In this document: positions 1 through 64,000 of the stretch, piece after piece
Layout: every line of letters begins with the position of its first letter
How positions within the stretch are numbered: position 1 is the first letter of the stretch
Source: Candidatus Acetothermia bacterium
GTDB lineage: Bacteria > Bipolaricaulota > Bipolaricaulia > Bipolaricaulales > Bipolaricaulaceae
Assembly (NCBI GenBank): GCA_024653305.1
Contig: JANLFW010000008.1
Location: forward strand, 1-64,000
DNA: 64,000 bases
Reading direction: 5' to 3'
Position numbers and translations under genes: made by a program
The notes under the pieces: model-generated
Database searches by the model: none
Seen by the model: the letters and a program-made list of their open reading frames with translations, nothing else
Told to the model about the DNA's origin: nothing

Positions 1-104
1 TCATGTGGTCGATGATGAAACAGGGACGGGACTACGAGCTAAGGGAGGTCGCATGGCCCACTTGAACATCCGAGCGGGATGTTCAGATCTTGTTCCGTGC
101 ATAG

Positions 105-1449
<1,345 letters not shown>

Positions 1450-1518
1450 TCGGGCCCAGGGGGCTGCGGGGCGCCGTCCGGTTGCACCCGCGGGCGGGCG
1501 GCCCGAGAATCGCCCCGG

Positions 1519-1606
1519 GGAGGGATGGGTGAGCGGCCGAAACCGCCGGTCTTGAAAACCGGTGAGCCCTCGGGCTCCGTGGGTTCGAATCCCACTCCCT
1601 CCGCCA
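1519..1606 (+). tRNA. tRNA-Ser (anticodon UGA)
   Basis: A complete class II tRNA cloverleaf with encoded CCA. The acceptor stem GGAGGGA (1519-1525) pairs with TCCCTCC (1596-1602), followed by G and CCA at 1604-1606. The anticodon stem CCGGT/ACCGG encloses the loop CTTGAAA, giving anticodon TGA at 1553-1555, which reads UCA-type serine codons. A long variable arm lies between about 1563 and 1578, as expected for serine. The T stem GTGGG/CCCAC encloses TTCGAAT. Confidence 0.96.
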
Positions 1607-1613
1607 GGTTTCA

Positions 1614-1641
1614 CCCCAAGAAGCCTTACGGCTTCTTGGGG
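1614..1641. terminator. Strong hairpin, possible bidirectional terminator
   Basis: A perfect 12-bp stem, CCCCAAGAAGCC with its complement, closed by a TTAC loop. It lies 7 bases after the tRNA-Ser CCA end and 13 bases beyond the stop of the convergent nitroreductase gene, which is where a shared terminator would sit. Neither side has the T-run of a classical intrinsic terminator, so the function is inferred from position and stem strength only. Confidence 0.4.
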
Positions 1642-1654
1642 ACCCAGTCAAGTT

Positions 1655-2170
1655 CTAGCGATATTCCACGACTTCGGTGAGGGGGCGGCGCTCCCGCGGT
1701 GGGGAGGGCTCCTTGAACCGGCCGAGGGGGATCAGCGCAACCGGCCGCAGCCCTGAGGGAAGCCCGAGGAGCTCGCTGGCCTTCGCCTCGTCGAACGCCC
1801 CCACCCAGCACGAGCCCAGCCCCAGCGACGTCGCGGCCAGGAGCATGTTCTGAATCGCCGCCGCCGTGTCCTGGAGGCAGTACAGGGTCACCCCCCGCTC
1901 CCCGTACGCCCGCTGCGCCCGCAGGAGATCAGCGCACACGACGATCACCAGCGGGGCCTCGGCCAGGAACCGCTGCCCGTGCGCGGCCCCGACCAGCCCC
2001 TCCCGGAGCGCCCGGTCCCGGACCACGATGAACCGCCACGGCTGGGCGTTGCCCGCGCTCGGCGCCCAGATCGCCGCGGTGAGGACCGTCCGCACGTCGT
2101 CCTCGGTCACCGGGTCCCCGGTGTACTTCCGCACCGACCGGCGCCTCTTGATGGCCTCCGTCACGTCCAT
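1655..2170 (-). CDS. Nitroreductase family protein
   Basis: A 171-residue FMN-dependent nitroreductase-fold protein. The N-terminal segment RRRSVRKYTGDPV and the following WAPSAGNAQPWRF are the family's FMN-binding signature. The C-terminal part (VALIPLGRFKEPSPP) matches the usual end of short nitroreductases. The family reduces nitro compounds, quinones or flavins with NAD(P)H, and the physiological substrate cannot be read from sequence. The ATG at 2170 follows AGGAGGG at good spacing. It is divergent from the HAD gene at 2292, so the 121-bp gap must hold both promoters. Nothing ties it functionally to its neighbours. Confidence 0.85.
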   Translation of the reverse strand: MDVTEAIKRRRSVRKYTGDPVTEDDVRTVLTAAIWAPSAGNAQPWRFIVVRDRALREGLVGAAHGQRFLAEAPLVIVVCADLLRAQRAYGERGVTLYCLQDTAAAIQNMLLAATSLGLGSCWVGAFDEAKASELLGLPSGLRPVALIPLGRFKEPSPPRERRPLTEVVEYR

Positions 2171-2291
2171 AGCGCCCTCCTTTCGCCTGTATGGCTCCCG
2201 CAGATGTTACCCGTGGTGAGGCGGGCATCGACGGCGGCACGGGTTCCGCGGTGCTCGCGGCGGACGCCCTCACGGTACCATAGGGTTCCTG

Positions 2292-2891
2292 ATGGCGATC
2301 CGAGCGGCGCTCATCGACATGGACGGCACGATCTGGGTGTCCCCGGTACGGATGGCCGAGGTCCGTCGTGAGTTGGGCCTACCCGAGGACGGGCGGCCCC
2401 TGTTGGTCCAACTCGCCGAGCTTCCCCCGGAGGAGCAGGCGCGGGGCATCCAGGTCCTGCGCCGCCACGAGGCACGGGCGGTGGCGCTGGGGGCCCTCCG
2501 CCCCGGGACAGGGGAACTCCTGGCCTTCCTGCGTGGGCGGGGCGTGAAGTGCGTGCTCGTTACGAACAACTCACGCGAGAGCGCTACGGCCGTGCTGGCC
2601 CGGTCGGGCCTCCCGTTCAACCTCGTGTTCACCCGGGACAATGGCCCGATGAAGCCGGCCCCGGCCGCGTTTCTGCAGCCGCTTGAGGAGCTTGGGGTCC
2701 TGCCGGCGGAGGCGGTGGTCATCGGCGATTCCCACTTCGACCTCATCGCCGCCCACGAGGCCGGGATCGCCCAGGTGATCCTCGTCCGGCCGGAGGAGTG
2801 GATGCGCCCGTTCTTCCCGCCCGAGGCCAGTTACCACGAGGTCCAGGATCTCGCCGAGGCCCGAGACCTCCTGGCCCGCTGGGTCCCTTGA
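2292..2891 (+). CDS. HAD-superfamily hydrolase
   Basis: A 199-residue haloacid-dehalogenase-fold hydrolase, probably a small-molecule phosphatase. Motif I is DMDGT (nucleophile D9, acid/base D11), motif II is VTNN (T91), motif III K121 and motif IV GDSHFD (D146, D150), so all catalytic residues are present. The insert between residues 20 and 70 is a small helical cap. The NagD-like order of the motifs fits a phosphatase, but the substrate is unknown. A weak -10 like box (TACCAT, 2276-2281) lies only 10 bases before the ATG and no Shine-Dalgarno sequence is visible, so the mRNA may be nearly leaderless. Confidence 0.85.
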   Translation: MAIRAALIDMDGTIWVSPVRMAEVRRELGLPEDGRPLLVQLAELPPEEQARGIQVLRRHEARAVALGALRPGTGELLAFLRGRGVKCVLVTNNSRESATAVLARSGLPFNLVFTRDNGPMKPAPAAFLQPLEELGVLPAEAVVIGDSHFDLIAAHEAGIAQVILVRPEEWMRPFFPPEASYHEVQDLAEARDLLARWVP

Positions 2892-2909
2892 ACCAGCAAG
2901 CGGTTCAGC

Positions 2910-3215
2910 TCACCTACGCCATAGGCACATGGGGGCGGTCCACACCGAGCGGACGACAGCCCCGTACCCCCGCCCCAGCTCCACGTCCGCATCGTCCACG
3001 AGGTGGAAGTCGAACAGATGCTCCGGGTGTTCGCACCCGGCCAGCGTCCGATAGCCGCTCGCCAACAGGTGGTCCAGCCGCCGGAGCAGGCTCTCCACGG
3101 TGTCCGTCTTGCGTTGAACCCACACGATGATGTCCACGTCTGAAGCCGGTCGGGCTCGGTTCTCCAGGGTGCTCCCGTAGATGTACACCGCGCGAAACGT
3201 CGGGCCCAGGAGCAA
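2910..3215 (-). CDS. Small nucleotidyltransferase-domain protein (MNT-like)
   Basis: A 101-residue reading frame with the polymerase-beta-type nucleotidyltransferase signature: YGST followed after ten residues by SDVDIIV, whose two Asp residues bind metal. Such small proteins are often the MNT half of MNT/HEPN toxin-antitoxin pairs, but no HEPN partner is next to it. The only available start is a TTG, 18 bases after the gdh stop, and there is little sequence before the GS motif. The usual N-terminal helix is therefore missing and the gene may be 5'-truncated. It lies downstream of gdh on the same strand and converges with the HAD gene. The domain call is fairly sure; that it is functional is not. 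Confidence 0.5.
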   Translation of the reverse strand: MLLGPTFRAVYIYGSTLENRARPASDVDIIVWVQRKTDTVESLLRRLDHLLASGYRTLAGCEHPEHLFDFHLVDDADVELGRGYGAVVRSVWTAPMCLWRR

Positions 3216-3233
3216 GCTCGGGGGTGCTTGGGA

Positions 3234-4547
3234 TCACGGGAAGATCCCGCGCAGGCGGATCGCCTGCACCACCCGCTCCAGCCCCAGCATGAACGCTGCC
3301 GTCCGCAGGGAGACCCCGCGCTCCCGGGCGTAATCCCACACCGCCTGGAACGCGCGGCGCATGATGCGGCTCAGGCGGTCGTTGGTTTCTCCCTCCTCCC
3401 AGTAGAAGCTCTGCAGGTTCTGGACCCACTCGAAGTACGACACCACCACCCCGCCGGCATTGGCCAGGATGTCCGGCACCACCACCCGGCCCTGCTCCTC
3501 CAGGATCACGTCCGCCTCCGGGGTGGTTGGCCCGTTGGCGCCTTCCACGATGACCTTGGCCCGGATCCGGGCGGCGTTGTCCTCGGTGATCTGGCCCTCA
3601 AGCGCTGCTGGGATCAGGACGTCCACGTCCAGGGTGAGCACCTCGGGGCCGGGGATCTCCTCCACTCCGGGGGCGGTGTACCCGGCGATGAGGTGCTTGG
3701 GGGAGTGGGCCACGTAGTCCACGAGCTCGGGGATGTTCAGGCCGTTCGGGCTGTGGAGGGCCCCGGAGACGTCGGACACCCCCACCACCTTAGCCCCGCT
3801 CTCGTGCAGGAGCAGCGCTGCCACCGAGCCCACGTTGCCGAACCCCTGCACGGCCACCGTGGTCCCGGCGAGGCCACGCCCCAGCCGGTTCAGGATCTCC
3901 TGGGTTACGATCATCACCCCGCGGCCGGTGGCCTCCCGGCGCCCGCGGGCCCCGCCCACCGCGAGGTCCTTGCCGGTGACGATGGCGTACATCGGCTCGC
4001 CCCGGAGGACGGTGGCGGTGTCCATGATCCAGTTCATGATCCGGGCGCTCGTGTTCACGTCCGGGGCAGGGATGTCGTGCTGGGGGCCGATGAGGGGGAG
4101 GATCATCGCCGTGTACCGCCGGGTCAGGCGCTCAAGCTCCCCTTCCGAGAGGGTGGTTGGATCGCACACGATCCCGCCCTTGCCCCCACCGAGCGGGATG
4201 TCCACCACCGCGCACTTCCACGTCATCCATCCCGCCAGCGCCTTGACCTCGTCCAGCGTCACCCCGGGGTGGTAGCGGATGCCCCCCTTGCACGGCCCTC
4301 GGGCCGAGGAGTGCTGCACCCGGTAGCCGGTGAACACCGTGATCCCCCCGTGGTCCATGCGCACCGGCACGGATACCTCCAACACCCGCTCCGGGCGCTT
4401 GACCATCTCCAGCAAGTCCACGGGGAGGCGGAGCTTCTCGCCGGCCAGGCCCACCTGGGTCCGGAACATCTCGTACGGGTTGACCTCGGTGGCCTTGAGG
4501 GCGCGCTCCACCGTGGCTTGCGCTTGTCCAGCCTTATCGGACGTCAT
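3234..4547 (-). CDS. gdhA: Glutamate dehydrogenase (intact copy)
   Basis: A 437-residue hexameric-type glutamate dehydrogenase catalysing reversible oxidative deamination of glutamate to 2-oxoglutarate and ammonia. The substrate domain has CKGGIRYHP and WKCAVVDIPLGGGKGG, which carry the substrate-binding and catalytic lysines. The dinucleotide domain has the Rossmann motif GFGNVGS, followed by NAGGVVVSYFEWVQN, and the protein ends in RGIFP. Cofactor preference cannot be settled by eye. The start chosen is ATG 4547, because AGGAGGT lies 7 bases before it; a GTG nine bases upstream overlaps that ribosome site. It is the only undamaged member of three paralogues in the window. It is divergent from a Crp/Fnr regulator across a palindrome-rich gap, which suggests that regulator controls it. 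Confidence 0.93.
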   Translation of the reverse strand: MTSDKAGQAQATVERALKATEVNPYEMFRTQVGLAGEKLRLPVDLLEMVKRPERVLEVSVPVRMDHGGITVFTGYRVQHSSARGPCKGGIRYHPGVTLDEVKALAGWMTWKCAVVDIPLGGGKGGIVCDPTTLSEGELERLTRRYTAMILPLIGPQHDIPAPDVNTSARIMNWIMDTATVLRGEPMYAIVTGKDLAVGGARGRREATGRGVMIVTQEILNRLGRGLAGTTVAVQGFGNVGSVAALLLHESGAKVVGVSDVSGALHSPNGLNIPELVDYVAHSPKHLIAGYTAPGVEEIPGPEVLTLDVDVLIPAALEGQITEDNAARIRAKVIVEGANGPTTPEADVILEEQGRVVVPDILANAGGVVVSYFEWVQNLQSFYWEEGETNDRLSRIMRRAFQAVWDYARERGVSLRTAAFMLGLERVVQAIRLRGIFP

Positions 4548-4586
4548 CGTTCGCACCTCCTCGACGGAAAGCCTAGAGGCGCAGTA

Positions 4587-4602
4587 GGCAATTCACATTG
4601 CC
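4587..4602. promoter_or_regulatory. Inverted repeat 1 upstream of gdh
   Basis: The sequence GGCAAT, four bases, ATTGCC is a perfect 6-bp inverted repeat 40 bases upstream of the gdh start. The four-base spacing resembles Fnr-type operators. Read as gdh leader RNA (minus strand), the loop is GTGA, a GNRA tetraloop, so an RNA hairpin is an equally good reading. Confidence 0.45.
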
Positions 4603-4630
4603 ACTCAGGAGGAATGAGCGCTTCCTTTTT

Positions 4631-4654
4631 GCATGAACAGGCGCGTGTTCATGC
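4631..4654. promoter_or_regulatory. Inverted repeat 2 upstream of gdh
   Basis: A perfect 9-bp inverted repeat, GCATGAACA, six bases, TGTTCATGC. It is not an intrinsic terminator because no T-run follows it on either strand. Its position between gdh and the divergent Crp/Fnr gene makes it a candidate operator for a dimeric regulator. Confidence 0.5.
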
Positions 4655-4686
4655 CCGCCAGGGGTTACAGCATGGCGAGAAGCAAA

Positions 4687-4731
4687 CATCGATATGACAA
4701 GCAATTCGTGATCAATTGACGGATATCGATG
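4687..4731. promoter_or_regulatory. Nested inverted repeat 3 between gdh and crp-like gene
   Basis: An outer perfect repeat, CATCGATAT (4687-4695) with ATATCGATG (4723-4731), surrounds an inner repeat, CAATT (4702-4706) with AATTG (4714-4718). The two are nearly concentric (centres 4709 and 4710). The segment is locally AT-rich in a GC-rich window, which fits a protein-binding control region. Confidence 0.5.
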
Positions 4732-4849
4732 CCCCCAGATGATCACCTTTGCCTTGTGGATTGGGGGAGAGCAGGGTGCCACATTGCCGAGAAATCACTT
4801 GTCAGTCTAGGTTTCGGTGGGCCTGGGTTTGGGGCATCGTTGGCAGGTC

Positions 4850-5500
4850 ATGGCTGGACGAAGACAGCGGCTGCTCGCCGAGCTCCAGGCCCTCCCGGGA
4901 ACGCTCGAGGTCCACTACGGCGCGGGGGAGCTGATCTTTCAGGAAGGCGCGTTCGCGGCCGGGGTGTACGTGGTGGCCGAGGGGTTGGTGATACGGGGAG
5001 GTTACGTGCTCGGCACCTCCCAACCGGTGGGGGTGGCCGGGCCGGGGGACCTCCTTGGGGTCGAGGCGTGGCGGTTGGACATCCCCCCTCGGTATTGGGG
5101 GTTCGCCCGGGCATTGACCGCGGCGATCCTCAGGTTCGCCCCTGCCGGCGTGTGGAACGAGGCCTTGGCGGAGGAGCAATTTCGGGAGCTGGTCCTGTCT
5201 AGCCTGGCCGAGAGCGTGCTGGACTGGCATGCCCTCGCCTTGTACCGGGAGCACGCGGAACGGGTGCTGGCGTGGTTCCTGATGCGGTGGGGCGAGGACG
5301 ATGGAGACCAGGTGCGCCTGCCCGTGTCCACGACCCTTCTCGCCTCCCTCCTGGGCCTCTCCCGGCACACCGTCCGGCAAGCCTTGACCCAGCTTGCCAG
5401 GATGGGGGTGGTGGAGCAGGCGGAGGGGGAGATCGTAGGGGACCGGGATCGGTTGCGCACGGTCCTGGGAGAAGCGGCGCTTATAGGGTCTCCTCGATGA
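4850..5500 (+). CDS. Crp/Fnr-family transcriptional regulator 1
   Basis: About 216 residues: an N-terminal cupin-like sensor domain (about 20-110) and a C-terminal winged-helix domain. The latter contains LLASLLGLSRHTVRQALTQL, the recognition helix-turn-helix of this family. The sensor domain lacks the cysteine set of Fnr iron-sulfur sensors and has no clear cyclic-nucleotide phosphate cassette, so the signal is unknown. ATG 4850 is preferred over a GTG at 4817 because it fits the usual domain length. It is divergent from intact gdh, and its 3' end overlaps the convergent second regulator by 20 bases. It probably binds the inverted repeats at 4587-4731 and controls itself and gdh, an inference from position. 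Confidence 0.8.
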   Translation: MAGRRQRLLAELQALPGTLEVHYGAGELIFQEGAFAAGVYVVAEGLVIRGGYVLGTSQPVGVAGPGDLLGVEAWRLDIPPRYWGFARALTAAILRFAPAGVWNEALAEEQFRELVLSSLAESVLDWHALALYREHAERVLAWFLMRWGEDDGDQVRLPVSTTLLASLLGLSRHTVRQALTQLARMGVVEQAEGEIVGDRDRLRTVLGEAALIGSPR

Positions 5501-6227
5501 TGTGCAGGTAAAGCTCGGGGGTCCGCGCCAGCTCATCGAGCTTTTCCTTGGACAGGATCTTGATCCCCGAGCGGTGCGTTTGGATCAGGCCCCGCTCGCG
5601 GAACCGGCGCAGCATGCGCATCAAGGTCTCCACCGACACCCCGAGGAGCTCGGCCATCGTCTGCCGGGTGATGGGAAGATCGAGGAGCACCGAGCCATCG
5701 GTGTTCAGGGTCCCGTACTTGTTGGCCAGGGCCAAAAGCAGGAGGGCGAGGTTCCGATCGGCGGACTCGGTGGCCTCGCGGGTGAGCTTGAACTCGAGCA
5801 TCGCCACCTCCCGGCCGAACCACCGGCATAGGTCGAACAGGGCCTGGGGGTGATGCTGGAGGAACGCCCGGAACCGGGCGGTGTCGAAGAAGAGGAGGGT
5901 GGACTCGACGATGGTCCGGGCAAACTGGAGGTTCACCGGCTCGCGGCCCAGGAAGAACGGCTCCAGGCCGTACCACTCCCCCGGGGTGAGGAACCGCAAG
6001 ACCCGCTTCTCATGGGTCTTGGGCGCGTACTTGCCGATGTACAAGAGCCCCTGACACACCACGTATACCCCGGAGCAGTAGGAGCTCTCCTGGGCGATGA
6101 GCTCATCGGCGTCGAACCGGAGCACGAGGGCCAGGCGTTCGAGCGCTCCCCGTTCCTCATCGGTCAGACTGGGGAAGGCCTTGGCCAGGCAGCTGGCCGG
6201 GGATTCCTTGAGCGTGATCTTGGGCAT
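5481..6227 (-). CDS. Crp/Fnr-family transcriptional regulator 2
   Basis: A 248-residue Crp/Fnr-type regulator with a sensor beta-barrel (about 35-130, ending in the long dimer helix) and a C-terminal helix-turn-helix. The latter holds TRQTMAELLGVSVETLMRML. The few scattered cysteines do not form the Fnr cluster pattern. A TAGAAT box (6243-6248) lies upstream of the start with a small repeat, CGTGG/CCACG (6257-6273), near its -35 region, a possible autoregulatory site. It is tail-to-tail with regulator 1 and lies next to the decayed gdh copy at 6333-7373. The two regulators thus sit between two gdh copies, suggesting they once governed both. Confidence 0.85.
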   Translation of the reverse strand: MPKITLKESPASCLAKAFPSLTDEERGALERLALVLRFDADELIAQESSYCSGVYVVCQGLLYIGKYAPKTHEKRVLRFLTPGEWYGLEPFFLGREPVNLQFARTIVESTLLFFDTARFRAFLQHHPQALFDLCRWFGREVAMLEFKLTREATESADRNLALLLLALANKYGTLNTDGSVLLDLPITRQTMAELLGVSVETLMRMLRRFRERGLIQTHRSGIKILSKEKLDELARTPELYLHIIEETL

Positions 6228-6274
6228 GGTTATGTCGCTTGAATTCTAATACCTGTCGTGGGTTTACACCACGC

Positions 6275-6305
6275 GGAAGGAAAGAGGGGCGCTCGCGAGC
6301 GCCCC
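6275..6305 (-). terminator. Intrinsic terminator after decayed gdh
   Basis: A perfect 20-bp palindrome, GGGGCGCTCG and its complement (6286-6305), is followed on the minus strand by TCTTTCCTTCC. It lies 27 bases beyond the stop of the broken gdh, so the transcription unit's end survived the decay of its gene. Confidence 0.7.
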
Positions 6306-6332
6306 CCACGATGGCCCTCGGCCGTCCCTACG

Positions 6333-7373
6333 CTAGGCCCAGCCCCGCAGCTTCACCGCCTCCGCCACCCTGGATACGGCCACGAGGTAGGCCCCGAGAC
6401 GGTTGTGGACCTTGTGCCCTTGGGCGGTGTTATGTACGGCGTGGAACGCCGTTGTCATCTTCTGGTCCAGGCGCTTGTAGACCTCGGCCTCGTCCCAGTA
6501 GTAGTTGTACGCGTTCTGCACCTGCTCGAAGTAGGATACGGTCACCCCACCCGCGTTGCACAGGAAGTCGGGAATCACGTAGACCTTGTTCTTGTGGAGG
6601 ATCTGGTCCGCCTCTGGGGTTGTGGGGCCGTTGGCGAGTTCGGCCACGATGCGCGCCTTGATGCGGGGGGCATTGGCGGCGGTGATCTGGTTCTCAAGCG
6701 CGGCCGGGATCAGCACCGTCACAGGGAGCTCCAGGATCTCCGCGTTGGTGATGCCTTTGGCCCCGGGGAAGCCGACCACCGAAGGAGTTCCTGTCCCAGG
6801 CTATGGGCGTACTGCCCGGCGTTGCCGTAGCCTTGAATGGCGGCGGTGGCCCCGGCGAGGGGGATGTCCAGAGCCTTCCCCGCCTCGCGGATGCAGTACA
6901 TGCCACCCCTGGCGGTGGCATCGCCCCGGCCGGCGGACCCGCCCAGGGGGAGGGGCTTCCCGGTGATCACACCCGGGGCGCGGTGCCCGGTGATCGTCTC
7001 GTACTCGTCGAGCATCCACGCCATGACCTGGGGGTTGGTGTACACGTCCGGGGCGGGGACGTCGACGTCGGGGCCGATGTAGTGGCCCAACGCGCGGATG
7101 TACCCCCGGGCGAGGCGCTCCAGCTCCCACGGGCTCATCTCCTTGGGGTTGCACGCCACCCCTCCCTTCCCGGTTGTACTGGACCCGGAACCCCTCGAAC
7201 ACCCGGACCGCGCCACCGTCCATCCGCACCGGGATCCGTACGTGGAACTCGCGCATCGGCCAGCGCAAAAGCTCGTGCAGATCAGGGTCCAAGTCGAGGA
7301 ATCGGGCCGCTTCATCGAGCTGACGCTGGGCGATCGTAAACGGGTTCAAGCTGGTCTTCATGCCGATCTCCAT
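6333..7373 (-). pseudogene. Glutamate dehydrogenase, copy with two internal deletions
   Basis: A third glutamate dehydrogenase, inactivated differently from the copy at 241-1449. It keeps an ATG at 7373 with GGGAGGAGG before it, and a normal N-terminus up to [11 protein letters not shown]. About 41 codons are then missing, removing the segment with the catalytic lysines, and the frame shifts into [12 protein letters not shown]. The middle part runs to [17 protein letters not shown]. About 35 further codons of the Rossmann domain are missing there, with another frameshift into VVGFPGAKG. The rest reads cleanly to VKLRGWA. The deletion sizes were estimated against the intact paralogue at 3234-4547. 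Promoter-side and terminator sequences look intact, so it may still be transcribed, but no active enzyme is possible. Confidence 0.88.
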
Positions 7374-7557
7374 GCTTCCTCCTCCCTTGGCTGAGTGGGG
7401 CGCCACCGTGCCCCGCCTCGGCGCGATCTTAGAGGATGTCATGGCTTTTGCCAAGGCATTGTTCGCAAAGAAGACACGATAATGCCGTCATTCGAAAGGA
7501 TCATGGGGCGGAATCGGCCATGGTGGTAACGTATTCTGGGAAGGGAGGGCCGATCGG

Positions 7558-8976
7558 CTACGCGGCGGCGATGGGAGGTCCGGGTTTCCGCCCGGCGCGC
7601 CCCTTGGCGAGGTAGCGGTGGATCGCGTAGGCGGCCCGCTTGCCCGCGCCCATCGCCGAGATGACCGTCGCCGCGCCGGTGACGATGTCCCCTCCCGCGA
7701 ACACGCCCTCCCGGCTCGTGCACCCGTCCTCGTCGGCGACGATCGTGCCCTCCCGGGCCACGTCCAGGCCCGGCGTGGTCCGGGGGACGAGCGGATGGGG
7801 TTCGTTCCCGATGGCGATGACCGCTGTGTCCACGGGGAGGACGAAGTTGGAGCCGGCCACCGGTACCGGCCGGCGGCGGCCGGACTCGTCCGGTTCCCCG
7901 AGCTCCATGCGGATACATTCCACATCCACCACCCGGCCGTTCTCCCCCAGGAACCGCACCGGGTTCACCAGGGTGTGGAACTCGATGCCTTCCTCCTTGG
8001 CGTGGTGGACCTCCTCGGCGCGGGCCGGCATCTCCGCCTCGGTGCGGCGGTACAGGATCATCACCTGCTCCGCCCCCAGGCGCAGCGCGGTGCGGGCGGC
8101 GTCCATGGCCACGTTCCCCCCGCCCACCACCGCCACCCGCTTCCCGATCTTGACCGGGGTGTCGTACTCCGGGAACAGGTACGCGCGCATCAGGTTGACC
8201 CGGGTCAGGAACTCGTTGGCGGAGTAGATCCCGATCAGGTTCTCCCCGGCCACCCCGAGGAACTTGGGGAACCCGGCCCCGGTGCCCACGAACGCCGCCG
8301 CGTACCCATCGGCCAGGAGCTCGTCGATGGTCAGGGTGCGGCCGACGACCACGTTGACCTGGATCTCGACCCCCATCCGGTTGAGGCCCTCGATCTCCGC
8401 CCCGACGATGCGTTTGGGGAGGCGGAACTCGGGGATCCCGTACATCAGCACCCCGCCCGGCTCGTGCAACGCCTCGAACACGGTCACCGCGTGCCCGAGG
8501 CGCCGGAGGTCGGCGGCGCAGGTCAGTCCGGCCGGACCTGACCCGATGACCGCCACCCGGAACCCGGTCGGGTCGCCGACCCGGGGAATCGAAACGCCGT
8601 TCTCGTACTCCCAGTCAGCGACGAACCGCTCCAGGCGTCCGATCGCCACCGGTTCGAACCTGCGCCCGAGGGTGCACGGGGCCTGGCATTGGGTCTCCTG
8701 GGGGCACACCCGGCCGCAGATCGCGGGGAGGTTGTTCGTCTCCTTGATCGTGGCGATGGCGCCGCGGAAGTCGCCGTCGCGGATCTCGCGGATGAACTTC
8801 GGGATGTCGACGTTGACCGGACATCCCTTGACGCACGGGGCGTTCTTGCACTGGAGGCAGCGCGCCGCTTCCTCCAACGCCTCGTCGGGGGTGTACCCAA
8901 GAGGGACCTCGTCGAAGTTGTGGATGCGGGCTTTCGGGTCCTGTTCGCGCATCGGCACTTGGGTCGGGCGGATCAC
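7558..8976 (-). CDS. nfnB: NADPH-dependent glutamate synthase small subunit-like / NfnB
   Basis: A 472-residue iron-sulfur flavoprotein. The N-terminus has two cysteine clusters for 4Fe-4S centres (CLQCKNAPCVKGCP and CGRVCPQETQCQAPC). An FAD-binding motif VIGSGPAGLTCA and an NADPH-binding motif AVVGGGNVAMDAA follow. This architecture is shared by GltD, SudA and the large subunit of NADH-dependent ferredoxin:NADP oxidoreductase. The preceding gene is the matching small subunit, so the electron-bifurcating NfnAB complex is the best call. Synonyms in annotation are gltA and sudA. GTG 8976 overlaps the upstream stop as GTGA and is the assumed start; ATG 8952 is possible. NfnAB would link ferredoxin, NADH and the NADPH pool used with glutamate. 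Confidence 0.88.
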   Translation of the reverse strand: MIRPTQVPMREQDPKARIHNFDEVPLGYTPDEALEEAARCLQCKNAPCVKGCPVNVDIPKFIREIRDGDFRGAIATIKETNNLPAICGRVCPQETQCQAPCTLGRRFEPVAIGRLERFVADWEYENGVSIPRVGDPTGFRVAVIGSGPAGLTCAADLRRLGHAVTVFEALHEPGGVLMYGIPEFRLPKRIVGAEIEGLNRMGVEIQVNVVVGRTLTIDELLADGYAAAFVGTGAGFPKFLGVAGENLIGIYSANEFLTRVNLMRAYLFPEYDTPVKIGKRVAVVGGGNVAMDAARTALRLGAEQVMILYRRTEAEMPARAEEVHHAKEEGIEFHTLVNPVRFLGENGRVVDVECIRMELGEPDESGRRRPVPVAGSNFVLPVDTAVIAIGNEPHPLVPRTTPGLDVAREGTIVADEDGCTSREGVFAGGDIVTGAATVISAMGAGKRAAYAIHRYLAKGRAGRKPGPPIAAA

Positions 8977-9812
8977 CGGGCCACCCCCTTCGCCGCGAGG
9001 TACCGCTCCAGGGCGCACCGCTCCTCGTCCTTGAACGTCCCCAGCCGGGCGAGGAGGAGGTCCCAGTTCACCTGGTCCCCGGGGAACTCGGGGCCGTCCA
9101 CGCACGCGAACCGGCTCTCTCCTTTCACCTCTACCCGGCATCCGCCGCACATCCCGGTGCCGTCGATCATGATCGAGTTCAGGGACACGGTGATGGGGAC
9201 CCCGAACTCCCGGCAGACTTGGGTGCAGAACTTCATCATGATCGCCGGGCCGATCGCCCATACGTGGTCCACCCGCCGCGCTTGGAGCACCTCCTGGAGC
9301 GCGGCGGGGGTCACGCCTTTCTTGCCGAAGCTGCCGTCGTCGGTGGTCACGATGAGCTGATCGGAGACCTGCCCCAGCCGGTCCAGCCAGAACAGGAGTT
9401 CTTTGGTGCGGGCGCCGGCGATGGCGATCACCTCGTTGCCCGCGTCGTGGAGGGCGCGGGCGATGGGGTAGATCGGGGCGATCCCGACCCCGCCCCCCAC
9501 GCAGACCACGGTCCCGTAGGCCATGATCTCCGACGGGGTGCCCAAGGGGCCGGCCACGTCGCGGATGGCGTCGCCGACCGCGAACTCCTCCCCGAGCTCG
9601 CGGGTGCTCTTGCCCACCTCCTGCACGACCAGGGTGATCGTCCCGCTCGCGCTGTCCCAGTCGGCGAGGGTGAGGGGGATCCGCTCCCCCCGCTCGTGGG
9701 CGCGCACGACCACGAACTGGCCGGCCCGTGCCTTGCGGGCGATGAGCGGGGCCGCCACCGTGAACTCCACGATGCCCGGGCCAAGGGCCCTCTTGTCCAT
9801 GACCTTGTTCAC
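8973..9812 (-). CDS. nfnA: Ferredoxin-NADP reductase-like small subunit NfnA
   Basis: A 279-residue dihydroorotate dehydrogenase electron-transfer-subunit-like protein with an N-terminal FAD domain and a central NAD-binding domain (CVGGGVGIAPIYPIAR). The C-terminal cysteine cluster around GTGMCGGCRVEV plus a later CVDG binds a 2Fe-2S centre. In NfnAB this subunit takes electrons from NADH and bifurcates with ferredoxin and NADP. GTG 9812 starts the family-typical N-terminus; ATG 9800 is the alternative. The start region has a 10-base direct repeat (CGGTGAACAA twice in tandem). It overlaps nfnB by GTGA, so the subunits should be translationally coupled. Confidence 0.88.
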   Translation of the reverse strand: MNKVMDKRALGPGIVEFTVAAPLIARKARAGQFVVVRAHERGERIPLTLADWDSASGTITLVVQEVGKSTRELGEEFAVGDAIRDVAGPLGTPSEIMAYGTVVCVGGGVGIAPIYPIARALHDAGNEVIAIAGARTKELLFWLDRLGQVSDQLIVTTDDGSFGKKGVTPAALQEVLQARRVDHVWAIGPAIMMKFCTQVCREFGVPITVSLNSIMIDGTGMCGGCRVEVKGESRFACVDGPEFPGDQVNWDLLLARLGTFKDEERCALERYLAAKGVAR

Positions 9813-9952
9813 CGTTGTTCACCGTCCCTTGATTGTTTCCTTAATTATGGCCGGAGTTGCCCCGCCATGGGGGCGGCCTCGGGTGGGGGGCGAAGCGCCG
9901 TGTAGGTGGCCATGGCGGAAGTGAGCGCGATCTGAAGAGGTCTTCGAGGGTC

Positions 9953-9981
9953 TTCACAAGCGCGGGATTTCGTGCTATAGT
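9953..9981 (+). promoter_or_regulatory. Sigma-70 type promoter of rpoD
   Basis: TTCACA (9953-9958), a 17-base spacer and TATAGT (9976-9981), each hexamer 5/6 to consensus. Transcription would start near 9988, giving a leader of about 75 bases before rpoD. Confidence 0.75.
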
Positions 9982-9991
9982 CTTAGGTGGC

Positions 9992-10022
9992 TATAAGGGT
10001 TGGTTTTCCCCCTTATATTTTT
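9992..10022 (+). promoter_or_regulatory. Hairpin plus T-run in the rpoD leader
   Basis: TATAAGGG (9992-9999) pairs with CCCTTATA (10010-10017), followed directly by TTTTT. It begins only about 10 bases after the promoter -10 box. It looks like a minimal intrinsic terminator or attenuator inside the 5' leader; a 5'-protective hairpin is the alternative. Confidence 0.5.
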
Positions 10023-10062
10023 GCCCCTGAGTGCGAACCAATCCAATAAGGAGTGAGGGTAA

Positions 10063-11007
10063 ATGGAAGTAGTGAGGTTTGGCAACGAGGTGAACGAGGA
10101 ACAGAGCCTCGCGGACGAGGAGCTCTCCTGGTTTGACGACGAGGACGAGGGCCGTCGCTCCCCGGAGAACCCGATCCGGACGTACTTCGACGAGATCTCC
10201 CGTGTCCCCCTCCTGACCAAGGAGGAGGAGGTGGAGCTGGCCCAGCGCGTGGAGGCCGGGGACAAGGCGGCCAAGGAGAAGCTGGCCGAGGCCAACCTGC
10301 GCCTGGTGGTGTCCATCGCCAAGAAGTACCGGGGGTGCGGGCTGCCGTTCCTGGACCTGATCCAGGAGGGGAACCTTGGGCTGATGAAGGCGGTGGAGAA
10401 GTTCGACTGGCGCAAGGGGTACAAGTTCTCCACCTATGCCACGTGGTGGATCCGCCAGGCCATCCTGCGGGCGATCACCAACCGCTCCCGCACGATCCGC
10501 GTCCCGACCCACATCAACGAGCTCATCCGCAAGATCCACCAAGCGGAGCGGGAGCACGTGAAGGAACACGGCACCGGCCCCAGCCTGGAGGAGCTGGCCG
10601 AGGAGCTGGACACCACGGTGGACAACATCGTCAAGGCCAAGAAGACCGCTCAGTACACGGCGTCCCTCGATACCCCGATTGGGTACGAGGACGAAGGGGC
10701 GGTGCTGGGGGACTTCATCGAGGATGAGGCCGCGGTGTCCCCGACCTGGGAGACGTTCAAGGAGCTCCTGAAGCAGGAGCTGCAGAAGGCGCTGCGGGAA
10801 CGGCTCACCCCCCGGGAGCGCCGGGTGATCGAGCTCCGCTACGGCCTCGATGGCAACCCCCCGAGGACCCTGGACGAGGTGGGGGAGATCTTCGGGATCT
10901 CCCGGGAGCGGGTGCGCCAGATCCAGAAGGAAGGGCTAGAGAAGCTGCGCGACTCCGACGTCCTGCGGAAGCTGGAGAGGTTCCGCCAGATCCTCGACGA
11001 GGATTGA
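10063..11007 (+). CDS. rpoD: RNA polymerase primary sigma factor (sigma-70 family)
   Basis: A 314-residue sigma-70 family factor. Region 1.2 starts near residue 37 ([17 protein letters not shown]). Region 2 carries [19 protein letters not shown] and [11 protein letters not shown], for core binding and -10 recognition. Regions 3 and 4 follow, ending in the helix-turn-helix [19 protein letters not shown] for the -35 element. It lacks region 1.1 and the long non-conserved region and so is shorter than the E. coli factor, as in many thermophiles and Firmicutes-like SigA proteins. The ATG follows AAGGAGTGAGGGTAA. Its stop lies 2 bases from the convergent topA stop. The strongly TTGACA/TATAAT-like promoters in this window agree with such a primary factor. 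Confidence 0.93.
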
Positions 11008-11009
11008 CC

Positions 11010-13256
11010 TCAAACGGCGGTCATCCCCCTGCCCGCGGCGGAGAGGGTCTGGGCCCGGGTCGGGCATTCCGGGTTCGAGCAGCGTGTCCCGTGGCGGGGA
11101 TCCTCGTACAGGACCCCCGCTCTGCAGGTGGGACATGGCTCCACCGGTCGGCCCGAGAGGCGGAATCGGCAGTCCGGGTACCGGGAGCACCCGTAGAACG
11201 TGCCGTAACGTTTCCCGAACCGCTCCACCAGCTCCCCCTCCCGGCACGCCGGACACACCACTCCGGTGGGCACGGCGGTGGTGGCCTTGCAGCTCGGACA
11301 GGCCAGGTACCGTCCGTAGCGGCCGTGGCGAACGGTCATGGGGGTCCCGCACGTCGGGCACGGGGTCGACGGAGCGGACTCGGCCGCGGAGAGGCCATCG
11401 CCCACCTCCACCCGATCCGGCCGGTAGCGGAACGCCGCGTTCGGGGGAAGGTTCTTCGTCGTCCGGCACTCCGGGTAGCGGGAACAGCCGAGGTACAGGC
11501 CGCCCTTCCACACCCGTACCTCCATCGGCGCTCCGCACGTCGGGCACGCCACGTCTGTCATGACCCGGAACGGCTTCCTCCCTTGGCTGAGGGCGTCTTC
11601 CACCGCCTGGAGACGCTTGGAGAACCAACGGTAGAACGCGCGCAGGACCTCGTCCCGGCCGAGCTCCCCTTCCTGGATCCGGTCGAGGTCGGCCTCCATC
11701 TCGGCGGTGAACGCCTCCTGCACCGTCTCCGGGAAGTGCAGGCGCAGGAAGTCGGTCACGATGTGGCCGAGCAGGGTCGGGCGGAGGGCCCCGTTTTCCC
11801 GGTACACGTAGCCACGGTCCTGGATCACGGACACGATGGTGGCGTAGGTGCTGGGGCGCCCGATCCCTTCCTGTTCGAGCTTGCGCACCAGCCCGGCCTC
11901 GGTGTACCGCTTGGGGGGCTCGGTCTTATGCTCCTCCACCTGGATCTCCGGGACAGGGAGCACGGCGCCCACGGGGATGCCCTCCGGCAACGGGTTGCCC
12001 TCGTCGTCGAGCTTGGCCACTGGCAGCACCGCGGCGAACCCGGGGAACTCCGGCCATGACGTGGACGCCTGGAACAGGTGTTGTCCGGCCCGGATGGACA
12101 ACTTCCGCCGCCGCCAGAGCCCGTCGGCCATCTGGGTGGCGACGAACCTCCGCCAGATGAGGTCGTACAGCCTCCGCTGCTCCGCGGTGAGGTACGGGGC
12201 CACGTCTTCCGGGGTCCGCGCGACCTGGGTGGGGCGGATCGCCTCGTGGGCGTCCTGGGCCCGGTGCTTGTTCTTGAACCGGCGGGGCTTTGGACTTAGG
12301 AACTCCGTTCCGAACCGAGACTTGATGAACGATCGGGCGGAGGCGATGGCGGAGTCGCTCAGGCGCACCGAGTCGGTGCGCATGTAGGTGATGAGGCCCA
12401 CGATCTCCCCGCCGATGTCCACCCCCTCGTAGAGCTCCTGGGCGATCTGCATCGTGCGTCGGGGGGAGAACCCGAGCTCGTTCCCCGCTGCCTGCTGGAG
12501 GGTGGAGGTGATGAACGGGGGCGAGGGCCGGCGATGGACCTCCTCTTCCTCCACCTTCTCCACCGCGAACCGGGCCCCGCGGAGCTCGGCGGTGAGCGCC
12601 TCTACGGCCTCCCGCGCGGTGAGCTTCCCGTCGAGCCGGGCGGTGAACGCAGGATCGGTGGGGAAGACGGCCGCTATCTCCCAGTACGGCTCGGGAACGA
12701 AGTCCTGGATCTCCAGCTCCCGATCGCAGATGAACCGTAGGGCCACCGACTGCACCCGCCCTGCGGAGAGGCCCTCGAACCGGCGGCCGGCCAGCACCCG
12801 CGAGAGGAATGGGCTCACCTGGTACCCTACCAGGCGATCCAGGATCCGCCGCGTCCGCTGGGCCTCGACCTTGGCGAGGTCGATCGCCCCCGGAGCGGCC
12901 AGAGCCTGGCGGACCGCGTCGGGGGTGATCTCGTACAGAAGGACGCGGGCGTAGCGGTCCCCATCGCCGAGGAGCTCCGCGAGGTCATAGGCGATGGCTT
13001 CCCCCTCCCGGTCAGGGTCGGTGGCGAGGTAGATGCACCGGGCGTCCTCGGTCTTCTCTCGCAGCTGGGCGACGAGCTTGTGGTCTCGCACCGCCCACTT
13101 CGGGGTGAATCCGTTCTCCACGTCCACCCCGAGCTCCCGCTCCGGGAGGTCCCGCACGTGGCCTTTTGAGGACAGGACGAGGAACTCCTTCCCCAGGTAC
13201 GAGGCCAAGGTACGGGCCTTGGTGGGCGACTCCACGATGATCACGTGCTTGGCCAT
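11010..13256 (-). CDS. topA: DNA topoisomerase I
   Basis: A 748-residue type IA topoisomerase that relaxes negative supercoils. The TOPRIM domain starts with IIVESPTKA (E9) and has DPDREGEA (80-87). The catalytic tyrosine is Y291 in GLITYMRTDS. Four cysteine clusters at the C-terminus (CPTCGAP, CPTCGTP, CPACREG, CPTCRAG, each followed by a second cysteine pair) are zinc ribbons that bind DNA. The ATG has only a weak ribosome site. Nothing lies between its stop and the rpoD stop except two bases, so the two converging transcripts probably overlap. Confidence 0.95.
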   Translation of the reverse strand: MAKHVIIVESPTKARTLASYLGKEFLVLSSKGHVRDLPERELGVDVENGFTPKWAVRDHKLVAQLREKTEDARCIYLATDPDREGEAIAYDLAELLGDGDRYARVLLYEITPDAVRQALAAPGAIDLAKVEAQRTRRILDRLVGYQVSPFLSRVLAGRRFEGLSAGRVQSVALRFICDRELEIQDFVPEPYWEIAAVFPTDPAFTARLDGKLTAREAVEALTAELRGARFAVEKVEEEEVHRRPSPPFITSTLQQAAGNELGFSPRRTMQIAQELYEGVDIGGEIVGLITYMRTDSVRLSDSAIASARSFIKSRFGTEFLSPKPRRFKNKHRAQDAHEAIRPTQVARTPEDVAPYLTAEQRRLYDLIWRRFVATQMADGLWRRRKLSIRAGQHLFQASTSWPEFPGFAAVLPVAKLDDEGNPLPEGIPVGAVLPVPEIQVEEHKTEPPKRYTEAGLVRKLEQEGIGRPSTYATIVSVIQDRGYVYRENGALRPTLLGHIVTDFLRLHFPETVQEAFTAEMEADLDRIQEGELGRDEVLRAFYRWFSKRLQAVEDALSQGRKPFRVMTDVACPTCGAPMEVRVWKGGLYLGCSRYPECRTTKNLPPNAAFRYRPDRVEVGDGLSAAESAPSTPCPTCGTPMTVRHGRYGRYLACPSCKATTAVPTGVVCPACREGELVERFGKRYGTFYGCSRYPDCRFRLSGRPVEPCPTCRAGVLYEDPRHGTRCSNPECPTRAQTLSAAGRGMTAV

Positions 13257-13312
13257 AGGTTCGGCCGGGCATTATCGGGGTGACCCCCGGGGAGCGCAAG
13301 GCGGGACCCGGG

Positions 13313-13346
13313 AAAAGAAAGGCCCCGGCCGTACGGCCAGGGCCTT
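13313..13346 (-). terminator. Intrinsic terminator of groESL
   Basis: On the minus strand AAGGCCCTGGCC, loop GTAC, GGCCGGGGCCTT (12 bp with one wobble) is followed by TCTTTT. It starts 12 bases after the groEL stop. Confidence 0.9.
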
Positions 13347-13357
13347 GTCCCTTTGTG

Positions 13358-15260
<1,903 letters not shown>

Positions 15261-15280
15261 CGTCACCTCCTATCGTGGGT

Positions 15281-15307
15281 TTAGCACTCTGGGGTGCAAG
15301 CTGCTAA
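15281..15307. promoter_or_regulatory. CIRCE operator (HrcA binding site)
   Basis: TTAGCACTC (15281-15289), nine bases, AGCTGCTAA (15299-15307). The first arm is a perfect CIRCE half; the second matches GAGTGCTAA in 6 of 9 positions, including the outer TGCTAA. Position just after the groES promoter is typical for HrcA repression. No hrcA lies in the window. Confidence 0.9.
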
Positions 15308-15316
15308 CCGGAGTGG

Positions 15317-15344
15317 ATTGTACCGTCCCCACTGGGCAAGTCAA
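15317..15344 (-). promoter_or_regulatory. groESL promoter
   Basis: On the minus strand TTGACT (15344-15339), a 16-base spacer and TACAAT (15322-15317), both 5/6 to consensus. The predicted start near 15310 places CIRCE at about +3 to +29, where bound HrcA would block transcription. Confidence 0.85.
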
Positions 15345-15380
15345 GGTTGTCTCCAGCTCCTTTGGCCGGTACAGTGTCCT

Positions 15381-15836
15381 GTGCCCTCGGGCAAGGCGCA
15401 CCTTGCATGTGAGCTCGGTACCCTGCCGGTGTGGGCGGCGATCGGCGGGACGCTCGGGGTGGAAAGAACCCCGCTCGTTCTGTTCACCGCCGCGTACGTG
15501 GGGGCGAGCTTGTTCCTGTCCCCCGACCTCGACCTCGTCCACACCGCCGCCGCCCGCCGCTGGGGGGCGGCCCGGTTCCTGTGGGCTCCCTACGCCGCCC
15601 TGTTCCGCCACCGCGGCCTCTCCCATTCGCCGGTGTTCGGCCCCCTGACCCGCCTCGCCTACCTGGTGGTGGTAGGAGGTGCGGTGTGGACCGTCCTCCA
15701 TGTCGTGGCCGGGGTCCCGTTCCCCAGCTCGTTCCCCCGGGACTCCGTCCTCCCTGTGCTCGTGGGCATCTACCTCCCCCAGCTTCTCCATGTCCTCCTC
15801 GACCGGGGCGTGACCCGCCTCCGGCGCGGGCGGTGA
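15381..15836 (+). CDS. DUF2227-like putative metal-binding membrane protein
   Basis: A 151-residue protein resembling the DUF2227 family of small membrane proteins with conserved histidines and aspartates. The features are SGKAH near the N-terminus, LSPDLDLVHT, and FRHRGLSHSPVFGPLTR, arranged like a metal-dependent membrane hydrolase site. About four hydrophobic segments are seen. GTG 15381 gives the family-like start VPSGKAH; the longer frame upstream runs through the groES promoter and is not credible. No molecular function is established. It stands alone between groESL (divergent) and efp. Confidence 0.65.
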   Translation: MPSGKAHLACELGTLPVWAAIGGTLGVERTPLVLFTAAYVGASLFLSPDLDLVHTAAARRWGAARFLWAPYAALFRHRGLSHSPVFGPLTRLAYLVVVGGAVWTVLHVVAGVPFPSSFPRDSVLPVLVGIYLPQLLHVLLDRGVTRLRRGR

Positions 15837-15850
15837 CCCCGCGCAGGCGG

Positions 15851-15879
15851 TTGTACCTCTCGGGGGCGGGTGGTATAAA
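15851..15879 (+). promoter_or_regulatory. Promoter of the efp-asp23-nusB operon
   Basis: TTGTAC (15851-15856), 17-base spacer, TATAAA (15874-15879). The -10 is strong and the -35 weak. The short leader contains the AGGAGG site of efp. Confidence 0.65.
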
Positions 15880-15903
15880 GGGGATAGGTTCCAGGAGGAT
15901 ACA

Positions 15904-16467
15904 ATGGGGATTTCAATCGGTGAGATCACGCGGGGGATGACGATCCTTTACCAGGGCGAGCTCTACGAGGTGATGGAGTTCGAGCATGTGAAGCGGGGCC
16001 GGGGCAGCGCGTTCGTCCGGGCCAAGCTCAGGGGGATGCGCACCGGACGGGTGGTTACGGAGATCCTGCGGGACTCGGACAACATCGAGATCGCGTTCTT
16101 GGAAGTCCGGCCCCTCCAATACCTATATCAGGCCGGAGGGAAGTACACGTTCATGGACAAGGGGTCGTTCGAGGAATACGAGGTCCCCGCGGAGGCGGTG
16201 GAGCCGATCCGTGGGTACATGGTGGAGGGCCTGGACTTCACCGGCCTTTTCTACCATGGGGAGATGGTCAAGGTGGAGCCGCCGAACTTCGTGGACCTGC
16301 GGGTGGTGGAGACACCGCCCGGGGTCAAGGGCGATACGGCCACCGGCGGGGAGAAGCCGGCCACGTTGGAGACGGGGCTGGTCGTCAAGGTGCCGTTGTT
16401 CGTGACGGTGGGCGAGGTGATCCGGGTGGACACCCGCACCGGGGCGTACGTGGAGCGGGTAGGGTAA
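15904..16467 (+). CDS. efp: Elongation factor P
   Basis: A 187-residue three-domain elongation factor that rescues ribosomes stalled at polyproline stretches. The family signature near the end (VDTRTGAYVERV) and LVVKVPLFVTVGEVIRV are clear. The tip of the domain I loop reads HVKRGRGSAF, so the residue normally modified as lysine is Arg33. This resembles arginine-tipped EF-P proteins (for example in Thermus); whether it is modified is unknown and no EarP, EpmA or YmfI gene lies nearby. The ATG follows CCAGGAGGATACA. It leads an operon with asp23 genes, amaP and nusB. The GroEL PPPPP tail is an obvious client. Confidence 0.95.
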   Translation: MGISIGEITRGMTILYQGELYEVMEFEHVKRGRGSAFVRAKLRGMRTGRVVTEILRDSDNIEIAFLEVRPLQYLYQAGGKYTFMDKGSFEEYEVPAEAVEPIRGYMVEGLDFTGLFYHGEMVKVEPPNFVDLRVVETPPGVKGDTATGGEKPATLETGLVVKVPLFVTVGEVIRVDTRTGAYVERVG

Positions 16468-16477
16468 GGGGGCGAGG

Positions 16478-16864
16478 ATGGCGGAACAGAAGCTGGAGCT
16501 GAAGCAACCCCTGGGCCGGTTGGTGGTGCGCCAGGAGGTGTTGACGGCCATCGCCGCTCGGGCAGTGGAGCGGGTCGAGGGGGTGCGGCCCCTGCGGGGC
16601 GGGGGCGGGATCATCGGGATCTTCGCCGGCCCCGAAGAAGGAGTGCAGGCCTCGATCCACGGCGATACCGTTGACGTGGAGCTGCGCATCGCCGTTGTCC
16701 TCGGCTACCCGGTGCACGAGGTAGCCCAGGGGGTTCAACAGGCGGTGCGCGAGGACCTGGAAGGGTTTATCGGGGCGTCGGTCGGTCGGGTGGATGTGTA
16801 TGTCCGGCAGGTGGTCCCACCTGAGGAGATCCTGATGCTGGAGGAGGGCGGAGAGGATGCCTAA
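16478..16864 (+). CDS. Asp23/Gls24 family protein 1
   Basis: A 128-residue Asp23/Gls24 envelope stress-response family protein. LVVRQEVLTAIAARAVERVEGV followed by a beta-rich part with AVVLGYPVHEVAQGVQQAV and VGRVDVYVRQVV is the family core. In Gram-positive bacteria these proteins form a cytoplasmic layer under the membrane, tethered by AmaP. Its last 8 bases overlap the second asp23 gene, and an AmaP-like gene follows, so the trio probably forms one complex. Confidence 0.85.
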   Translation: MAEQKLELKQPLGRLVVRQEVLTAIAARAVERVEGVRPLRGGGGIIGIFAGPEEGVQASIHGDTVDVELRIAVVLGYPVHEVAQGVQQAVREDLEGFIGASVGRVDVYVRQVVPPEEILMLEEGGEDA

Positions 16865-17234
16865 GGAAGCGGAGTACGTCGAGGGCGGTCCCGAGGAAGG
16901 CAAGATCAGCATCTCCAAGGACGTCATCGCCACCATCGCTGGGGTCATCGCCACCGAGGTGGAGGGGATTGCCCCGCCCAAAGGGGGAGTCCTGCCCAAG
17001 GGGGAGGCGGTGCGCAAGCTGGTGGAGACGGAGCTCACGGAAGGCCGGGTGAAGATCGGCCTCAAGGTGGGCGTGGTGTACGGGTACGTGGTGCACGAGG
17101 TGGCCCAGCAGCTCCAGGAGAAGGTCAAGGCCGAGGTGGAGAAGATGACCGCGCTGCCGGTGGACATGGTGGACGTGGAGGTGGTGCGGGTGGTGTTCCC
17201 GGAGGGGGGGAAGCCGGGGGAGAGGAGGGGATGA
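16857..17234 (+). CDS. Asp23/Gls24 family protein 2
   Basis: A 125-residue paralogue of the preceding gene. It has ISISKDVIATIAGVIATEVEGI, then VGVVYGYVVHEVAQQLQEKV and VDMVDVEVVRVVFPEGG, in the same order as its neighbour. The two are too divergent to be a recent duplication, so they may form a hetero-oligomer. Overlapping starts and stops on both sides indicate coupled translation with asp23-1 and amaP. Confidence 0.85.
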   Translation: MPKEAEYVEGGPEEGKISISKDVIATIAGVIATEVEGIAPPKGGVLPKGEAVRKLVETELTEGRVKIGLKVGVVYGYVVHEVAQQLQEKVKAEVEKMTALPVDMVDVEVVRVVFPEGGKPGERRG

Positions 17235-17235
17235 C

Positions 17236-17754
17236 GTGGGCGGCTTTTTGCTGGGGTTGGAGGGGGTGATCCTCCTTCTCGTCGCGGTGGCGGCGGCCGT
17301 GGGTGCGGCGTGGGGGACGCCGGAGGTGTGGATCAGCGGGGGGAGGGCCTTGAACCCGGTGCTGGTGCGGGCGGTGCTGGGGATCCTCGCCGCCGCGTTC
17401 TTGGCCGGGGCCGCGGTGATCGCGGCGCTCGCCCTCCGGCGCCGGGCGGCCCGGCGGGCGCTGCGGCGGTCGGGGCCGAAGGGGGAGATCTTCATCTGCC
17501 CGGATACCGTGCGGCAATTGGCGGCTGGGCTCCTCGCCGGGGAGCTCGGGCTCACCGGGTTCCGGGTGGCCCTGCGCCCGGTGGGCGAAGGGGTGGCCCT
17601 GCGGGTGGTCCTCAAGCTCCCGGCCGAGGAGGAGATCCCGCCCCTGGCGGAGCGCCTCCAGAACTTGCTCGCCCAGGAAGTAGCGGCCAAGACGGGGCTT
17701 GAGGTGCACGAGGTCCGCCTCGTCGTCCGGGGCGCCTCCCGAAAGAATCTGTAG
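17236..17754 (+). CDS. amaP: AmaP-like Asp23 membrane anchor
   Basis: A 172-residue protein with two hydrophobic segments at residues 4-26 and about 42-66, joined by a short loop and followed by a basic stretch (RRRAARRALRR). The soluble C-terminal domain of about 90 residues has an Asp23-like ending (EVAAKTGLEVHEVRLVVRG). That is the layout of AmaP, which anchors Asp23 to the cytoplasmic membrane. GTG 17236 begins one base after the asp23-2 stop. The assignment rests on topology and neighbourhood more than on sequence signature. Confidence 0.7.
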   Translation: MGGFLLGLEGVILLLVAVAAAVGAAWGTPEVWISGGRALNPVLVRAVLGILAAAFLAGAAVIAALALRRRAARRALRRSGPKGEIFICPDTVRQLAAGLLAGELGLTGFRVALRPVGEGVALRVVLKLPAEEEIPPLAERLQNLLAQEVAAKTGLEVHEVRLVVRGASRKNL

Positions 17755-17759
17755 CGGCC

Positions 17760-18161
17760 GTGCGCCGGCGGGCCCGGGAAGCCGTCCTCCGAAGCCTCTA
17801 CCGGCGGGAGTTCCTGCCCTTGTCCCCTGAGGAGCTCCTCGCCGACGAGGACCTGGGGAGAGAAACCGCGTTTGCCCGGTCCCTCCTCGCCGGCATCCTC
17901 GCCCATCAGGAGGAGATCGACCGCGTCATCGATGCCCGCGCCATGGGCTGGAGGCTGGACCGGTTGCCCCTTGTGGATCGCAACATCCTGCGCCTTGGCC
18001 TCTACGAGCTCCTCTTCACCGATACCCCCCCGGAGGTGGTGATGGACGAGGCGGTGGAACTGGCCAAGGCGTACGGGACCGAGCGGGCGCCGGCGGTGGT
18101 CAACGGGATCCTGGACCGGGAGCGGAAGGAACGACGCGGTGACGGGCGAACGTTGGGCTGA
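17760..18161 (+). CDS. nusB: Transcription antitermination factor NusB
   Basis: A 133-residue all-alpha NusB. RRRAREAVLRSLYRREFLP, the central LVDRNILRLGLYELLF, and the C-terminal PPEVVMDEAVELAKAYG...VVNGILD are the family hallmarks. With NusE (S10) it binds boxA RNA during rRNA antitermination. The GTG start follows amaP by 5 bases, and the 3' end overlaps the PHP gene by 23 bases. Placement after asp23/amaP near efp is similar to Firmicutes gene order. Confidence 0.9.
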   Translation: MRRRAREAVLRSLYRREFLPLSPEELLADEDLGRETAFARSLLAGILAHQEEIDRVIDARAMGWRLDRLPLVDRNILRLGLYELLFTDTPPEVVMDEAVELAKAYGTERAPAVVNGILDRERKERRGDGRTLG

Positions 18162-18990
18162 CCTCCACCTCCACACCCGCTGGTCGGATGGGACCCTGGA
18201 CGTCCCGGGCATGGTCCGGCGGGCCAAAGCGGCCGGGCTCTCCTGCATCGCCATCACCGACCACGACACGATTGGCCCCGACCTCATCGCCCCTTGTGTG
18301 GAGGTGGACGGGGTGGAGGTGATCTGCGGGGTCGAGGTCAAGGCCGAGGTGCTGGGGGAGCGGGGGGAGATCCTCGGGTACTTCCTGACCCCTGGGCAGC
18401 CGGCGCTTCAGGAGCTGTTCGCGTGGATGGCGGCGGCGCGGGGGCGGCGGATGGAGGAGATGGTACGGCGGTGTCGGGAGGTGCTGGGGGTGGGGATCGA
18501 CCTCGAGGAGGTGGCCGGGGAGGCCGCGGGATCGGTGGGCCGGCCGCACCTCGCGGCGGTGCTCGTCCGGCGGGGAGTGGCGGCCACCTATGAGGACGCG
18601 TTCCAACGGTACCTGTCCGAAGGGTGCCCCTGCTATGTCCCCCTCCCCCGCCCCTCCAGCCGCCAGGTGATCGCCGCCATCCGTAGCGCCGGCGGGGTGG
18701 CCGCCCTCGCCCACCCCGGGTTCCTGCCGTTCACCGATTGGGAGCCCGTCTTGGCCGCGCTCTCCGCCCAGGGGATGGCGGCGGTGGAGACCTATTACCC
18801 CTACGATCAGTCCCAGCGGGCGGTGCACGTGGATGCGGCCGAGATCGAGGCCTTGGCCGCGAAGCTTGCGCTCATCCCCACCGGGGGCTCCGACGACCAC
18901 GGGCCGGGGTCGGTGAAGGAAAGCGTGGGCCGGGTGCGGGTGCCCTACGCGGTGGTGGACAGGCTCCGCGCCGCGTCCTCGGTGACGTAG
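18139..18990 (+). CDS. PHP-domain phosphoesterase
   Basis: A 283-residue PHP-family metal-dependent phosphoesterase, probably of the YciV/RnaAM 5'-3' exonuclease or nucleoside 3',5'-bisphosphate type. It has DLHLHTRWSDG with metal-binding histidines, ITDHDT, GVEVKAE, GRPHLAAVLV, ALAHPGF and a final GSDDHG, so the full metal set is present. GTG 18139 overlaps nusB by 23 bases. Its 3' end overlaps the convergent yqhQ gene by 46 bases, so the last 15 codons of each are antisense to each other. Confidence 0.85.
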   Translation: MTGERWADLHLHTRWSDGTLDVPGMVRRAKAAGLSCIAITDHDTIGPDLIAPCVEVDGVEVICGVEVKAEVLGERGEILGYFLTPGQPALQELFAWMAAARGRRMEEMVRRCREVLGVGIDLEEVAGEAAGSVGRPHLAAVLVRRGVAATYEDAFQRYLSEGCPCYVPLPRPSSRQVIAAIRSAGGVAALAHPGFLPFTDWEPVLAALSAQGMAAVETYYPYDQSQRAVHVDAAEIEALAAKLALIPTGGSDDHGPGSVKESVGRVRVPYAVVDRLRAASSVT

Positions 18991-19808
18991 CGCAGCACGG
19001 CCAGGGCCACCTCCAGTTGGTCGTCGGCCGGCTCCCGGGTGGTCAGCCGCTGCAGAAGGAGCCCGGGCCAGAGGAGCGGGCGCAGCCACCACGCGTGGGG
19101 ATAGCGCCCGCCCAGTTGCAAAAGCTCATATGCCACCGCCGCCACCACCGGGAGGAGGAGGAGCCGTCCGGCGAGCCGGACCCACCAGCTGTCGGTGACC
19201 ACCACGGAGAACACGAGGATCGCCACCACCACGAACAGGAGGAGAAAGCTCGTGCCGCAGCGGGCGTGGAGGGGGCTCTTGCCCCGGGCTGCGGCCAGGG
19301 ACAGGCCGTGGCCATCCTCGTAGGCGTGGACCACCTTGTGCTCCGCCCCATGGTACTGGAACACGCGGCGGATGTCGCGCAGGAACGAGATCGCGTACAG
19401 GTAGAGGAAGAACAGGGCCACCCGGATCCCCCCCTCCACCAGGTTGAACAGCACCGGGTGACCCACGCGGGTCAGCCCGGCCAGGTACAGGGGCAGGACG
19501 ATGAACCCGCCCACGAGGAGCACCAGCGCAAGGATGATGGTCACGGCGAACCCCCACCGTGACCCTGGGGCCTCCTCCGGATAGGCGAGCTCGGCGGACC
19601 GCTGCAGGGCGCGCAGGCCCAGGGCGAGCATCTGGTAGAGCTTGATCGGCCCGCGCAGGAATGGGATCCGCTCGACGCGCGGAAATGGGGCCACCGCCGG
19701 CACGGGCTCGACCACGATCTCCCCCGTTGGGGTGCGCACGGCCACCGCCACGCGGTGGCCGTGCTGGAGCATCACCCCCTCGATGACCGCCTGGCCCCCG
19801 ATCGGCAT
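18945..19808 (-). CDS. DUF1385 membrane protein (YqhQ family)
   Basis: A 287-residue polytopic membrane protein. The N-terminal IGGQAVIEGVMLQHG is the DUF1385 signature. About five hydrophobic segments follow, with the conserved FQYHGAEHKVVHAYE between them and RCGTSFLLLF after. YqhQ is widespread in Firmicutes and other phyla but has no established biochemical function. The ATG is immediately after the rpmE stop. It is the last gene of a rpsI-rpmE-yqhQ run, an arrangement reminiscent of the rpmE-yqhQ neighbourhood in other bacteria. Confidence 0.88.
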   Translation of the reverse strand: MPIGGQAVIEGVMLQHGHRVAVAVRTPTGEIVVEPVPAVAPFPRVERIPFLRGPIKLYQMLALGLRALQRSAELAYPEEAPGSRWGFAVTIILALVLLVGGFIVLPLYLAGLTRVGHPVLFNLVEGGIRVALFFLYLYAISFLRDIRRVFQYHGAEHKVVHAYEDGHGLSLAAARGKSPLHARCGTSFLLLFVVVAILVFSVVVTDSWWVRLAGRLLLLPVVAAVAYELLQLGGRYPHAWWLRPLLWPGLLLQRLTTREPADDQLEVALAVLRYVTEDAARSLSTTA

Positions 19809-20027
19809 CTACGTGGACTTCGCCTGCCAGTCCTTGCCGTACTTGCGGGCGAACCGCTCCACACGCCCCTCCGCGTCCACCAGGCGCGACTCGCCGGTGA
19901 AGAACGGGTGGCAGCGGGAGCACACGTCCACGTGCAGGTCCTTCTTCGTGGACAGGGTCTCGAACTCGGCGCCACAGCTGCAGCGGATCACCGTGCGGTG
20001 GAGCTCGGGATGGATGTCCTTTTTCAT
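19809..20027 (-). CDS. rpmE: Ribosomal protein bL31
   Basis: A 72-residue L31. [10 protein letters not shown], two cysteine pairs (CSCG and CSRCH) of the zinc-binding C+ form, [20 protein letters not shown] and a basic tail identify it. ATG 20027 was chosen over a much longer upstream frame because it matches the family length and has GGTGAG upstream. The gap from rpsI is only 4 bases, so both share a promoter inside the scpB stop region. Confidence 0.95.
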
Positions 20028-20031
20028 CGTC

Positions 20032-20466
20032 TCACCGCTTGGAGTACTGTTCCTTTTTCCGGGCCTTGCGATGGCCGTACTTCTTGCGCTCCACTTCCCG
20101 AGCGTCGCGGGTGAGGAGGCCCGCGTCCTTGAGCGGCTTCTTGAACTCCGGGGCCACCTCGACGAGGGCACGGGCAATTCCGAGCCGGACCGCCTCCAAC
20201 TGCCCGGTGGGGCCACCGCCGGCCACCCGGGCCCGCACGTCGTAGCGGCCCAAGGTGCCGGTGATGTAGAACGGGGTGAGGAGGTGTCGGTTCAGGTAAT
20301 CCTTCACGAACGAGAACGCAGCGAAGTACTGCTCCGCCGGACGTCCGTTGATCCACACCCGCCCTGCGCCTTCCCGCAGGTAGACCCGGGCCACCGCTTC
20401 CTTCCGTCGGCCGACGCCGTGGACGGCGCCGCCGGTGGCGGTGGAGGGACGGGGTGCGCTTTCCAT
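20032..20466 (-). CDS. rpsI: Ribosomal protein uS9
   Basis: A 144-residue S9. [37 protein letters not shown] and the C-terminal [17 protein letters not shown], whose tail reaches the ribosomal P site, are typical. ATG 20466 is preceded by TTGGAG at suitable spacing; a GTG at 20490 is possible. In most bacteria rplM (L13) directly precedes rpsI, but here scpB does, and no rplM is in the window. Confidence 0.94.
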
Positions 20467-20515
20467 GACTTGCTCCAAGGGGACGTTCACCTCCGATCGT
20501 CGGAATCCAGCCAGC

Positions 20516-20544
20516 ATCCTACCCGGTGTCCAGAGCCCCGTCAA
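20516..20544 (-). promoter_or_regulatory. Promoter of rpsI-rpmE
   Basis: On the minus strand TTGACG (20544-20539), 17-base spacer, TAGGAT (20521-20516). The -35 box overlaps the scpB stop codon, so ribosomal-protein transcription can be uncoupled from the smc operon upstream. Confidence 0.65.
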
Positions 20545-21086
20545 CCTGCGGGCTCGGGGGAGGGGCCGTGGTGGGAAGCGGGCGCCCCGGAGGGCCTCGG
20601 GGTGTCCGCCTCCAATTGGGCCCGGAGTTCGTCCAGCGTGGCCACCCCGAAGTAGCGGAGGAGGGTAGGGGTTACGGACAGGACTTTCGTGGGCCCTTGG
20701 TCCTGGGCCTGGACGAACCCGCGGGCGACGAGGTCCCGGATATGACCGTAGGCGCGCTGCCCCCGGAGCTTCACCACCTCGCACTGGAGGATGGGGGTCT
20801 TCCAGGCGATGACGGCCAGGGTACGCAGCACCGGCTCGGGGATGTCCTGGTGCGGGGCAAGTGGCCGGACCCGCTCCGCCAATTCCCCTTTAACCCGCAG
20901 CGTGTACCCGCCACCTTCTTGGGCGAGCTCGAGCCCCCGATCCGGGGAGATGAGGTCGGCGGCCAGCGCCGCGAGCGCCGTCCCCACCACCTCCTCCGCG
21001 AGCCCCAGGGCCTGGGAGAGCCGGCGCAGGGAAAGGGGGCGGTCGGCCACGAACAGGGCCGCCTCAACCAGGGCCTTGGCGTCCAT
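20541..21086 (-). CDS. scpB: Segregation and condensation protein B
   Basis: A 181-residue ScpB with two winged-helix domains. The N-terminal part (ALVEAALFVADRPLSLRRLSQAL) and the central AVIAWKTPILQCEVVKLRGQRAYGHIRDLVARG are the family signature. It ends in a Pro/Ser-rich tail of about 20 residues. It dimerises and binds the ScpA kleisin in the SMC condensin that loads near the origin and aligns chromosome arms. Its start overlaps scpA by 23 bases. Confidence 0.92.
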   Translation of the reverse strand: MDAKALVEAALFVADRPLSLRRLSQALGLAEEVVGTALAALAADLISPDRGLELAQEGGGYTLRVKGELAERVRPLAPHQDIPEPVLRTLAVIAWKTPILQCEVVKLRGQRAYGHIRDLVARGFVQAQDQGPTKVLSVTPTLLRYFGVATLDELRAQLEADTPRPSGAPASHHGPSPEPAG

Positions 21087-21777
21087 CCGGGACCTCGATC
21101 AGGATCTCCCCCAGGAACTCCTCCTGGAACACCCGGATCTTGCCCTGGGCATCGAGGTGGAGGAGCTCAAGGAACCGGGCCACCCGCTCCTTGGGATCCC
21201 CGTCCGGGGCCACGGCCTGGAACGGGATCACCCGCTGGCCGTTGACCAGGGTCAGGAGGTACCTGAGGAGCCGCACCACCCGGCGCGTGAACGGTTCCCG
21301 CTCCACGTCCATCCCCATGTCCTCCGCGGTCAGGTTCGCCGCGGGGCGGGAGGAGCGCCCCTGCTTGGCCAACGCCGCCTTGAGGGACCGGCGCAGGTCG
21401 GCGAGCGTAGGCCGCGACCGCGGCTGCCGGCGGATCGGGAGGCACAGCTCCGGGGCGATGTACACTGGGGCCGGCTCCTCTTCGTCCGCGATCGCTATCT
21501 CCGCGGTGATCTCGTCCAGCGCCTCGGCCATCGTCGGCGGCGCCCCGCCGTCCCGAACCCAATCCGACTTCATGCGCAGAAGCACGGAGCTGGCCAGCAC
21601 CATCCGCCCGGGAACGGCCAGCTCCAGGTCCCGTTCGGCCACGTACGCGCGGAACCGGCCCACCAGCTCCACCAGGTCCAGGGTCCACGGGTTGAGGTCG
21701 CGGGTCACCTGGCGGAACACCTCCTCCCAATCCGCCTTCACGAACCGCTGCGGCTCAAAGGCCTCAAGCTCGGGCAT
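21064..21777 (-). CDS. scpA: Segregation and condensation protein A (kleisin)
   Basis: A 237-residue ScpA kleisin bridging the two SMC heads. The N-terminal segment FRQVTRDLNPWTLDLVELVGRFRAYV is divergent but aligned. MVLASSVLLRMKSDWV is the conserved helix, and the C-terminal winged helix contains FLELLHLDAQGKIRVFQEEFLGEI. It overlaps smc by 14 bases and scpB by 23 bases, consistent with stoichiometric coupled synthesis. The N-terminal SMC-neck-binding helices should be compared with the shortened SMC partner. Confidence 0.88.
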   Translation of the reverse strand: MPELEAFEPQRFVKADWEEVFRQVTRDLNPWTLDLVELVGRFRAYVAERDLELAVPGRMVLASSVLLRMKSDWVRDGGAPPTMAEALDEITAEIAIADEEEPAPVYIAPELCLPIRRQPRSRPTLADLRRSLKAALAKQGRSSRPAANLTAEDMGMDVEREPFTRRVVRLLRYLLTLVNGQRVIPFQAVAPDGDPKERVARFLELLHLDAQGKIRVFQEEFLGEILIEVPDGRQGPG

Positions 21778-24241
21778 CGTGGATCAGCTCCATTCCCACC
21801 ACCTCGGACGCCCCGTCGCGCATGGTCACCCCGTACACCCGGTCTGCATAGTGCACCAGCTCCTCATTATGGGAGATCACGATCACTTGGGAATCCCGCG
21901 CGTACTCCCGAAGGAGGTGGGCCAAGCGCTCGGAGTTGGCCCGGTCCAGGGCGGCGTCCACCTCGTCGAGGAGGTAGAACGGGGCCGGCCGGCCGGCGGC
22001 CAGGGCCAACACGAACGCGATCGCCACCAGCGTCTTCTCCCCACCGGACAGGGCATCGAGCAGGCGCGGCTCCTTGCCCGGGGGCCGGGCCTCGATGAGG
22101 AGCCCGGACCCGATGTTCCCCGGCTCGGTCAGGGCGAGCCGGGCCTCCCCGCCCCCGAAGAGATACCGGAACAGGCGGTCGAGCTCCTGCGACACCGTCT
22201 CCATCGTCGCGAGGAACTTCTCCCGCTTTTTGGTCTCGATCTCGCCGATGAACCGTTCGATCTCGTGCTTTTCCGCCTCCAGGGTCCCGACCCGCTCTTT
22301 CAGGAGCTGGAACTCCGCGAGGAACGCGTCGTACTCCTCGATCGCCCGTAGGTTCACGGCCCCGAGCTCGGCGATGCGGCGCTCGGCCTGGCGCAGCCGG
22401 GCCTGGAGCACCTCCGGGGACCCGGGCTCGCCCCCGTCGGGGGGCGGGGCCACCTCCCCCAGCGCGGCAAGCTCCCCCTGGATCTCCGCGGCCTCCCGCT
22501 CGCACCGGGAGAGCACTGCCCGCCGCCGCTCCAGCTCCCGGTACGCCTCTTTCCGGCGCTCCCGCAGGGCCTGGAGCTCCCCTTCCTCGCTGGTCCGGGC
22601 CGCCCGGGCTTGGGCCACCGCGCGCGACCGCTCCGCGAGCTCGGCCTCGGCGGCAGTGAGCCCCGCCGACAGGCGCTCCACCTCCTGGCGTAGACGGGCC
22701 AGGTCCTCCTCTCGCTTGCGGAGCTGGGCCTGGCGAGGGGCGAGGTTCGGCCCGGACCGCTTGCCCGGGGCCCCGCCGACGATCGCCCCACCCCGTTCCA
22801 GGAGGTCCCCGTCCACGGTTACCACCCGGACCCCGTCCACGGTCCGCACCGCCTCCAGGGACTCGGCGACCAAGGTATCGCCGAGCACGTACAGGAGCGC
22901 CGGCCGGACCTCGGCCGGGCAATCCACGAACTCCATGGCAAGGCCCAGCACCCCGGGGAGGCGGGTTGCCGAGCGGGCCTTGGCCGAGACGGCAGGCGCG
23001 CTCAATCGATCCAGGGGCAAGAACCGGGCCCGTCCGATCCCGTTCTCCTTGAGGTACCGGACACACCGGAGGGCGAGGTCGCGGCTTTCCACCACGAGGT
23101 CGTGGACATGGCCGCCCAGGGCGGTGGCCAGGGCGAGCTCCATGCCCTCCCGTGGGCGGGCCAGCTCCCCAAGTGTGTTCAGCACCCCGTCCCATTTCAG
23201 GTCCAGGATCGCCGTCACCGCGGGGGGCGGGCGCTCGCCCTGGCTCAAGAGATGGGCCATGTCGGCGATGGTCTCCTTGAGGGAGGCGATCTCCCGCTCG
23301 GTGAGCTTGGCTTCCGCCTCCTTGGCCGCGAGCTCCCCGCGCAGCCGCTCCACTCGGCGTACCAGGTCGGTGGTCTCGTCGTCCACGGCGGGCTTGGCCT
23401 GGGACATCGTCCGTTCCCGGGCCTCGATCTCCTGGTCCAGGCGATCCACCTCCGCGGCGAGGGAGGCGATCTCGTCCCGGGCGCGGTCCGCGTGGACGAG
23501 GGCCTTGTCCAGCGCCGCCTTGCGCGCCTCCCACCGCCGCCACTGCAAGGTCGCGGCGAGCTTGTCCCGCTCGGCGATGAGGGCCTGGTATTCCAGGGCC
23601 GCCTCGCGCTGGCGATGGAGTTCGCTCAAGCGCTGACGACGCTCGGCGAGGAGGATGCGGCTCGTGTTCAGCCGCTCCTTGACTTGCCCGAGCTCCTCGA
23701 TCGCCTTGACCTTGCGCTCCTCGTAGGCGGCGATGCCGGCTACTTCGTCCAGGATCTCCCGGCGGCGGCGCGGGGACCGCTCCAGCACGTCGATGACCAT
23801 CCCCTGTTCCACGATGTGGTAGCCGCTTGGGTCGATGTGGGCCAGGGAGAGGAGCTGTTCCACCTCGCGGGCCGAGCAGACGCGGCCCTGGAGGCGGTAG
23901 GTGGAGGCGGTGCGGTTGATGCGGCGGGACAGGATGACCTCCTCCGCCGGGGCGGGGAGGAGCTCGTCGAACATGCCGGACCGGTTGTCGAAGACCAGTG
24001 TGACCTCGGCCTCGGCCACCGGCTCCCCGCGTGGGGGGACGTGGAGGAGATGCTCGACCCGTTCCGCGCGCAGGGCCTGGGAACGCCGCCCCATGACGAA
24101 CGTGAGCGCGTCGAGGATGTTGGACTTGCCGGACCCGTTCTCGCCGACGATGGCGGTGAACCCGGGGTAGAAGTCGATCGTCACGCGGCGGCGGAACGAC
24201 TTGAACCCGTGGATGGTCAGGCGTCGGATCGCCGTGGTCAT
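21764..24241 (-). CDS. smc: SMC chromosome segregation ATPase, short-armed
   Basis: An 825-residue SMC, far shorter than the roughly 1150-1200 residues usual for bacterial SMC. Walker A is GENGSGKS (33-40), the Q-loop region lies near 146, the ABC signature is LSGGEK (731-736) and Walker B is FYLLDEVDAALD (D759, E760). A hinge occupies about 340-500. The coiled-coil arms are only about 165 (172-335) and 175 (505-680) residues, roughly half normal. Heads and hinge are complete and there is no frameshift, so this is an intact compact SMC rather than a truncation. It is coupled to an upstream XRE gene by ATGA and to scpA by overlap. Confidence 0.92.
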   Translation of the reverse strand: MTTAIRRLTIHGFKSFRRRVTIDFYPGFTAIVGENGSGKSNILDALTFVMGRRSQALRAERVEHLLHVPPRGEPVAEAEVTLVFDNRSGMFDELLPAPAEEVILSRRINRTASTYRLQGRVCSAREVEQLLSLAHIDPSGYHIVEQGMVIDVLERSPRRRREILDEVAGIAAYEERKVKAIEELGQVKERLNTSRILLAERRQRLSELHRQREAALEYQALIAERDKLAATLQWRRWEARKAALDKALVHADRARDEIASLAAEVDRLDQEIEARERTMSQAKPAVDDETTDLVRRVERLRGELAAKEAEAKLTEREIASLKETIADMAHLLSQGERPPPAVTAILDLKWDGVLNTLGELARPREGMELALATALGGHVHDLVVESRDLALRCVRYLKENGIGRARFLPLDRLSAPAVSAKARSATRLPGVLGLAMEFVDCPAEVRPALLYVLGDTLVAESLEAVRTVDGVRVVTVDGDLLERGGAIVGGAPGKRSGPNLAPRQAQLRKREEDLARLRQEVERLSAGLTAAEAELAERSRAVAQARAARTSEEGELQALRERRKEAYRELERRRAVLSRCEREAAEIQGELAALGEVAPPPDGGEPGSPEVLQARLRQAERRIAELGAVNLRAIEEYDAFLAEFQLLKERVGTLEAEKHEIERFIGEIETKKREKFLATMETVSQELDRLFRYLFGGGEARLALTEPGNIGSGLLIEARPPGKEPRLLDALSGGEKTLVAIAFVLALAAGRPAPFYLLDEVDAALDRANSERLAHLLREYARDSQVIVISHNEELVHYADRVYGVTMRDGASEVVGMELIHDARA

Positions 24242-24477
24242 GGGGTCGGGTCGAACAGGCTGAGGAGCACCAGGCGCGGGCGTTCGGCGGGGTGGGGCGG
24301 GCCCTGGCCCTCCAGGAGTTGGTCGATCTTGTAGCGGTTGTAGTCGTTGGGCAGGCTCATCCCTTCCTCCCAGCGTAGGATGGTGGGCACGGACACGCCC
24401 AGCTCCGCTGCCAGTGCCCGCTTGCTCAGGCCGCGATGTAGGCGGTACCGCTTGAGCTTCTCTCCAACCGGGTCCAT
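24238..24477 (-). CDS. XRE-type helix-turn-helix protein
   Basis: A 79-residue DNA-binding protein. LKRYRLHRGLSKRALAAELGVSVPTILRWEEGMSLP is a standard Cro/CI-type helix-turn-helix; the rest is a short unstructured tail. It is the first gene of the smc-scpA-scpB operon and its stop overlaps the smc ATG as ATGA. A regulator in this position is unusual. It may be an autorepressor acting at the AT-rich promoter 24502-24530, or a nucleoid-targeting factor. Confidence 0.75.
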   Translation of the reverse strand: MDPVGEKLKRYRLHRGLSKRALAAELGVSVPTILRWEEGMSLPNDYNRYKIDQLLEGQGPPHPAERPRLVLLSLFDPTP

Positions 24478-24501
24478 CCCGCGCCTCCCGGGCGTGTTAC
24501 G

Positions 24502-24530
24502 AATATAACGTTCATTACGTGGATCGGCAA
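24502..24530 (-). promoter_or_regulatory. Promoter of xre-smc-scpAB
   Basis: On the minus strand TTGCCG (24530-24525), 17-base spacer, TATATT (24507-24502). The spacer and -10 lie in an AT-rich stretch with repeated TTACG/CGTAA words, a plausible operator for the XRE protein it drives. Confidence 0.65.
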
Positions 24531-24558
24531 AAGAGAGGGCGCGGAGTGCACCGCGCCC
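24529..24558 (-). terminator. Intrinsic terminator of the coiled-coil gene
   Basis: On the minus strand GGGCGCGG, loop TGCACT, CCGCGCCC (24558-24537) is followed by TCTCTTTT. It begins 11 bases after the stop of the coiled-coil protein and its T-run touches the -35 box of the xre-smc promoter. Confidence 0.88.
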
Positions 24559-24569
24559 CGTCTCGTGCC

Positions 24570-25466
24570 TCAGCCACCGCCGCCCATGCCCACCAAGTAC
24601 AGGACCAGGGCCGCGATCCCCGCGAGGAGGGCGATGGTGGCCAGGCCCTGGGCCATGCCCAGCGCCTCCTGCACCGCCTTCACGTCCAGCCCGTCCACCG
24701 TGGTCTCCACCGTGCTCAATCGGGCCTCGTGTTCATCCACCTTGGCCGTGAGCGCGCCGAGGGCGGTCTTGGTCGCCGCGAGGTCGGCGGTGAACCCGCC
24801 GAGGGCCTTCTCGAGGCCCGCGACCTTCTCCCGGTTGTTCTCAATCTTGATCTGCAGGGCCTGGGCTGCCTGTTCCAGGGCCAGCACCCGCCGCTGCAGC
24901 GACCCGATGTCCTGGGCCTCGAGGGCGGCGATGCGGGTCTCGTGATCGCTGGCCTGGCGGGCGATGTCCGACATCTTGTTGCCCAGCTCGGCGATCGCCG
25001 CCATCAACTGGTTCTTGGTCTTCTCCAAGTTGTCGGCGAGGAGGGCGATGCTCGCGGCCAGCTCCTGGTCGGTCTGCTTGCCGGCCTCCACATCAGCCCG
25101 GAGCTCGCCGATCCTGGCCCACGCCTCCTCCAGCCGTGCGGACAGCCCCTCCACCCCCTTGGCGAGGGCGGGGACCCGAGCGCACACGTCCTGGAGCTGG
25201 AGGATCCTGGCCTCGGCGTCCTTGAGCTGCACCGCGAGCGTCCGGTATTTGGCGAGGATGTCCTGATCGGCGGCGTTCAGCGTGGACACCGCCCCCTTGA
25301 GCTCGGAGATCAGCGTGGCGAAGAACTCCGTGACCTGGCTGAACGCGCGTTCCATGGCGGCGATCTCTTCTGTACTCGGCGGGAGCTGGACCCCTCCTTG
25401 GGCCAGCACCACCCCGCCGAGGAGGATCGCCCCCAGCATCATCCCGCTCACCCATCGCTTCATCAT
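24570..25466 (-). CDS. Secreted coiled-coil protein with C-terminal membrane anchor
   Basis: A 298-residue protein I cannot assign to a named family. ATG 25466 follows AAGGAGGT and opens a signal peptide (KRWVSGMMLGAILLGGVVLAQG). From about residue 35 to 270 the sequence is almost entirely heptad-like coiled coil with repeated A/L/E patterns. The C-terminus is one hydrophobic segment (GLATIALLAGIAALVLYLVG) ending in four glycines. It would be a periplasmic rod of roughly 35 nm fixed in a membrane by its end. The layout resembles Omp-alpha, the rod-shaped spacer of Thermotoga, but no sequence relation can be claimed. It has its own terminator and is divergent from gltX. Confidence 0.75.
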   Translation of the reverse strand: MMKRWVSGMMLGAILLGGVVLAQGGVQLPPSTEEIAAMERAFSQVTEFFATLISELKGAVSTLNAADQDILAKYRTLAVQLKDAEARILQLQDVCARVPALAKGVEGLSARLEEAWARIGELRADVEAGKQTDQELAASIALLADNLEKTKNQLMAAIAELGNKMSDIARQASDHETRIAALEAQDIGSLQRRVLALEQAAQALQIKIENNREKVAGLEKALGGFTADLAATKTALGALTAKVDEHEARLSTVETTVDGLDVKAVQEALGMAQGLATIALLAGIAALVLYLVGMGGGG

Positions 25467-25619
25467 CGTTGACCGTACCTCCTTTCCGGCGTCCGGACGC
25501 CCACGGTAGCCTGGATCACCGTGCCCTACACGGCCCGCTGGGCGTCCGGGGAGGGGGATTTGTCGTCCCCGGGGAGGACACGTGTCTGGCTCCGCGGCGG
25601 GTTCCCGGTGGCACGTCCG

Positions 25620-25625
25620 TATAAT
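25620..25625 (+). promoter_or_regulatory. -10 box of gltX, near-leaderless
   Basis: A perfect TATAAT ends 10 bases before the gltX ATG, so transcription would start about 3-4 bases before the start codon. No convincing -35 box and no Shine-Dalgarno sequence is present. Confidence 0.65.
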
Positions 25626-25635
25626 CCCGAGGACC

Positions 25636-27054
25636 ATGGCCATCCGGGTCCGTTTCGCCCCAAGTCCGACCGGGGAGCTCCACGTGGGCGGTGCCCGTAC
25701 TGCCCTCTACACCTGGCTGTGGGCCCGTCAGGAGAGGGGAGTTTTCATCCTGCGCATCGAGGACACCGACCTTGCCCGGTCCGAGAGGCGGTTTGCGGAG
25801 GGGATCCTGGATGCGCTGCGCTGGCTGGCGCTTGATTGGGACGAGCTTTACTTTCAATCGGACCGGCTGCCCCTGTACCGCCGGTACGTGGAGGCGCTCC
25901 TGGAGAAGGGCCTCGCCTACCCGTGCTTCTGCCCCCCGGACGAGCTCGCCGCCCGCCGTCGAGAGCGGCTCGCGCGCGGCCAGATCCCCGAGTATGACGG
26001 GCACTGCCGTCGGCTCACCGAGGCCGAGCGGGCGCGGTACCTGGCCGCCGGACGCCGCCCGGCGATCCGGTTCCGCGTCCCCGAGGAGGCCAAGGCCACG
26101 GCGTTCTCCGACTTCCTGCGCGGCGAGGTCCGGTTCCGCCGCCTGACCACCGGGGACTTCGTGATCCAGAAGTCGGATGGCACCCCCACCTACAACCTGG
26201 CGTGCGTGGTGGACGACCACGAGATGGGCATCACCCACGTCCTGCGGGCCGAAGATCATCTCTCCAACACCCCGAAGCAGATCTGGCTGTACGAGGCGTT
26301 CGGCTGGGAGCCGCCCCGGTTCGGGCACCTGTCGATGATCCTCGGCCCGGACCGGAAGAAGCTCTCGAAGAGGCACGGGGCGACGTCGGTGGAGGCGTTG
26401 CGGGCCCAAGGGTTCCTCCCTGAGGCGGTGGTGAACCACCTCGCCCTCCTCGGGTGGTCCCCGGGGACGGGGCAGGAGATGTTCACACGGGACGAGCTCG
26501 TGGGCGCGTTCTCGCTCCGCCAGGTCCAACTTCCTCCCCAGGTGTACGACCTCCAAAAGCTCCGCTGGCTCAACCGCCAGCACCTCCTGCGCCTCCCCCC
26601 GGAGGAGCTCCTCGCCCGGGCCCGGCCGTTTCTCGGGGCGATCGCCGACGGGGTTCCCGTGGCACGGCTCGCGGCCGCACTGGACGCGGTCCGCCCTTCG
26701 GTCTCCACCTTGGCCGAGCTCGCCGCGCACCCCGATCTTGCCGTGCTGCTCCGGCCGCCGGATCTCCCCCCCGAGGTCCGGGCCGGGCTCGCCGCCGCGG
26801 CGGCCCCGCGGATCCTGGAGGGTATCCTCGCCCGCCTGCCCCGGTCCCTGGGGCGGGACGACCTGCGGCCCTTGGTGCAGGCGGTGGCCGACGAGGTCGG
26901 GGTACCCCGCACGCACGTGTTCCACGCCCTGCGCCTCGCCCTCACCGGGCGCTCGGAGGGGATGGAGCTCGCCCTGGTCTGCGCCGTCCTCGGGGCGGAC
27001 GAGGTACGGGCCCGGCTCGAGCTGGCCCTTGAGGGCGAAGGGCGACACGGGTAG
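25636..27054 (+). CDS. gltX: Glutamyl-tRNA synthetase
   Basis: A 472-residue class I synthetase charging tRNA-Glu. RFAPSPTGELHVGGARTAL carries the HIGH-type motif (HVGG), and KKLSKRHG is the KMSKS-type motif. The Rossmann fold with RIEDTD and the C-terminal anticodon-binding helical domain follow. Whether it also charges tRNA-Gln (non-discriminating, needing GatCAB) cannot be seen here. ATG 25636 begins the conserved MAIRVRFAPSPTG; an upstream in-frame start is blocked by the perfect -10 box. Confidence 0.95.
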   Translation: MAIRVRFAPSPTGELHVGGARTALYTWLWARQERGVFILRIEDTDLARSERRFAEGILDALRWLALDWDELYFQSDRLPLYRRYVEALLEKGLAYPCFCPPDELAARRRERLARGQIPEYDGHCRRLTEAERARYLAAGRRPAIRFRVPEEAKATAFSDFLRGEVRFRRLTTGDFVIQKSDGTPTYNLACVVDDHEMGITHVLRAEDHLSNTPKQIWLYEAFGWEPPRFGHLSMILGPDRKKLSKRHGATSVEALRAQGFLPEAVVNHLALLGWSPGTGQEMFTRDELVGAFSLRQVQLPPQVYDLQKLRWLNRQHLLRLPPEELLARARPFLGAIADGVPVARLAAALDAVRPSVSTLAELAAHPDLAVLLRPPDLPPEVRAGLAAAAAPRILEGILARLPRSLGRDDLRPLVQAVADEVGVPRTHVFHALRLALTGRSEGMELALVCAVLGADEVRARLELALEGEGRHG

Positions 27055-27057
27055 AGT
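27029..27057 (+). promoter_or_regulatory. Possible hppA promoter inside the gltX end
   Basis: TTGAGG (27029-27034), 17 bases, TAGAGT (27052-27057), each 4/6. The -10 includes the gltX stop codon. A leader of about 45 bases with AAAGGAGG would precede hppA. Confidence 0.4.
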
Positions 27058-27108
27058 AACACCGATTTTGGTTCCAACTGTCGTTTGACCACATGGAAAG
27101 GAGGCTTC

Positions 27109-29277
27109 ATGGGGTTGATGTTGGGGGCCGCGGCCCTGGTCTCGGTGGCAGCGCTCTCCTGGTCGGCCTACGCCACGTATTGGGTAGCTCGCCGCGATCG
27201 GGGGACAGAGCGGATGAGGGAGATCCAGGGGTACATCCGCGAGGGGGCGTGGGCGTTCATGCTCGCGGAGGCCAAGGTGATGGCGATCACCCTGGCCGTG
27301 GTGGGCGCGGTGCTGTGGGCGCTCTTCTATTGGGAGGTGGCGGTGGCGTTCTGGGTTGGATCGGGTCTCGCCATGGCCGCCGGGTTCATCGGGATGAACG
27401 CGGCCACGCTCGCCAACGCCCGCACCACCCACGCCGCCCAGAGCTCGTTCAAAGAGAGCCTGAACGTAGCGTTCTCCGGGGGGTCGGTGATGGGGATGGC
27501 GGTGGCCGGCCTGGCTGTAGGCGGGCTGGTGCTGGTGATCTGGCTCTTCCGGCGGGAGTTCGACCCTGAGGTCCTCTACATCCACACCAAGACCATCTTC
27601 GGGATCCCCGGGGCGGACGTGAACTTCATCAAGGCGGCCCTCATCGTGTCCGCCTACTCCGCCGGGGCGTCGCTGGTGGCCCTGTTCGACCGCGTCGGGG
27701 GAGGCATCTACACCAAGGCCGCAGACATGGCCGCCGACCTCGTGGGGAAGGTCGAGCTCAAGATCCCTGAGGACGACCCGCGCAACCCGGCCACGATCGC
27801 TGACAACGTCGGGGACAACGTGGGCGACGTGGGGGGACTGGGGGCGGACCTCTTGGAGTCGTTCGTGGGGGCGGTCATCTCCGCGATCGTCATTTCTTTG
27901 TACATCTACGTCGGGCGGGGGAACCCGGACATCCAGGTTCTTCTCGCCAAGTTCGGCCTGGGGGAGAACCTCGCCACCCCTTTCTGGTGGTTCGCCCTGC
28001 TCCCGATCCTGTACGTGACCGGGGGCATCGTGGCCTGCCTCATCGCCATCGCCTACATCCGGTTCTCCCGTCGGGAGCAAGGGATGCAGGGGATTCTGAT
28101 GAACGGGACCCGGCTCGGGGCCCTCCTCACCGCCGGGTTCGCCGCCCTTTCCACCTGGCTTTCTCCCCTGAACTTCGTCCCGTTTTACGCGGCCATCCTG
28201 GGCATCGTGAGTGGGGTCGCGATCGGGTTCGTGTCCGAGTACTACACATCCAGCCGGTACAAGCCGACCCGGCAGCTGGCCAAGGCCTACCAGTCGGGGG
28301 CTGCGGTGGGGGTCACCGAGGGGATGGCGGTGGGGATGATGTCCGCCCTGTGGCCGTGTCTGATCATCGCCGTGGCCATGGTGGTCGCGTACCAGCTCGG
28401 GGGGCTCCTGGCGGTGGCCTACGCCGCGTTGGGGATGCTGTCGTTCGTGGGGATGACGGTGTCGGTGGACTCGTACGGTCCGATCGGGGACAACGCCGCC
28501 GGGATCGCGACGATGGCCAAGCTCGATCCGTCGGTGCGGGAGCGCACGGACCAGTTGGACGCCATCGGCAACACCACCGCTGCCATCGGCAAGGGGTTCG
28601 CCATCGGGTCGGCGGCGTTCGCTGCGCTCGGGCTGATCGCGGCGTATCTATGGTCGGCGGCGGGACGAGCGGACGAAGTCCGCGTGCCGGACATCCCGAT
28701 CATCAACCCCACCATCGGGGGGATGGTGGTGGCCGGGCTGATCGTGGGGGCGATGGTCACCTACGTGTTCTCCGCCCTCCTCATCCGGGCCGTGTCCCGC
28801 ACCGCGGACGTGATGGTCCAGGAGATCCGGAGGCAATTCCGGGAGAACCCGAAGATCATGTCCGGGGAGGAGTCGCCTGATTACCGGCGGTGCATCACGA
28901 TCACCGCCCACGGTGGGGTGCGGCGGATGGTGCTCCCCTCCCTCCTCGCCCTGGGGATGCCGCTCTTTGTCGGGCTTCTGTTCGGGCGGTACACGCTGGC
29001 TGGGTTCCTCGTGGGGGCATTGCTCTCGGCGATCATGCTCGCCATCTACTGCGCGAACGCGGGAGGGGCGATGGACAACGCCAAGAAGTACGTGGAGGAA
29101 GGGCACTTCGGTGGCAAGGGTTCCGAGGCCCACGCCGCCGGGGTGATCGCGGACACGGTGGGGGACCCCCTCAAGGACACGGTGGGGCCATCGCTGGACA
29201 TCCTGATCAAGCTGATGAGCGTGATCTCGCTCCTGTTCGCGTCGCTGTTCCCGGTCATCCCGTTCTTCATGCGGTGA
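27109..29277 (+). CDS. hppA: Membrane-bound ion-pumping pyrophosphatase
   Basis: A 722-residue integral membrane pyrophosphatase with about 16 transmembrane segments that couples PPi hydrolysis to H+ or Na+ export. The substrate-binding and catalytic motifs FDRVGGGIYTKAADMAADLVGK, EDDPRNPATIADNVGDNVGD and, near the end, DNAKKYVEEG and DTVGDPLKDTVG are complete. In GNTTAAIGKGFAIGSAA the key position is Ala rather than Lys, which in this family marks K+-dependent enzymes. The transported ion was not determined. ATG 27109 follows AAAGGAGG. It lets the cell save energy from PPi released by biosynthesis. Confidence 0.95.
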   Translation: MGLMLGAAALVSVAALSWSAYATYWVARRDRGTERMREIQGYIREGAWAFMLAEAKVMAITLAVVGAVLWALFYWEVAVAFWVGSGLAMAAGFIGMNAATLANARTTHAAQSSFKESLNVAFSGGSVMGMAVAGLAVGGLVLVIWLFRREFDPEVLYIHTKTIFGIPGADVNFIKAALIVSAYSAGASLVALFDRVGGGIYTKAADMAADLVGKVELKIPEDDPRNPATIADNVGDNVGDVGGLGADLLESFVGAVISAIVISLYIYVGRGNPDIQVLLAKFGLGENLATPFWWFALLPILYVTGGIVACLIAIAYIRFSRREQGMQGILMNGTRLGALLTAGFAALSTWLSPLNFVPFYAAILGIVSGVAIGFVSEYYTSSRYKPTRQLAKAYQSGAAVGVTEGMAVGMMSALWPCLIIAVAMVVAYQLGGLLAVAYAALGMLSFVGMTVSVDSYGPIGDNAAGIATMAKLDPSVRERTDQLDAIGNTTAAIGKGFAIGSAAFAALGLIAAYLWSAAGRADEVRVPDIPIINPTIGGMVVAGLIVGAMVTYVFSALLIRAVSRTADVMVQEIRRQFRENPKIMSGEESPDYRRCITITAHGGVRRMVLPSLLALGMPLFVGLLFGRYTLAGFLVGALLSAIMLAIYCANAGGAMDNAKKYVEEGHFGGKGSEAHAAGVIADTVGDPLKDTVGPSLDILIKLMSVISLLFASLFPVIPFFMR

Positions 29278-29294
29278 CCGGGGTCGGGGAAAGG

Positions 29295-29858
29295 ATGCCC
29301 CAGGCGGAGGAGCTGATCGGGGAGCGCCTGTCCCTGCGGCCGGTGGGGCCTGAGGACCTCGGGCGCGTCCAGCGGTGGGTGGTCGACCGCGAGGTGGGCC
29401 GGTACCTCCTGCCGGCATGGTCGCTCCTCCCCACGGCCCGCGGTGGGCGGGTGGAGCGCCTGTACACAGCTCCTGACGGGGTTCACTTCGCGATCGTGCT
29501 CAGGAGAGGTAGCCGGCCCATCGGGATCTGCGGGCTGTTTGGGATCGATTGGATAAGGGAAACGGCGGAGGTGGGCATCGTCATCGGGGAGAAGGCCCTC
29601 TGGGGCCAGGGCTACGGCCCGGAGGCGCTCTCGCTCCTTCTCGATCATGCGTTCGGGACCCTGGGGTTGCGCCGGGTTTCCTTGCACGTGCAGGCGTCCA
29701 ACACCCGGGCGATCCGCGCCTACGAGAAGGTGGGGTTTGCCCATGAGGGGAGGTTGCGGATCGCCCAGCTGTTCTTTGGGAAGGGCGCGGAGATCCTGGT
29801 GATGGGGCTAAGGGCTGAGGCATGGCCGGGGGCACGCACGAGGGAGGTCGGGACATGA
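29295..29858 (+). CDS. GNAT-family N-acetyltransferase
   Basis: A 187-residue acetyltransferase of the RimJ/RimL-like type. ERLSLRPVGPEDL opens the fold. EVGIVIGEKALWGQGYGPEALSLLL contains the acetyl-CoA-binding loop, and LHVQASNTRAIRAYEKVGFAHEGRLR is the conserved C-terminal half. The target may be a protein N-terminus or a small amine. ATG 29295 was chosen; a GTG overlapping the hppA stop is possible. Its stop overlaps the next ATG (ATGA), so it is the first gene of an ABC-exporter operon. Confidence 0.85.
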   Translation: MPQAEELIGERLSLRPVGPEDLGRVQRWVVDREVGRYLLPAWSLLPTARGGRVERLYTAPDGVHFAIVLRRGSRPIGICGLFGIDWIRETAEVGIVIGEKALWGQGYGPEALSLLLDHAFGTLGLRRVSLHVQASNTRAIRAYEKVGFAHEGRLRIAQLFFGKGAEILVMGLRAEAWPGARTREVGT

Positions 29859-30760
29859 TCCGTACGGAGGGACTGACCCGAAGGTTCGGCGCCCGAACGG
29901 CGGTGGAGGACCTGGCCCTGGAGGTGCGGGAGGGGGAAATCCTCGGGCTCCTTGGCCCCAACGGGGCCGGGAAGACCACGACCGTGAGGATGCTCGCCTG
30001 CCTCCTCGCCCCCACCTCGGGCCGGGCATGGGTGGGCGGGTACGAGGTGGGACGGGACGATCAGGCCATCCGTAAGATCGTGGGGGTCCTCACCGAGACC
30101 CCCGGGTTCTACAAGCGCCTGTCCGTCCGGCGGAACCTCCTGTTCTTCGCTGAGCTCTACGGGGTGCGGGACGCGGGGACCCAGGCGCGGCGGTACCTGG
30201 AGCGCTTGGGCCTCTGGGACCGCCGCGACGAGGCGGTGGCCACGCTGTCCAAGGGTCTCCGGCAGAGGCTGGCTTTGGCGCGGGCCCTCGTCCACGAGCC
30301 GAAGGTCCTGTTCCTCGACGAACCCACCTCCGGCCTGGATCCGGAGAGCGCCCGCGCGGTGCGGGAGTTCATCGGGGAGCTGGCGAGCGAGCGACGCACG
30401 GTGCTTTTGTGCACCCACAACCTCCCGGAGGCGGAGGAGCTGTGCCAGCGCATCGCTGTGCTGCGCACGCGCCTCATCGCCCTGGACAGGCCGGAAGCCT
30501 TGAAGCGGAGGATGTTCGGGACCCGGGTGGTGGTGGAGCTGGCGAACCCACGGCCGGAACTCGTGAGCGCCTTGGACTTTCCGTTTGTCAAGGGGGCGAG
30601 CTTGGATGGAGCTTCCTTGACGGTGGAGGTGGACGATCCGGACCGGGATAACCCGGCGCTCGTGCGGCGGCTGGTGGAGCTGGGGGCGGAGATCCGGTAC
30701 GTGACCCGGCTGGAGCGGACGCTCGAGGACGTGTACCTTGAGCTCATGGGAGGGGAGTGA
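29855..30760 (+). CDS. ABC transporter ATP-binding protein (ABC-2 type exporter)
   Basis: A 301-residue ATPase. Walker A is GPNGAGKT, the signature LSKGLRQR is an atypical LSGGQ, and Walker B is VLFLDEPTSGLDP with H-loop TLLLCTH-like sequence LLCTHN. The C-terminal domain of about 80 residues (from FGTRVVVELANP) is the usual extension of ABC-2 (NatA/DrrA-type) ATPases. ATG 29855 overlaps the GNAT stop and has GGGAGGT upstream. It works with the permease that follows. Cargo is unknown. Confidence 0.9.
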   Translation: MIRTEGLTRRFGARTAVEDLALEVREGEILGLLGPNGAGKTTTVRMLACLLAPTSGRAWVGGYEVGRDDQAIRKIVGVLTETPGFYKRLSVRRNLLFFAELYGVRDAGTQARRYLERLGLWDRRDEAVATLSKGLRQRLALARALVHEPKVLFLDEPTSGLDPESARAVREFIGELASERRTVLLCTHNLPEAEELCQRIAVLRTRLIALDRPEALKRRMFGTRVVVELANPRPELVSALDFPFVKGASLDGASLTVEVDDPDRDNPALVRRLVELGAEIRYVTRLERTLEDVYLELMGGE

Positions 30761-31473
30761 TGGCCCGGCTTAAGGTGCTCGTGCGGAAGGAGTGGGAAGA
30801 GCTCTTCAAGATCAAGATGGTCCTATACGGGGCGCTCTTTCTTCCCCTCATCATGGGGGGATTCGCCGGGTTCATGGTCTGGCAGGGGCGGGGCCTTCCC
30901 CCGGGAGCCCAGGCTGCGCTCTTCAACACGGCGCTCATGTACTTCCTCGTCCTCCCGGTGATGATCCCGGTCACCCTCGCCGTGTACTCGATCGTCGGGG
31001 AGAAGGAGCAGGGGACGCTCGAGCCCCTTCTCGCCACCCCGCTTACGGACTGGGAGATCTTCGTGGGGAAGGCGCTGGTGGCAGTGGTGCCCGCCCTCGC
31101 TCTCACGTGGGGGGTGTTCGGGCTGTTCGTCATCGCGGCCCGGATCATCCTCGGGGAGATCCCGGCCGGCGTGCTGTCCGTGCCGTGGCTCCTCTCCATT
31201 TTCGTCCTGTCACCGCTGCTAGCCCTGTTCGGGGTCCTCGTGTCCATGCTCATCTCCTCTCGGACGAGCGACCCCCGGGCGGCGTACCAGTTCTCCGGCC
31301 TGGCCGTGGTCCCCTCGCTCATCCCCCTCATCGTCTACTCCGCCCGCATGACCGTGGTGAACCTGGTTCTGGTGATCCTGGAGGGGGGGCTCCTCGTCCT
31401 CCTCGACCTCGGCCTCCTCTACCTCGCGACGAAGCTGTTCCGCCGTGAGGAGATCCTCACTCGATGGAAGTGA
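30760..31473 (+). CDS. ABC-2 type transporter permease
   Basis: A 237-residue permease with six hydrophobic segments. KVLVRKEWEELFKIKMVLYGALFLPL is the cytoplasmic N-terminal helix and first membrane segment. IVGEKEQGTLEPLLATPLTDWEI is the coupling-helix motif of ABC-2 permeases. It overlaps the ATPase stop and completes a half-transporter pair. It probably exports a hydrophobic or peptide substrate. No terminator is evident after it. Confidence 0.88.
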   Translation: MARLKVLVRKEWEELFKIKMVLYGALFLPLIMGGFAGFMVWQGRGLPPGAQAALFNTALMYFLVLPVMIPVTLAVYSIVGEKEQGTLEPLLATPLTDWEIFVGKALVAVVPALALTWGVFGLFVIAARIILGEIPAGVLSVPWLLSIFVLSPLLALFGVLVSMLISSRTSDPRAAYQFSGLAVVPSLIPLIVYSARMTVVNLVLVILEGGLLVLLDLGLLYLATKLFRREEILTRWK

Positions 31474-31657
31474 ACGGTTTTTCTCCAGGGGCTCCGGGGA
31501 TTGCGATTTCATCCGGCACCGTTCGATCTGAATCGCCGCCCCCGGGCCTTATTTCACCGAGGGAACGTCCGCCGCATCACGTTGCCGAAGTCGTCGGCAG
31601 GAGGACGATGGGGTACCGCGCCGTTTGCGGTCGCATTTCGCCTATACCCGTCACGCA
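31474..31657. other. Convergent intergenic gap
   Basis: 184 bases between the ABC permease and the convergent glgA. It contains a T-run near 31478-31482 but no matching stem, and I see no gene or clear terminator in it. Confidence 0.5.
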
Positions 31658-33088
31658 TCACGGGCTTTGCTGGCCGAGCAGGCGCTCGTACAGGGTCAGG
31701 TGTACCTGGGCCGACCGTGTCCAGGAGTGGTCCTCGCGCATCCCGCGCTGCACAAGCCGCCGCCATGCCGCCGGATCCCGGCGAAAGAGGTGCACCGCCC
31801 GTCCCAGAGCCTCGAGCATCGCGTCCGCGGTGTAGTCCGTGAACGTGAACCCGTTCCCTGTATCGCGCACCGGGTCGCACTCGTGGACCGTGTCCTTGAG
31901 CCCGCCGGTGGCCCGCACCACCGGTACCGCCCCGTACCGCAGCGAGTACATCTGGTTGAGGCCGCACGGCTCGAACCGGGACGGCATGAGGAAGATGTCG
32001 GCCGCGGCCTCGATCCGATGGGCCCATTCCTCGGAGAACGCGATCAGGGCCTTGGCCCGGCCTGGGTACCGCTCCACCGCCTCTTGGAAGAACGCCTCGT
32101 ACCGGGGGTCGCCGGTGCCGAGGACCACGAACTGGATGCCGAGCGCCATCATCCGGTCAAACGCCTGGGCTACCAGGTCGAACCCCTTCTGCTCGGCGAG
32201 GCGGGAGATCATCCCCACGAGGGGGCTTCCGTCGTCCACGAGCCCAAGCTCCGCCCGCAGCCGCCGCTTGTTCTCGGTCTTGCCCGCGGGATCGTCCGCG
32301 GAGTACGCCGCCCACAGGTACGGATCGCGGGCCGGGTTCCACACCGTGTAGTCCACCCCGTTCAGCACCCCCACGAGGTCGTCTTTGCGTGCCCGCAGGA
32401 CGGCTTCGAGGCCCTCCCCGTGGTCCAGGATCTCCACGGCGTAGCGCGGGGAGACCGTGGTCAGGAGGTCGGCGGCCTGGATGCCGCCCTTGAGGAGGTT
32501 GACGTGGTTCCCGATGGCGAGAAAACGGATGCTTTCCGCATCGAGGCCGATGGCGCTAGCCTGGTCGGCCGGGAACCACCCCTGGTAGGCGAGGTTGTGG
32601 ATGGTGAACACGGTCTTGGCGCGAAGACCCGCCTTCCCGAGGCGGAGGTACACCGGGATGAGGGCGGTGTGCCAGTCGTTGGCGTGGATCACGTCCGGCC
32701 GCCACGCCAGCGCCTCGGCCAGGGCGAGCGCCCCCCGGGAGAGGAAGGTGAACCGGGCCAGGGAATCCGGGTACTCCCCGCCCTTCTCCCCGTAGATCCC
32801 CGGCCGGTCGAAGTACGGGTCGTGTCCCAAGAAGTAGACCGGGACCTTGCTCTTGGGCAGTGTCCCCCGGTATGCGGTGCACGGCTTCTCCTCCCCGGCC
32901 ACGGGGACGGTGAACCGGGCAGCCCGGGATAGCTTCCCCCTCTCCGCCACCACCCGGTACTTGGGGGCGACCACCGCCGTCTCCACCCCCAGTTCGGCCA
33001 GGGCCCGGGGCAGGGCGGCGGCCACATCGGCCAGGCCCCCCACCTTGGCGAACGGCGCCACCTCCGCTGCAACGAACATGACCCGCAT
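31658..33088 (-). CDS. glgA: Glycogen (starch) synthase
   Basis: A 476-residue GT5 family glycosyltransferase that transfers glucose from ADP-glucose (or UDP-glucose) to growing alpha-1,4-glucan. FVAAEVAPFAKVGGLADV holds the KVGGL substrate-binding motif. HANDWHTALIPVYLR, FTIHNLAYQGWFP and, in the C-terminal domain, MPSRFEPCGLNQMYSLRYGAVPVV...GGLKDTV match the family. ATG 33088 has GGAGGT; a GTG at 33097 lies inside that site. It is alone: no glgB, glgC or glgP in the window. It implies a glycogen reserve. Confidence 0.94.
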   Translation of the reverse strand: MRVMFVAAEVAPFAKVGGLADVAAALPRALAELGVETAVVAPKYRVVAERGKLSRAARFTVPVAGEEKPCTAYRGTLPKSKVPVYFLGHDPYFDRPGIYGEKGGEYPDSLARFTFLSRGALALAEALAWRPDVIHANDWHTALIPVYLRLGKAGLRAKTVFTIHNLAYQGWFPADQASAIGLDAESIRFLAIGNHVNLLKGGIQAADLLTTVSPRYAVEILDHGEGLEAVLRARKDDLVGVLNGVDYTVWNPARDPYLWAAYSADDPAGKTENKRRLRAELGLVDDGSPLVGMISRLAEQKGFDLVAQAFDRMMALGIQFVVLGTGDPRYEAFFQEAVERYPGRAKALIAFSEEWAHRIEAAADIFLMPSRFEPCGLNQMYSLRYGAVPVVRATGGLKDTVHECDPVRDTGNGFTFTDYTADAMLEALGRAVHLFRRDPAAWRRLVQRGMREDHSWTRSAQVHLTLYERLLGQQSP

Positions 33089-33112
33089 CTTGTTCACCTC
33101 CGTGCGCCCTCC

Positions 33113-33141
33113 ACTATCCCGCGGCGGACAGGCCGCGTCAA
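33113..33141 (-). promoter_or_regulatory. Promoter of glgA
   Basis: On the minus strand TTGACG (33141-33136), 17-base spacer, GATAGT (33118-33113). It separates glgA from the upstream ABC operon. Confidence 0.6.
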
Positions 33142-33199
33142 ACCGCCCCCGGCGCCGCCTGGGCCAAGGGAGGCAAGGCCAACGCAGGTCCCTTGGGTT

Positions 33200-33221
33200 G
33201 ACCGGGATCGCCTCCCCGGTC
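33200..33221 (-). terminator. Hairpin after the ABC permease
   Basis: GACCGGG and CCCGGTC form a 7-bp stem with an 8-base loop, 17 bases after the permease stop. No T-run follows, so termination is only suggested by position. Confidence 0.35.
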
Positions 33222-33238
33222 TAGGGGCAGGAGGGGAT

Positions 33239-34402
33239 CTAGACCCGAAACAGGACCTGCTCCGACCGGAACACGCGCACGGCGATGGCGAGGAGGCCAA
33301 GGGCCAAGGCGAGCGAGGACAGAAACGCCCACCCCACCTCAGCCGGGGCGAGTGTGCCCGCCAGCGCCCGCTGGATGGCGGCTAGAGGCCCGGCGATGGG
33401 GATCGCCAGCCGCGCCCCTTGGGGCTCGGCCGTCCCGACCATGGTGGATACGCCCACGAGCACGATCAGCATCACCAGGGGCAGAAGGTACGCGCTCGCC
33501 TCCTTCTGGTTTCGGGCGAAGCTCCCCACGATCAGCACCACCGCCGCCAGGGCCATCGCCAGCGGCAGAAGCAGCACGAGGATCCACCCCGCGGCGGCGA
33601 GGGACAATCCGCCCAGCCCGGCCCCGAACGACCGAATCCCCAGGAGCAGCCCTACCGCGGAAAGAAACGTCGTGGTCAGGGACACGGCGAGAATGGCCAA
33701 GAATTTCCCGGCCACGACCTCGGTGCGGGTGAGGCGGGACACGAGCAGGGTCGCCAGCGTCCCCCGCTCCTTCTCCCCGGCGGTGATCTCCGCCCCGAAC
33801 CCCATCGCCCCGGAGATGATGGACAGGACCAGAAAATAGGGGAGCATCCGGGAGAGGAGCATCCGCCCCAGCGCCGTCTCTCCCTCCACGTCCACCACGG
33901 CAATGGAAAACGGGGGCTCGAGATCCTTGGGATCGATCCCGAGGTCGCTCAGCCGGGCCAGGACCACCCCCTGGAAGTACGCCTGGAGGAACGCCTTCAC
34001 CTTGGCCACCGCGGCCTGGGCCTCGGGGCGCGTCCCGACCCCGTACAGGGTGAGGGCGTAGCCGAGCTCGCCCCGTTCGGGCACCGGCCGAACCTCCAGC
34101 ACCACGTCCGCGTATCCCCCGGTGAGCTCCTCTTTGCCCACGGCGACGTCGGGGACGAACCACACCTCAAGCTCCCTGGCCTCCCGCAACGCCCGCGCCA
34201 GGGCATCCTCCCCCTCCGCCACCACCAGCACCCGGGGGACAAGCTCGGCGAGGCGGCTTTCCTCCTTGCGGATGAGCCCGCCCATGAAGCCAAAGAGGAG
34301 CGGATAGAACACGAGGGGGAAGAACACGGTGATGAAGACGGTCCGCCGATCGCGGACCGCCTGCCGCATCTCCTTGGCGAACAGCGACCACACGCCGCTC
34401 AC
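33239..34402 (-). CDS. ABC transporter permease, NatB-like
   Basis: A 387-residue permease with an N-terminal membrane segment (FITVFFPLVFYPLLFGFM), a large extracytoplasmic domain of about 150 residues, and five to six membrane segments after residue 190. This is the shape of NatB and related ABC-2 permeases. EITAGEKERGTLATLLVSRLTRTEVV is the coupling-helix motif. GTG 34402 overlaps the stop of the NosD-like gene (GTGA); longer frames upstream are antisense readings. It ends the serS-ATPase-NosD-permease operon and is the membrane partner of the ATPase at 36128-36898. Confidence 0.85.
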   Translation of the reverse strand: MSGVWSLFAKEMRQAVRDRRTVFITVFFPLVFYPLLFGFMGGLIRKEESRLAELVPRVLVVAEGEDALARALREARELEVWFVPDVAVGKEELTGGYADVVLEVRPVPERGELGYALTLYGVGTRPEAQAAVAKVKAFLQAYFQGVVLARLSDLGIDPKDLEPPFSIAVVDVEGETALGRMLLSRMLPYFLVLSIISGAMGFGAEITAGEKERGTLATLLVSRLTRTEVVAGKFLAILAVSLTTTFLSAVGLLLGIRSFGAGLGGLSLAAAGWILVLLLPLAMALAAVVLIVGSFARNQKEASAYLLPLVMLIVLVGVSTMVGTAEPQGARLAIPIAGPLAAIQRALAGTLAPAEVGWAFLSSLALALGLLAIAVRVFRSEQVLFRV

Positions 34403-36069
34403 CGGCCCGCCTCGGTCACCTCCACCGTGAACCGCCAGCGCGCGAGCTTCTCGCTCGTCTGCACGCCGTCCTCGTACACCACGACCTCGAGGTCGTAGCT
34501 CGCCACCGTCCACGGCGGGGACAGGGTGAGGACGTGCTCGCCCACGTCGTCCTGGGCCTCGTCCACCTCCGTGGCCCACAGGGTGAGGCTGAGCTCCGTC
34601 GCCGCCCCACGGTACAGGAGGAGGGGGAGGGACGCCGTCTGGATCTCCTTCACCTCGCCGTTCAGCGCGCAGCTGAGCTTCCAGTCGGACCCCACGCCCA
34701 AGTCCTCCACGAGATTGGCCTGGGTCAGGGTGATCCGGAACGTCAGCGCCGGGGGCGTCACAGGCGGCTGCGGCGCCGGAGGGACCGGGGTTTCCGTCAC
34801 CGGGGCCTTCGGCGCCGGTTCCTCAAAAGGGGGCTTGCCCCCTTCGGCCATGGACGGTTGGGTGGAGGGAGCGGAGTCGTCCTTCCACAGGACCGCCGAC
34901 TGGACCGCCTCCCGGTTTCCGTAGAGGTCGATCGCGTAGTAGTCGACCTTGTGCGGGCCCTCCGGGCCGGGAATGGTGAACGGCTCGATGTAGTTCCGCC
35001 ACGCCCCCTCGTCGATGCGGAAGAAGATGTTGGCCGTGCCGGACGCGTCCTCGCTCCTAAGTTCGAGCGGGGTGCGGGACGTGACCCACAGCTTCCCGTC
35101 CGGGGCGAGGTAGTGTGGGTCGCCGGCGACGATCCGCGTCACCGGCGGCTGGATGTCGAGGTAGATGGTCAGGGACTTCACGGGCTCGCGGTTCCCCAGC
35201 TTGTCCACCGCGTAGTACTCCATGCGCACTATGGCCCGGCCCCCGGGGAGGGGGAACGGGTCCTTGTAGGCGATCCATTCTCCGCCGTCCAAGCGGTACA
35301 GGATCTTGTCCACCCCGACCCCGATGTCGGTGGCGGTGAGCCGGAGCAAGCTCCCCGGGGCCAGGGCCACGATCCCCCGCTCCCCGACCTGGGACAGGTT
35401 GACGGTGCGCATCGGGGCGGCCCCCTCCGGCAGCTTCACCGGCGGTTCGATGAGGGGATAGCGATCCGGGACCAACTCGTACGGGGTATCCCCGATCCCG
35501 TCCTTGTTCAGGTCCGGGCCGCGGTAGTCGGACCAGTGGTTGCCCCGGCCCTCGTGGTGCCAGCGGTTGTCCCGCCCCTCGTCCTGGGCCGGGAACCCGC
35601 AGCCGATGACGCTGTTGCCGTAGATCACGTTGCGCTCGGAGGCCGTGGAGACCACGACGCCGTAGTCACAGTAGCCGATGGCACTTCCGGTGACGACGGT
35701 GTCGCTGGTCGCAAGGAGGTGGATCCCTACTCGGCCGCCGTACACGCTGGTGCCCTCGATGCGGCCGTTGCGCACGGCCGAGAGCATGATCCCCGCCTTC
35801 TCCTGGGGATAGCGGATCTGGCAGTTGCGGATCACGAAGTGGGCGCGGGTGTGGTCGATGTAGATCCCGTAATCGTAGCCCTTGGTGTCGATGATCCAGC
35901 CCTCGATCACGTAAGGGTCCTCCGCCGTGCCCGAGCCGCCCGTCACCCCGTTCTCCCAGGTGAACTGGTCGTCGCCGTGGATGAAGATGGGGGCGTGCGG
36001 GCCCCATCCCTGACCCCAGGCCAGGGCGGCCATCCCCATCACGGCCAGCAACACGATGGCGTTGCGCAT
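34399..36069 (-). CDS. Secreted NosD-like beta-helix protein with Ig-like domains
   Basis: A 556-residue exported protein. A signal peptide (MRNAIVLLAVMGMAALAWGQG) is followed by a right-handed parallel beta-helix of the NosD type (about 25-200). Repeats there include YVIEGWIIDTKGYDYGIYID and GIHLLATSDTVVTGS, ending in the characteristic GNHWSDYRGPDLNKDGIGDTPYEL. Two or three OmpL47-type domains follow, each ending YYAVDKLGNRE or YYAIDLYGNRE, then a Pro/Glu-rich linker and a C-terminal beta domain. ATG 36069 has AGGAGGGGGAAG. The order ATPase-NosD-permease matches nosDFY, whose NosD helps load a periplasmic metalloenzyme. The true client here is unknown. Confidence 0.8.
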   Translation of the reverse strand: MRNAIVLLAVMGMAALAWGQGWGPHAPIFIHGDDQFTWENGVTGGSGTAEDPYVIEGWIIDTKGYDYGIYIDHTRAHFVIRNCQIRYPQEKAGIMLSAVRNGRIEGTSVYGGRVGIHLLATSDTVVTGSAIGYCDYGVVVSTASERNVIYGNSVIGCGFPAQDEGRDNRWHHEGRGNHWSDYRGPDLNKDGIGDTPYELVPDRYPLIEPPVKLPEGAAPMRTVNLSQVGERGIVALAPGSLLRLTATDIGVGVDKILYRLDGGEWIAYKDPFPLPGGRAIVRMEYYAVDKLGNREPVKSLTIYLDIQPPVTRIVAGDPHYLAPDGKLWVTSRTPLELRSEDASGTANIFFRIDEGAWRNYIEPFTIPGPEGPHKVDYYAIDLYGNREAVQSAVLWKDDSAPSTQPSMAEGGKPPFEEPAPKAPVTETPVPPAPQPPVTPPALTFRITLTQANLVEDLGVGSDWKLSCALNGEVKEIQTASLPLLLYRGAATELSLTLWATEVDEAQDDVGEHVLTLSPPWTVASYDLEVVVYEDGVQTSEKLARWRFTVEVTEAGR

Positions 36070-36127
36070 CTTCCCCCTCCTTAAGAGAGCTAACCCGGGG
36101 CCATGGTACCACGCCACTCCCCGTCCG

Positions 36128-36898
36128 TTAAGGGACAGCCTTCGCCCCACCGAAGGACAGCCCCGCCCGTTCCAAGGTGCGGAAGAACACCTCCTCGAAG
36201 TCCGCGCCTCCCACCGCCGCCCCCAGCTCGTCGGGGGTCCCCACCGCCACCAGCCGCCCCCGGTGGATGATCCCCACCCGCCCGCACAGCCGCTCGGCGA
36301 GGTGCATGTTGTGGGTGGAGAGGAGCACGGTCTTCCCCGCCTCGCGGAGCTCCAGGACGAGGTCCGCCACGGCCCGGGCCACGAACACGTCGAGCCCGGC
36401 GGTAGGCTCGTCCAGGACGAGGAGCGGCGGGTCGTGGATCAGGCACCGCGCAAACGAGAGCTTCTGCCGCTCCCCGGTGGACAGCGTCCCCACCCGCCGG
36501 TCCTTGAGCTCCCATAACCCCAGCGTCGTGAGCACCGCCTCCGCCCGTCCCGCCACCTCCGATTGAGGAAGGCCGAACACGCGGCCGAAGAAGAGAAGCG
36601 TCTCCCACGGGGTGAGCCGTTCGTACAGGCCGGTCTCCGTGGCCAGGAACCCGAGCACTTCCCGCACCCGTTGGGGATCCTTGCGCACGTCGTGTCCGTA
36701 CACCTCGGCCCGGCCCGCGGTCGGCCGGAGGAGGGTGGCGAGCGTCCGTAAGGTCGTGGTCTTGCCGGCCCCGTTAGGGCCGAGGAGGCCAAAGATCTCC
36801 CCCTCCTCCACGGTGAACGAGAGGCCGTCCACCGCCCGCACCGGGCCGCGCCGGGCCCGGAACACCTTGGTCAGCCCCTCGGCGACGATCGCGGTCAT
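36128..36898 (-). CDS. ABC transporter ATP-binding protein, NatA/NosF-like
   Basis: A 256-residue ATPase. Walker A is GPNGAGKT, the signature LSTGERQK, Walker B LLVLDEPTAGLD and the H-loop LLSTHN. ATG 36898 overlaps the serS stop (ATGA); the longer frame upstream is antisense to nothing real and reads through serS. It pairs with the NatB-like permease two genes downstream, with the NosD-like protein between them, as in nosDFY operons. A 58-base gap separates it from the NosD-like start. Confidence 0.9.
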   Translation of the reverse strand: MTAIVAEGLTKVFRARRGPVRAVDGLSFTVEEGEIFGLLGPNGAGKTTTLRTLATLLRPTAGRAEVYGHDVRKDPQRVREVLGFLATETGLYERLTPWETLLFFGRVFGLPQSEVAGRAEAVLTTLGLWELKDRRVGTLSTGERQKLSFARCLIHDPPLLVLDEPTAGLDVFVARAVADLVLELREAGKTVLLSTHNMHLAERLCGRVGIIHRGRLVAVGTPDELGAAVGGADFEEVFFRTLERAGLSFGGAKAVP

Positions 36899-38166
36899 TC
36901 CAGGGTGCGTTCCCCGAGGCGCTCGGCCAGCACTGGGGGCAGGGTGACCTTCCCGTCCGCGGTCTGGTTCTGCTCGAGGATGGCCGCGAACAGCCGGGAC
37001 GTGGCGAGTCCGGACCCGTTCAGGGTGTGGACGAACCGCGGTCGGCCCCCCTGGGCCGGCCGATACCGGATGTTCCCTCGCCGGGCCTGGTAGTCCTCGC
37101 AGTTCGAGCAGGAAGAGACCTCGTAGTAGCGGCCTTGAGCAGGAAGCCACACCTCGAGGTCGATCGTCTTCGCCGACTGCTGGGCCAGGTCTTGGGCGGT
37201 GAGGAGGGCCACCCGATAGTGGAGGCCGAGACGCTTGAGGATCGCTTCCGCGTGGCCGACGAGTTCGTCCAGGTCGTCGTAGGACCGCTCCGGGGTCGTG
37301 TAGTGGAACAGCTCAATTTTGTTGAACTGGTGGACGCGGATCAGGCCCCGCTGCTCCTCCCCGTAGCTCCCCGCCTCACGGCGGAAGCACGGGGTGTAGG
37401 CAACATACCGCAAGGGGAGATCCTCTTCGGACAGGATCTCGTCCCGATGGAGGTTCACAAGCAGCGACTCCGCGGTCGGGTTGAGGTAGAGGCCGTCCTC
37501 GGGACAGCGGTAGAGCTCGTCCTCGAACTTGGGGAGCTGCCCGGACACGAGGAACGAGGTGCGGTTGGCGAGGATCGGGGGGAGGATGGGGCGGTACCCG
37601 TGGTCCCGCGCGTGGAGTTCGAGCATCCAGTGGATGAGGGTGAACTCCAGGAGTGCCCCTTCTCCCGTGTACATGGGGAACCGGGCCCCGGCCACCTTGG
37701 CCGCCCGCTCCATGTCCAGGAGCCCAAGGTCTTCGGCGAGAGCCAGGTGGTGCTTGGCGGGGCAGTCGAACGCCGGCGGCTCCCCGAACGAGCGGAGGAC
37801 GACCTTCTCCTCCTTGGTCCCGGTGGGGACCGAATCGTGGGGGATGTTGGGCAGCGTGAGGAGCTCCGCCGAGAGCTTCTGCTCCACCTGGGCGAGGCGT
37901 TCCTCCGCGTCCTTCCGCTGCGCCGCCACCTCCCGCAGCTCGGCGAGGAGGGCGTCGCGCTCGGCCGCACGGCCCTCCCGAGCCAGGGCGGCCACCTCCT
38001 CCGAGCCCTCGTTCTGGCGGCGACGTAGGTCCTCAACCCGTTTCAGGAGCTCCCGCCGTTCCTCGTCCAGGGCAAGGAGCGGGGCGAGGTCGATCGTGGG
38101 GTCGCGGCGGCGGAGGCGGGTCAGAACCCGGTCCGGATCGCTTCGAATCGTGCGTATGTCGAGCAT
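36895..38166 (-). CDS. serS: Seryl-tRNA synthetase
   Basis: A 423-residue class II synthetase charging tRNA-Ser (and tRNA-Sec where present). The N-terminal long coiled-coil arm (about 35-105) that grips the long variable arm of tRNA-Ser is followed by the catalytic core. Motif 2 is TPCFRREAGSYGEEQRGLIR and motif 3 lies near LNGSGLATSRLFAAILE. ATG 38166 has no ribosome site and sits 11 bases after a TATACT box, so the mRNA is nearly leaderless. It drives the ABC/NosD operon; linkage of a synthetase with that exporter is probably incidental. Confidence 0.95.
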   Translation of the reverse strand: MLDIRTIRSDPDRVLTRLRRRDPTIDLAPLLALDEERRELLKRVEDLRRRQNEGSEEVAALAREGRAAERDALLAELREVAAQRKDAEERLAQVEQKLSAELLTLPNIPHDSVPTGTKEEKVVLRSFGEPPAFDCPAKHHLALAEDLGLLDMERAAKVAGARFPMYTGEGALLEFTLIHWMLELHARDHGYRPILPPILANRTSFLVSGQLPKFEDELYRCPEDGLYLNPTAESLLVNLHRDEILSEEDLPLRYVAYTPCFRREAGSYGEEQRGLIRVHQFNKIELFHYTTPERSYDDLDELVGHAEAILKRLGLHYRVALLTAQDLAQQSAKTIDLEVWLPAQGRYYEVSSCSNCEDYQARRGNIRYRPAQGGRPRFVHTLNGSGLATSRLFAAILEQNQTADGKVTLPPVLAERLGERTLE

Positions 38167-38177
38167 GGTTAGACGCC

Positions 38178-38185
38178 AGTATAAT
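38178..38185. promoter_or_regulatory. Overlapping bidirectional -10 element
   Basis: AGTATAAT reads TATAAT on the plus strand (38180-38185) and TATACT on the minus strand (38183-38178). The plus box serves the phosphodiesterase and the minus box serS. One symmetric AT core therefore probably supports divergent transcription. Confidence 0.65.
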
Positions 38186-38205
38186 CCTGACGCTTCAGGG
38201 GGTCC

Positions 38206-39519
38206 ATGGCGTTTCACCGTAACGAACGTGTCTGCGTGATCAGCTTGGATGGGGTGCCGGGCTCGCTCGTGGAGGAGGCGTTTGCCTCCGGGCGGCTCGC
38301 GCCCCTGGGTGCGCTTTGGGCCCAAGGGGCGGCAGTTCCGCTTCGGTCCACCATCCCCCCCATCTCGTCGGTGGCCTGGGCCACCTACGCCACCGGGGTC
38401 GGCCCAGGGACCCACGGGATCTACGGGTTCGTGGACCGCGACCCGTGGACGATGCGGGAACGGCTGCCCACGTCGTGGGACCTCGCTGCCCCCACCCTGT
38501 GGGACCGGCTCGGGCGGGTCGGCGGACGGGCGGCCGTGGTGAACCTGCCGCTCACCTACCCGGCGCGGCCGATCGCTGGGTGGCTGGTGGCCGGGTTCCC
38601 CGCCCCGGACCTGGCCCGGGCCGCGTATCCCGAGGCGTTGGCCCGGGACCTGGTGAAAGGGGGATACGTGGTGGATCCCGATCCGGCGCTGGTGGCCGAG
38701 CCCGAACGGTTTTTCGCGGAAGCCCGGCGATCCCTGGACTGCCAGCGGCGGGTCGCGCTGCGCCTGGTGCGGGAGGACTGGAATCTCTTCCACTTCCACA
38801 TCATGGTCACCGACCGGGTGAACCACTTCTTCTTCCGTTCCCGAAAGCCCGATGGCCCCCAACACCGGGGGTTCTGGGCGGCCTACGAGCGGGTGGCGGA
38901 AGCCGTATCCGAGGTGGTGGACGCGCTGCCGGAGGGGACGGAGCTTCTCCTCCTGTCCGACCACGGGTTCGCCGACGCGCGGTGGGAGGTGGACCTCAAC
39001 GCCCACCTCGTGGAGGCGGGCCTCCTCCAGCTTGGGGACGCGGGAGCGGGCCTTTCGCGGGTCAAGCCGGGCTCGGCCGCGTACAGCCTGACCCCGGGGC
39101 GCGTGTACCTCCTCCGTCGGGGGCGGGAGCGGGACGGCTGGATCGCCCCCGACGATGGGGACCGGTGGCTCGCCCGGGTGGAAACTGCCCTGCGCGAGCT
39201 CAAGGTGCCGGACGGGGCGCCCGCGGTGGCGGATGTGCTGGCCGGTGCGGACGTATACCGCGGGCCGCGGGCTAGCTTGGGCCCGGACCTGGTGGTGCTG
39301 CCCGTTCCCGGGGTCGAGCTGCGCGGCCGCTGGGACGGAGGGCCCGTGTTCCGCCCTTCCCCGCGCCAGGGCGGGCACACGTTGGACGGGGCGTTTCTCT
39401 GGATCCGTGGGCGGGAGGCGCAACCGGGGACGATCCTGGACGTTCCGCCTACGGTGTGGGCCCTGCTTGGGCTGCCCATCCCGGGCGAGTTCGAAGGACA
39501 ACCGCTGGTGAGGCCATGA
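38206..39519 (+). CDS. Type I phosphodiesterase / nucleotide pyrophosphatase family protein
   Basis: A 437-residue alkaline-phosphatase-fold hydrolase. VISLDGVPGSLV provides the first metal ligand. TIPPISSVAWATYATGVGPGTHGIYGF carries the nucleophile region, and LLLLSDHGFAD and the later GGHTLDG provide further metal ligands. Such proteins hydrolyse phosphodiester or pyrophosphate bonds, or transfer phospho-groups; the substrate is unknown. There is no signal peptide, so it is cytoplasmic. AGGGGG precedes the ATG. Its stop overlaps the next gene (ATGA). Confidence 0.85.
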   Translation: MAFHRNERVCVISLDGVPGSLVEEAFASGRLAPLGALWAQGAAVPLRSTIPPISSVAWATYATGVGPGTHGIYGFVDRDPWTMRERLPTSWDLAAPTLWDRLGRVGGRAAVVNLPLTYPARPIAGWLVAGFPAPDLARAAYPEALARDLVKGGYVVDPDPALVAEPERFFAEARRSLDCQRRVALRLVREDWNLFHFHIMVTDRVNHFFFRSRKPDGPQHRGFWAAYERVAEAVSEVVDALPEGTELLLLSDHGFADARWEVDLNAHLVEAGLLQLGDAGAGLSRVKPGSAAYSLTPGRVYLLRRGRERDGWIAPDDGDRWLARVETALRELKVPDGAPAVADVLAGADVYRGPRASLGPDLVVLPVPGVELRGRWDGGPVFRPSPRQGGHTLDGAFLWIRGREAQPGTILDVPPTVWALLGLPIPGEFEGQPLVRP

Positions 39520-40361
39520 AACTGATCGCCTACTCCAAGGCCCTGTACTCCACATGGATGTACTACGCCCCGGACCGGATCCTGTTCGACTGCGGGGAAG
39601 GGGTGAGCATCTTCCTCGAGAACCGTGTGTTCGCGATCAAGCACGTGTTCCTCTCCCACGGCCACGCCGACCACATCTCCGGGCTGATGGGGCTCATCAA
39701 CATCCGCAACAACGCCATGGGCGATCAGGAGAAGGAGCTCCGCGTTCACTACCCGGCCGGGAGCCACTTCGTGAGCGAGCTCATCCACTACTTCGCCCGC
39801 ACCAACCGCCGCCTCCAATACCACCTCGAGTGGATTCCGCTTCAGCCCGGGGATCGGGTGAACCTTCTTCCGGGGCGGATGCCGCGGTACATCGAGGCGT
39901 TCGCCACCGTGCACAGCCGTGGCGAGCCCTCGCTTGGGTACAACGTGGCCGAGGTCCGTCGGCGGCTCAAGCCCGACTACCGGGGGTTCTCCCAGGACGA
40001 GATCCTCGGCCTCGTGCGGGCCGGAAGGAAGGACGAGATCTCCGAGGAGTACGTGCAGTACCTGTTCTCCTACGGCGGCGACTCCGTGCCGCTGAACCCG
40101 GCCTTGGTGCAGGGCACGGAAGTGCTCTGCCACGAGGCGACGTTCCTTGCCGAGGAGGACCGGAAGGAGTACAAACACGCCACCCTCTGGGAAGCGATCG
40201 AGGTCGCGCGGAAGGCGGAGGTGCAAAAGGAATTGATTGCCTTCCACATATCGAGCCGGTACCGGGGAGAGCTCGCGGCGGTGGAGCGGGAGGTCGCCCA
40301 GAAAAAGCTCCCGTTCAGCGTCCGGCTCATCCCCCCGGACGAGGTTGTCACCCTGGAATAA
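39516..40361 (+). CDS. Metallo-beta-lactamase-fold hydrolase, RNase Z-like
   Basis: A 281-residue metallo-hydrolase. LFDCGEGVSIFLE and FLSHGHADHISGL form the HxHxDH zinc site, and HEATFLAEE and FHISSRY add the downstream ligands. The layout is that of RNase Z and its relatives, which cut tRNA 3' trailers, but this protein lacks an obvious exosite arm. Because the tRNA here encodes CCA, the need for RNase Z is uncertain. ATG 39516 overlaps the phosphodiesterase stop. Confidence 0.82.
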   Translation: MKLIAYSKALYSTWMYYAPDRILFDCGEGVSIFLENRVFAIKHVFLSHGHADHISGLMGLINIRNNAMGDQEKELRVHYPAGSHFVSELIHYFARTNRRLQYHLEWIPLQPGDRVNLLPGRMPRYIEAFATVHSRGEPSLGYNVAEVRRRLKPDYRGFSQDEILGLVRAGRKDEISEEYVQYLFSYGGDSVPLNPALVQGTEVLCHEATFLAEEDRKEYKHATLWEAIEVARKAEVQKELIAFHISSRYRGELAAVEREVAQKKLPFSVRLIPPDEVVTLE

Positions 40362-40386
40362 CGCATCGGTGCATCAGGAGGTCACA

Positions 40387-41697
40387 TTGGCGCGCAAGTA
40401 CATCCGGATCGTCACCGAGGTCCCTGGGCCGAAGTCCAGGGCGGTGATGGCTCAGAAGGAACAGGTCGTGGCCAAACCGCTCGGGACCCTGGCCCCGTTC
40501 GTGGCGGCCAAGGCCGAGGGCGTGGTGGTTGAGGACCTGGACGGCAACCGATTCCTCGACTTCTCCGGCGGGTGGGGGGTGATGAACGTCGGGCACAACC
40601 ACCCCAAGGTGGTGGCCGCCGTTCAGGCCCAAGCCAGCCGGTGTCTGCACACCGACTTCACCGCCATCCCCTACGCGCCCCTGGTGGAGCTGGCGGCGCG
40701 GCTTGGAAAGCTCGCCCCTGGTTCGACCCCCAAGAAGTGCGCGTTCTTCAACTCCGGGGCCGAGGCGGTCGAGAACGCGGTCAAGTTCTCCCGCGCGGCC
40801 ACGGGGCGGAAGGCGGTGCTCGTGTTCGAGAACGCGTTCCACGGCCGGACCCTGCTCACGATGACCATGACCCACAAGGCGATCCCGTACAAGGCTGGAT
40901 TCGGCCCGTATGCCTCGGACGTGTACCGCCTGCCCTACCCCTATCCCTACCGGACCCCGGTGTCCATGGCCGAGATCGAGCGCCGGATGCTCTCGCTCGT
41001 GGACCCACGGGAGGTGGCCTGTGTCGTGGTGGAGCCGGTGATCGGGGAGGGCGGGTTCATCGTCCCTCCCCCTGAGTTCCTCCCGTTTCTGCGCGACTTG
41101 GCCGATCGCTACGGGTTTCTGTTCGTGGCCGACGAGGTTCAGTGCGGGGTCGGCCGGACGGGCAAGTTCTTCGCGTGCGAGCACTTCGGGGTGGAGCCGG
41201 ACCTGATCGCCGTGGCCAAGTCCATCGCCGGGGGACTCCCCCTGTCGGCGGTGGTTGGCAAGGCCCCGGTGATGGACGCCCCGATCCCGGGGGCGATCGG
41301 CAGCACCTATGGCGGCAACCCGGTGGCCTGCGCCGCGGCGCTCGCGGTGCTGGACGTGATCGAGGAGGAGAAGCTCCTCGACCGCGCCGTGCACATCGGC
41401 GAGGTGCTCACCAAGGGGCTCAGAGACCTCGCGCGCCACTTTCCGGTGATCGGCGAGGTCCGGGGCGTGGGGGCGATGATGGCGATGGAGCTCGTGCGCG
41501 ATCGGAAGACCAAGGAACCCGCGCCCGAGATCACCAAGGCCGTGCAGCAGGAGGCGCTGCGCCGCGGGGTCGTGTTCCCCACCGCCGGGCTCTACGGGAA
41601 CGTGATCCGGTTCCTGGTGCCGCTCACGACCCCGGACGACGCCCTGGCCGAAGGGTTAGCCGTGCTCGGAGAGGCGTTCGCTGCGGCCGTGAAGTGA
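40387..41697 (+). CDS. Class III aminotransferase (4-aminobutyrate/omega-amino acid type)
   Basis: A 436-residue PLP enzyme. The substrate/cofactor motifs FFNSGAEAVENAVKFSRA, FENAFHGRT, FVADEVQCGVGRTGKFF and the PLP lysine in AVAKSIAGGLPLSAVVG are complete. It is closest in pattern to GABA or ornithine-type omega-aminotransferases, which move the amino group to 2-oxoglutarate, giving glutamate. TTG 40387 is the start: AGGAGGTCACA lies right before it and no ATG fits. It is followed by folA after 5 bases. Confidence 0.88.
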   Translation: MARKYIRIVTEVPGPKSRAVMAQKEQVVAKPLGTLAPFVAAKAEGVVVEDLDGNRFLDFSGGWGVMNVGHNHPKVVAAVQAQASRCLHTDFTAIPYAPLVELAARLGKLAPGSTPKKCAFFNSGAEAVENAVKFSRAATGRKAVLVFENAFHGRTLLTMTMTHKAIPYKAGFGPYASDVYRLPYPYPYRTPVSMAEIERRMLSLVDPREVACVVVEPVIGEGGFIVPPPEFLPFLRDLADRYGFLFVADEVQCGVGRTGKFFACEHFGVEPDLIAVAKSIAGGLPLSAVVGKAPVMDAPIPGAIGSTYGGNPVACAAALAVLDVIEEEKLLDRAVHIGEVLTKGLRDLARHFPVIGEVRGVGAMMAMELVRDRKTKEPAPEITKAVQQEALRRGVVFPTAGLYGNVIRFLVPLTTPDDALAEGLAVLGEAFAAAVK

Positions 41698-41702
41698 GGG
41701 GG

Positions 41703-42248
41703 ATGGCCAAAGCACGGCGGCCGAGGGTGTTCATTGTGGCCGCGGTGGCCCGGAACGGGGTCATCGGCTGTGGGGGGAGGGTTCCGTGGGACCTCCCCGA
41801 GGACCGGGCCCGGTTCCGGAAGCTCACGTGGGGCCACGTGGTGGTGATGGGTCGGAGGACGTACGCATCCATCGGCGGGCCGCTGCCCGGGCGGACGAAC
41901 GTCGTCCTCAGCCGGGACCCCGCGTTCGTTGCCCCTGGTTGCCTCGTCGTTCGCTCCATCGACGAGGTCCTTGCCCGGTTCCCAGGTCAGGACGTGTACG
42001 TGATCGGCGGGGCCGAGGTGTACCGGGCGTTTCTGCCCTTGGCCGACCGGCTGTACCTGACCCGGATCGACGCCGACTGCGAGGGCGACGTGTGCTTTCC
42101 CCGGGTCGATCTCCGTGAGTGGAGGGAGGTGTGGCGGGATGAGGGGAGCGCCGATGCGGGGAGCCGTTACCCCCATGCGTTTCTGGTCTACGAACGGGTT
42201 CGGCCGCCGCGGACACGCGGCTCGTCCTGGCCCCCGACCACGGCATGA
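41703..42248 (+). CDS. folA: Dihydrofolate reductase
   Basis: A 181-residue DHFR that makes tetrahydrofolate with NADPH. VAAVARNGVIGCGGRVPWDLPEDRARFRKLT holds the folate site (with Asp near the DLPED segment). VVMGRRTYASIGGPLPGRTNVVLSR binds NADPH, and VYVIGGAEVYRAFLPLADRLYLTRI is the conserved core. ATG 41703 is preceded by GAGGGGG. It converges with coaD. No thyA or thyX is in the window. Confidence 0.93.
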   Translation: MAKARRPRVFIVAAVARNGVIGCGGRVPWDLPEDRARFRKLTWGHVVVMGRRTYASIGGPLPGRTNVVLSRDPAFVAPGCLVVRSIDEVLARFPGQDVYVIGGAEVYRAFLPLADRLYLTRIDADCEGDVCFPRVDLREWREVWRDEGSADAGSRYPHAFLVYERVRPPRTRGSSWPPTTA

Positions 42249-42282
42249 CCGGGTACCTACGCGTGTTCTCCACGGGGATCCA

Positions 42283-42795
42283 TCACTTCTTGGTCTTCCC
42301 CCGCGGCGTTGCCTGCCCGAACTTCTCCGCCAGTGCCCGCTCCACGCACGCGGGCACGAACTTGGACACGTCCCCCCCGTACTGCTTGACCTCCTTGACG
42401 ATGGATGAGGACAGGAACGAGTACTGGCCCGCGGTCATCAGGAACACGCTCTCGATATCGCTGTCGAGGTCGCGGTTGGTGAGGGCGAGCTGGAACTCGT
42501 AGTCGAAGTCCGACGTCGCTCGGAGCCCGCGCACCACCGCTGCCACCCCCAGTTCCTTGGCGCACTCGATGAGGAGCCCGGAGTAGGTGATCACTTCCAC
42601 CTCTGCGATGCCCTCCTCAGCTAGCGCCTGTTCCACCAGCCATCGGCGCTCGGTGGCGGTGAACAGGGGGGCCTTGCGCGGGTTCTCCACCACGGCCACG
42701 ATGAGCTTGTCGAACAGGCGCTTGGCCCGCTTGAGGATGTCCAGGTGCCCGTAGGTGATGGGGTCGAAGCTCCCCGGGTAAAGGGCGACGCGCAT
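42283..42795 (-). CDS. coaD: Phosphopantetheine adenylyltransferase
   Basis: A 170-residue CoaD catalysing the penultimate step of coenzyme A synthesis. The signature LYPGSFDPITYGHLDILKRA holds the TxGH motif; VVRGLRATSDFDYEFQLALTNRDL and YSFLSSSIVKEVKQYGGDV are family motifs. The ATG shares one base with the stop of the M16 peptidase gene. It is the last gene of the rpsO-pnp run. Confidence 0.95.
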   Translation of the reverse strand: MRVALYPGSFDPITYGHLDILKRAKRLFDKLIVAVVENPRKAPLFTATERRWLVEQALAEEGIAEVEVITYSGLLIECAKELGVAAVVRGLRATSDFDYEFQLALTNRDLDSDIESVFLMTAGQYSFLSSSIVKEVKQYGGDVSKFVPACVERALAEKFGQATPRGKTKK

Positions 42796-44078
42796 CAGGT
42801 CACCGCCACGTGAGGACGCATCAGGCGCCGCAGCCGTTCCGCCGACGGCCCCACCGCCGCCCATGCCGCCTTCTCCGGGGCGAGGAACCGCCGGGCCAGC
42901 TCCTGCACCTCGTCCGGGGTCACCGCGCTCAGGCGCCGCACCACCTCGTCCGGGGGCAGGGGCGTACGGCCCAACGCCGCCGCGGTGCCGAGGCGGACCA
43001 TGCGCCCGTTCGGGTTGTCCAGGCCCAACAGGAAGGCGCTGGTCAGGCGCTGGACCGCCCGGGCGAGGTCGGCCTCGTCCGGGGGGGTGCGAACGAGCTC
43101 CTGGATCTCTGCCCACATGAGATCTAGCACCTGCGGGAGCTTCCGTTCCTCGGTGGCAACGTAGACGGCGAGCGACCCGGCATCGGTGTGGTAGGCGGTC
43201 ACCGAGAACACCGCGTACACCAGGCCCAGCTCCTCCCGGATCCGCTGGAACAGCCGTGAGCTGACGCCACTGCCGAGGAGGGCGTTCAGCACCTCCAGAC
43301 CGTGTCGGTCCGGGGAGGCGGCCGGCACGGTGGGGAACCCCAGGGCCACGTGCACCTGCTGGATCTCCCGCTCCGCCACCGCCACCCCGTTGCCCGGGCG
43401 CGGGGGGAAGCGGGGCCGGGTCTGGTCATCCTTTCCCCCCGCCCCGAATTCCTCCGCCTGGAGGAGCAGGGGTTCCGGGTCCACCTTGCCGCAGGCGACG
43501 AGGGTCATCCGCCCCGGCCGGTACCAGTCGTGGAAGAACCCCCACAGGTCGTCCGGCTGGATCCGGGCCACCGAGTCCAGGCGGCCGATCACCGGTCGGC
43601 CCAACGGGTGCCCCGCGGGCCACAGTTCCTCCGCCAGGAGCTGAAACGCCACCTCCTCCGGATCATCGTCCAGGGTGCGGATCTCCTCCCCCACCACCAC
43701 TTGCTCCCGGCAGAGGTCGTCCGGGGAGAACCGGGGAGAGGTCACCAGCTCCTGGAGGATCTCCAGGGCCGCGGGGAGCCCGTGATCGAGGACGGTGGTG
43801 AAGTACGAGGTGTACTCGTTGGTGGTGGCGGCGTTGAGGTGCCCGCCGAGGGCATCGATGGCCTGGGCGATCTCCAGGGCGGTACGGCGCTCGGTGCCCT
43901 TGAACGTCATGTGCTCCACGAGGTGGGCCAGGCCCTCCCTCCCCGGCGGGTCGTTCCGGCCCCCGGCCCGCACCCACAACCCGAGGGCCACCGACCGGAG
44001 ATGGGCCATCGGTTCCACGAAGAGCTCGAGGCCGCTCGACGCCTTCCCCGCCCAGCACCCGGGGTAGAGTTCGGTCAT
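42795..44078 (-). CDS. M16 family zinc peptidase
   Basis: A 427-residue pitrilysin-type peptidase. The inverted zinc motif HLVEHMTFKG (HxxEH) is followed by the downstream glutamate in VVGEEIRTLDDDPEEV, so it should be catalytically active. Two M16 halves (about 1-210 and 215-427) are visible. Homologues commonly follow pnp in diverse bacteria (the mpp or YmxG type). ATG 44078 overlaps the pnp stop (ATGA). Confidence 0.93.
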   Translation of the reverse strand: MTELYPGCWAGKASSGLELFVEPMAHLRSVALGLWVRAGGRNDPPGREGLAHLVEHMTFKGTERRTALEIAQAIDALGGHLNAATTNEYTSYFTTVLDHGLPAALEILQELVTSPRFSPDDLCREQVVVGEEIRTLDDDPEEVAFQLLAEELWPAGHPLGRPVIGRLDSVARIQPDDLWGFFHDWYRPGRMTLVACGKVDPEPLLLQAEEFGAGGKDDQTRPRFPPRPGNGVAVAEREIQQVHVALGFPTVPAASPDRHGLEVLNALLGSGVSSRLFQRIREELGLVYAVFSVTAYHTDAGSLAVYVATEERKLPQVLDLMWAEIQELVRTPPDEADLARAVQRLTSAFLLGLDNPNGRMVRLGTAAALGRTPLPPDEVVRRLSAVTPDEVQELARRFLAPEKAAWAAVGPSAERLRRLMRPHVAVT

Positions 44079-46435
44079 CCCTCGGCGCCTTCGACGTGCA
44101 CCGGGCTCTCGGGGAGCACCCGCCGTAGCTTGTACCGCTTTTCGCGGCCCTGTTCGTCGATCTCCAGGATCTCCACCAGCATCCGGTCGCCCTTCTTGGC
44201 CACCTGATCCGGCTCCGCCTTTGCCCCCAGCCGCGACTTGTGCACCAGCCCCCGCACGCCCGGAGCGATCTCCACGAACACCCCGTAGTCCACGACGTTC
44301 GTGACCTTGCCGGGCACGATGTCCCCGACCTTGAGGGTTGGCTTCTCCTGGACCAGCTTGAACCGGGGGCGCCCGGTGTCGTCGGCGCCGATCACCTCCA
44401 CCATGACCTCGTCGCCCACCTGGACCACGTCCTCCACCTTCTTCACGTAGCCATCGGACAGGTTGGAGATGTGGACCAGGCCGTCCACGCCGGGGCGGAG
44501 CTCGACGAACGCCCCGAACGGGGCCAGGCGCACCACCTTGGCCCGGAACGTCATCCCGACCTCCAGCTCCTCGGTCAGTTCCTGGATCATCTCTCGGGCG
44601 CGGGCCACGGCGTCGGCGGAGTCGCCGACGATCTTCACCGTGCCGTCGTCCTCGATGTCGATCTCGGTGCCCGTGTCCTCCTGGAGCTTGCGGATGACCC
44701 GGCCGCCAGGGCCGATGACTGCCCCGATCTTGTCCGGGTTGATGTGCAGGACGTCCAGGCACGGCGCGTACGGGGAGAGGCTGGGCCGCGGTCGCGGCAG
44801 GACCTGTTCCATCAGGTCGAGGATCGCCAGGCGGGCGGCCCTGGCCCGGGCCAGCGCCTCGCGCATGAGGTCGGCGGAGATGCCCCCGGTCTTCACGTCC
44901 AACTGGAACGCGGTCACCCCGTCCCGCGTCCCGGCGACCTTGAAGTCCATGTCCCCAAAGTGGTCCTCGAGGCCGATGATGTCGGTGAGCACCACGTACC
45001 GCCCGGTGGCCTCGTCCCCCACCAGGCCCATCGCCACCCCGGCCACCGGACGCTTGAGGGGGACCCCAGCGTCCATCATCGCCAAGCACCCCGAGCACAC
45101 CGAGGCCATGGACGAAGACCCGTTGGACTCGATGATCTCGGACACGACGCGAATGATGTACGGGAACTCGTCCTCGGATGGAAGCACCGCCGCGAGCGCC
45201 CCCTCGGCGAGGCGGCCGTGCCCGATCTCCCGCCGGGACGGCGGCCCGATGCGGCCGGCCTCCCCCACCGCGAACGGGGGGAAGTTGTAGTGGAGCATGA
45301 ACCGCTTCAGACCATCCTCCATCATCAGGTCCACGATCTGGGCGTCACGCCGGGTGGCGCCGAGGGTGCATGTGCCCAGGGACTGGGTCTCGCCGCGGGT
45401 GAACAGGGCCGACCCGTGCACCCGGGGAAGGAGCCCGACCTGGATCGTGATCGGCCGGAGCTCGTCCGGACGGCGGCCGTCCATGCGCTCGCCCCGGTCC
45501 AGGACGAGTCGGCGGGCGAACTCCCGGTACACGTCCTCGAACGCAGCCATGGCAAGGCTCTCGATCCGCGTCCGCTCCTCCTCGGGGCAGCCGGCGGCCA
45601 CCGCGGTCGCGGCCTCCTCGGCCAGGGCCTCGGCCAACCGCTCCCGCGCCCGTTTGCTGGGCGCCCGCTTGAGATCGCTCAGCCGATCCCACACCAGGGC
45701 CTTCACCCGCTCCCGCACCGCCTGTTCCTCGGCCGAGGGGGCGACCGCCTCGCGCTTGGTCACCGCATGGCGAGCGGCGAACCGGTCCTGGAGGGCGATC
45801 AGCTCCCGGATCACTTGGTGTGCGGTCTGGATGGCCTCGACCACCTGGTCCTCGGCGATCTCCCGCATGTGCCCTTCGACCATGGTCACCGTGGACCGGG
45901 TCCCGGCGACGACGATGTCCATCGGCCCTTTCTCCCGGACCTCATCGCTGGGGTGGACCACGATCCGGCCCTCTTCCATGCCCAGCCGCACCCCGGCCAC
46001 CGGCCCCTGGAACGGGGCCGGCGAGATGAGCAGCGCGGCAGAGGCGCCGAGGAGGGCGGCCACGTCCGGCGGGGCGTCCTTCTCCGCCGAGAGCACCGTG
46101 GCCACGATGTGCACCTCTTCCCGGTATCCCTCCGGGAACAGGGGGCGGATCGGGCGGTCGATCAACCGCGCCGCCAGCACCGCCTCATCCGAGGGCTTGC
46201 CCTCCCGCTTGAAGAACCCCCCGGGGATCTTCCCCCCGGCGTAGAACCTCTCCTCGAAGTCCACCCGCAGGGGGAAATAGCCCAGGTCCTGTTCCGTGGG
46301 CGCGCACACCACCGTGACCAGGACCTTGGTGTCGCCCCAGGTCACGAGCACGGCGCCGTCGGCCTGGCGGGCCACAGCGCCGCTCTCCAGTCGAAAAACC
46401 CGTCCTGCTACTTCTGCTTCCTCAACTACTGGCAT
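44075..46435 (-). CDS. pnp: Polyribonucleotide nucleotidyltransferase with two S1 domains
   Basis: A 786-residue PNPase, about 85 residues longer than usual. Two RNase PH-like domains (first with FKREGKPSDEAVLAARLIDRP, second with RREIGHGRLAEGAL and DIIGLEDHFGDMDFKVAGT) flank the all-helical linker. The KH domain (INPDKIGAVIGPGGRVIRKLQ) follows. Then come two S1 RNA-binding domains: about 624-695 (GMTFRAKVVRLAPFGAFVEL) and 699-775 (GDIVPGKVTNVVDYGVFVEI). The normal PNPase has one S1. It degrades RNA 3' to 5' with phosphate. ATG 46435 has AGAGGT 11 bases upstream. It follows rpsO after 5 bases, the classic rpsO-pnp order. Confidence 0.95.
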   Translation of the reverse strand: MPVVEEAEVAGRVFRLESGAVARQADGAVLVTWGDTKVLVTVVCAPTEQDLGYFPLRVDFEERFYAGGKIPGGFFKREGKPSDEAVLAARLIDRPIRPLFPEGYREEVHIVATVLSAEKDAPPDVAALLGASAALLISPAPFQGPVAGVRLGMEEGRIVVHPSDEVREKGPMDIVVAGTRSTVTMVEGHMREIAEDQVVEAIQTAHQVIRELIALQDRFAARHAVTKREAVAPSAEEQAVRERVKALVWDRLSDLKRAPSKRARERLAEALAEEAATAVAAGCPEEERTRIESLAMAAFEDVYREFARRLVLDRGERMDGRRPDELRPITIQVGLLPRVHGSALFTRGETQSLGTCTLGATRRDAQIVDLMMEDGLKRFMLHYNFPPFAVGEAGRIGPPSRREIGHGRLAEGALAAVLPSEDEFPYIIRVVSEIIESNGSSSMASVCSGCLAMMDAGVPLKRPVAGVAMGLVGDEATGRYVVLTDIIGLEDHFGDMDFKVAGTRDGVTAFQLDVKTGGISADLMREALARARAARLAILDLMEQVLPRPRPSLSPYAPCLDVLHINPDKIGAVIGPGGRVIRKLQEDTGTEIDIEDDGTVKIVGDSADAVARAREMIQELTEELEVGMTFRAKVVRLAPFGAFVELRPGVDGLVHISNLSDGYVKKVEDVVQVGDEVMVEVIGADDTGRPRFKLVQEKPTLKVGDIVPGKVTNVVDYGVFVEIAPGVRGLVHKSRLGAKAEPDQVAKKGDRMLVEILEIDEQGREKRYKLRRVLPESPVHVEGAEG

Positions 46436-46440
46436 TCGTT

Positions 46441-46713
46441 TCACACACCTCTTAAGTTCAGGTCTTGGATCAGCCTCGTGTACCGGCGGGGGGCGGTTTG
46501 GTGAAGGTACCGGAGCAACCGCCGTCGTTGACCCACCAGCTTGTGCAGGCCACGGCGGGAGTGGAAATCCTTGCGGTGCACCTTGAGGTGCTCGGTGAGC
46601 TGCTCGATCCGCGCCGTGAGCAGGGCCACCTGCACCTCGGTCGAGCCGGTATCCGCGGGGCTTTGGGCGAACTTTCGGATCAATTCCTGCTTTGCTTCCT
46701 TCGAGAGCGCCAC
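46441..46713 (-). CDS. rpsO: Ribosomal protein uS15
   Basis: A 90-residue S15. LSKEAKQELIRKFAQSPADTGSTEVQVALLTARIEQLTEHL and HSRRGLHKLVGQRRRLLRYL are clear. The start is GTG 46713, with GGAGGTGGAAC before it; an upstream ATG frame passes through that site and the leader hairpin. It lies downstream of mtaD and just upstream of pnp. A GC-rich hairpin 22-45 bases upstream of the GTG may be the autoregulatory site bound by S15. Confidence 0.94.
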   Translation of the reverse strand: MALSKEAKQELIRKFAQSPADTGSTEVQVALLTARIEQLTEHLKVHRKDFHSRRGLHKLVGQRRRLLRYLHQTAPRRYTRLIQDLNLRGV

Positions 46714-46734
46714 GTTCCACCTCCAATCGCCCGT

Positions 46735-46758
46735 CCCCAAGCGGGCGTACGCCTGGGG
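46735..46758 (-). promoter_or_regulatory. rpsO leader hairpin, candidate S15 autoregulation site
   Basis: On the minus strand CCCCA, GGC, loop GTAC, GCC, a CGCT bulge, TGGGG. It sits between the mtaD stop and the rpsO ribosome site, with no T-run after it. S15 represses its own mRNA through leader structures in many bacteria, so this is a natural candidate. Confidence 0.45.
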
Positions 46759-46767
46759 GGGGTTCAA

Positions 46768-48054
46768 TTACCGAAAGCGCCGGGCCAGCTCTCGGCAGCG
46801 GGCCATCACCGCTTCCTCGTCGAGGGTCATGAGCTCGCCCTCGACGAGCAGCAGCCGCCCGTCGACGAACACCGTATCCACGTCCGCCCCTTGTGCGGAG
46901 TAAACGAGGTCCGCCAGCGGGTTATGCCCGGGACATAAATGGGGCTTGTCGAGCGTCACCAGCACCCCATCTGCCCGACATCCGGGCTCTATTGTACCCA
47001 GTTCCTTGCCCAGGCCAAGGGCGGCCGCCCCGCGCCAGGTGGCGCAGGCCAACGCCGCGGCGGCGGGGAGGGCCTCCGGGTCCTCGGCCTTCTGCTTGGC
47101 GAGGATGGCGGCGAGGCGCGTCTCCTCCACCATGTTGAGGTCGCCGGCAGAGCCGGCCCCGTCCGTGCCCAGGGCCACGTTCACCCCGCCCCGCAGCATC
47201 TCCGCGACCGGGGCGATCCCGCACGCGAGCTTCAGGTTGGAGGTGGGGCAATGGACCGCACTCGCCCGATGGGCGGCGAGGATCTCGATGTCCTTCTCCG
47301 TCATGTGCACGCAGTGGGCGGCGATGACGGGGACGCCGAACACGCCCAGGCCCTCCAGCCACTCCGCCGGGGACCGCCCGGTCTCCGTCCGCATCCGGTC
47401 CACTTCCTCCTTCGTCTCCGCGAGGTGGGTGTGGATGGGAACCTTAAGCTCCCGGGCCAGGGCGGTGGCGTTGCGCCACAGCTCCGGCCCGCACGTGTAT
47501 GGGGCATGGGGGGAGAGGGCGGCCCGGATGCGGCCCTCGGCCTTTCCGTCCCATTCGCGTACGAACGCCTCGGCCCGGGCGAGCTCGGGCTCGATCCGGT
47601 CCGGGGTGGGGGCGAGGATCCCGTACGAGAGGAGGGCCCGGAGGCCGGCCTCGTCCACCGCTTGGGCCACCTCTTCCATGAAGAAGTACATGTCGGCGAA
47701 CGCGGTGGTCCCGGACCGGATCATCTCGATGAGGCCGAGGAGGGAGAACCAGTACACGTCCTCCCCGGTGAGGTTCCGCTCCGCCGGCCAGATCTTCTCC
47801 GTAAGCCAGCGCATGAGGGGGAGGTCGTCAGCCAGCCCGCGGAACAGGGTCATCGCGAGATGGGTGTGGGCGTTGACCAGACCCGGGAAGAGGAGGCGTC
47901 CTTCCCCGTCGATCACCCGGTCGAACTCCCCTCCCGCCCCGCCGCCTTCCACGACCGCCGCGTACCGGCGGCCCTCGATCACCACGTCGGCGTGGGGGAT
48001 CACCCCCCGGTCTGGTCGTGGGATCACCGCTGTCCCTCGGATGAGGATGCGCAT
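46768..48054 (-). CDS. mtaD: 5-methylthioadenosine / S-adenosylhomocysteine deaminase
   Basis: A 428-residue amidohydrolase converting methylthioadenosine and S-adenosylhomocysteine to inosine derivatives. PGLVNAHTHLAMTLFRG holds the HxH zinc motif. HTHLAETKEEV and the third-metal histidine in VIAAHCVHM follow, and LGTDGAGSAGDLNM holds the catalytic aspartate. ATG 48054 has no ribosome site and lies 8 bases after TATACT (48068-48063), so its mRNA should be leaderless. It is the first gene before rpsO-pnp. Confidence 0.92.
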   Translation of the reverse strand: MRILIRGTAVIPRPDRGVIPHADVVIEGRRYAAVVEGGGAGGEFDRVIDGEGRLLFPGLVNAHTHLAMTLFRGLADDLPLMRWLTEKIWPAERNLTGEDVYWFSLLGLIEMIRSGTTAFADMYFFMEEVAQAVDEAGLRALLSYGILAPTPDRIEPELARAEAFVREWDGKAEGRIRAALSPHAPYTCGPELWRNATALARELKVPIHTHLAETKEEVDRMRTETGRSPAEWLEGLGVFGVPVIAAHCVHMTEKDIEILAAHRASAVHCPTSNLKLACGIAPVAEMLRGGVNVALGTDGAGSAGDLNMVEETRLAAILAKQKAEDPEALPAAAALACATWRGAAALGLGKELGTIEPGCRADGVLVTLDKPHLCPGHNPLADLVYSAQGADVDTVFVDGRLLLVEGELMTLDEEAVMARCRELARRFR

Positions 48055-48062
48055 GAAATACG

Positions 48063-48068
48063 AGTATA
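48063..48068 (-). promoter_or_regulatory. -10 box of mtaD, leaderless
   Basis: TATACT on the minus strand, followed by 8 bases and then the mtaD ATG. A weak TTGGCC lies 19 bases further upstream. Confidence 0.6.
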
Positions 48069-48124
48069 AACCCAGGCCCCCTTTTTCGGCCAATCCTGGG
48101 TGCGCTATCATGGGGCGAGTGGAG

Positions 48125-48475
48125 ATGGAGGGCAGGTGGGCGGAACAGGTGGCGTGTGACTTTCTTCGCGCCCAGGGGATGAGGATCGTGGCCCGCAATT
48201 GGCGCTGGCGGGGCGGGGAGATCGACATCATTGCCAAGGATGGGCCGACGTTGGTGTTCGTGGAGGTAAAGGGACGGGCCAGTGGGAGGTTCGGAGGGCC
48301 GGAGGAGGCGGTGACCGCGGGGAAGCGGCAGCGCCTATGGCGAGCGGCGCAGGCGTTCCTCGGGGGGACGGCGGAGGAGGTGCCGGTGCGGTTCGACGTG
48401 GTGGCGGTGGGCCCGGATGGGGTAAGGCACGTACGGGATGCCTTCGGCGAAGAGGATGTTCGCCCAGGTGCTTAG
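48125..48475 (+). CDS. YraN/UPF0102 endonuclease-like protein
   Basis: About 116 residues of the UPF0102 family, a restriction-endonuclease-like fold. GRWAEQVACDFL, NWRWRGGEIDIIAKDGPTLVFVEVKGR (the metal-binding D...EVK pattern) and VTAGKRQRLWRAAQAFL are typical. The function is not established; a role in DNA repair or recombination is assumed. ATG 48125 is used. GTG 48119 lies 7 bases after TATCAT and would be leaderless; ATG 48110 lies inside that box. It overlaps comM, the usual partner. Confidence 0.85.
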   Translation: MEGRWAEQVACDFLRAQGMRIVARNWRWRGGEIDIIAKDGPTLVFVEVKGRASGRFGGPEEAVTAGKRQRLWRAAQAFLGGTAEEVPVRFDVVAVGPDGVRHVRDAFGEEDVRPGA

Positions 48476-49979
48476 CGGGACCCCGTACGGGGTGGAGGCC
48501 AAGCTCGTCGAGGTCCAGTGCGATGTGGGGGCGGGCCTGCCCGGATTCACCATCGTCGGCCTCCCGGAGAAGGAGGTGTCCGAGGCCCGGGATCGGGTGC
48601 GCACGGCGATCCGCAACGTGGGCCGATCCTTTCCCCAGCTCCGGGTCACCGCCAACCTCGCCCCGGCCGACCTCAAGAAGGAAGGGGCCGGGTTCGACCT
48701 CGCTCTGGCCGTGGCCTTGCTGGTGGCGACCGGGCAGGTCCCTGCGGAGCGGACCCGCGGGGTCGTGTTCTTGGGGGAGCTGGCCCTGGACGGGGGACTG
48801 CGCCCGGTGCGGGGGGCGCTGTCCGTGGCCCTCGCCGCCCGCGAGGCCGGGCTCACCCGGATGATGGTGTCCGCGGCCTCGGCCCCCGAGGCGGCGTTGG
48901 TGGAGGGGCTCCTCGTCTATCCGGTGGCCGACCTTGGGGAGGCGGTGGCGTTCCTCGCCGGGGAGCGGGACATCCCCCCGGCCCCCCGCGTGCTCCCCGA
49001 GGCGGACCCGCCGGACTGGATCGACCTCGCCCTCGTCCGCGGGCAGGAGCATGCCCGCCGGGCGCTGGAGATCGCGGCCGCCGGCGGCCACCACCTCCTG
49101 ATGGTGGGACCTCCGGGAGCGGGGAAGTCCCTCCTCGCCCGGTGTCTCCCGGGGATCCTCCCGCCCCTGTCGTTCGACGAGGCCCTCGAGGTGACCCGCA
49201 TCCACTCCGTGGCCGGGTTGCTATCCCCGGAACGGCCGCTCGTCCGGTGGCGGCCGTTCCGCTCCCCCCACCACACCATCTCCTACGCGGGCATGGTCGG
49301 CGGGGGGCATGGGGTTCCCGCCCCGGGGGAGATCACCCTTGCCCACCACGGGGTCCTGTTCCTGGACGAGCTGCCCGAGTTCGACCGCAAGGTCCTGGAG
49401 GCCCTGCGCCAGCCCCTCGAGGAGCAGCGGATCACCGTGGTCCGGGCCGGGGTGAGCGTGACCTTTCCCGCCTCGTTCATGTTGGTGGGGGCGATGAACC
49501 CCTGCCCGTGTGGCCACCTCGGGGACCCCCTGCGCCCCTGCCGCTGTCGGCCCCACGAGGTCGTGCAGTACCGGAAGAGGCTCTCTGGCCCGTTCCTCGA
49601 CCGGATCGACCTCTTCGTGGAGGTGCCTCGCCTGACGAGGGACGAGCTCCTCGGCGAGGGGGGAGGGGAGCCGTCGGAGGCGGTGCGGGCGCGGGTGGGC
49701 GCGGCCCGGGAGGTTCAGCGGCAGCGGCTGGACGGCCGGATCCACACCAACGCGGAGATGGGCCCGAAGGAGGTGCGCCGGTGGTGCCGGCTGACCCCGG
49801 ACGTCCGGCAGCTCCTCGCTCGGGCGGTGGACCACTTCGCCCTCACCGGCCGCGGTTACGTCCGCGTGCTCAAGGTGGCGCGGACGATTGCGGACCTCTC
49901 CGGGGCCGATACCATCCAGCCCGAACACCTGGCGGAAGCCCTGCAGTACCGGGCGTTCTCGGAGGAGGGGATAGCGTGA
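48438..49979 (+). CDS. comM: ComM / YifB-like AAA+ Mg-chelatase-type ATPase
   Basis: A 513-residue AAA+ protein. The N-terminal Lon-like domain (about 1-175, with ANLAPADLKKEGAGFDLALAVALL) precedes the AAA+ module with Walker A GPPGAGKS and Walker B GVLFLDELPEF. MNPCPCGHLGDPLRPCRC is the C-rich loop typical of the family. ComM is a branch-migration helicase that helps integrate DNA in natural transformation. It overlaps yraN by 38 bases; yraN-comM pairing is common. Confidence 0.93.
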   Translation: MPSAKRMFAQVLSGTPYGVEAKLVEVQCDVGAGLPGFTIVGLPEKEVSEARDRVRTAIRNVGRSFPQLRVTANLAPADLKKEGAGFDLALAVALLVATGQVPAERTRGVVFLGELALDGGLRPVRGALSVALAAREAGLTRMMVSAASAPEAALVEGLLVYPVADLGEAVAFLAGERDIPPAPRVLPEADPPDWIDLALVRGQEHARRALEIAAAGGHHLLMVGPPGAGKSLLARCLPGILPPLSFDEALEVTRIHSVAGLLSPERPLVRWRPFRSPHHTISYAGMVGGGHGVPAPGEITLAHHGVLFLDELPEFDRKVLEALRQPLEEQRITVVRAGVSVTFPASFMLVGAMNPCPCGHLGDPLRPCRCRPHEVVQYRKRLSGPFLDRIDLFVEVPRLTRDELLGEGGGEPSEAVRARVGAAREVQRQRLDGRIHTNAEMGPKEVRRWCRLTPDVRQLLARAVDHFALTGRGYVRVLKVARTIADLSGADTIQPEHLAEALQYRAFSEEGIA

Positions 49980-52123
49980 AACGCACGGCGTTCCTATGTG
50001 CGGTCCTGATGTGGGCCTCGTTGGCCCTGGCCCAGCAGCCGTTCACCGTGGGTCGGGTGGAGGTGGTGGGGAGCGCGAATGTGCCCACCGCGGAGATCCT
50101 GGCCGCGGTCGGGTTCAAGGCCGGGGACACGGTGGACGCGGCGCGGGTGCGGGCCGCGGTCCAGGCCATCTCGGGCCTCGGGTACTTCGCGAGCGTCACC
50201 CCGGAGCTGGCCGTGGAAGGGGACATCGTGGTGGTCCGGTTCCGGGTGGTCGAGTTCCCCAAGATCGAGCGGATCACGATCGAGGGGGTGCCGCCTGCCC
50301 CCAAAGGTTCGGGGACCCTATGGTCTTGGATCCAGGCGGCGCTGGCGAGCCCGCCCCGGCCGAGCGAGTCCAGGATCCGCGAGATCCTCAAGGAGCACGG
50401 GATCAAGCCGGGCCAGGTCTTGAACCAGGTCAAGCTGGAGGGGGCCCTCAAGGCGGTCCTGGAGGAGTACCGCAAGAAGGACCTGGCTACCGTCCAGATC
50501 GGGCGGATCATCCCCGGAGCGGAGCTGGTGATCGAGATCCAGGAGCTCCCGGTGCTGGGGCACCGGTTCCGGGGCCTCGTCACCGTGCCGGAGGAGGAGG
50601 CGCGGGCCCTCGTGTCCGTGCCGGTGGGGGCGCTCGGGAAGATCTCGGACATCCAGGCCACCCTGACCCGACTGGGCCGGGCGGTGTACTTCGCCCAGGC
50701 CGGCGTGGTCCCCGAGCTCGGCGACGGGGGGGTGTGGCTGACCTGGGAGGTCACGGAGCGAACCGTCCTCGCCGAACCCGCCTCGGTGCGGGGGATTGAG
50801 CTCCTCGGGGTGACCGCATTCCCCCTGGACCGGTTGACCGGACGGATCGCCCCCCTGCCCACCGGACCGGCCACCAACTACGACGTCCTGCGCGCCCTCG
50901 CCGGGGTCAACGAGTACTACCGGCGGGAGGGGTACTTCATGGTGGAGTTCGTAGGGGAGGGCATTGCCGGCGGCATCCTCCGGGTGCGGGTGAAGGAGGG
51001 GCGGATCCAGAGGATCGAGGTGGGCGGCTCCCCCCGGACCGCGGAGTGGGTGATCCGCCGGGTGATGGACCTCGCGGAAGGGCAGCTCCTCACCGAGGCC
51101 CGGTACACCGCGGCCCGCCAGGCCCTGATGGCGCTCGGGTACTTCAGCGACGTGCGCCTGGAGCCGAGCTGGACCGATGAGGGCCTCCTGCTCACGGTGA
51201 CCGTGACCGAGCAGGAGAAGCTGGGGAGCATCCAAGGGACGATGACCTACTCCCCCCAGGAAAAGGGCCTGGTTGGAAACCTATCGTATGCGCAGAAGAA
51301 CCTGTTTGGTACTGCGCAAGATGTGTCGGTATCCCTCGCCCAAGGGCTGGGGGAGGCCGGCTCCACCACGTGGAGCCTGGGCTACCGCGCCCATTCCTTC
51401 CCCGTCTACGATCTGGTGGGCCTTGACCTGTACCGCAAGGCGACCGGAAAGGACCCGACCACGGTGACCCTCGGGGGCAGCGCTACCCTGTCCTACCCGA
51501 TGGCCCCTTACCTCGACCTCACCCTGACCCTGACCAGCGAGCGGGCGTGGGAGGTTCCGGACGAGAAGGCGCTCGACCCCCGGACCGCGGTCGAGGTCGG
51601 CCTGGCCTACGACGACCGGGACAGCCCGTTCTTCCCGCGCACCGGAAACCGGGGGCGCCTTGCGGTGGAACAGGCGGGCCTGTTCGCCCCGGGGGTGGAG
51701 TACCTGTCCCTCCGGGCGGAACTCTCCCGGTTCTGGCCGGTGGACATTGTGGCCCCGTTCTGGGATGGCCGGGCGGCCCTGGCCGGGCGGGTCCTCGTGC
51801 GGTGGGGCGTGGGCCTGCCGGAGCGGTTCTGGTTCGACCTGGGCGGGGTGGACTCGGTGCGAGGGGCAAGGGGCGTGCGCACGGACCGGCTGGCCTTGCT
51901 CAACACCGAGCTTCGGTTCGAGCTCGTCCAGGGGGCTTTCCTGGCGCTGTTCTGGGACCTTGGGGCGGACCTGACCCAGTTGGGGCGGGTGAAGTCGTCC
52001 ATCGGGCTGGAGATCGCCGCGTACGTCGCCGGCATGTTCGTGCGCATCGACATGGCCTGGCCATCCGATCGGCCGTTCTCGTGGGTGCCCGCGTTCGAGT
52101 TCGGGATGAGCCCGATGTTTTAA
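49976..52123 (+). CDS. bamA: BamA/Omp85 outer-membrane assembly factor
   Basis: A 715-residue outer-membrane protein. A signal peptide (RTAFLCAVLMWASLALAQQ) is followed by about four to five POTRA domains (25-400). The first is FTVGRVEVVGSANVPTAEIL; the last has RIQRIEVGGSPRTAEWVIRR. The 16-stranded barrel follows, with the conserved loop VDSVRGARGVRTD and the final F. It folds beta-barrel proteins into the outer membrane, so the cell is diderm. GTG 49976 overlaps the comM stop. Skp and fabZ follow as in many Gram-negatives. Confidence 0.93.
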   Translation: MKRTAFLCAVLMWASLALAQQPFTVGRVEVVGSANVPTAEILAAVGFKAGDTVDAARVRAAVQAISGLGYFASVTPELAVEGDIVVVRFRVVEFPKIERITIEGVPPAPKGSGTLWSWIQAALASPPRPSESRIREILKEHGIKPGQVLNQVKLEGALKAVLEEYRKKDLATVQIGRIIPGAELVIEIQELPVLGHRFRGLVTVPEEEARALVSVPVGALGKISDIQATLTRLGRAVYFAQAGVVPELGDGGVWLTWEVTERTVLAEPASVRGIELLGVTAFPLDRLTGRIAPLPTGPATNYDVLRALAGVNEYYRREGYFMVEFVGEGIAGGILRVRVKEGRIQRIEVGGSPRTAEWVIRRVMDLAEGQLLTEARYTAARQALMALGYFSDVRLEPSWTDEGLLLTVTVTEQEKLGSIQGTMTYSPQEKGLVGNLSYAQKNLFGTAQDVSVSLAQGLGEAGSTTWSLGYRAHSFPVYDLVGLDLYRKATGKDPTTVTLGGSATLSYPMAPYLDLTLTLTSERAWEVPDEKALDPRTAVEVGLAYDDRDSPFFPRTGNRGRLAVEQAGLFAPGVEYLSLRAELSRFWPVDIVAPFWDGRAALAGRVLVRWGVGLPERFWFDLGGVDSVRGARGVRTDRLALLNTELRFELVQGAFLALFWDLGADLTQLGRVKSSIGLEIAAYVAGMFVRIDMAWPSDRPFSWVPAFEFGMSPMF

Positions 52124-52152
52124 GCTAGAATGACCAGCATAGGAGGGAAGCG

Positions 52153-52941
52153 ATGAAGATCAACGTGGTGGTGGCCCTGCTCGTGGGGGCGCTGGTCCTA
52201 GGGTTCGCCGGCGGGATCGTGGGCGGGCTGGTGTTCGCCCCCAAGGGCGACGGGGACACGCAAGAGCTCACGTCCCGGATCGTGAAGCTCGAGGAGCGTC
52301 AGGCGGCGGTGGAGGGCCGGGTCGCCGGCATCACCCAGGGCGGATCCGGGCTCAAGGTGGGGGTGGTGGACGCAGAGACCCTGTTCACCCGGGTGTTCCT
52401 GCCCCAGGTGGAGGCCGAGCGGGCGGCGATGACGGCCAAGGCCGAGGACATCCAGGACCTCCAGGCCGACTACGCGGCGGGGAAGATCGAGCCCGACCAG
52501 TACCAGCAGCGGTACCTCCGCCTCCAGGCGGAGTACATCCAGGCTGCCCTCAAGGTCAACCTCGTCATGCTCGACAAGATGATCGCCTCCCCGGGGTTCC
52601 TCAACCTCCGGGCGGACCTGGAGAACGTGCGGACCCAGGCCAAGCCGATCACGGACGAGGTGGAGAAGGCGGTCCGGGAGGCCCAGGTCACGATCCTCGA
52701 TCCCCAGGGGTTCAGCGAGCGGCTGACCGAGCTGCGGGCCGCGTTCCAGCAGCTCGATCAGCTCCTCACGCAGGTGGCGGCGGTGAAGATCCTGGAGATC
52801 TCCCAGCAGGTGGCCAAGGAAAAGGGGTACGACCTCGTCCTGCGCACCAAGGACGTGGTCCTGTACCGCCGGGAGGGGGCGGTGGTCGACCTGTCCGCGG
52901 ACGTGGAGCAGCGGTTGTGGAACCTGTTCCCAGCGAGATGA
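52153..52941 (+). CDS. OmpH/Skp-like periplasmic chaperone
   Basis: A 262-residue protein with an N-terminal membrane segment (VVVALLVGALVLGFAGGIVGGLVF), which is a signal anchor or uncleaved signal. LKVGVVDAETLFTRVFLPQVEAERAAM opens a Skp-like core of long helices, but the body is longer than E. coli Skp and contains two Skp-like arms. It lies 29 bases after bamA with a TAGAAT box (52126-52131) between, so it can be transcribed with or apart from bamA. It would carry unfolded outer-membrane proteins to BamA. Confidence 0.75.
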   Translation: MKINVVVALLVGALVLGFAGGIVGGLVFAPKGDGDTQELTSRIVKLEERQAAVEGRVAGITQGGSGLKVGVVDAETLFTRVFLPQVEAERAAMTAKAEDIQDLQADYAAGKIEPDQYQQRYLRLQAEYIQAALKVNLVMLDKMIASPGFLNLRADLENVRTQAKPITDEVEKAVREAQVTILDPQGFSERLTELRAAFQQLDQLLTQVAAVKILEISQQVAKEKGYDLVLRTKDVVLYRREGAVVDLSADVEQRLWNLFPAR

Positions 52942-52947
52942 GATGAC

Positions 52948-53373
52948 GTGGACGTGGAGGCCCTGAAGCGCCGCCTGCCTCTCGGGTACCCGTACCTCCT
53001 CCTCGATCGTGTGGTGGAGCGGACGGAGAACGAGGTGGTGGCCCAGAAGTGCGTCACCGTCAACGAACCCTACTTCCAGGGCCACTTCCGTCCCCCGTAC
53101 CCGTCCCTCATGCCGGGGACGATGATCGTCGAGGGGATGGCCCAAGCCGCTGGGCTCCTGTTTGCGGAAGGGGAGCTCGTGGTGCTGGCTGGGGTAGACC
53201 GGGCCCGGTTCCGCCGCCCGGTGGTGCCCGGGGACCGCCTCACCTTTCGCGCCCGGGCGGTGCGGCGCCGGTCGGGCCTGATCGTGGCTGAGGTGCGGGC
53301 CGAGGTGGACGGCGAGACCGTGGCCGAGGCCGAGGTTACCCTGGTCAAGGTCGATGTGGGAAAAGCTGATTGA
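52948..53373 (+). CDS. fabZ: 3-hydroxyacyl-ACP dehydratase FabZ
   Basis: A 141-residue hot-dog-fold dehydratase of fatty acid synthesis. RLPLGYPYLLLDRVVE, then FQGHFRPPYPSLMPGTMIVEGMAQAAG with the catalytic His in GHF and Glu in VEGMAQ, and GVDRARFRRPVVPGD are family motifs. GTG 52948 follows skp by 6 bases. In LPS-making bacteria fabZ lies between lpxD and lpxA, but neither gene is here. The 3' end overlaps ftcD by 20 bases. Confidence 0.9.
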   Translation: MDVEALKRRLPLGYPYLLLDRVVERTENEVVAQKCVTVNEPYFQGHFRPPYPSLMPGTMIVEGMAQAAGLLFAEGELVVLAGVDRARFRRPVVPGDRLTFRARAVRRRSGLIVAEVRAEVDGETVAEAEVTLVKVDVGKAD

Positions 53374-54262
53374 GTCGGTGCCCAACGTGTCCGAAGGCCG
53401 CGACCGGGAGGCCATCGAGGCGATGGCCGCGGCGATGCAGGCCGTGCCCATGGTGCGTCTGCTGGACGTGCAATCCGACCCCGATCACCACCGCACCGTG
53501 TTCACCCTGGTCGGGGAGCCGGACGGGGTGGTGGACGCGCTCCTCGCCCTGTTCGCCTCCGCCCTGCCGCGGATCGACCTCCGCCGGCACCGGGGGGAGC
53601 ACCCGCGGATGGGGGCGGTGGACGTGGTGCCGCTCGTCCCCGTGCGCGGGGTGACCATGGCCGACTGTGTGGCCTTGGCCCGCCGCCTTGGACAGGAGGT
53701 GTGGGAGCGGTTCCGGGTGCCGGTGTACCTGTACGGGGAGGCGGCGGCCCGCCCCGAGCGGCAGGACCTCGCGGAGATCAGGAAAGGGGAGTTCGAGGGG
53801 TTCCCCGACAAGATCCAGAGGGCCGAGTGGGCCCCGGACTTCGGCGAGCCGGCCGTCCACCCCACCGCTGGGGTCACCGCCATCGGGGCCCGGGAGTTCC
53901 TGATCGCGTTCAACGTGAACCTGGGCACGTCCGACCTCGGGGTGGCCAAGGCCATCGCCAAGGCGGTGCGCGGCTCCTCGGGCGGATTCCAGTACGTGAA
54001 GGCGCTGGGCATCTCCCTGGCCGAGCGGGGCATCGTCCAGGTGTCGATGAACCTCACCAACTACAAGAAGACCCCGATCCCGAGGGTGCTCGAGTGCATC
54101 CGCCGCGAGGCCGCCCGGTACGGGGTCTCGGTGGTGGGAACGGAGATCGTGGGGCTCGTGCCCCAGGAGGCCTTGGACCAGGTGGCCGAGTACTACCTGG
54201 CCCTGGAGCGGTTCTCCCCGGACATGGTGGTCGAGCGACGCATCCAGGAGGCCCTGGGCTGA
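53354..54262 (+). CDS. ftcD: Glutamate formimidoyltransferase
   Basis: A 302-residue transferase that moves the formimino group of formiminoglutamate to tetrahydrofolate, releasing glutamate, in histidine breakdown. IESVPNVSEGRD, DVQSDPDHHRTVFT, EHPRMGAVDVVPLVPV with the catalytic His, and GVTAIGAREFLIAFNVNL are diagnostic. It lacks the C-terminal cyclodeaminase domain. No other hut gene is in the window. ATG 53354 lies inside fabZ. It links to folA through tetrahydrofolate and to gdh through glutamate. Confidence 0.93.
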   Translation: MWEKLIESVPNVSEGRDREAIEAMAAAMQAVPMVRLLDVQSDPDHHRTVFTLVGEPDGVVDALLALFASALPRIDLRRHRGEHPRMGAVDVVPLVPVRGVTMADCVALARRLGQEVWERFRVPVYLYGEAAARPERQDLAEIRKGEFEGFPDKIQRAEWAPDFGEPAVHPTAGVTAIGAREFLIAFNVNLGTSDLGVAKAIAKAVRGSSGGFQYVKALGISLAERGIVQVSMNLTNYKKTPIPRVLECIRREAARYGVSVVGTEIVGLVPQEALDQVAEYYLALERFSPDMVVERRIQEALG

Positions 54263-54293
54263 TCCTGGACATCGACCGCGGACGGCACGCAGG

Positions 54294-54383
54294 ATGATCA
54301 CCACACACCACCTCCAGCTCTTGAGGTTGCCCTTGAGCTCTGAACCGCGGGTCTCTTCGGGTCCTCCGTGCGCTCTGCGGTGA
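54294..54383 (+). CDS. Possible short leader ORF before murD
   Basis: A 29-codon frame in the 105-bp gap after ftcD. It starts ATGATCACCACACACCAC, so its first codons read Met-Ile-Thr-Thr-His-His and are followed by Leu-rich codons. GCAGG precedes it, and its stop overlaps the start region of murD. It looks like an amino-acid leader peptide, but murD is not an amino-acid biosynthesis gene. Coincidence is likely. Confidence 0.2.
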   Translation: MITTHHLQLLRLPLSSEPRVSSGPPCALR

Positions 54384-55687
54384 GATCCGTGGGGTGGGCG
54401 TTCGGCCTTCGTCGGATCACCGTGCTCGGCCTGGGGCAGACCGGGCGGGCCCTCGTGTCGGCCCTGGCCCCGGCCGAGGTGTCCTTGTTCCTTTCGGAGA
54501 AGCGGCGCCTCTCTCCCGAGGAACGGAGGTTCCTCCACGGCCATGGCGTGCGCTGGGAGGAGGGCGGGCACAGCGAGCAGGCCCTGGACGCCGACCTCCT
54601 CGTGCCCAGCCCTGGGGTCTCCTCCCACGCCCCGGTGCTCCAAGAGGCCCGTGCGCAGGGGCTTCTCATCTGGTCGGAGATCGAGCTCGCGTTTCGCCTC
54701 GCCCGCCCCAAGGTCCTGATCGCCGTGACCGGCACCAACGGCAAGTCCACCACCACCGAGCTCGTCGGGGCGATCCTCGCGGCCGGGGGCCTCGCCCCGG
54801 TGGTGGCCGGCAACATCGGCCGTCCGGCCATCTCCACCGTGGACGAGGTCGCCGGGCGACCGTGGGTGCTCGAGGTGAGCTCGTACCAACTGGAGTGGAC
54901 CTTCGCGTTCCGTCCCACGGTCGCGGTGTGGCTCAACTTCGCCCCCGACCACCTCGACCACCACCGCACCTTGGGCGCGTACTTCGCGGCCAAGGCGCGG
55001 ATCCTCGCCCGCCAGACCGCGGACGACACGGCGGTCCTGCCGCCCGAGCTCCTGGCCCGGGTGGCGGTGCGGGGCCGGGGGGTGGACTACACCCAGGCCG
55101 TGTTGCCGGCGGGGTGGGGGGAGGGGCTTCCTGCTCACCTTGGGGACGACCTTCGGGCGGCGTGGGCCGCGGCATGCGCGGCCTTCCCCGAGCTCTCCGC
55201 GCGCCCACCTTCGTACCGAGAGATCCAGCCGGCCCTCCGCCAGCCCCATCGGTTGGAGCCGGTAGGGGAATACCGGGGGATCCCGTTCGTCGATGACTCC
55301 AAGGGCACCAACGCCCATGCCACCGCCGCCGCTTTGCGCGCGGTCGCCGGGCCGGTGGTGCTCATCCTCGGGGGCCGACACAAGGGGGGTGGGTACGAGG
55401 CCCTCGCTCCTCTCCTGCGGGACAAGGCCCGTCACTGTGTGCTGATCGGTGAATCCCAGCGGTACTTCGCCGCCCTCCTCGACGGATGGGGGGTCCCGTA
55501 CGAGCTCGCCCGCGACCCCCTGGACGCCCTGCGCCGGGCGTACCAGGTCGCCAAGCCTGGGGACACGGTGCTCCTCTCCCCAGCCTGCGCCAGCTTTGAT
55601 CAGTTCAGGGATTACGCCCATCGGGGCGAGGCGTTTCGGCGGGCGTTCGCCCAGCTGTCCGCTGGCGACGTCCCCTCTGTCCCCTAA
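54368..55687 (+). CDS. murD: UDP-N-acetylmuramoyl-alanine:D-glutamate ligase
   Basis: A 439-residue Mur ligase adding D-glutamate to UDP-MurNAc-L-Ala. The N-terminal Rossmann motif is VLGLGQTGRALV, the ATP loop is VTGTNGKSTTTELV, and NFAPDHLDHHRTLGAYFAAKARI and FVDDSKGTNAHATAAAL are typical. The start is ambiguous: GTG at 54368, 54380 or 54389 all fit, and GGTGAG before the last favours 54389. It begins the dcw run. D-glutamate ultimately draws on the same glutamate pool. Confidence 0.92.
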   Translation: MRSAVRSVGWAFGLRRITVLGLGQTGRALVSALAPAEVSLFLSEKRRLSPEERRFLHGHGVRWEEGGHSEQALDADLLVPSPGVSSHAPVLQEARAQGLLIWSEIELAFRLARPKVLIAVTGTNGKSTTTELVGAILAAGGLAPVVAGNIGRPAISTVDEVAGRPWVLEVSSYQLEWTFAFRPTVAVWLNFAPDHLDHHRTLGAYFAAKARILARQTADDTAVLPPELLARVAVRGRGVDYTQAVLPAGWGEGLPAHLGDDLRAAWAAACAAFPELSARPPSYREIQPALRQPHRLEPVGEYRGIPFVDDSKGTNAHATAAALRAVAGPVVLILGGRHKGGGYEALAPLLRDKARHCVLIGESQRYFAALLDGWGVPYELARDPLDALRRAYQVAKPGDTVLLSPACASFDQFRDYAHRGEAFRRAFAQLSAGDVPSVP

Positions 55688-55785
55688 CCCGAGGACGTTC
55701 CGCACCCGCGCCCCGGAACGATAGCCCGACCCCTGGCCGCCCAGGTCCTTTGGGTTTGGGGACATATGGACCACACTAGCCCGGC

Positions 55786-56898
55786 ATGGGCAGCCTCGAG
55801 GGCAAGATCCTGGTGGTGGTCGTTTTTTTGCTCTTGGCGGGCCTCCTGTTCGTGTACTCGGCGAGCTTTCCCCTGTCCCTGCAGGCCACCGGAGACCCGC
55901 TCAGCTTCCTCAAGCGGCAATGCATCGGGGCGGCGCTGGGCCTGGTGGCCATGGTGATCCTGTGGCGCCTGGACTATCACGTGTGGGAGAAGATCGATGA
56001 TGTCCTCCTCTTCGGCGCGTTCGCCCTGCTTCTCTTGACGTTGGTGCCACCACTGGCGGAGGGGTCGCGCTGGCTCCGGCTGGGCCCGCTGCCGTTCCAG
56101 CCATCCGAGTTCGGCAAGGTTGCCCTCGTCCTGTACGTGTCGGGGTCCCTCGTCCGGCGAGGGGAGCGGATCCGCGATTTCCGGGACGGGGTCGTGCCGT
56201 ACCTCGTGGTGGTGGGGGCGTTTGGGCTCATCCTCCTGTTCCAACCCGACTTCGGCATGCTCATCCTGTACGCGGCGGTGGTGGCGTTCCTGTTGTGGGC
56301 CGGGGGCGTGCCCGTGCGCCACCTGCTCCTCGCCGCGGCTGCGGTCGTCCCCCCCGGGGCGTTGCTCCTGTTCACCGCTCGGTACCGGCTCGAGCGCCTG
56401 ATCGCGTTCCTCAACCCCGAGGCGTACCGGGATACCTACGGGTACCAGGTGTACCAGTCGCTGATGGCCATCGGGGCGGGAGGGCTGTGGGGGCGGGGCA
56501 TCGGCGCCTCGCGGGCCAAGCTCCTCTACCTTCCGGCGGCCCACAACGACTTCATCTTCGCCGTGGTGGCCGAGGAGACCGGGCTCATCGGCACGATGTG
56601 TCTGGTGGGGCTGCTTGGGCTCCTCGTGTGGCTGGGGTTCCGGGTGGCATCGCGGGCCCCGGACCGGCTGGGAGCACTGTATGCGTTGGGGAGCTCCTTT
56701 CTCCTTGGGTTCCAGGCCCTCCTCAACCTGGGGGTGGTGGTGGGGTTGTTGCCGGTGACCGGCCTCACCCTACCGTTTGTCAGCTACGGAGGTTCTTCGC
56801 TCATGGTCAGCTTGGCGCTCACAGGGGTGCTCCTCGGGGTGGCCCGGGCGGCCCGAGCTTCGGCGGTGGCGGTGTTGGTGCCGGAGGTGCGGGCATGA
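55786..56898 (+). CDS. ftsW: FtsW/RodA/SpoVE-family peptidoglycan polymerase
   Basis: A 370-residue SEDS glycosyltransferase with about ten membrane segments that polymerises lipid II at the septum. LPFQPSEFGKVALVLY, NPEAYRDTYGYQVYQSLMAIGAGGLWGRGIGASRAKLLYLPAAHNDFIFAVVAEETG and FVSYGGSSLMV are the conserved motifs, with the key Asp in HNDFIF. Its place between murD and murG marks it as FtsW rather than RodA. An in-frame TAG at 55777-55779 fixes the start at ATG 55786. Confidence 0.94.
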   Translation: MGSLEGKILVVVVFLLLAGLLFVYSASFPLSLQATGDPLSFLKRQCIGAALGLVAMVILWRLDYHVWEKIDDVLLFGAFALLLLTLVPPLAEGSRWLRLGPLPFQPSEFGKVALVLYVSGSLVRRGERIRDFRDGVVPYLVVVGAFGLILLFQPDFGMLILYAAVVAFLLWAGGVPVRHLLLAAAAVVPPGALLLFTARYRLERLIAFLNPEAYRDTYGYQVYQSLMAIGAGGLWGRGIGASRAKLLYLPAAHNDFIFAVVAEETGLIGTMCLVGLLGLLVWLGFRVASRAPDRLGALYALGSSFLLGFQALLNLGVVVGLLPVTGLTLPFVSYGGSSLMVSLALTGVLLGVARAARASAVAVLVPEVRA

Positions 56899-57974
56899 GG
56901 GTGTTGGTGGCCGCGGGCGGCTCCGGCGGGCACATCTATCCCGCCCTGGCGGTGCTGGAGGAACTGCGGTCCTCGGGGCGCCTCTCCGCCGCCGGGTGGG
57001 TAGGGCAGCCGAACGGCATGGAGGCCCGGATCTTGTCCGGTTATCCGTGGGTCAAGTTCTTCGCGCTCCCGTCGCGGGGGCTGGCCCGCAAGCGGCCGTG
57101 GGCATGGCCAGGGGCCCTTCTCCAAACCGGTCTCGGGGTGGTCCGGGCGGTGCGGATCGTGCAACGGTTCCGCCCCGATGTCGTCCTTGGCATGGGCGGG
57201 TACCCCGCGTTCGCCCCGGGGGTGGCGGCGAAGCTCCTCGGCGTCCCGGTGGCCATCCACGAGCAGAACGCGCGCATGGGCCTGGTGAACCGGGTGTTGG
57301 CCCCGCTCGCAGACCTCGTGCTCTTGTCCTTCCCCATCACCTGCGGCGCGCCCCGGCGGAAGCGAGGCGTCCTCGTCACCGGGAATCCGGTGCGGGCGGA
57401 CATCGTCCGCCCCCGCCGCGTGCTGGGGGACGAGCTGCTGGTGATGGGGGGGTCATGGGGCTCGCGGGGGTTGGTGGACGCGATCGTGCGGGCTGCGCCG
57501 TCGTTGGCCCAGGTGCCGGGGCTGCGCCTGCGGGTGGTGGTCGGGGAGGCGGCCCCCCCGGAGGAGGTGACGCAGAGGCTCCGTACGGCCGGGCTGGGCC
57601 AGGCCGAGGTGATCCGGTACACGGACCAGGTAGGGGAGGCGCTGTCCCGGGCCCGGCTGGTGGTGGCCCGGGCCGGGGCCACCACCGTGGCCGAGCTGGC
57701 CGCTGTCGGCTGTCCAGCCGTGCTCATCCCATGGGGCGCGGCCGCCGATGGCCACCAGCACGCCAACGCCCACGCGTTGGCCGAGGCCGGGGGGTGCGTG
57801 CTCATCGAGGACCGGGTCCTCGTCGGCCTCGACCTCGGGGCATTGGTGTCCCAACTGTGGCGGGACGAGGCCAAGCTCGCGGCGATGGCCGCGGGAGCCC
57901 GCCTCGTCGGCCGGCCTGACGCCGCCCAGCGGGTGGCGGAGGCGCTGGTCCGCCTGACGGAGGCGAGGGCATGA
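56895..57974 (+). CDS. murG: UDP-GlcNAc:lipid I N-acetylglucosaminyltransferase
   Basis: A 359-residue GT28 transferase making lipid II. The phosphate loop VAAGGSGGHIYPALAV, the segment VLGMGGYPAFAPGVAAKLLGVPVAIHEQNA and, in the C-terminal donor domain, GGSWGSRGLVDAI and ARAGATTVAELAAVGCPAVLIPWG are complete. ATG 56895 overlaps the ftsW stop (ATGA), and its stop overlaps murC the same way. Confidence 0.96.
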   Translation: MRVLVAAGGSGGHIYPALAVLEELRSSGRLSAAGWVGQPNGMEARILSGYPWVKFFALPSRGLARKRPWAWPGALLQTGLGVVRAVRIVQRFRPDVVLGMGGYPAFAPGVAAKLLGVPVAIHEQNARMGLVNRVLAPLADLVLLSFPITCGAPRRKRGVLVTGNPVRADIVRPRRVLGDELLVMGGSWGSRGLVDAIVRAAPSLAQVPGLRLRVVVGEAAPPEEVTQRLRTAGLGQAEVIRYTDQVGEALSRARLVVARAGATTVAELAAVGCPAVLIPWGAAADGHQHANAHALAEAGGCVLIEDRVLVGLDLGALVSQLWRDEAKLAAMAAGARLVGRPDAAQRVAEALVRLTEARA

Positions 57975-59323
57975 CCGGGCTTGACGGACGGGTTCACCTC
58001 GTGGGCATCGGTGGGGACGGCATGGCCGGCCTTACCCATCTCCTGCGGGAGGGAGGGGCCACCGTGTCCGGCTCCGACGTCCGCGACTCCCCGCGACTCT
58101 CCGCGCTGCGGCCGTGGGCCGAGGTGTACGTGGGGCATCGGGCCGAGCACCTCCCGGAGAACGCGGATGCGGTGGTGTTCTCTTCGGCCATCGCCCACGA
58201 CAACCCTGAGCTCGTGGCGGCGCAGGGGATTCCCATCTGGCCGCGGCTCCCGGCGCTGCGAGAGGTGCTGCGCGACCGCGAGCTCGTGGCGGTGGTCGGC
58301 ACCCATGGCAAGACGACGACCACCACCTGGGTTGCCCACCTCTTGCGGGCGGTGACCGGGGAGGGTGGGCACTACGTGGGGGGCGAGGTCCCTGGCCTCC
58401 CTTCGGCCACGCTGGGGGGAGGGAAGGCGTTCGTGGCTGAGGTGGACGAGTCCGACGGTCGGTTCACCTGCCTCGAGCCGGCGGTGGCGGTGCTGACCTC
58501 GGTGGACAACGATCACGTGGGGACCTACGGCGGATTCGCCGGCCTGCGAGAGGCGTTCGCCCGGTTCCTAGCCCGGGCGAAGAAGGCCGCGGTGTGCGCG
58601 GACGATCCGGTGGCGGCGCGGCTTGGCCTTGAGCTCCAGCGCCCGCTGACCTACGGCCTGAGCGAAGACGCCGACCTACGTGCGGTGGGGATTGAGTACC
58701 ACCGCGAGCGGGCGGCGTGTGAGCTCCTGGTCCACGGGAGACCGAGCGGAGAGGTGGAGGTCCCCGGCCCGGGGGCGCACAACGTGCGCAACGCCCTCGG
58801 GGCGCTTTCAGCCGGGATGCTCCTCGGTCTGCCTCTATCTCTCCTGGTCGACGCGCTCCGCACAGCCCCCCGCCCCCGCCGGCGGCTGGAGGTCTTGGAG
58901 GAGAACGGGTACCTGGTGGTGGACGACTACGCCCATCATCCCACCGAGGTCGCGGCCGGGCTTGCCGCGCTGCGGGTGGGATGGCCGGAGCGCCGAATCG
59001 TCGCGATCTTTCAACCCCATCGGTACTCCCGCACGAAGGCCCTGGCTGGGGCGTTCGGGCAGGTGCTGGCCCGCGCCGATCGTGTGGTGGTGACCGAGGT
59101 CTATCCCGCGTTCGAGCGGCCGATCCCCGGGGTGAGTGGGCGGCTGGTGGCGGACGCGGTCCAAGCCGCCGGGGGGCGGGCCGTGTTCCGGGCCGGGCTT
59201 GCGGGGGCGATGGATGCGGCGGCGGAGGTCATCCGGCCGGGGGACGTGGTGGTGTGTTTCGGGGCGGGGGACATATGGCGACTTGCACGCGAGATGGCTC
59301 GTGGGCTCTCCTACGGGTACTAG
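57971..59323 (+). CDS. murC: UDP-N-acetylmuramate:L-alanine ligase
   Basis: A 450-residue Mur ligase adding L-alanine to UDP-MurNAc. HLVGIGGDGMAGLTHLL is the nucleotide-binding start. VVGTHGKTTTTTWVAHLL is the ATP loop, EVDESDGRF lies in the central domain, and DDYAHHPTEVAAGLAALR and FQPHRYSRTKAL are the C-terminal motifs. It is coupled to murG by ATGA and overlaps murB by 49 bases. Confidence 0.96.
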   Translation: MTGLDGRVHLVGIGGDGMAGLTHLLREGGATVSGSDVRDSPRLSALRPWAEVYVGHRAEHLPENADAVVFSSAIAHDNPELVAAQGIPIWPRLPALREVLRDRELVAVVGTHGKTTTTTWVAHLLRAVTGEGGHYVGGEVPGLPSATLGGGKAFVAEVDESDGRFTCLEPAVAVLTSVDNDHVGTYGGFAGLREAFARFLARAKKAAVCADDPVAARLGLELQRPLTYGLSEDADLRAVGIEYHRERAACELLVHGRPSGEVEVPGPGAHNVRNALGALSAGMLLGLPLSLLVDALRTAPRPRRRLEVLEENGYLVVDDYAHHPTEVAAGLAALRVGWPERRIVAIFQPHRYSRTKALAGAFGQVLARADRVVVTEVYPAFERPIPGVSGRLVADAVQAAGGRAVFRAGLAGAMDAAAEVIRPGDVVVCFGAGDIWRLAREMARGLSYGY

Positions 59324-60159
59324 GGGATCTCCCCGGTGAGATTCGGGTGAACGAACCGTTGGCTCCCTACACCACGTTCCGCATCGGCGGTCGGGCGTGG
59401 GCCATGTTTCGTCCCTATGGGCCGGAGGCGTTGGCGGAGGCGGTGGTGCGGGCGCGGGCCCACGGGTTCCCATGGCTGGTCCTGGGTGGGGGGTCCAAGG
59501 TGCTCGTCCCCGACCAGGGGTTCCCGGGGTTGGTGGTCCTGACCTCCGGGCTCACCGGCTGGCACGAAGAGGACGACCTCCTGCGGGTGGGGGCGGGGGC
59601 GGCCCTGCCCAAGGCGGCCCGCCACGGCCTCGCCAAGTTGGCGGGGATCCCGGGCACGGTCGGGGGGGCGGTGGCGATGAACGCCGGCACCACGTACGGG
59701 GCCATCGCCGAGCAGGTGGTGTGGGTCCGGGCCCTCCTTCCGAACGGGCGGGTCCATACGTTCCGGCCCGAGGAATGTGGCTTCACCTACCGTGACTCCC
59801 TGTTCCGTCGGGTGCGCCTGCCGGTGTTGGAGGTGGGACTCCGGCCGGTTCCCGGCCCGGCGGTGGAACCCCTCCTCGCCGAGCGGCGCGGGAGCCAGCC
59901 CCTGAACTTGCCCTCGGCCGGGTGCGTGTTCCGCAACCCCACGGACGCCCCACCCGCGGGGTGGCTGATCGACCACGCCGGCCTGAAGGGGGCGCGCATC
60001 GGCGACGCGGTGGTGTCGGAGCGGCACGCCAATTTCATCTGCAACCTCGGCCGGGCCCGGGCCAGCGACGTGTTGGCCCTGGTGGAGCGAATCCGCGCCC
60101 GGGTCGAGCGGCTGTTCGGGGTGTGGCTGACGCTGGAGCTCGAGGTCGTGGGGGAGTGA
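59275..60159 (+). CDS. murB: UDP-N-acetylenolpyruvoylglucosamine reductase
   Basis: A 294-residue FAD enzyme reducing the enolpyruvyl ether with NADPH to give UDP-MurNAc. NEPLAPYTTFRIGGRA starts the FAD domain. LGGGSKVLVPD, GIPGTVGGAVAMNAG, YRDSLFR with the catalytic Tyr-Arg region, and PSAGCVFRNP (catalytic Ser nearby) place it in the type II group. ATG 59275 lies inside murC; the conserved part starts about 30 residues later, so the exact start is uncertain. Confidence 0.93.
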   Translation: MATCTRDGSWALLRVLGDLPGEIRVNEPLAPYTTFRIGGRAWAMFRPYGPEALAEAVVRARAHGFPWLVLGGGSKVLVPDQGFPGLVVLTSGLTGWHEEDDLLRVGAGAALPKAARHGLAKLAGIPGTVGGAVAMNAGTTYGAIAEQVVWVRALLPNGRVHTFRPEECGFTYRDSLFRRVRLPVLEVGLRPVPGPAVEPLLAERRGSQPLNLPSAGCVFRNPTDAPPAGWLIDHAGLKGARIGDAVVSERHANFICNLGRARASDVLALVERIRARVERLFGVWLTLELEVVGE

Positions 60160-60824
60160 TCCGGGCATTTCGGGCCGGCTGCCTGGCCCTGGTATTGGCC
60201 GTCCTGCTCGTGGCCACCCTGCGCTGGGGGGGATGGTGGCGGATCCGGGAGGTCCGCGTCCCCGAGACCCGCTATTTCACCACCGAACAGTTGACAGAGA
60301 TTCTACTGGGTGCTAATGTACTCCGATTGGACATTAAGGGAGTCCGGGACGTGGTTCGGCGTGACCCGAGGGTCCAGGAGGTGCGGATCAGGGTTCGACC
60401 GATATGGCAGCGGGTTGAAGTGGACATCCGGGAAAGGGAGCCGGTGGCACAGGTTCGGCTGAAGCAAGGGCAGGCGGTGTGGGTAGACGCCGAAGGGGTG
60501 ATCCTCGGGGTTGCGCCGGAGGCGGCGTTGGTCGGCATAGTTCCCGAAGGGCCGCGGGTCCGTCCGGAGGCGGTGGCCGCGGCCTTGTCCATCGCTCGTC
60601 TCGATCCCGAGCTGCGCACGTCCTTTCCCGTGTTCGACGCTTCTGATCCGGACTGCGTGGTAGCCAAGGGAGCTGGGGGCCCCACCCTCCTCCTTGGTGC
60701 GATTGGTCAGCTCGGCGACAAACTCGCTATCCTAGAAGGGTTATGGGACATGGATGGACTTGCCAAGTACGCGGCGGTGGACCTGCGGTGGGGGGACCAG
60801 GTGATCCTCACAAGACGCCGATGA
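60156..60824 (+). CDS. ftsQ: FtsQ/DivIB-like cell division protein
   Basis: A 222-residue bitopic membrane protein. A short N-terminus leads to one membrane segment (LALVLAVLLVATLRWGGWW). A POTRA domain follows (IREVRVPETRYFTTEQLTEIL to VDIREREPVAQVR), then the FtsQ beta domain (AVWVDAEGVILGV). It recruits FtsBL and FtsWI to the septum. GTG 60156 overlaps the murB stop (GTGA). A stretch around 60280-60420 is richer in A+T than its neighbours and holds a promoter-like sequence. Confidence 0.88.
   Translation: MIRAFRAGCLALVLAVLLVATLRWGGWWRIREVRVPETRYFTTEQLTEILLGANVLRLDIKGVRDVVRRDPRVQEVRIRVRPIWQRVEVDIREREPVAQVRLKQGQAVWVDAEGVILGVAPEAALVGIVPEGPRVRPEAVAAALSIARLDPELRTSFPVFDASDPDCVVAKGAGGPTLLLGAIGQLGDKLAILEGLWDMDGLAKYAAVDLRWGDQVILTRRR
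60291..60319 (+). promoter_or_regulatory. Possible internal promoter for ftsA-ftsZ
   Basis: A perfect TTGACA (60291-60296), 17 bases, and TAATGT (60314-60319) preceded by TGC, the extended -10 TGn. It is inside ftsQ, where E. coli also has promoters for ftsAZ. Confidence 0.5.
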
Positions 60825-60837
60825 GGGTGGTGGTCGG

Positions 60838-62079
60838 ATGAGGCGGGAGCGGCTGGTGGTGGGGTTGGACGTGGGGACGACCAAGGTGGCCTGTCTTGTG
60901 GCCAACGTGGTCGATGATTTCATCGAGATCATCGGCATGGGGATGGCTCCTTCCCGGGGTCTGGAGAAGGGTGTGGTGGTGGACATCGGCCGCACCATCC
61001 AGTCCATCCGCAAGGCGGTGGAGGAAGCGGCAAACATGGCCGATATGAAGGTGGAAAGTGCCTACGTGGGCATCGCCGGGAAACACATCCGGTCCCTCAA
61101 CAACTCGGCTACGGTGTCCATTACCCGCCCGGATCGCATCATCACCGCGGAGGACGTGCGGCGGGTGGTGGAGGCGGCCCGGACGATGCCCCTGGCCCCG
61201 GACGTGGAGCTCATCCACGTCATCCCGAGACAGTACATCGTGGACGGCCAGGAGGGGATCACCGACCCGGTGGGCATGACCGGCACGCGCCTCGAGGTGG
61301 ACGTGCACATCGTGATGGGGTCGGTGACCGCGGTCCACAACCTGGTGCGGTGCGTGGAAGCCCTCGGGATCAGCATCGCCCAGATCGTGCTCGAACCGCT
61401 GGCCTCCTCGATGGCCGTGCTGTCCTCGGCGGAGAAGGAGCTCGGGGTGGTGCTCCTCGACTGCGGCGGCGGGACCACCGACCTCTCCGTGTTCCGCGGT
61501 GGGGACATCTGGTTTTCCAAGACCATCCCCATCGCCGGGGAGCACATCACCAACGACATCACCGTGGGCCTTCAGACCCCGATCGAGGAGGCGGAGCGGA
61601 TCAAGAAGGCGTACGGGACCTGCCTTGTGGACGCGGTGGGAGACGAGGAGAAGATCGAGGTCGCCACCATTGGCGGGGAAGGGACGAAGACCGTGTCCCG
61701 CAAGAAGCTCGCCAAGATCATCGAGCCGCGGGTGGAGGAGATCCTGGATCTGGCGATGCAGGAGGTGGAGGACGCTGGGTACCGCGACCTCATCCCGGCG
61801 GGGATGGTCATCACCGGGGGCACGGCGTTGCTGGACGGGATGGTGGAGTTCGCCCAGCGTCGCTATGGGATCCCTGCCCGGCGTGGCAGCATCCCTCAGG
61901 GCATCCACGGCCTGCGGGACATCGTGGAGTCCCCGGTGTTCGCCACCGGGATCGGGCTCCTCAAGTACGCGGTGGAGGGGCGTGACTTCGTGCGCTCGAA
62001 GCGATCTCGGTCCGGGGTCGCCGGCGGGGGCATGTTCAACAAGCTGTTCCGCTGGTTCCGCAAGTTCTTGCGGGGGTGA
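60838..62079 (+). CDS. ftsA: Cell division protein FtsA
   Basis: A 413-residue actin-like protein tethering FtsZ to the membrane. VVGLDVGTTKVACLVANVV is phosphate 1. The 1C subdomain contains IIGMGMAPSRGLEKGVVVDIGRT, phosphate 2 is VLLDCGGGTTDLSVF, and MVITGGTALLDGM is the adenosine motif. The C-terminal tail NKLFRWFRKFLRG is the amphipathic membrane-targeting helix. The ATG follows GGTGGTCGG and ftsZ begins 6 bases after the stop. Confidence 0.96.
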   Translation: MRRERLVVGLDVGTTKVACLVANVVDDFIEIIGMGMAPSRGLEKGVVVDIGRTIQSIRKAVEEAANMADMKVESAYVGIAGKHIRSLNNSATVSITRPDRIITAEDVRRVVEAARTMPLAPDVELIHVIPRQYIVDGQEGITDPVGMTGTRLEVDVHIVMGSVTAVHNLVRCVEALGISIAQIVLEPLASSMAVLSSAEKELGVVLLDCGGGTTDLSVFRGGDIWFSKTIPIAGEHITNDITVGLQTPIEEAERIKKAYGTCLVDAVGDEEKIEVATIGGEGTKTVSRKKLAKIIEPRVEEILDLAMQEVEDAGYRDLIPAGMVITGGTALLDGMVEFAQRRYGIPARRGSIPQGIHGLRDIVESPVFATGIGLLKYAVEGRDFVRSKRSRSGVAGGGMFNKLFRWFRKFLRG

Positions 62080-62085
62080 ACGGGG

Positions 62086-63147
62086 ATGATGGGCGAAAGC
62101 CCGGCCAAGATCATGGTGGTGGGGGTGGGCGGTGGTGGCGGAAACGCGGTCGACCGCATGACCCGGGCCGGGCTCACGGGCGTGGAGCTGGTGGCGATGA
62201 ACACCGATGTCCAGGTGTTGGAGATGGTGGAGGCCCACCGACACCTCCAGATCGGGATCAAGCTCACCGGGGGATTGGGGGCGGGCGGGGACCCGGAGAT
62301 CGGGCGGCTGGCGGCCGAGGAGTCCCGGGAGGACATCGCCGACCTCCTGGAGGGCTTGGACATGGTGTTCGTCACCGCAGGGATGGGCGGTGGTACCGGC
62401 ACCGGGGCCGCCCCGGTGGTGGCCGAGGTGGCCAAGGAGCTCGGCGTCCTCACCGTGGCCATCGTCACCCGGCCGTTCTCGTTTGAGGGCCTGGCCCGGG
62501 CCCAGAAGGCGGAAATGGGCATCCAGCGTCTGTCTAAGAACGTGGACGCCATCGTCACCATCTCCAACGACCGCCTGCTCAAGGTCGCCCCCCCGGACAT
62601 GCCCCTCACCCGGGCGTTCGAGCTCGTGGACGAGGTCCTCCGCCAAGGGGTGCAAGGGGTGACCGAGCTCATCACCGTGCCCGGCCTCATCAACCTGGAC
62701 TTCGCCGACGTGGAGGCGGTGCTCAGGGGGGCGGGGACGGCGATGATGGGGATCGGCGAAGCGGAGGGGGAGAACAAGACCCGCGAGGCGGCCCGCAGGT
62801 CCATCTCCTCGCCCCTCCTCGACTTCAGCGTCAAGGGGGCGAAGAAAGCGATCCTCAACATCACCGGCGGGGATGACCTTACCCTGGAGGAGGTCACCGC
62901 CGCGGCCGGGGTGATCCACGAGGCCCTGTCGGACAAGGCTGACCTCATCTTCGGGGCGACGATCCGGGAGGGAATGGAGAAGGCGCGGGTGACCGTGATC
63001 GCCACCGGGTTCCCGGCTGTGGCCGGGACCGAGGTCATCGGGTCCGAGGAAGAGACGATCCTGGAGCGGTACGAGCGCGAAGGCATTCGCGACGATTACG
63101 ACATCCCCACCTTCCTCCGGCGGGCCCGCCGCCAAGAGCTCCCGTAG
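62086..63147 (+). CDS. ftsZ: Cell division protein FtsZ
   Basis: A 353-residue tubulin-like GTPase forming the division ring. VVGVGGGGGNAVDRM, the tubulin signature GMGGGTGTGAAPVVAE and ITVPGLINLDFADVEAV are present. The C-terminal peptide DDYDIPTFLRR that binds FtsA is intact, after a short linker. The ATG is closely preceded by GAACGGGG. It ends the dcw cluster and faces nadE with 44 bases between. Confidence 0.97.
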   Translation: MMGESPAKIMVVGVGGGGGNAVDRMTRAGLTGVELVAMNTDVQVLEMVEAHRHLQIGIKLTGGLGAGGDPEIGRLAAEESREDIADLLEGLDMVFVTAGMGGGTGTGAAPVVAEVAKELGVLTVAIVTRPFSFEGLARAQKAEMGIQRLSKNVDAIVTISNDRLLKVAPPDMPLTRAFELVDEVLRQGVQGVTELITVPGLINLDFADVEAVLRGAGTAMMGIGEAEGENKTREAARRSISSPLLDFSVKGAKKAILNITGGDDLTLEEVTAAAGVIHEALSDKADLIFGATIREGMEKARVTVIATGFPAVAGTEVIGSEEETILERYEREGIRDDYDIPTFLRRARRQELP

Positions 63148-63191
63148 AGCCGGTGGATGGCAAGCCACCCTCGGTTCTCTGGTGGCCCTGG

Positions 63192-64000
63192 CTACTCTGG
63201 GAAGCGGTGGGTGATGGGCATCCGGCGCCCCATCCCGAACGCCTTCGGGGAGACCTTGATCACGAGCGGGAGTTGCTTCCGCTTGTACTCCGAGGCGTTG
63301 AGCCGGCGTAGGGCGTCGCGGGTGACGCTCTCGCCGAACCGGGCGGCGAGCTCGGTCCAGGACATGTTCTCCACCACCAGCGCCTGCACAAGAGGGTCGA
63401 GGACGTCGTACGGCGGGAGGTCCTGGTCGTCCCGCTGGTCCGGACGAAGCTCGGCCGACGGCGGCCGGGCCATGACGGGTTCCGGGAGCAAGGCGCGGCC
63501 GGCCTCCTCGTTGATGTGGTGGGCCAAGGCATAGACCTCGGCCTTCACGAGATCGCCGATCGGGGCCAGGGCTCCCACCGTGTCCCCGTACAGGGTGTTG
63601 TAGCCCATGGCGATCTCCGACTTGTTGCCCGGGCACAGCACCACGTGTCCGGTGGCGTTGGCCAGGGCCATGAGGAGAAGCCCGCGGATCCGGGCCTGGA
63701 GGTTCTCCTCCACTATCCCGCTCACCGGGACGTGGGGGGCGAGGCTCGCCCGCAGGGCATCGAGCGCGGGATCGATGGGGATCATCAGGAGGCGGATCCC
63801 CAGGTTGTCGGCCACGGCATGGGCGTTTTCATGGGAAAGCTCTCCCGTGTACGGCCCGGGCAGGAATGCCCCCAGCACCCGCGTTGGGCCTAAGGCCTGG
63901 CAGGCCAGGGCTGCCACCACCGCCGAGTCCACGCCGCCGGAGATCCCGATCACCACACCGGGGAGCCCGTTCTTCTCCACGTAGTCGCGGATCCCCATCA
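63192..64000 (-). CDS. nadE: Glutamine-dependent NAD+ synthetase, C-terminal part
   Basis: At least 268 residues of the NadE synthetase domain, running off the window edge. VVIGISGGVDSAVVAALA is the PP-loop. NEEAGRALLPEPVMARPPSAELRPDQRDDQDLPPYDVLD and SPKAFGMGRRMPITHRF are typical of the two-domain, glutamine-dependent form. Its N-terminal nitrilase-type glutaminase domain should lie beyond 64000, so the Met at 63998 is probably internal. It makes NAD+ from deamido-NAD with ammonia from glutamine. Confidence 0.92.
   Translation of the reverse strand, partial: MGIRDYVEKNGLPGVVIGISGGVDSAVVAALACQALGPTRVLGAFLPGPYTGELSHENAHAVADNLGIRLLMIPIDPALDALRASLAPHVPVSGIVEENLQARIRGLLLMALANATGHVVLCPGNKSEIAMGYNTLYGDTVGALAPIGDLVKAEVYALAHHINEEAGRALLPEPVMARPPSAELRPDQRDDQDLPPYDVLDPLVQALVVENMSWTELAARFGESVTRDALRRLNASEYKRKQLPLVIKVSPKAFGMGRRMPITHRFPE

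Follow-up and report, generated by a model that had tools for sequence, protein, structure and literature searches.

Can an SMC protein with coiled-coil arms of only about half the usual length serve as the chromosomal condensin of a bacterium? The question is raised by a locus in the window, a 64,000-nucleotide stretch of DNA from a Candidatus Acetothermia bacterium of the phylum Bipolaricaulota, in which all the genes discussed here lie on the reverse strand. The smc gene (21764-24241) starts at an ATG and encodes 825 aa in an unbroken reading frame. A sequence-only reading had taken the product to be an SMC of this length with complete heads and hinge, and the protein is indeed of this form. 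It matches the Pfam families SMC_N (E = 9e-66) and SMC_hinge (PF06470; 2.4e-26 over residues 352-464), and its ABC-ATPase head is divided between the N and C termini, with the Walker A motif (GENGSGKS, residues 33-40; 24122-24145), the ABC signature (LSGGE, residues 731-735; 22037-22051) and the Walker B motif (FYLLDE, residues 755-760; 21962-21979) all present. The key residues of Walker A, the whole signature, and D759 and E760 of Walker B are invariant across 31 aligned Bipolaricaulota sequences. The hinge domain (residues 351-490; 22772-23191) is of equal length in the same 31 sequences and, on the evidence of the PF06470 match, the structural models and a heptad test, lies between two antiparallel coiled-coil strands.

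The smc gene overlaps scpA (21064-21777; 237 aa) by 14 bp, and scpA in turn overlaps scpB (20541-21086; 181 aa) by 23 bp. The scpA product is a kleisin identified by PF02616 (6.9e-6), by an archaeal ScpA (25% identity, E = 2e-9) and by ScpA chains in the PDB, whilst the scpB product, a KITE protein, matches PF04079 (8.6e-34) and scores above the cut-off of TIGR00281. The locus thus encodes the kleisin and KITE partners that define an SMC-ScpAB condensin, and the proposal that the short-armed SMC is accompanied by its own scpA and scpB is upheld in the form of an overlapping operon. On the other side of smc is a conserved neighbor (24570-25643, with the start probably near 25472), predicted to encode an exported coiled-coil protein that has a hydrophobic segment at its C-terminal end. 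A similar same-strand protein (24-92% identity) is found upstream of smc in those relatives with enough flanking sequence; its coiled-coil bias may inflate the weaker of these matches, and its family matches are only weak coiled-coil ones.

We measured arm length as the distances between conserved anchors in a single MAFFT alignment, using as yardstick the 1186-aa SMC of Bacillus velezensis, taken as having the 344-aa arm of the published analysis (Burmann et al. 2017, PMC5344682). The anchors are separated by 177 residues on the N-terminal side and 140 on the C-terminal side, versus 347 and 324 in the B. velezensis protein, so that the N strand is shorter by 170 residues and the C strand by 184. 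The resulting mean arm of ~167 aa agrees with the 165-175 residues of the sequence-only reading and falls far below the typical ~340 aa; fully coiled, it would span roughly 23-25 nm. The comparison across the phylum that this reading had called for gave a uniform result, with 39 distinct intact Bipolaricaulota SMCs (818-848 aa, from families f1, f2, f5 and f7) all having arms of 165-180 aa (165.5-179.5). The arm is therefore naturally short, as had been suggested, but is not the oddity of a single gene, being shared by every intact Bipolaricaulota SMC found. Two records titled Thermotoga sp. and Neomarinimicrobiota (L043 and L047) also contain a typical Bipolaricaulota short SMC, and their labels are probably wrong.

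Among the 21 control SMCs from other phyla and archaea in the alignment, 18 have arms of 331-368 aa, two are mildly short, and that of Mycoplasmopsis, at 238.5 aa, coincides with the published mode of 238 aa. The earlier statement that bacterial arms normally exceed 300 residues is correct for the majority of bacteria, although there are also natural modes at ~238 aa (PMC5344682). The two mildly short controls (L126 in G118, 1009 aa; L127 in G177, 1050 aa), whose arms measure ~266 and ~281 aa respectively, lie between the modes. In a scan of ~190 genomes outside the Bipolaricaulota, the SMC hinges among the matches listed sit in open frames of at least 1044 aa, bar one fragment at a contig end; rare short SMCs may occur in other phyla, the scan covering the matches listed. 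A seeming 859-aa SMC in another phylum (G114) was discarded, its gene being cut by the end of the contig.

Coiled-coil and structure prediction, also proposed in the sequence-only reading, give a consistent picture of the arms. The N-terminal strand is predicted to comprise residues 170-332 (23246-23734), with a helix (170-272), a break (273-288; 23378-23425) and a second helix (289-332), and the C-terminal strand residues 501-626 (22364-22741), with helices at 501-549, 554-594 and 609-626. Heptad periodicity is detected on the N strand at 176-270 (p=0.008) and 289-332 (p=0.0002) and on the C strand at 501-545 and 554-594 (p=0.0002 for each), and the arm segments have a hydrophobic periodicity of 3.3-3.5 residues that is absent from head and hinge controls. 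Two AlphaFold2 models, one per family group, concur in the joint, in opposed mid-arm breaks and in coil lengths. The mid-arm break is the low-confidence portion of these models, being non-helical with low pLDDT in both, and is a site of indels; its elbow-like appearance is a prediction, and it may be an elbow. The joint region (residues 595-632; 22346-22459), composed of a loop, a short helix and a VN motif, is modeled as a helix-loop in both cases. The best Foldseek matches of head and joint among prokaryotic SMCs are to 5xei, the archaeal head with joint of Pyrococcus yayanosii, and the head-proximal joint is thus predicted to have been kept.

The distribution of the complex follows family lines. 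In the SMC-bearing families, 74 of 81 genomes have ScpB, most of the gaps being attributable to incomplete genomes; in families f3, f4, f6, f8 and f9 (for example G038, G043 and G068) it occurs in 0 of 19. These 19 genomes, ten of which are at least 90% complete, also have no strong SMC match. Twelve of them were sampled and contain SMC_N-type heads, those named being RecF- and Rad50-like, and no SMC hinge was present among the matches listed for members of these families, from which SMC-ScpAB as a whole seems to be naturally missing. In 100 Bipolaricaulota genomes we searched for ParB using two families and for parS permitting one mismatch, and the genome studied here and nearly all of the others contain neither; the SMC is accordingly not of the kind that goes with ParB and parS in the same genome. 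With both essentially absent, loading of this SMC would have to be ParB-independent. The TIGR00180 cut-off was reached by only two of the 100 genomes (G018 and G011), and a single perfect parS in a third (G053) may be contamination.

The Bipolaricaulota SMC has heads of archaeal type. Amongst NCBIfam models it scores 630 bits against SMC_prok_A (TIGR02169), below the equivalog cut-off of 729, and 582 against SMC_prok_B (TIGR02168), just above the cut-off of 567; the shortfall against TIGR02169 arises because the model spans full-length arms, and a half-arm protein forfeits those bits. Trees built from heads plus hinge and from heads alone place the Bipolaricaulota SMCs in one clade (support 100/99), which in both trees adjoins archaeal SMCs and one bacterial sequence (support 100/100), the archaeal sampling consisting of two archaeal sequences and one bacterium with an archaeal-type SMC. 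The ScpA sequence and the smc-scpA gene order resemble a haloarchaeal locus. Archaeal-type SMCs (TIGR02169; Pyrococcus, Natronorubrum) are similar in heads, hinge, joint and an overlapping scpA after smc, but the Natronorubrum arm is 340 aa long rather than 167 aa. Transfer from an archaeal source would be the simplest reading of these sequences, on thin archaeal sampling. A full-length SMC from another bacterial phylum (L118 in G290) groups with the archaeal ones, and archaeal-type SMC in bacteria thus extends beyond the Bipolaricaulota.

The full length of SMCs in archaea and other bacteria suggests that the arm was shortened in the Bipolaricaulota rather than lengthened elsewhere. The ~177 aa absent from each strand amount to 1.95 times the 91-aa period reported for working arms in B. 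subtilis (PMC5344682). Loss of an integral number of coiled-coil periods, which the sequence-only reading had wished to see checked, is therefore compatible with the measurement but unproved, because the domain boundaries are uncertain by ~10 aa. Arms of 165-180 aa lie close to where the B. subtilis comb would have its next lower tooth. MAFFT distributes the deletion gap over several places in the arm. In local matches to TIGR02169 the head-proximal part has no gap, but elsewhere the matches overlap one another, and a hinge-proximal position of the deletion is only suggested by these alignments.

The published comparison (PMC5344682) describes modes of prokaryotic arm length at 238, 341 and 515 aa, with possible minor modes at 163 and 423 aa, and finds arms to be functional in B. 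subtilis at 253-267, about 321-373 and 407-435 aa; its main text reports no viable B. subtilis construct below 253 aa. An arm of ~167 aa is thus outside the range there shown to work in the tested host. The 165-180 aa of the Bipolaricaulota arms fit the 163-aa minor mode, for which the main text gives no lineage and assays no natural short-arm protein, and the length class is in this sense not wholly new, having been glimpsed as a possible mode in 2017. As far as the literature searched extends, the lineage, uniformity, archaeal type and ParB-free setting of the short-arm SMC are new, and we found no paper on SMC in Bipolaricaulota. Compared with bacterial Smc-ScpAB of the B. subtilis type (TIGR02168), the three subunits and the domain order are alike, but the bacterial arm is twice as long and the bacterial system has ParB/parS, which the Bipolaricaulota do without; in B. 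velezensis, moreover, smc lies beside rnc and ftsY rather than sharing an operon with scpA and scpB. The 978-aa SMC of Mycoplasma, with an arm of 238.5 aa, is also short by nature, but is ~70 aa longer per strand and has bacterial-type heads in the tree. The suggestion that the locus offers a natural experiment is apt insofar as the arm is short in a protein where length matters, but the experiment is confounded because the SMC is of archaeal type and the phylum lacks the ParB-parS used in the B. subtilis tests. The rules on arm length come, in B. subtilis, from measurements of relocation away from parS, and so need not transfer.

A short gene in a metagenome-assembled genome could reflect a frameshift, an internal deletion in one strain or an assembly collapse, the first and last of which the sequence-only reading had named as outcomes that would overturn it. 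Beyond the nature of the source data nothing favors such an artefact, and it is excluded for practical purposes by a full-length copy with 98% identity in a separate record (L032) and by the equal length of the 39 intact sequences from independent assemblies, including relatives at 70-75% identity. The other outcome so named, a second full-length SMC, was not encountered as far as the assemblies reach: the genome itself (95% complete) has one SMC hinge only, and no second hinge is present in the SMC-bearing Bipolaricaulota genomes listed, which include the single-contig G005 (99% complete) and G015 (96%). In one genome (G077) the SMC is split into two entries (L129, L130), but a run of N interrupts it and the C-terminal part lies distant on the scaffold, probably through a scaffolding fault. 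Alternatively, the arms might have shrunk neutrally during genome reduction, their length being free of constraint. The genomes are small (1.59 Mb here and 1.2-2 Mb in most relatives), which speaks for this reading, but SMC-bearing relatives of 2.4-2.9 Mb (G059, G053) have equally short arms. Five coiled-coil segments (96, 40, 43, 46 and 80 residues) have identical lengths in 31 of 31 aligned sequences at identities down to 38%, whereas linker length differs by as many as 24 residues. Indels in these 31 sequences are confined to the linkers flanking the hinge, the mid-arm break (18-26 residues) and the joint loop; whilst the gap positions are chosen by MAFFT, the segment sums are real regardless. 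The difference in total length between family f1 (818-831 aa) and families f2, f5 and f7 (842-848 aa) likewise sits in the linkers adjoining the hinge. Because coil length has been fixed since the shortening, it indicates selection on arm geometry, and we regard neutral shrinkage as improbable.

A further alternative is that the gene now encodes a repair protein or one resembling RecN or Rad50, the chromosomal condensin role being gone. Such a change of function would accommodate an arm shorter than those for which function was reported in B. subtilis (PMC5344682), and SMC and ScpB are missing from some related families of the class, implying that the complex is dispensable there. However, the gene forms an overlapping operon with scpA and scpB, SMC and ScpB co-occur by family, the protein has a complete SMC hinge rather than a zinc hook or none, and SMC models score far above those for RecN or Rad50; this alternative too is unlikely. 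A defence-system role was considered on the basis of PADLOC matches and rejected, the best of these being generic SMC/AAA similarity. We conclude that the lineage-wide short-arm variant of SMC-ScpAB is real, and infer its function in vivo from sequence. The protein is very probably the sole chromosomal SMC, of archaeal-type descent, acting with ScpA and ScpB as a condensin-type SMC-kleisin-KITE complex that performs the usual cycle in a half-length ring independently of ParB.

In the cycle that we envisage for this condensin-type complex, two SMCs would dimerize through the hinge and ScpA would bridge their heads. ATP binding would then engage the heads and open the arms, and hydrolysis would lead to DNA capture or loop growth, with loading presumably proceeding without ParB. 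A ring about half as long would handle less DNA per cycle; this smaller step is our own suggestion, and the relevant passages of a molecular-dynamics paper do not tie step size to arm length. The starting point would have been an archaeal-type SMC ancestor, which lost ~177 aa per strand on the branch leading to the SMC-bearing Bipolaricaulota. We put forward more tentatively, as a possibility somewhat short of an even chance, that the phylum-wide, ParB-free, archaeal-type SMC-ScpAB with ~167-aa arms folds DNA as a functional motor, with an arm length one tooth below those of the B. subtilis comb (~260, 345, 420 aa), and is the shortest natural chromosomal SMC to be assigned to a lineage.

It is an open question how SMC motors use ATP hydrolysis to move DNA and what restricts function to particular arm lengths. 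A half-length arm kept apparently without ParB loading would allow the periodic length rule, and the sizes of step and ring, to be measured apart from parS targeting, and the related families without SMC or ScpB would provide a natural loss of the complex for comparison.
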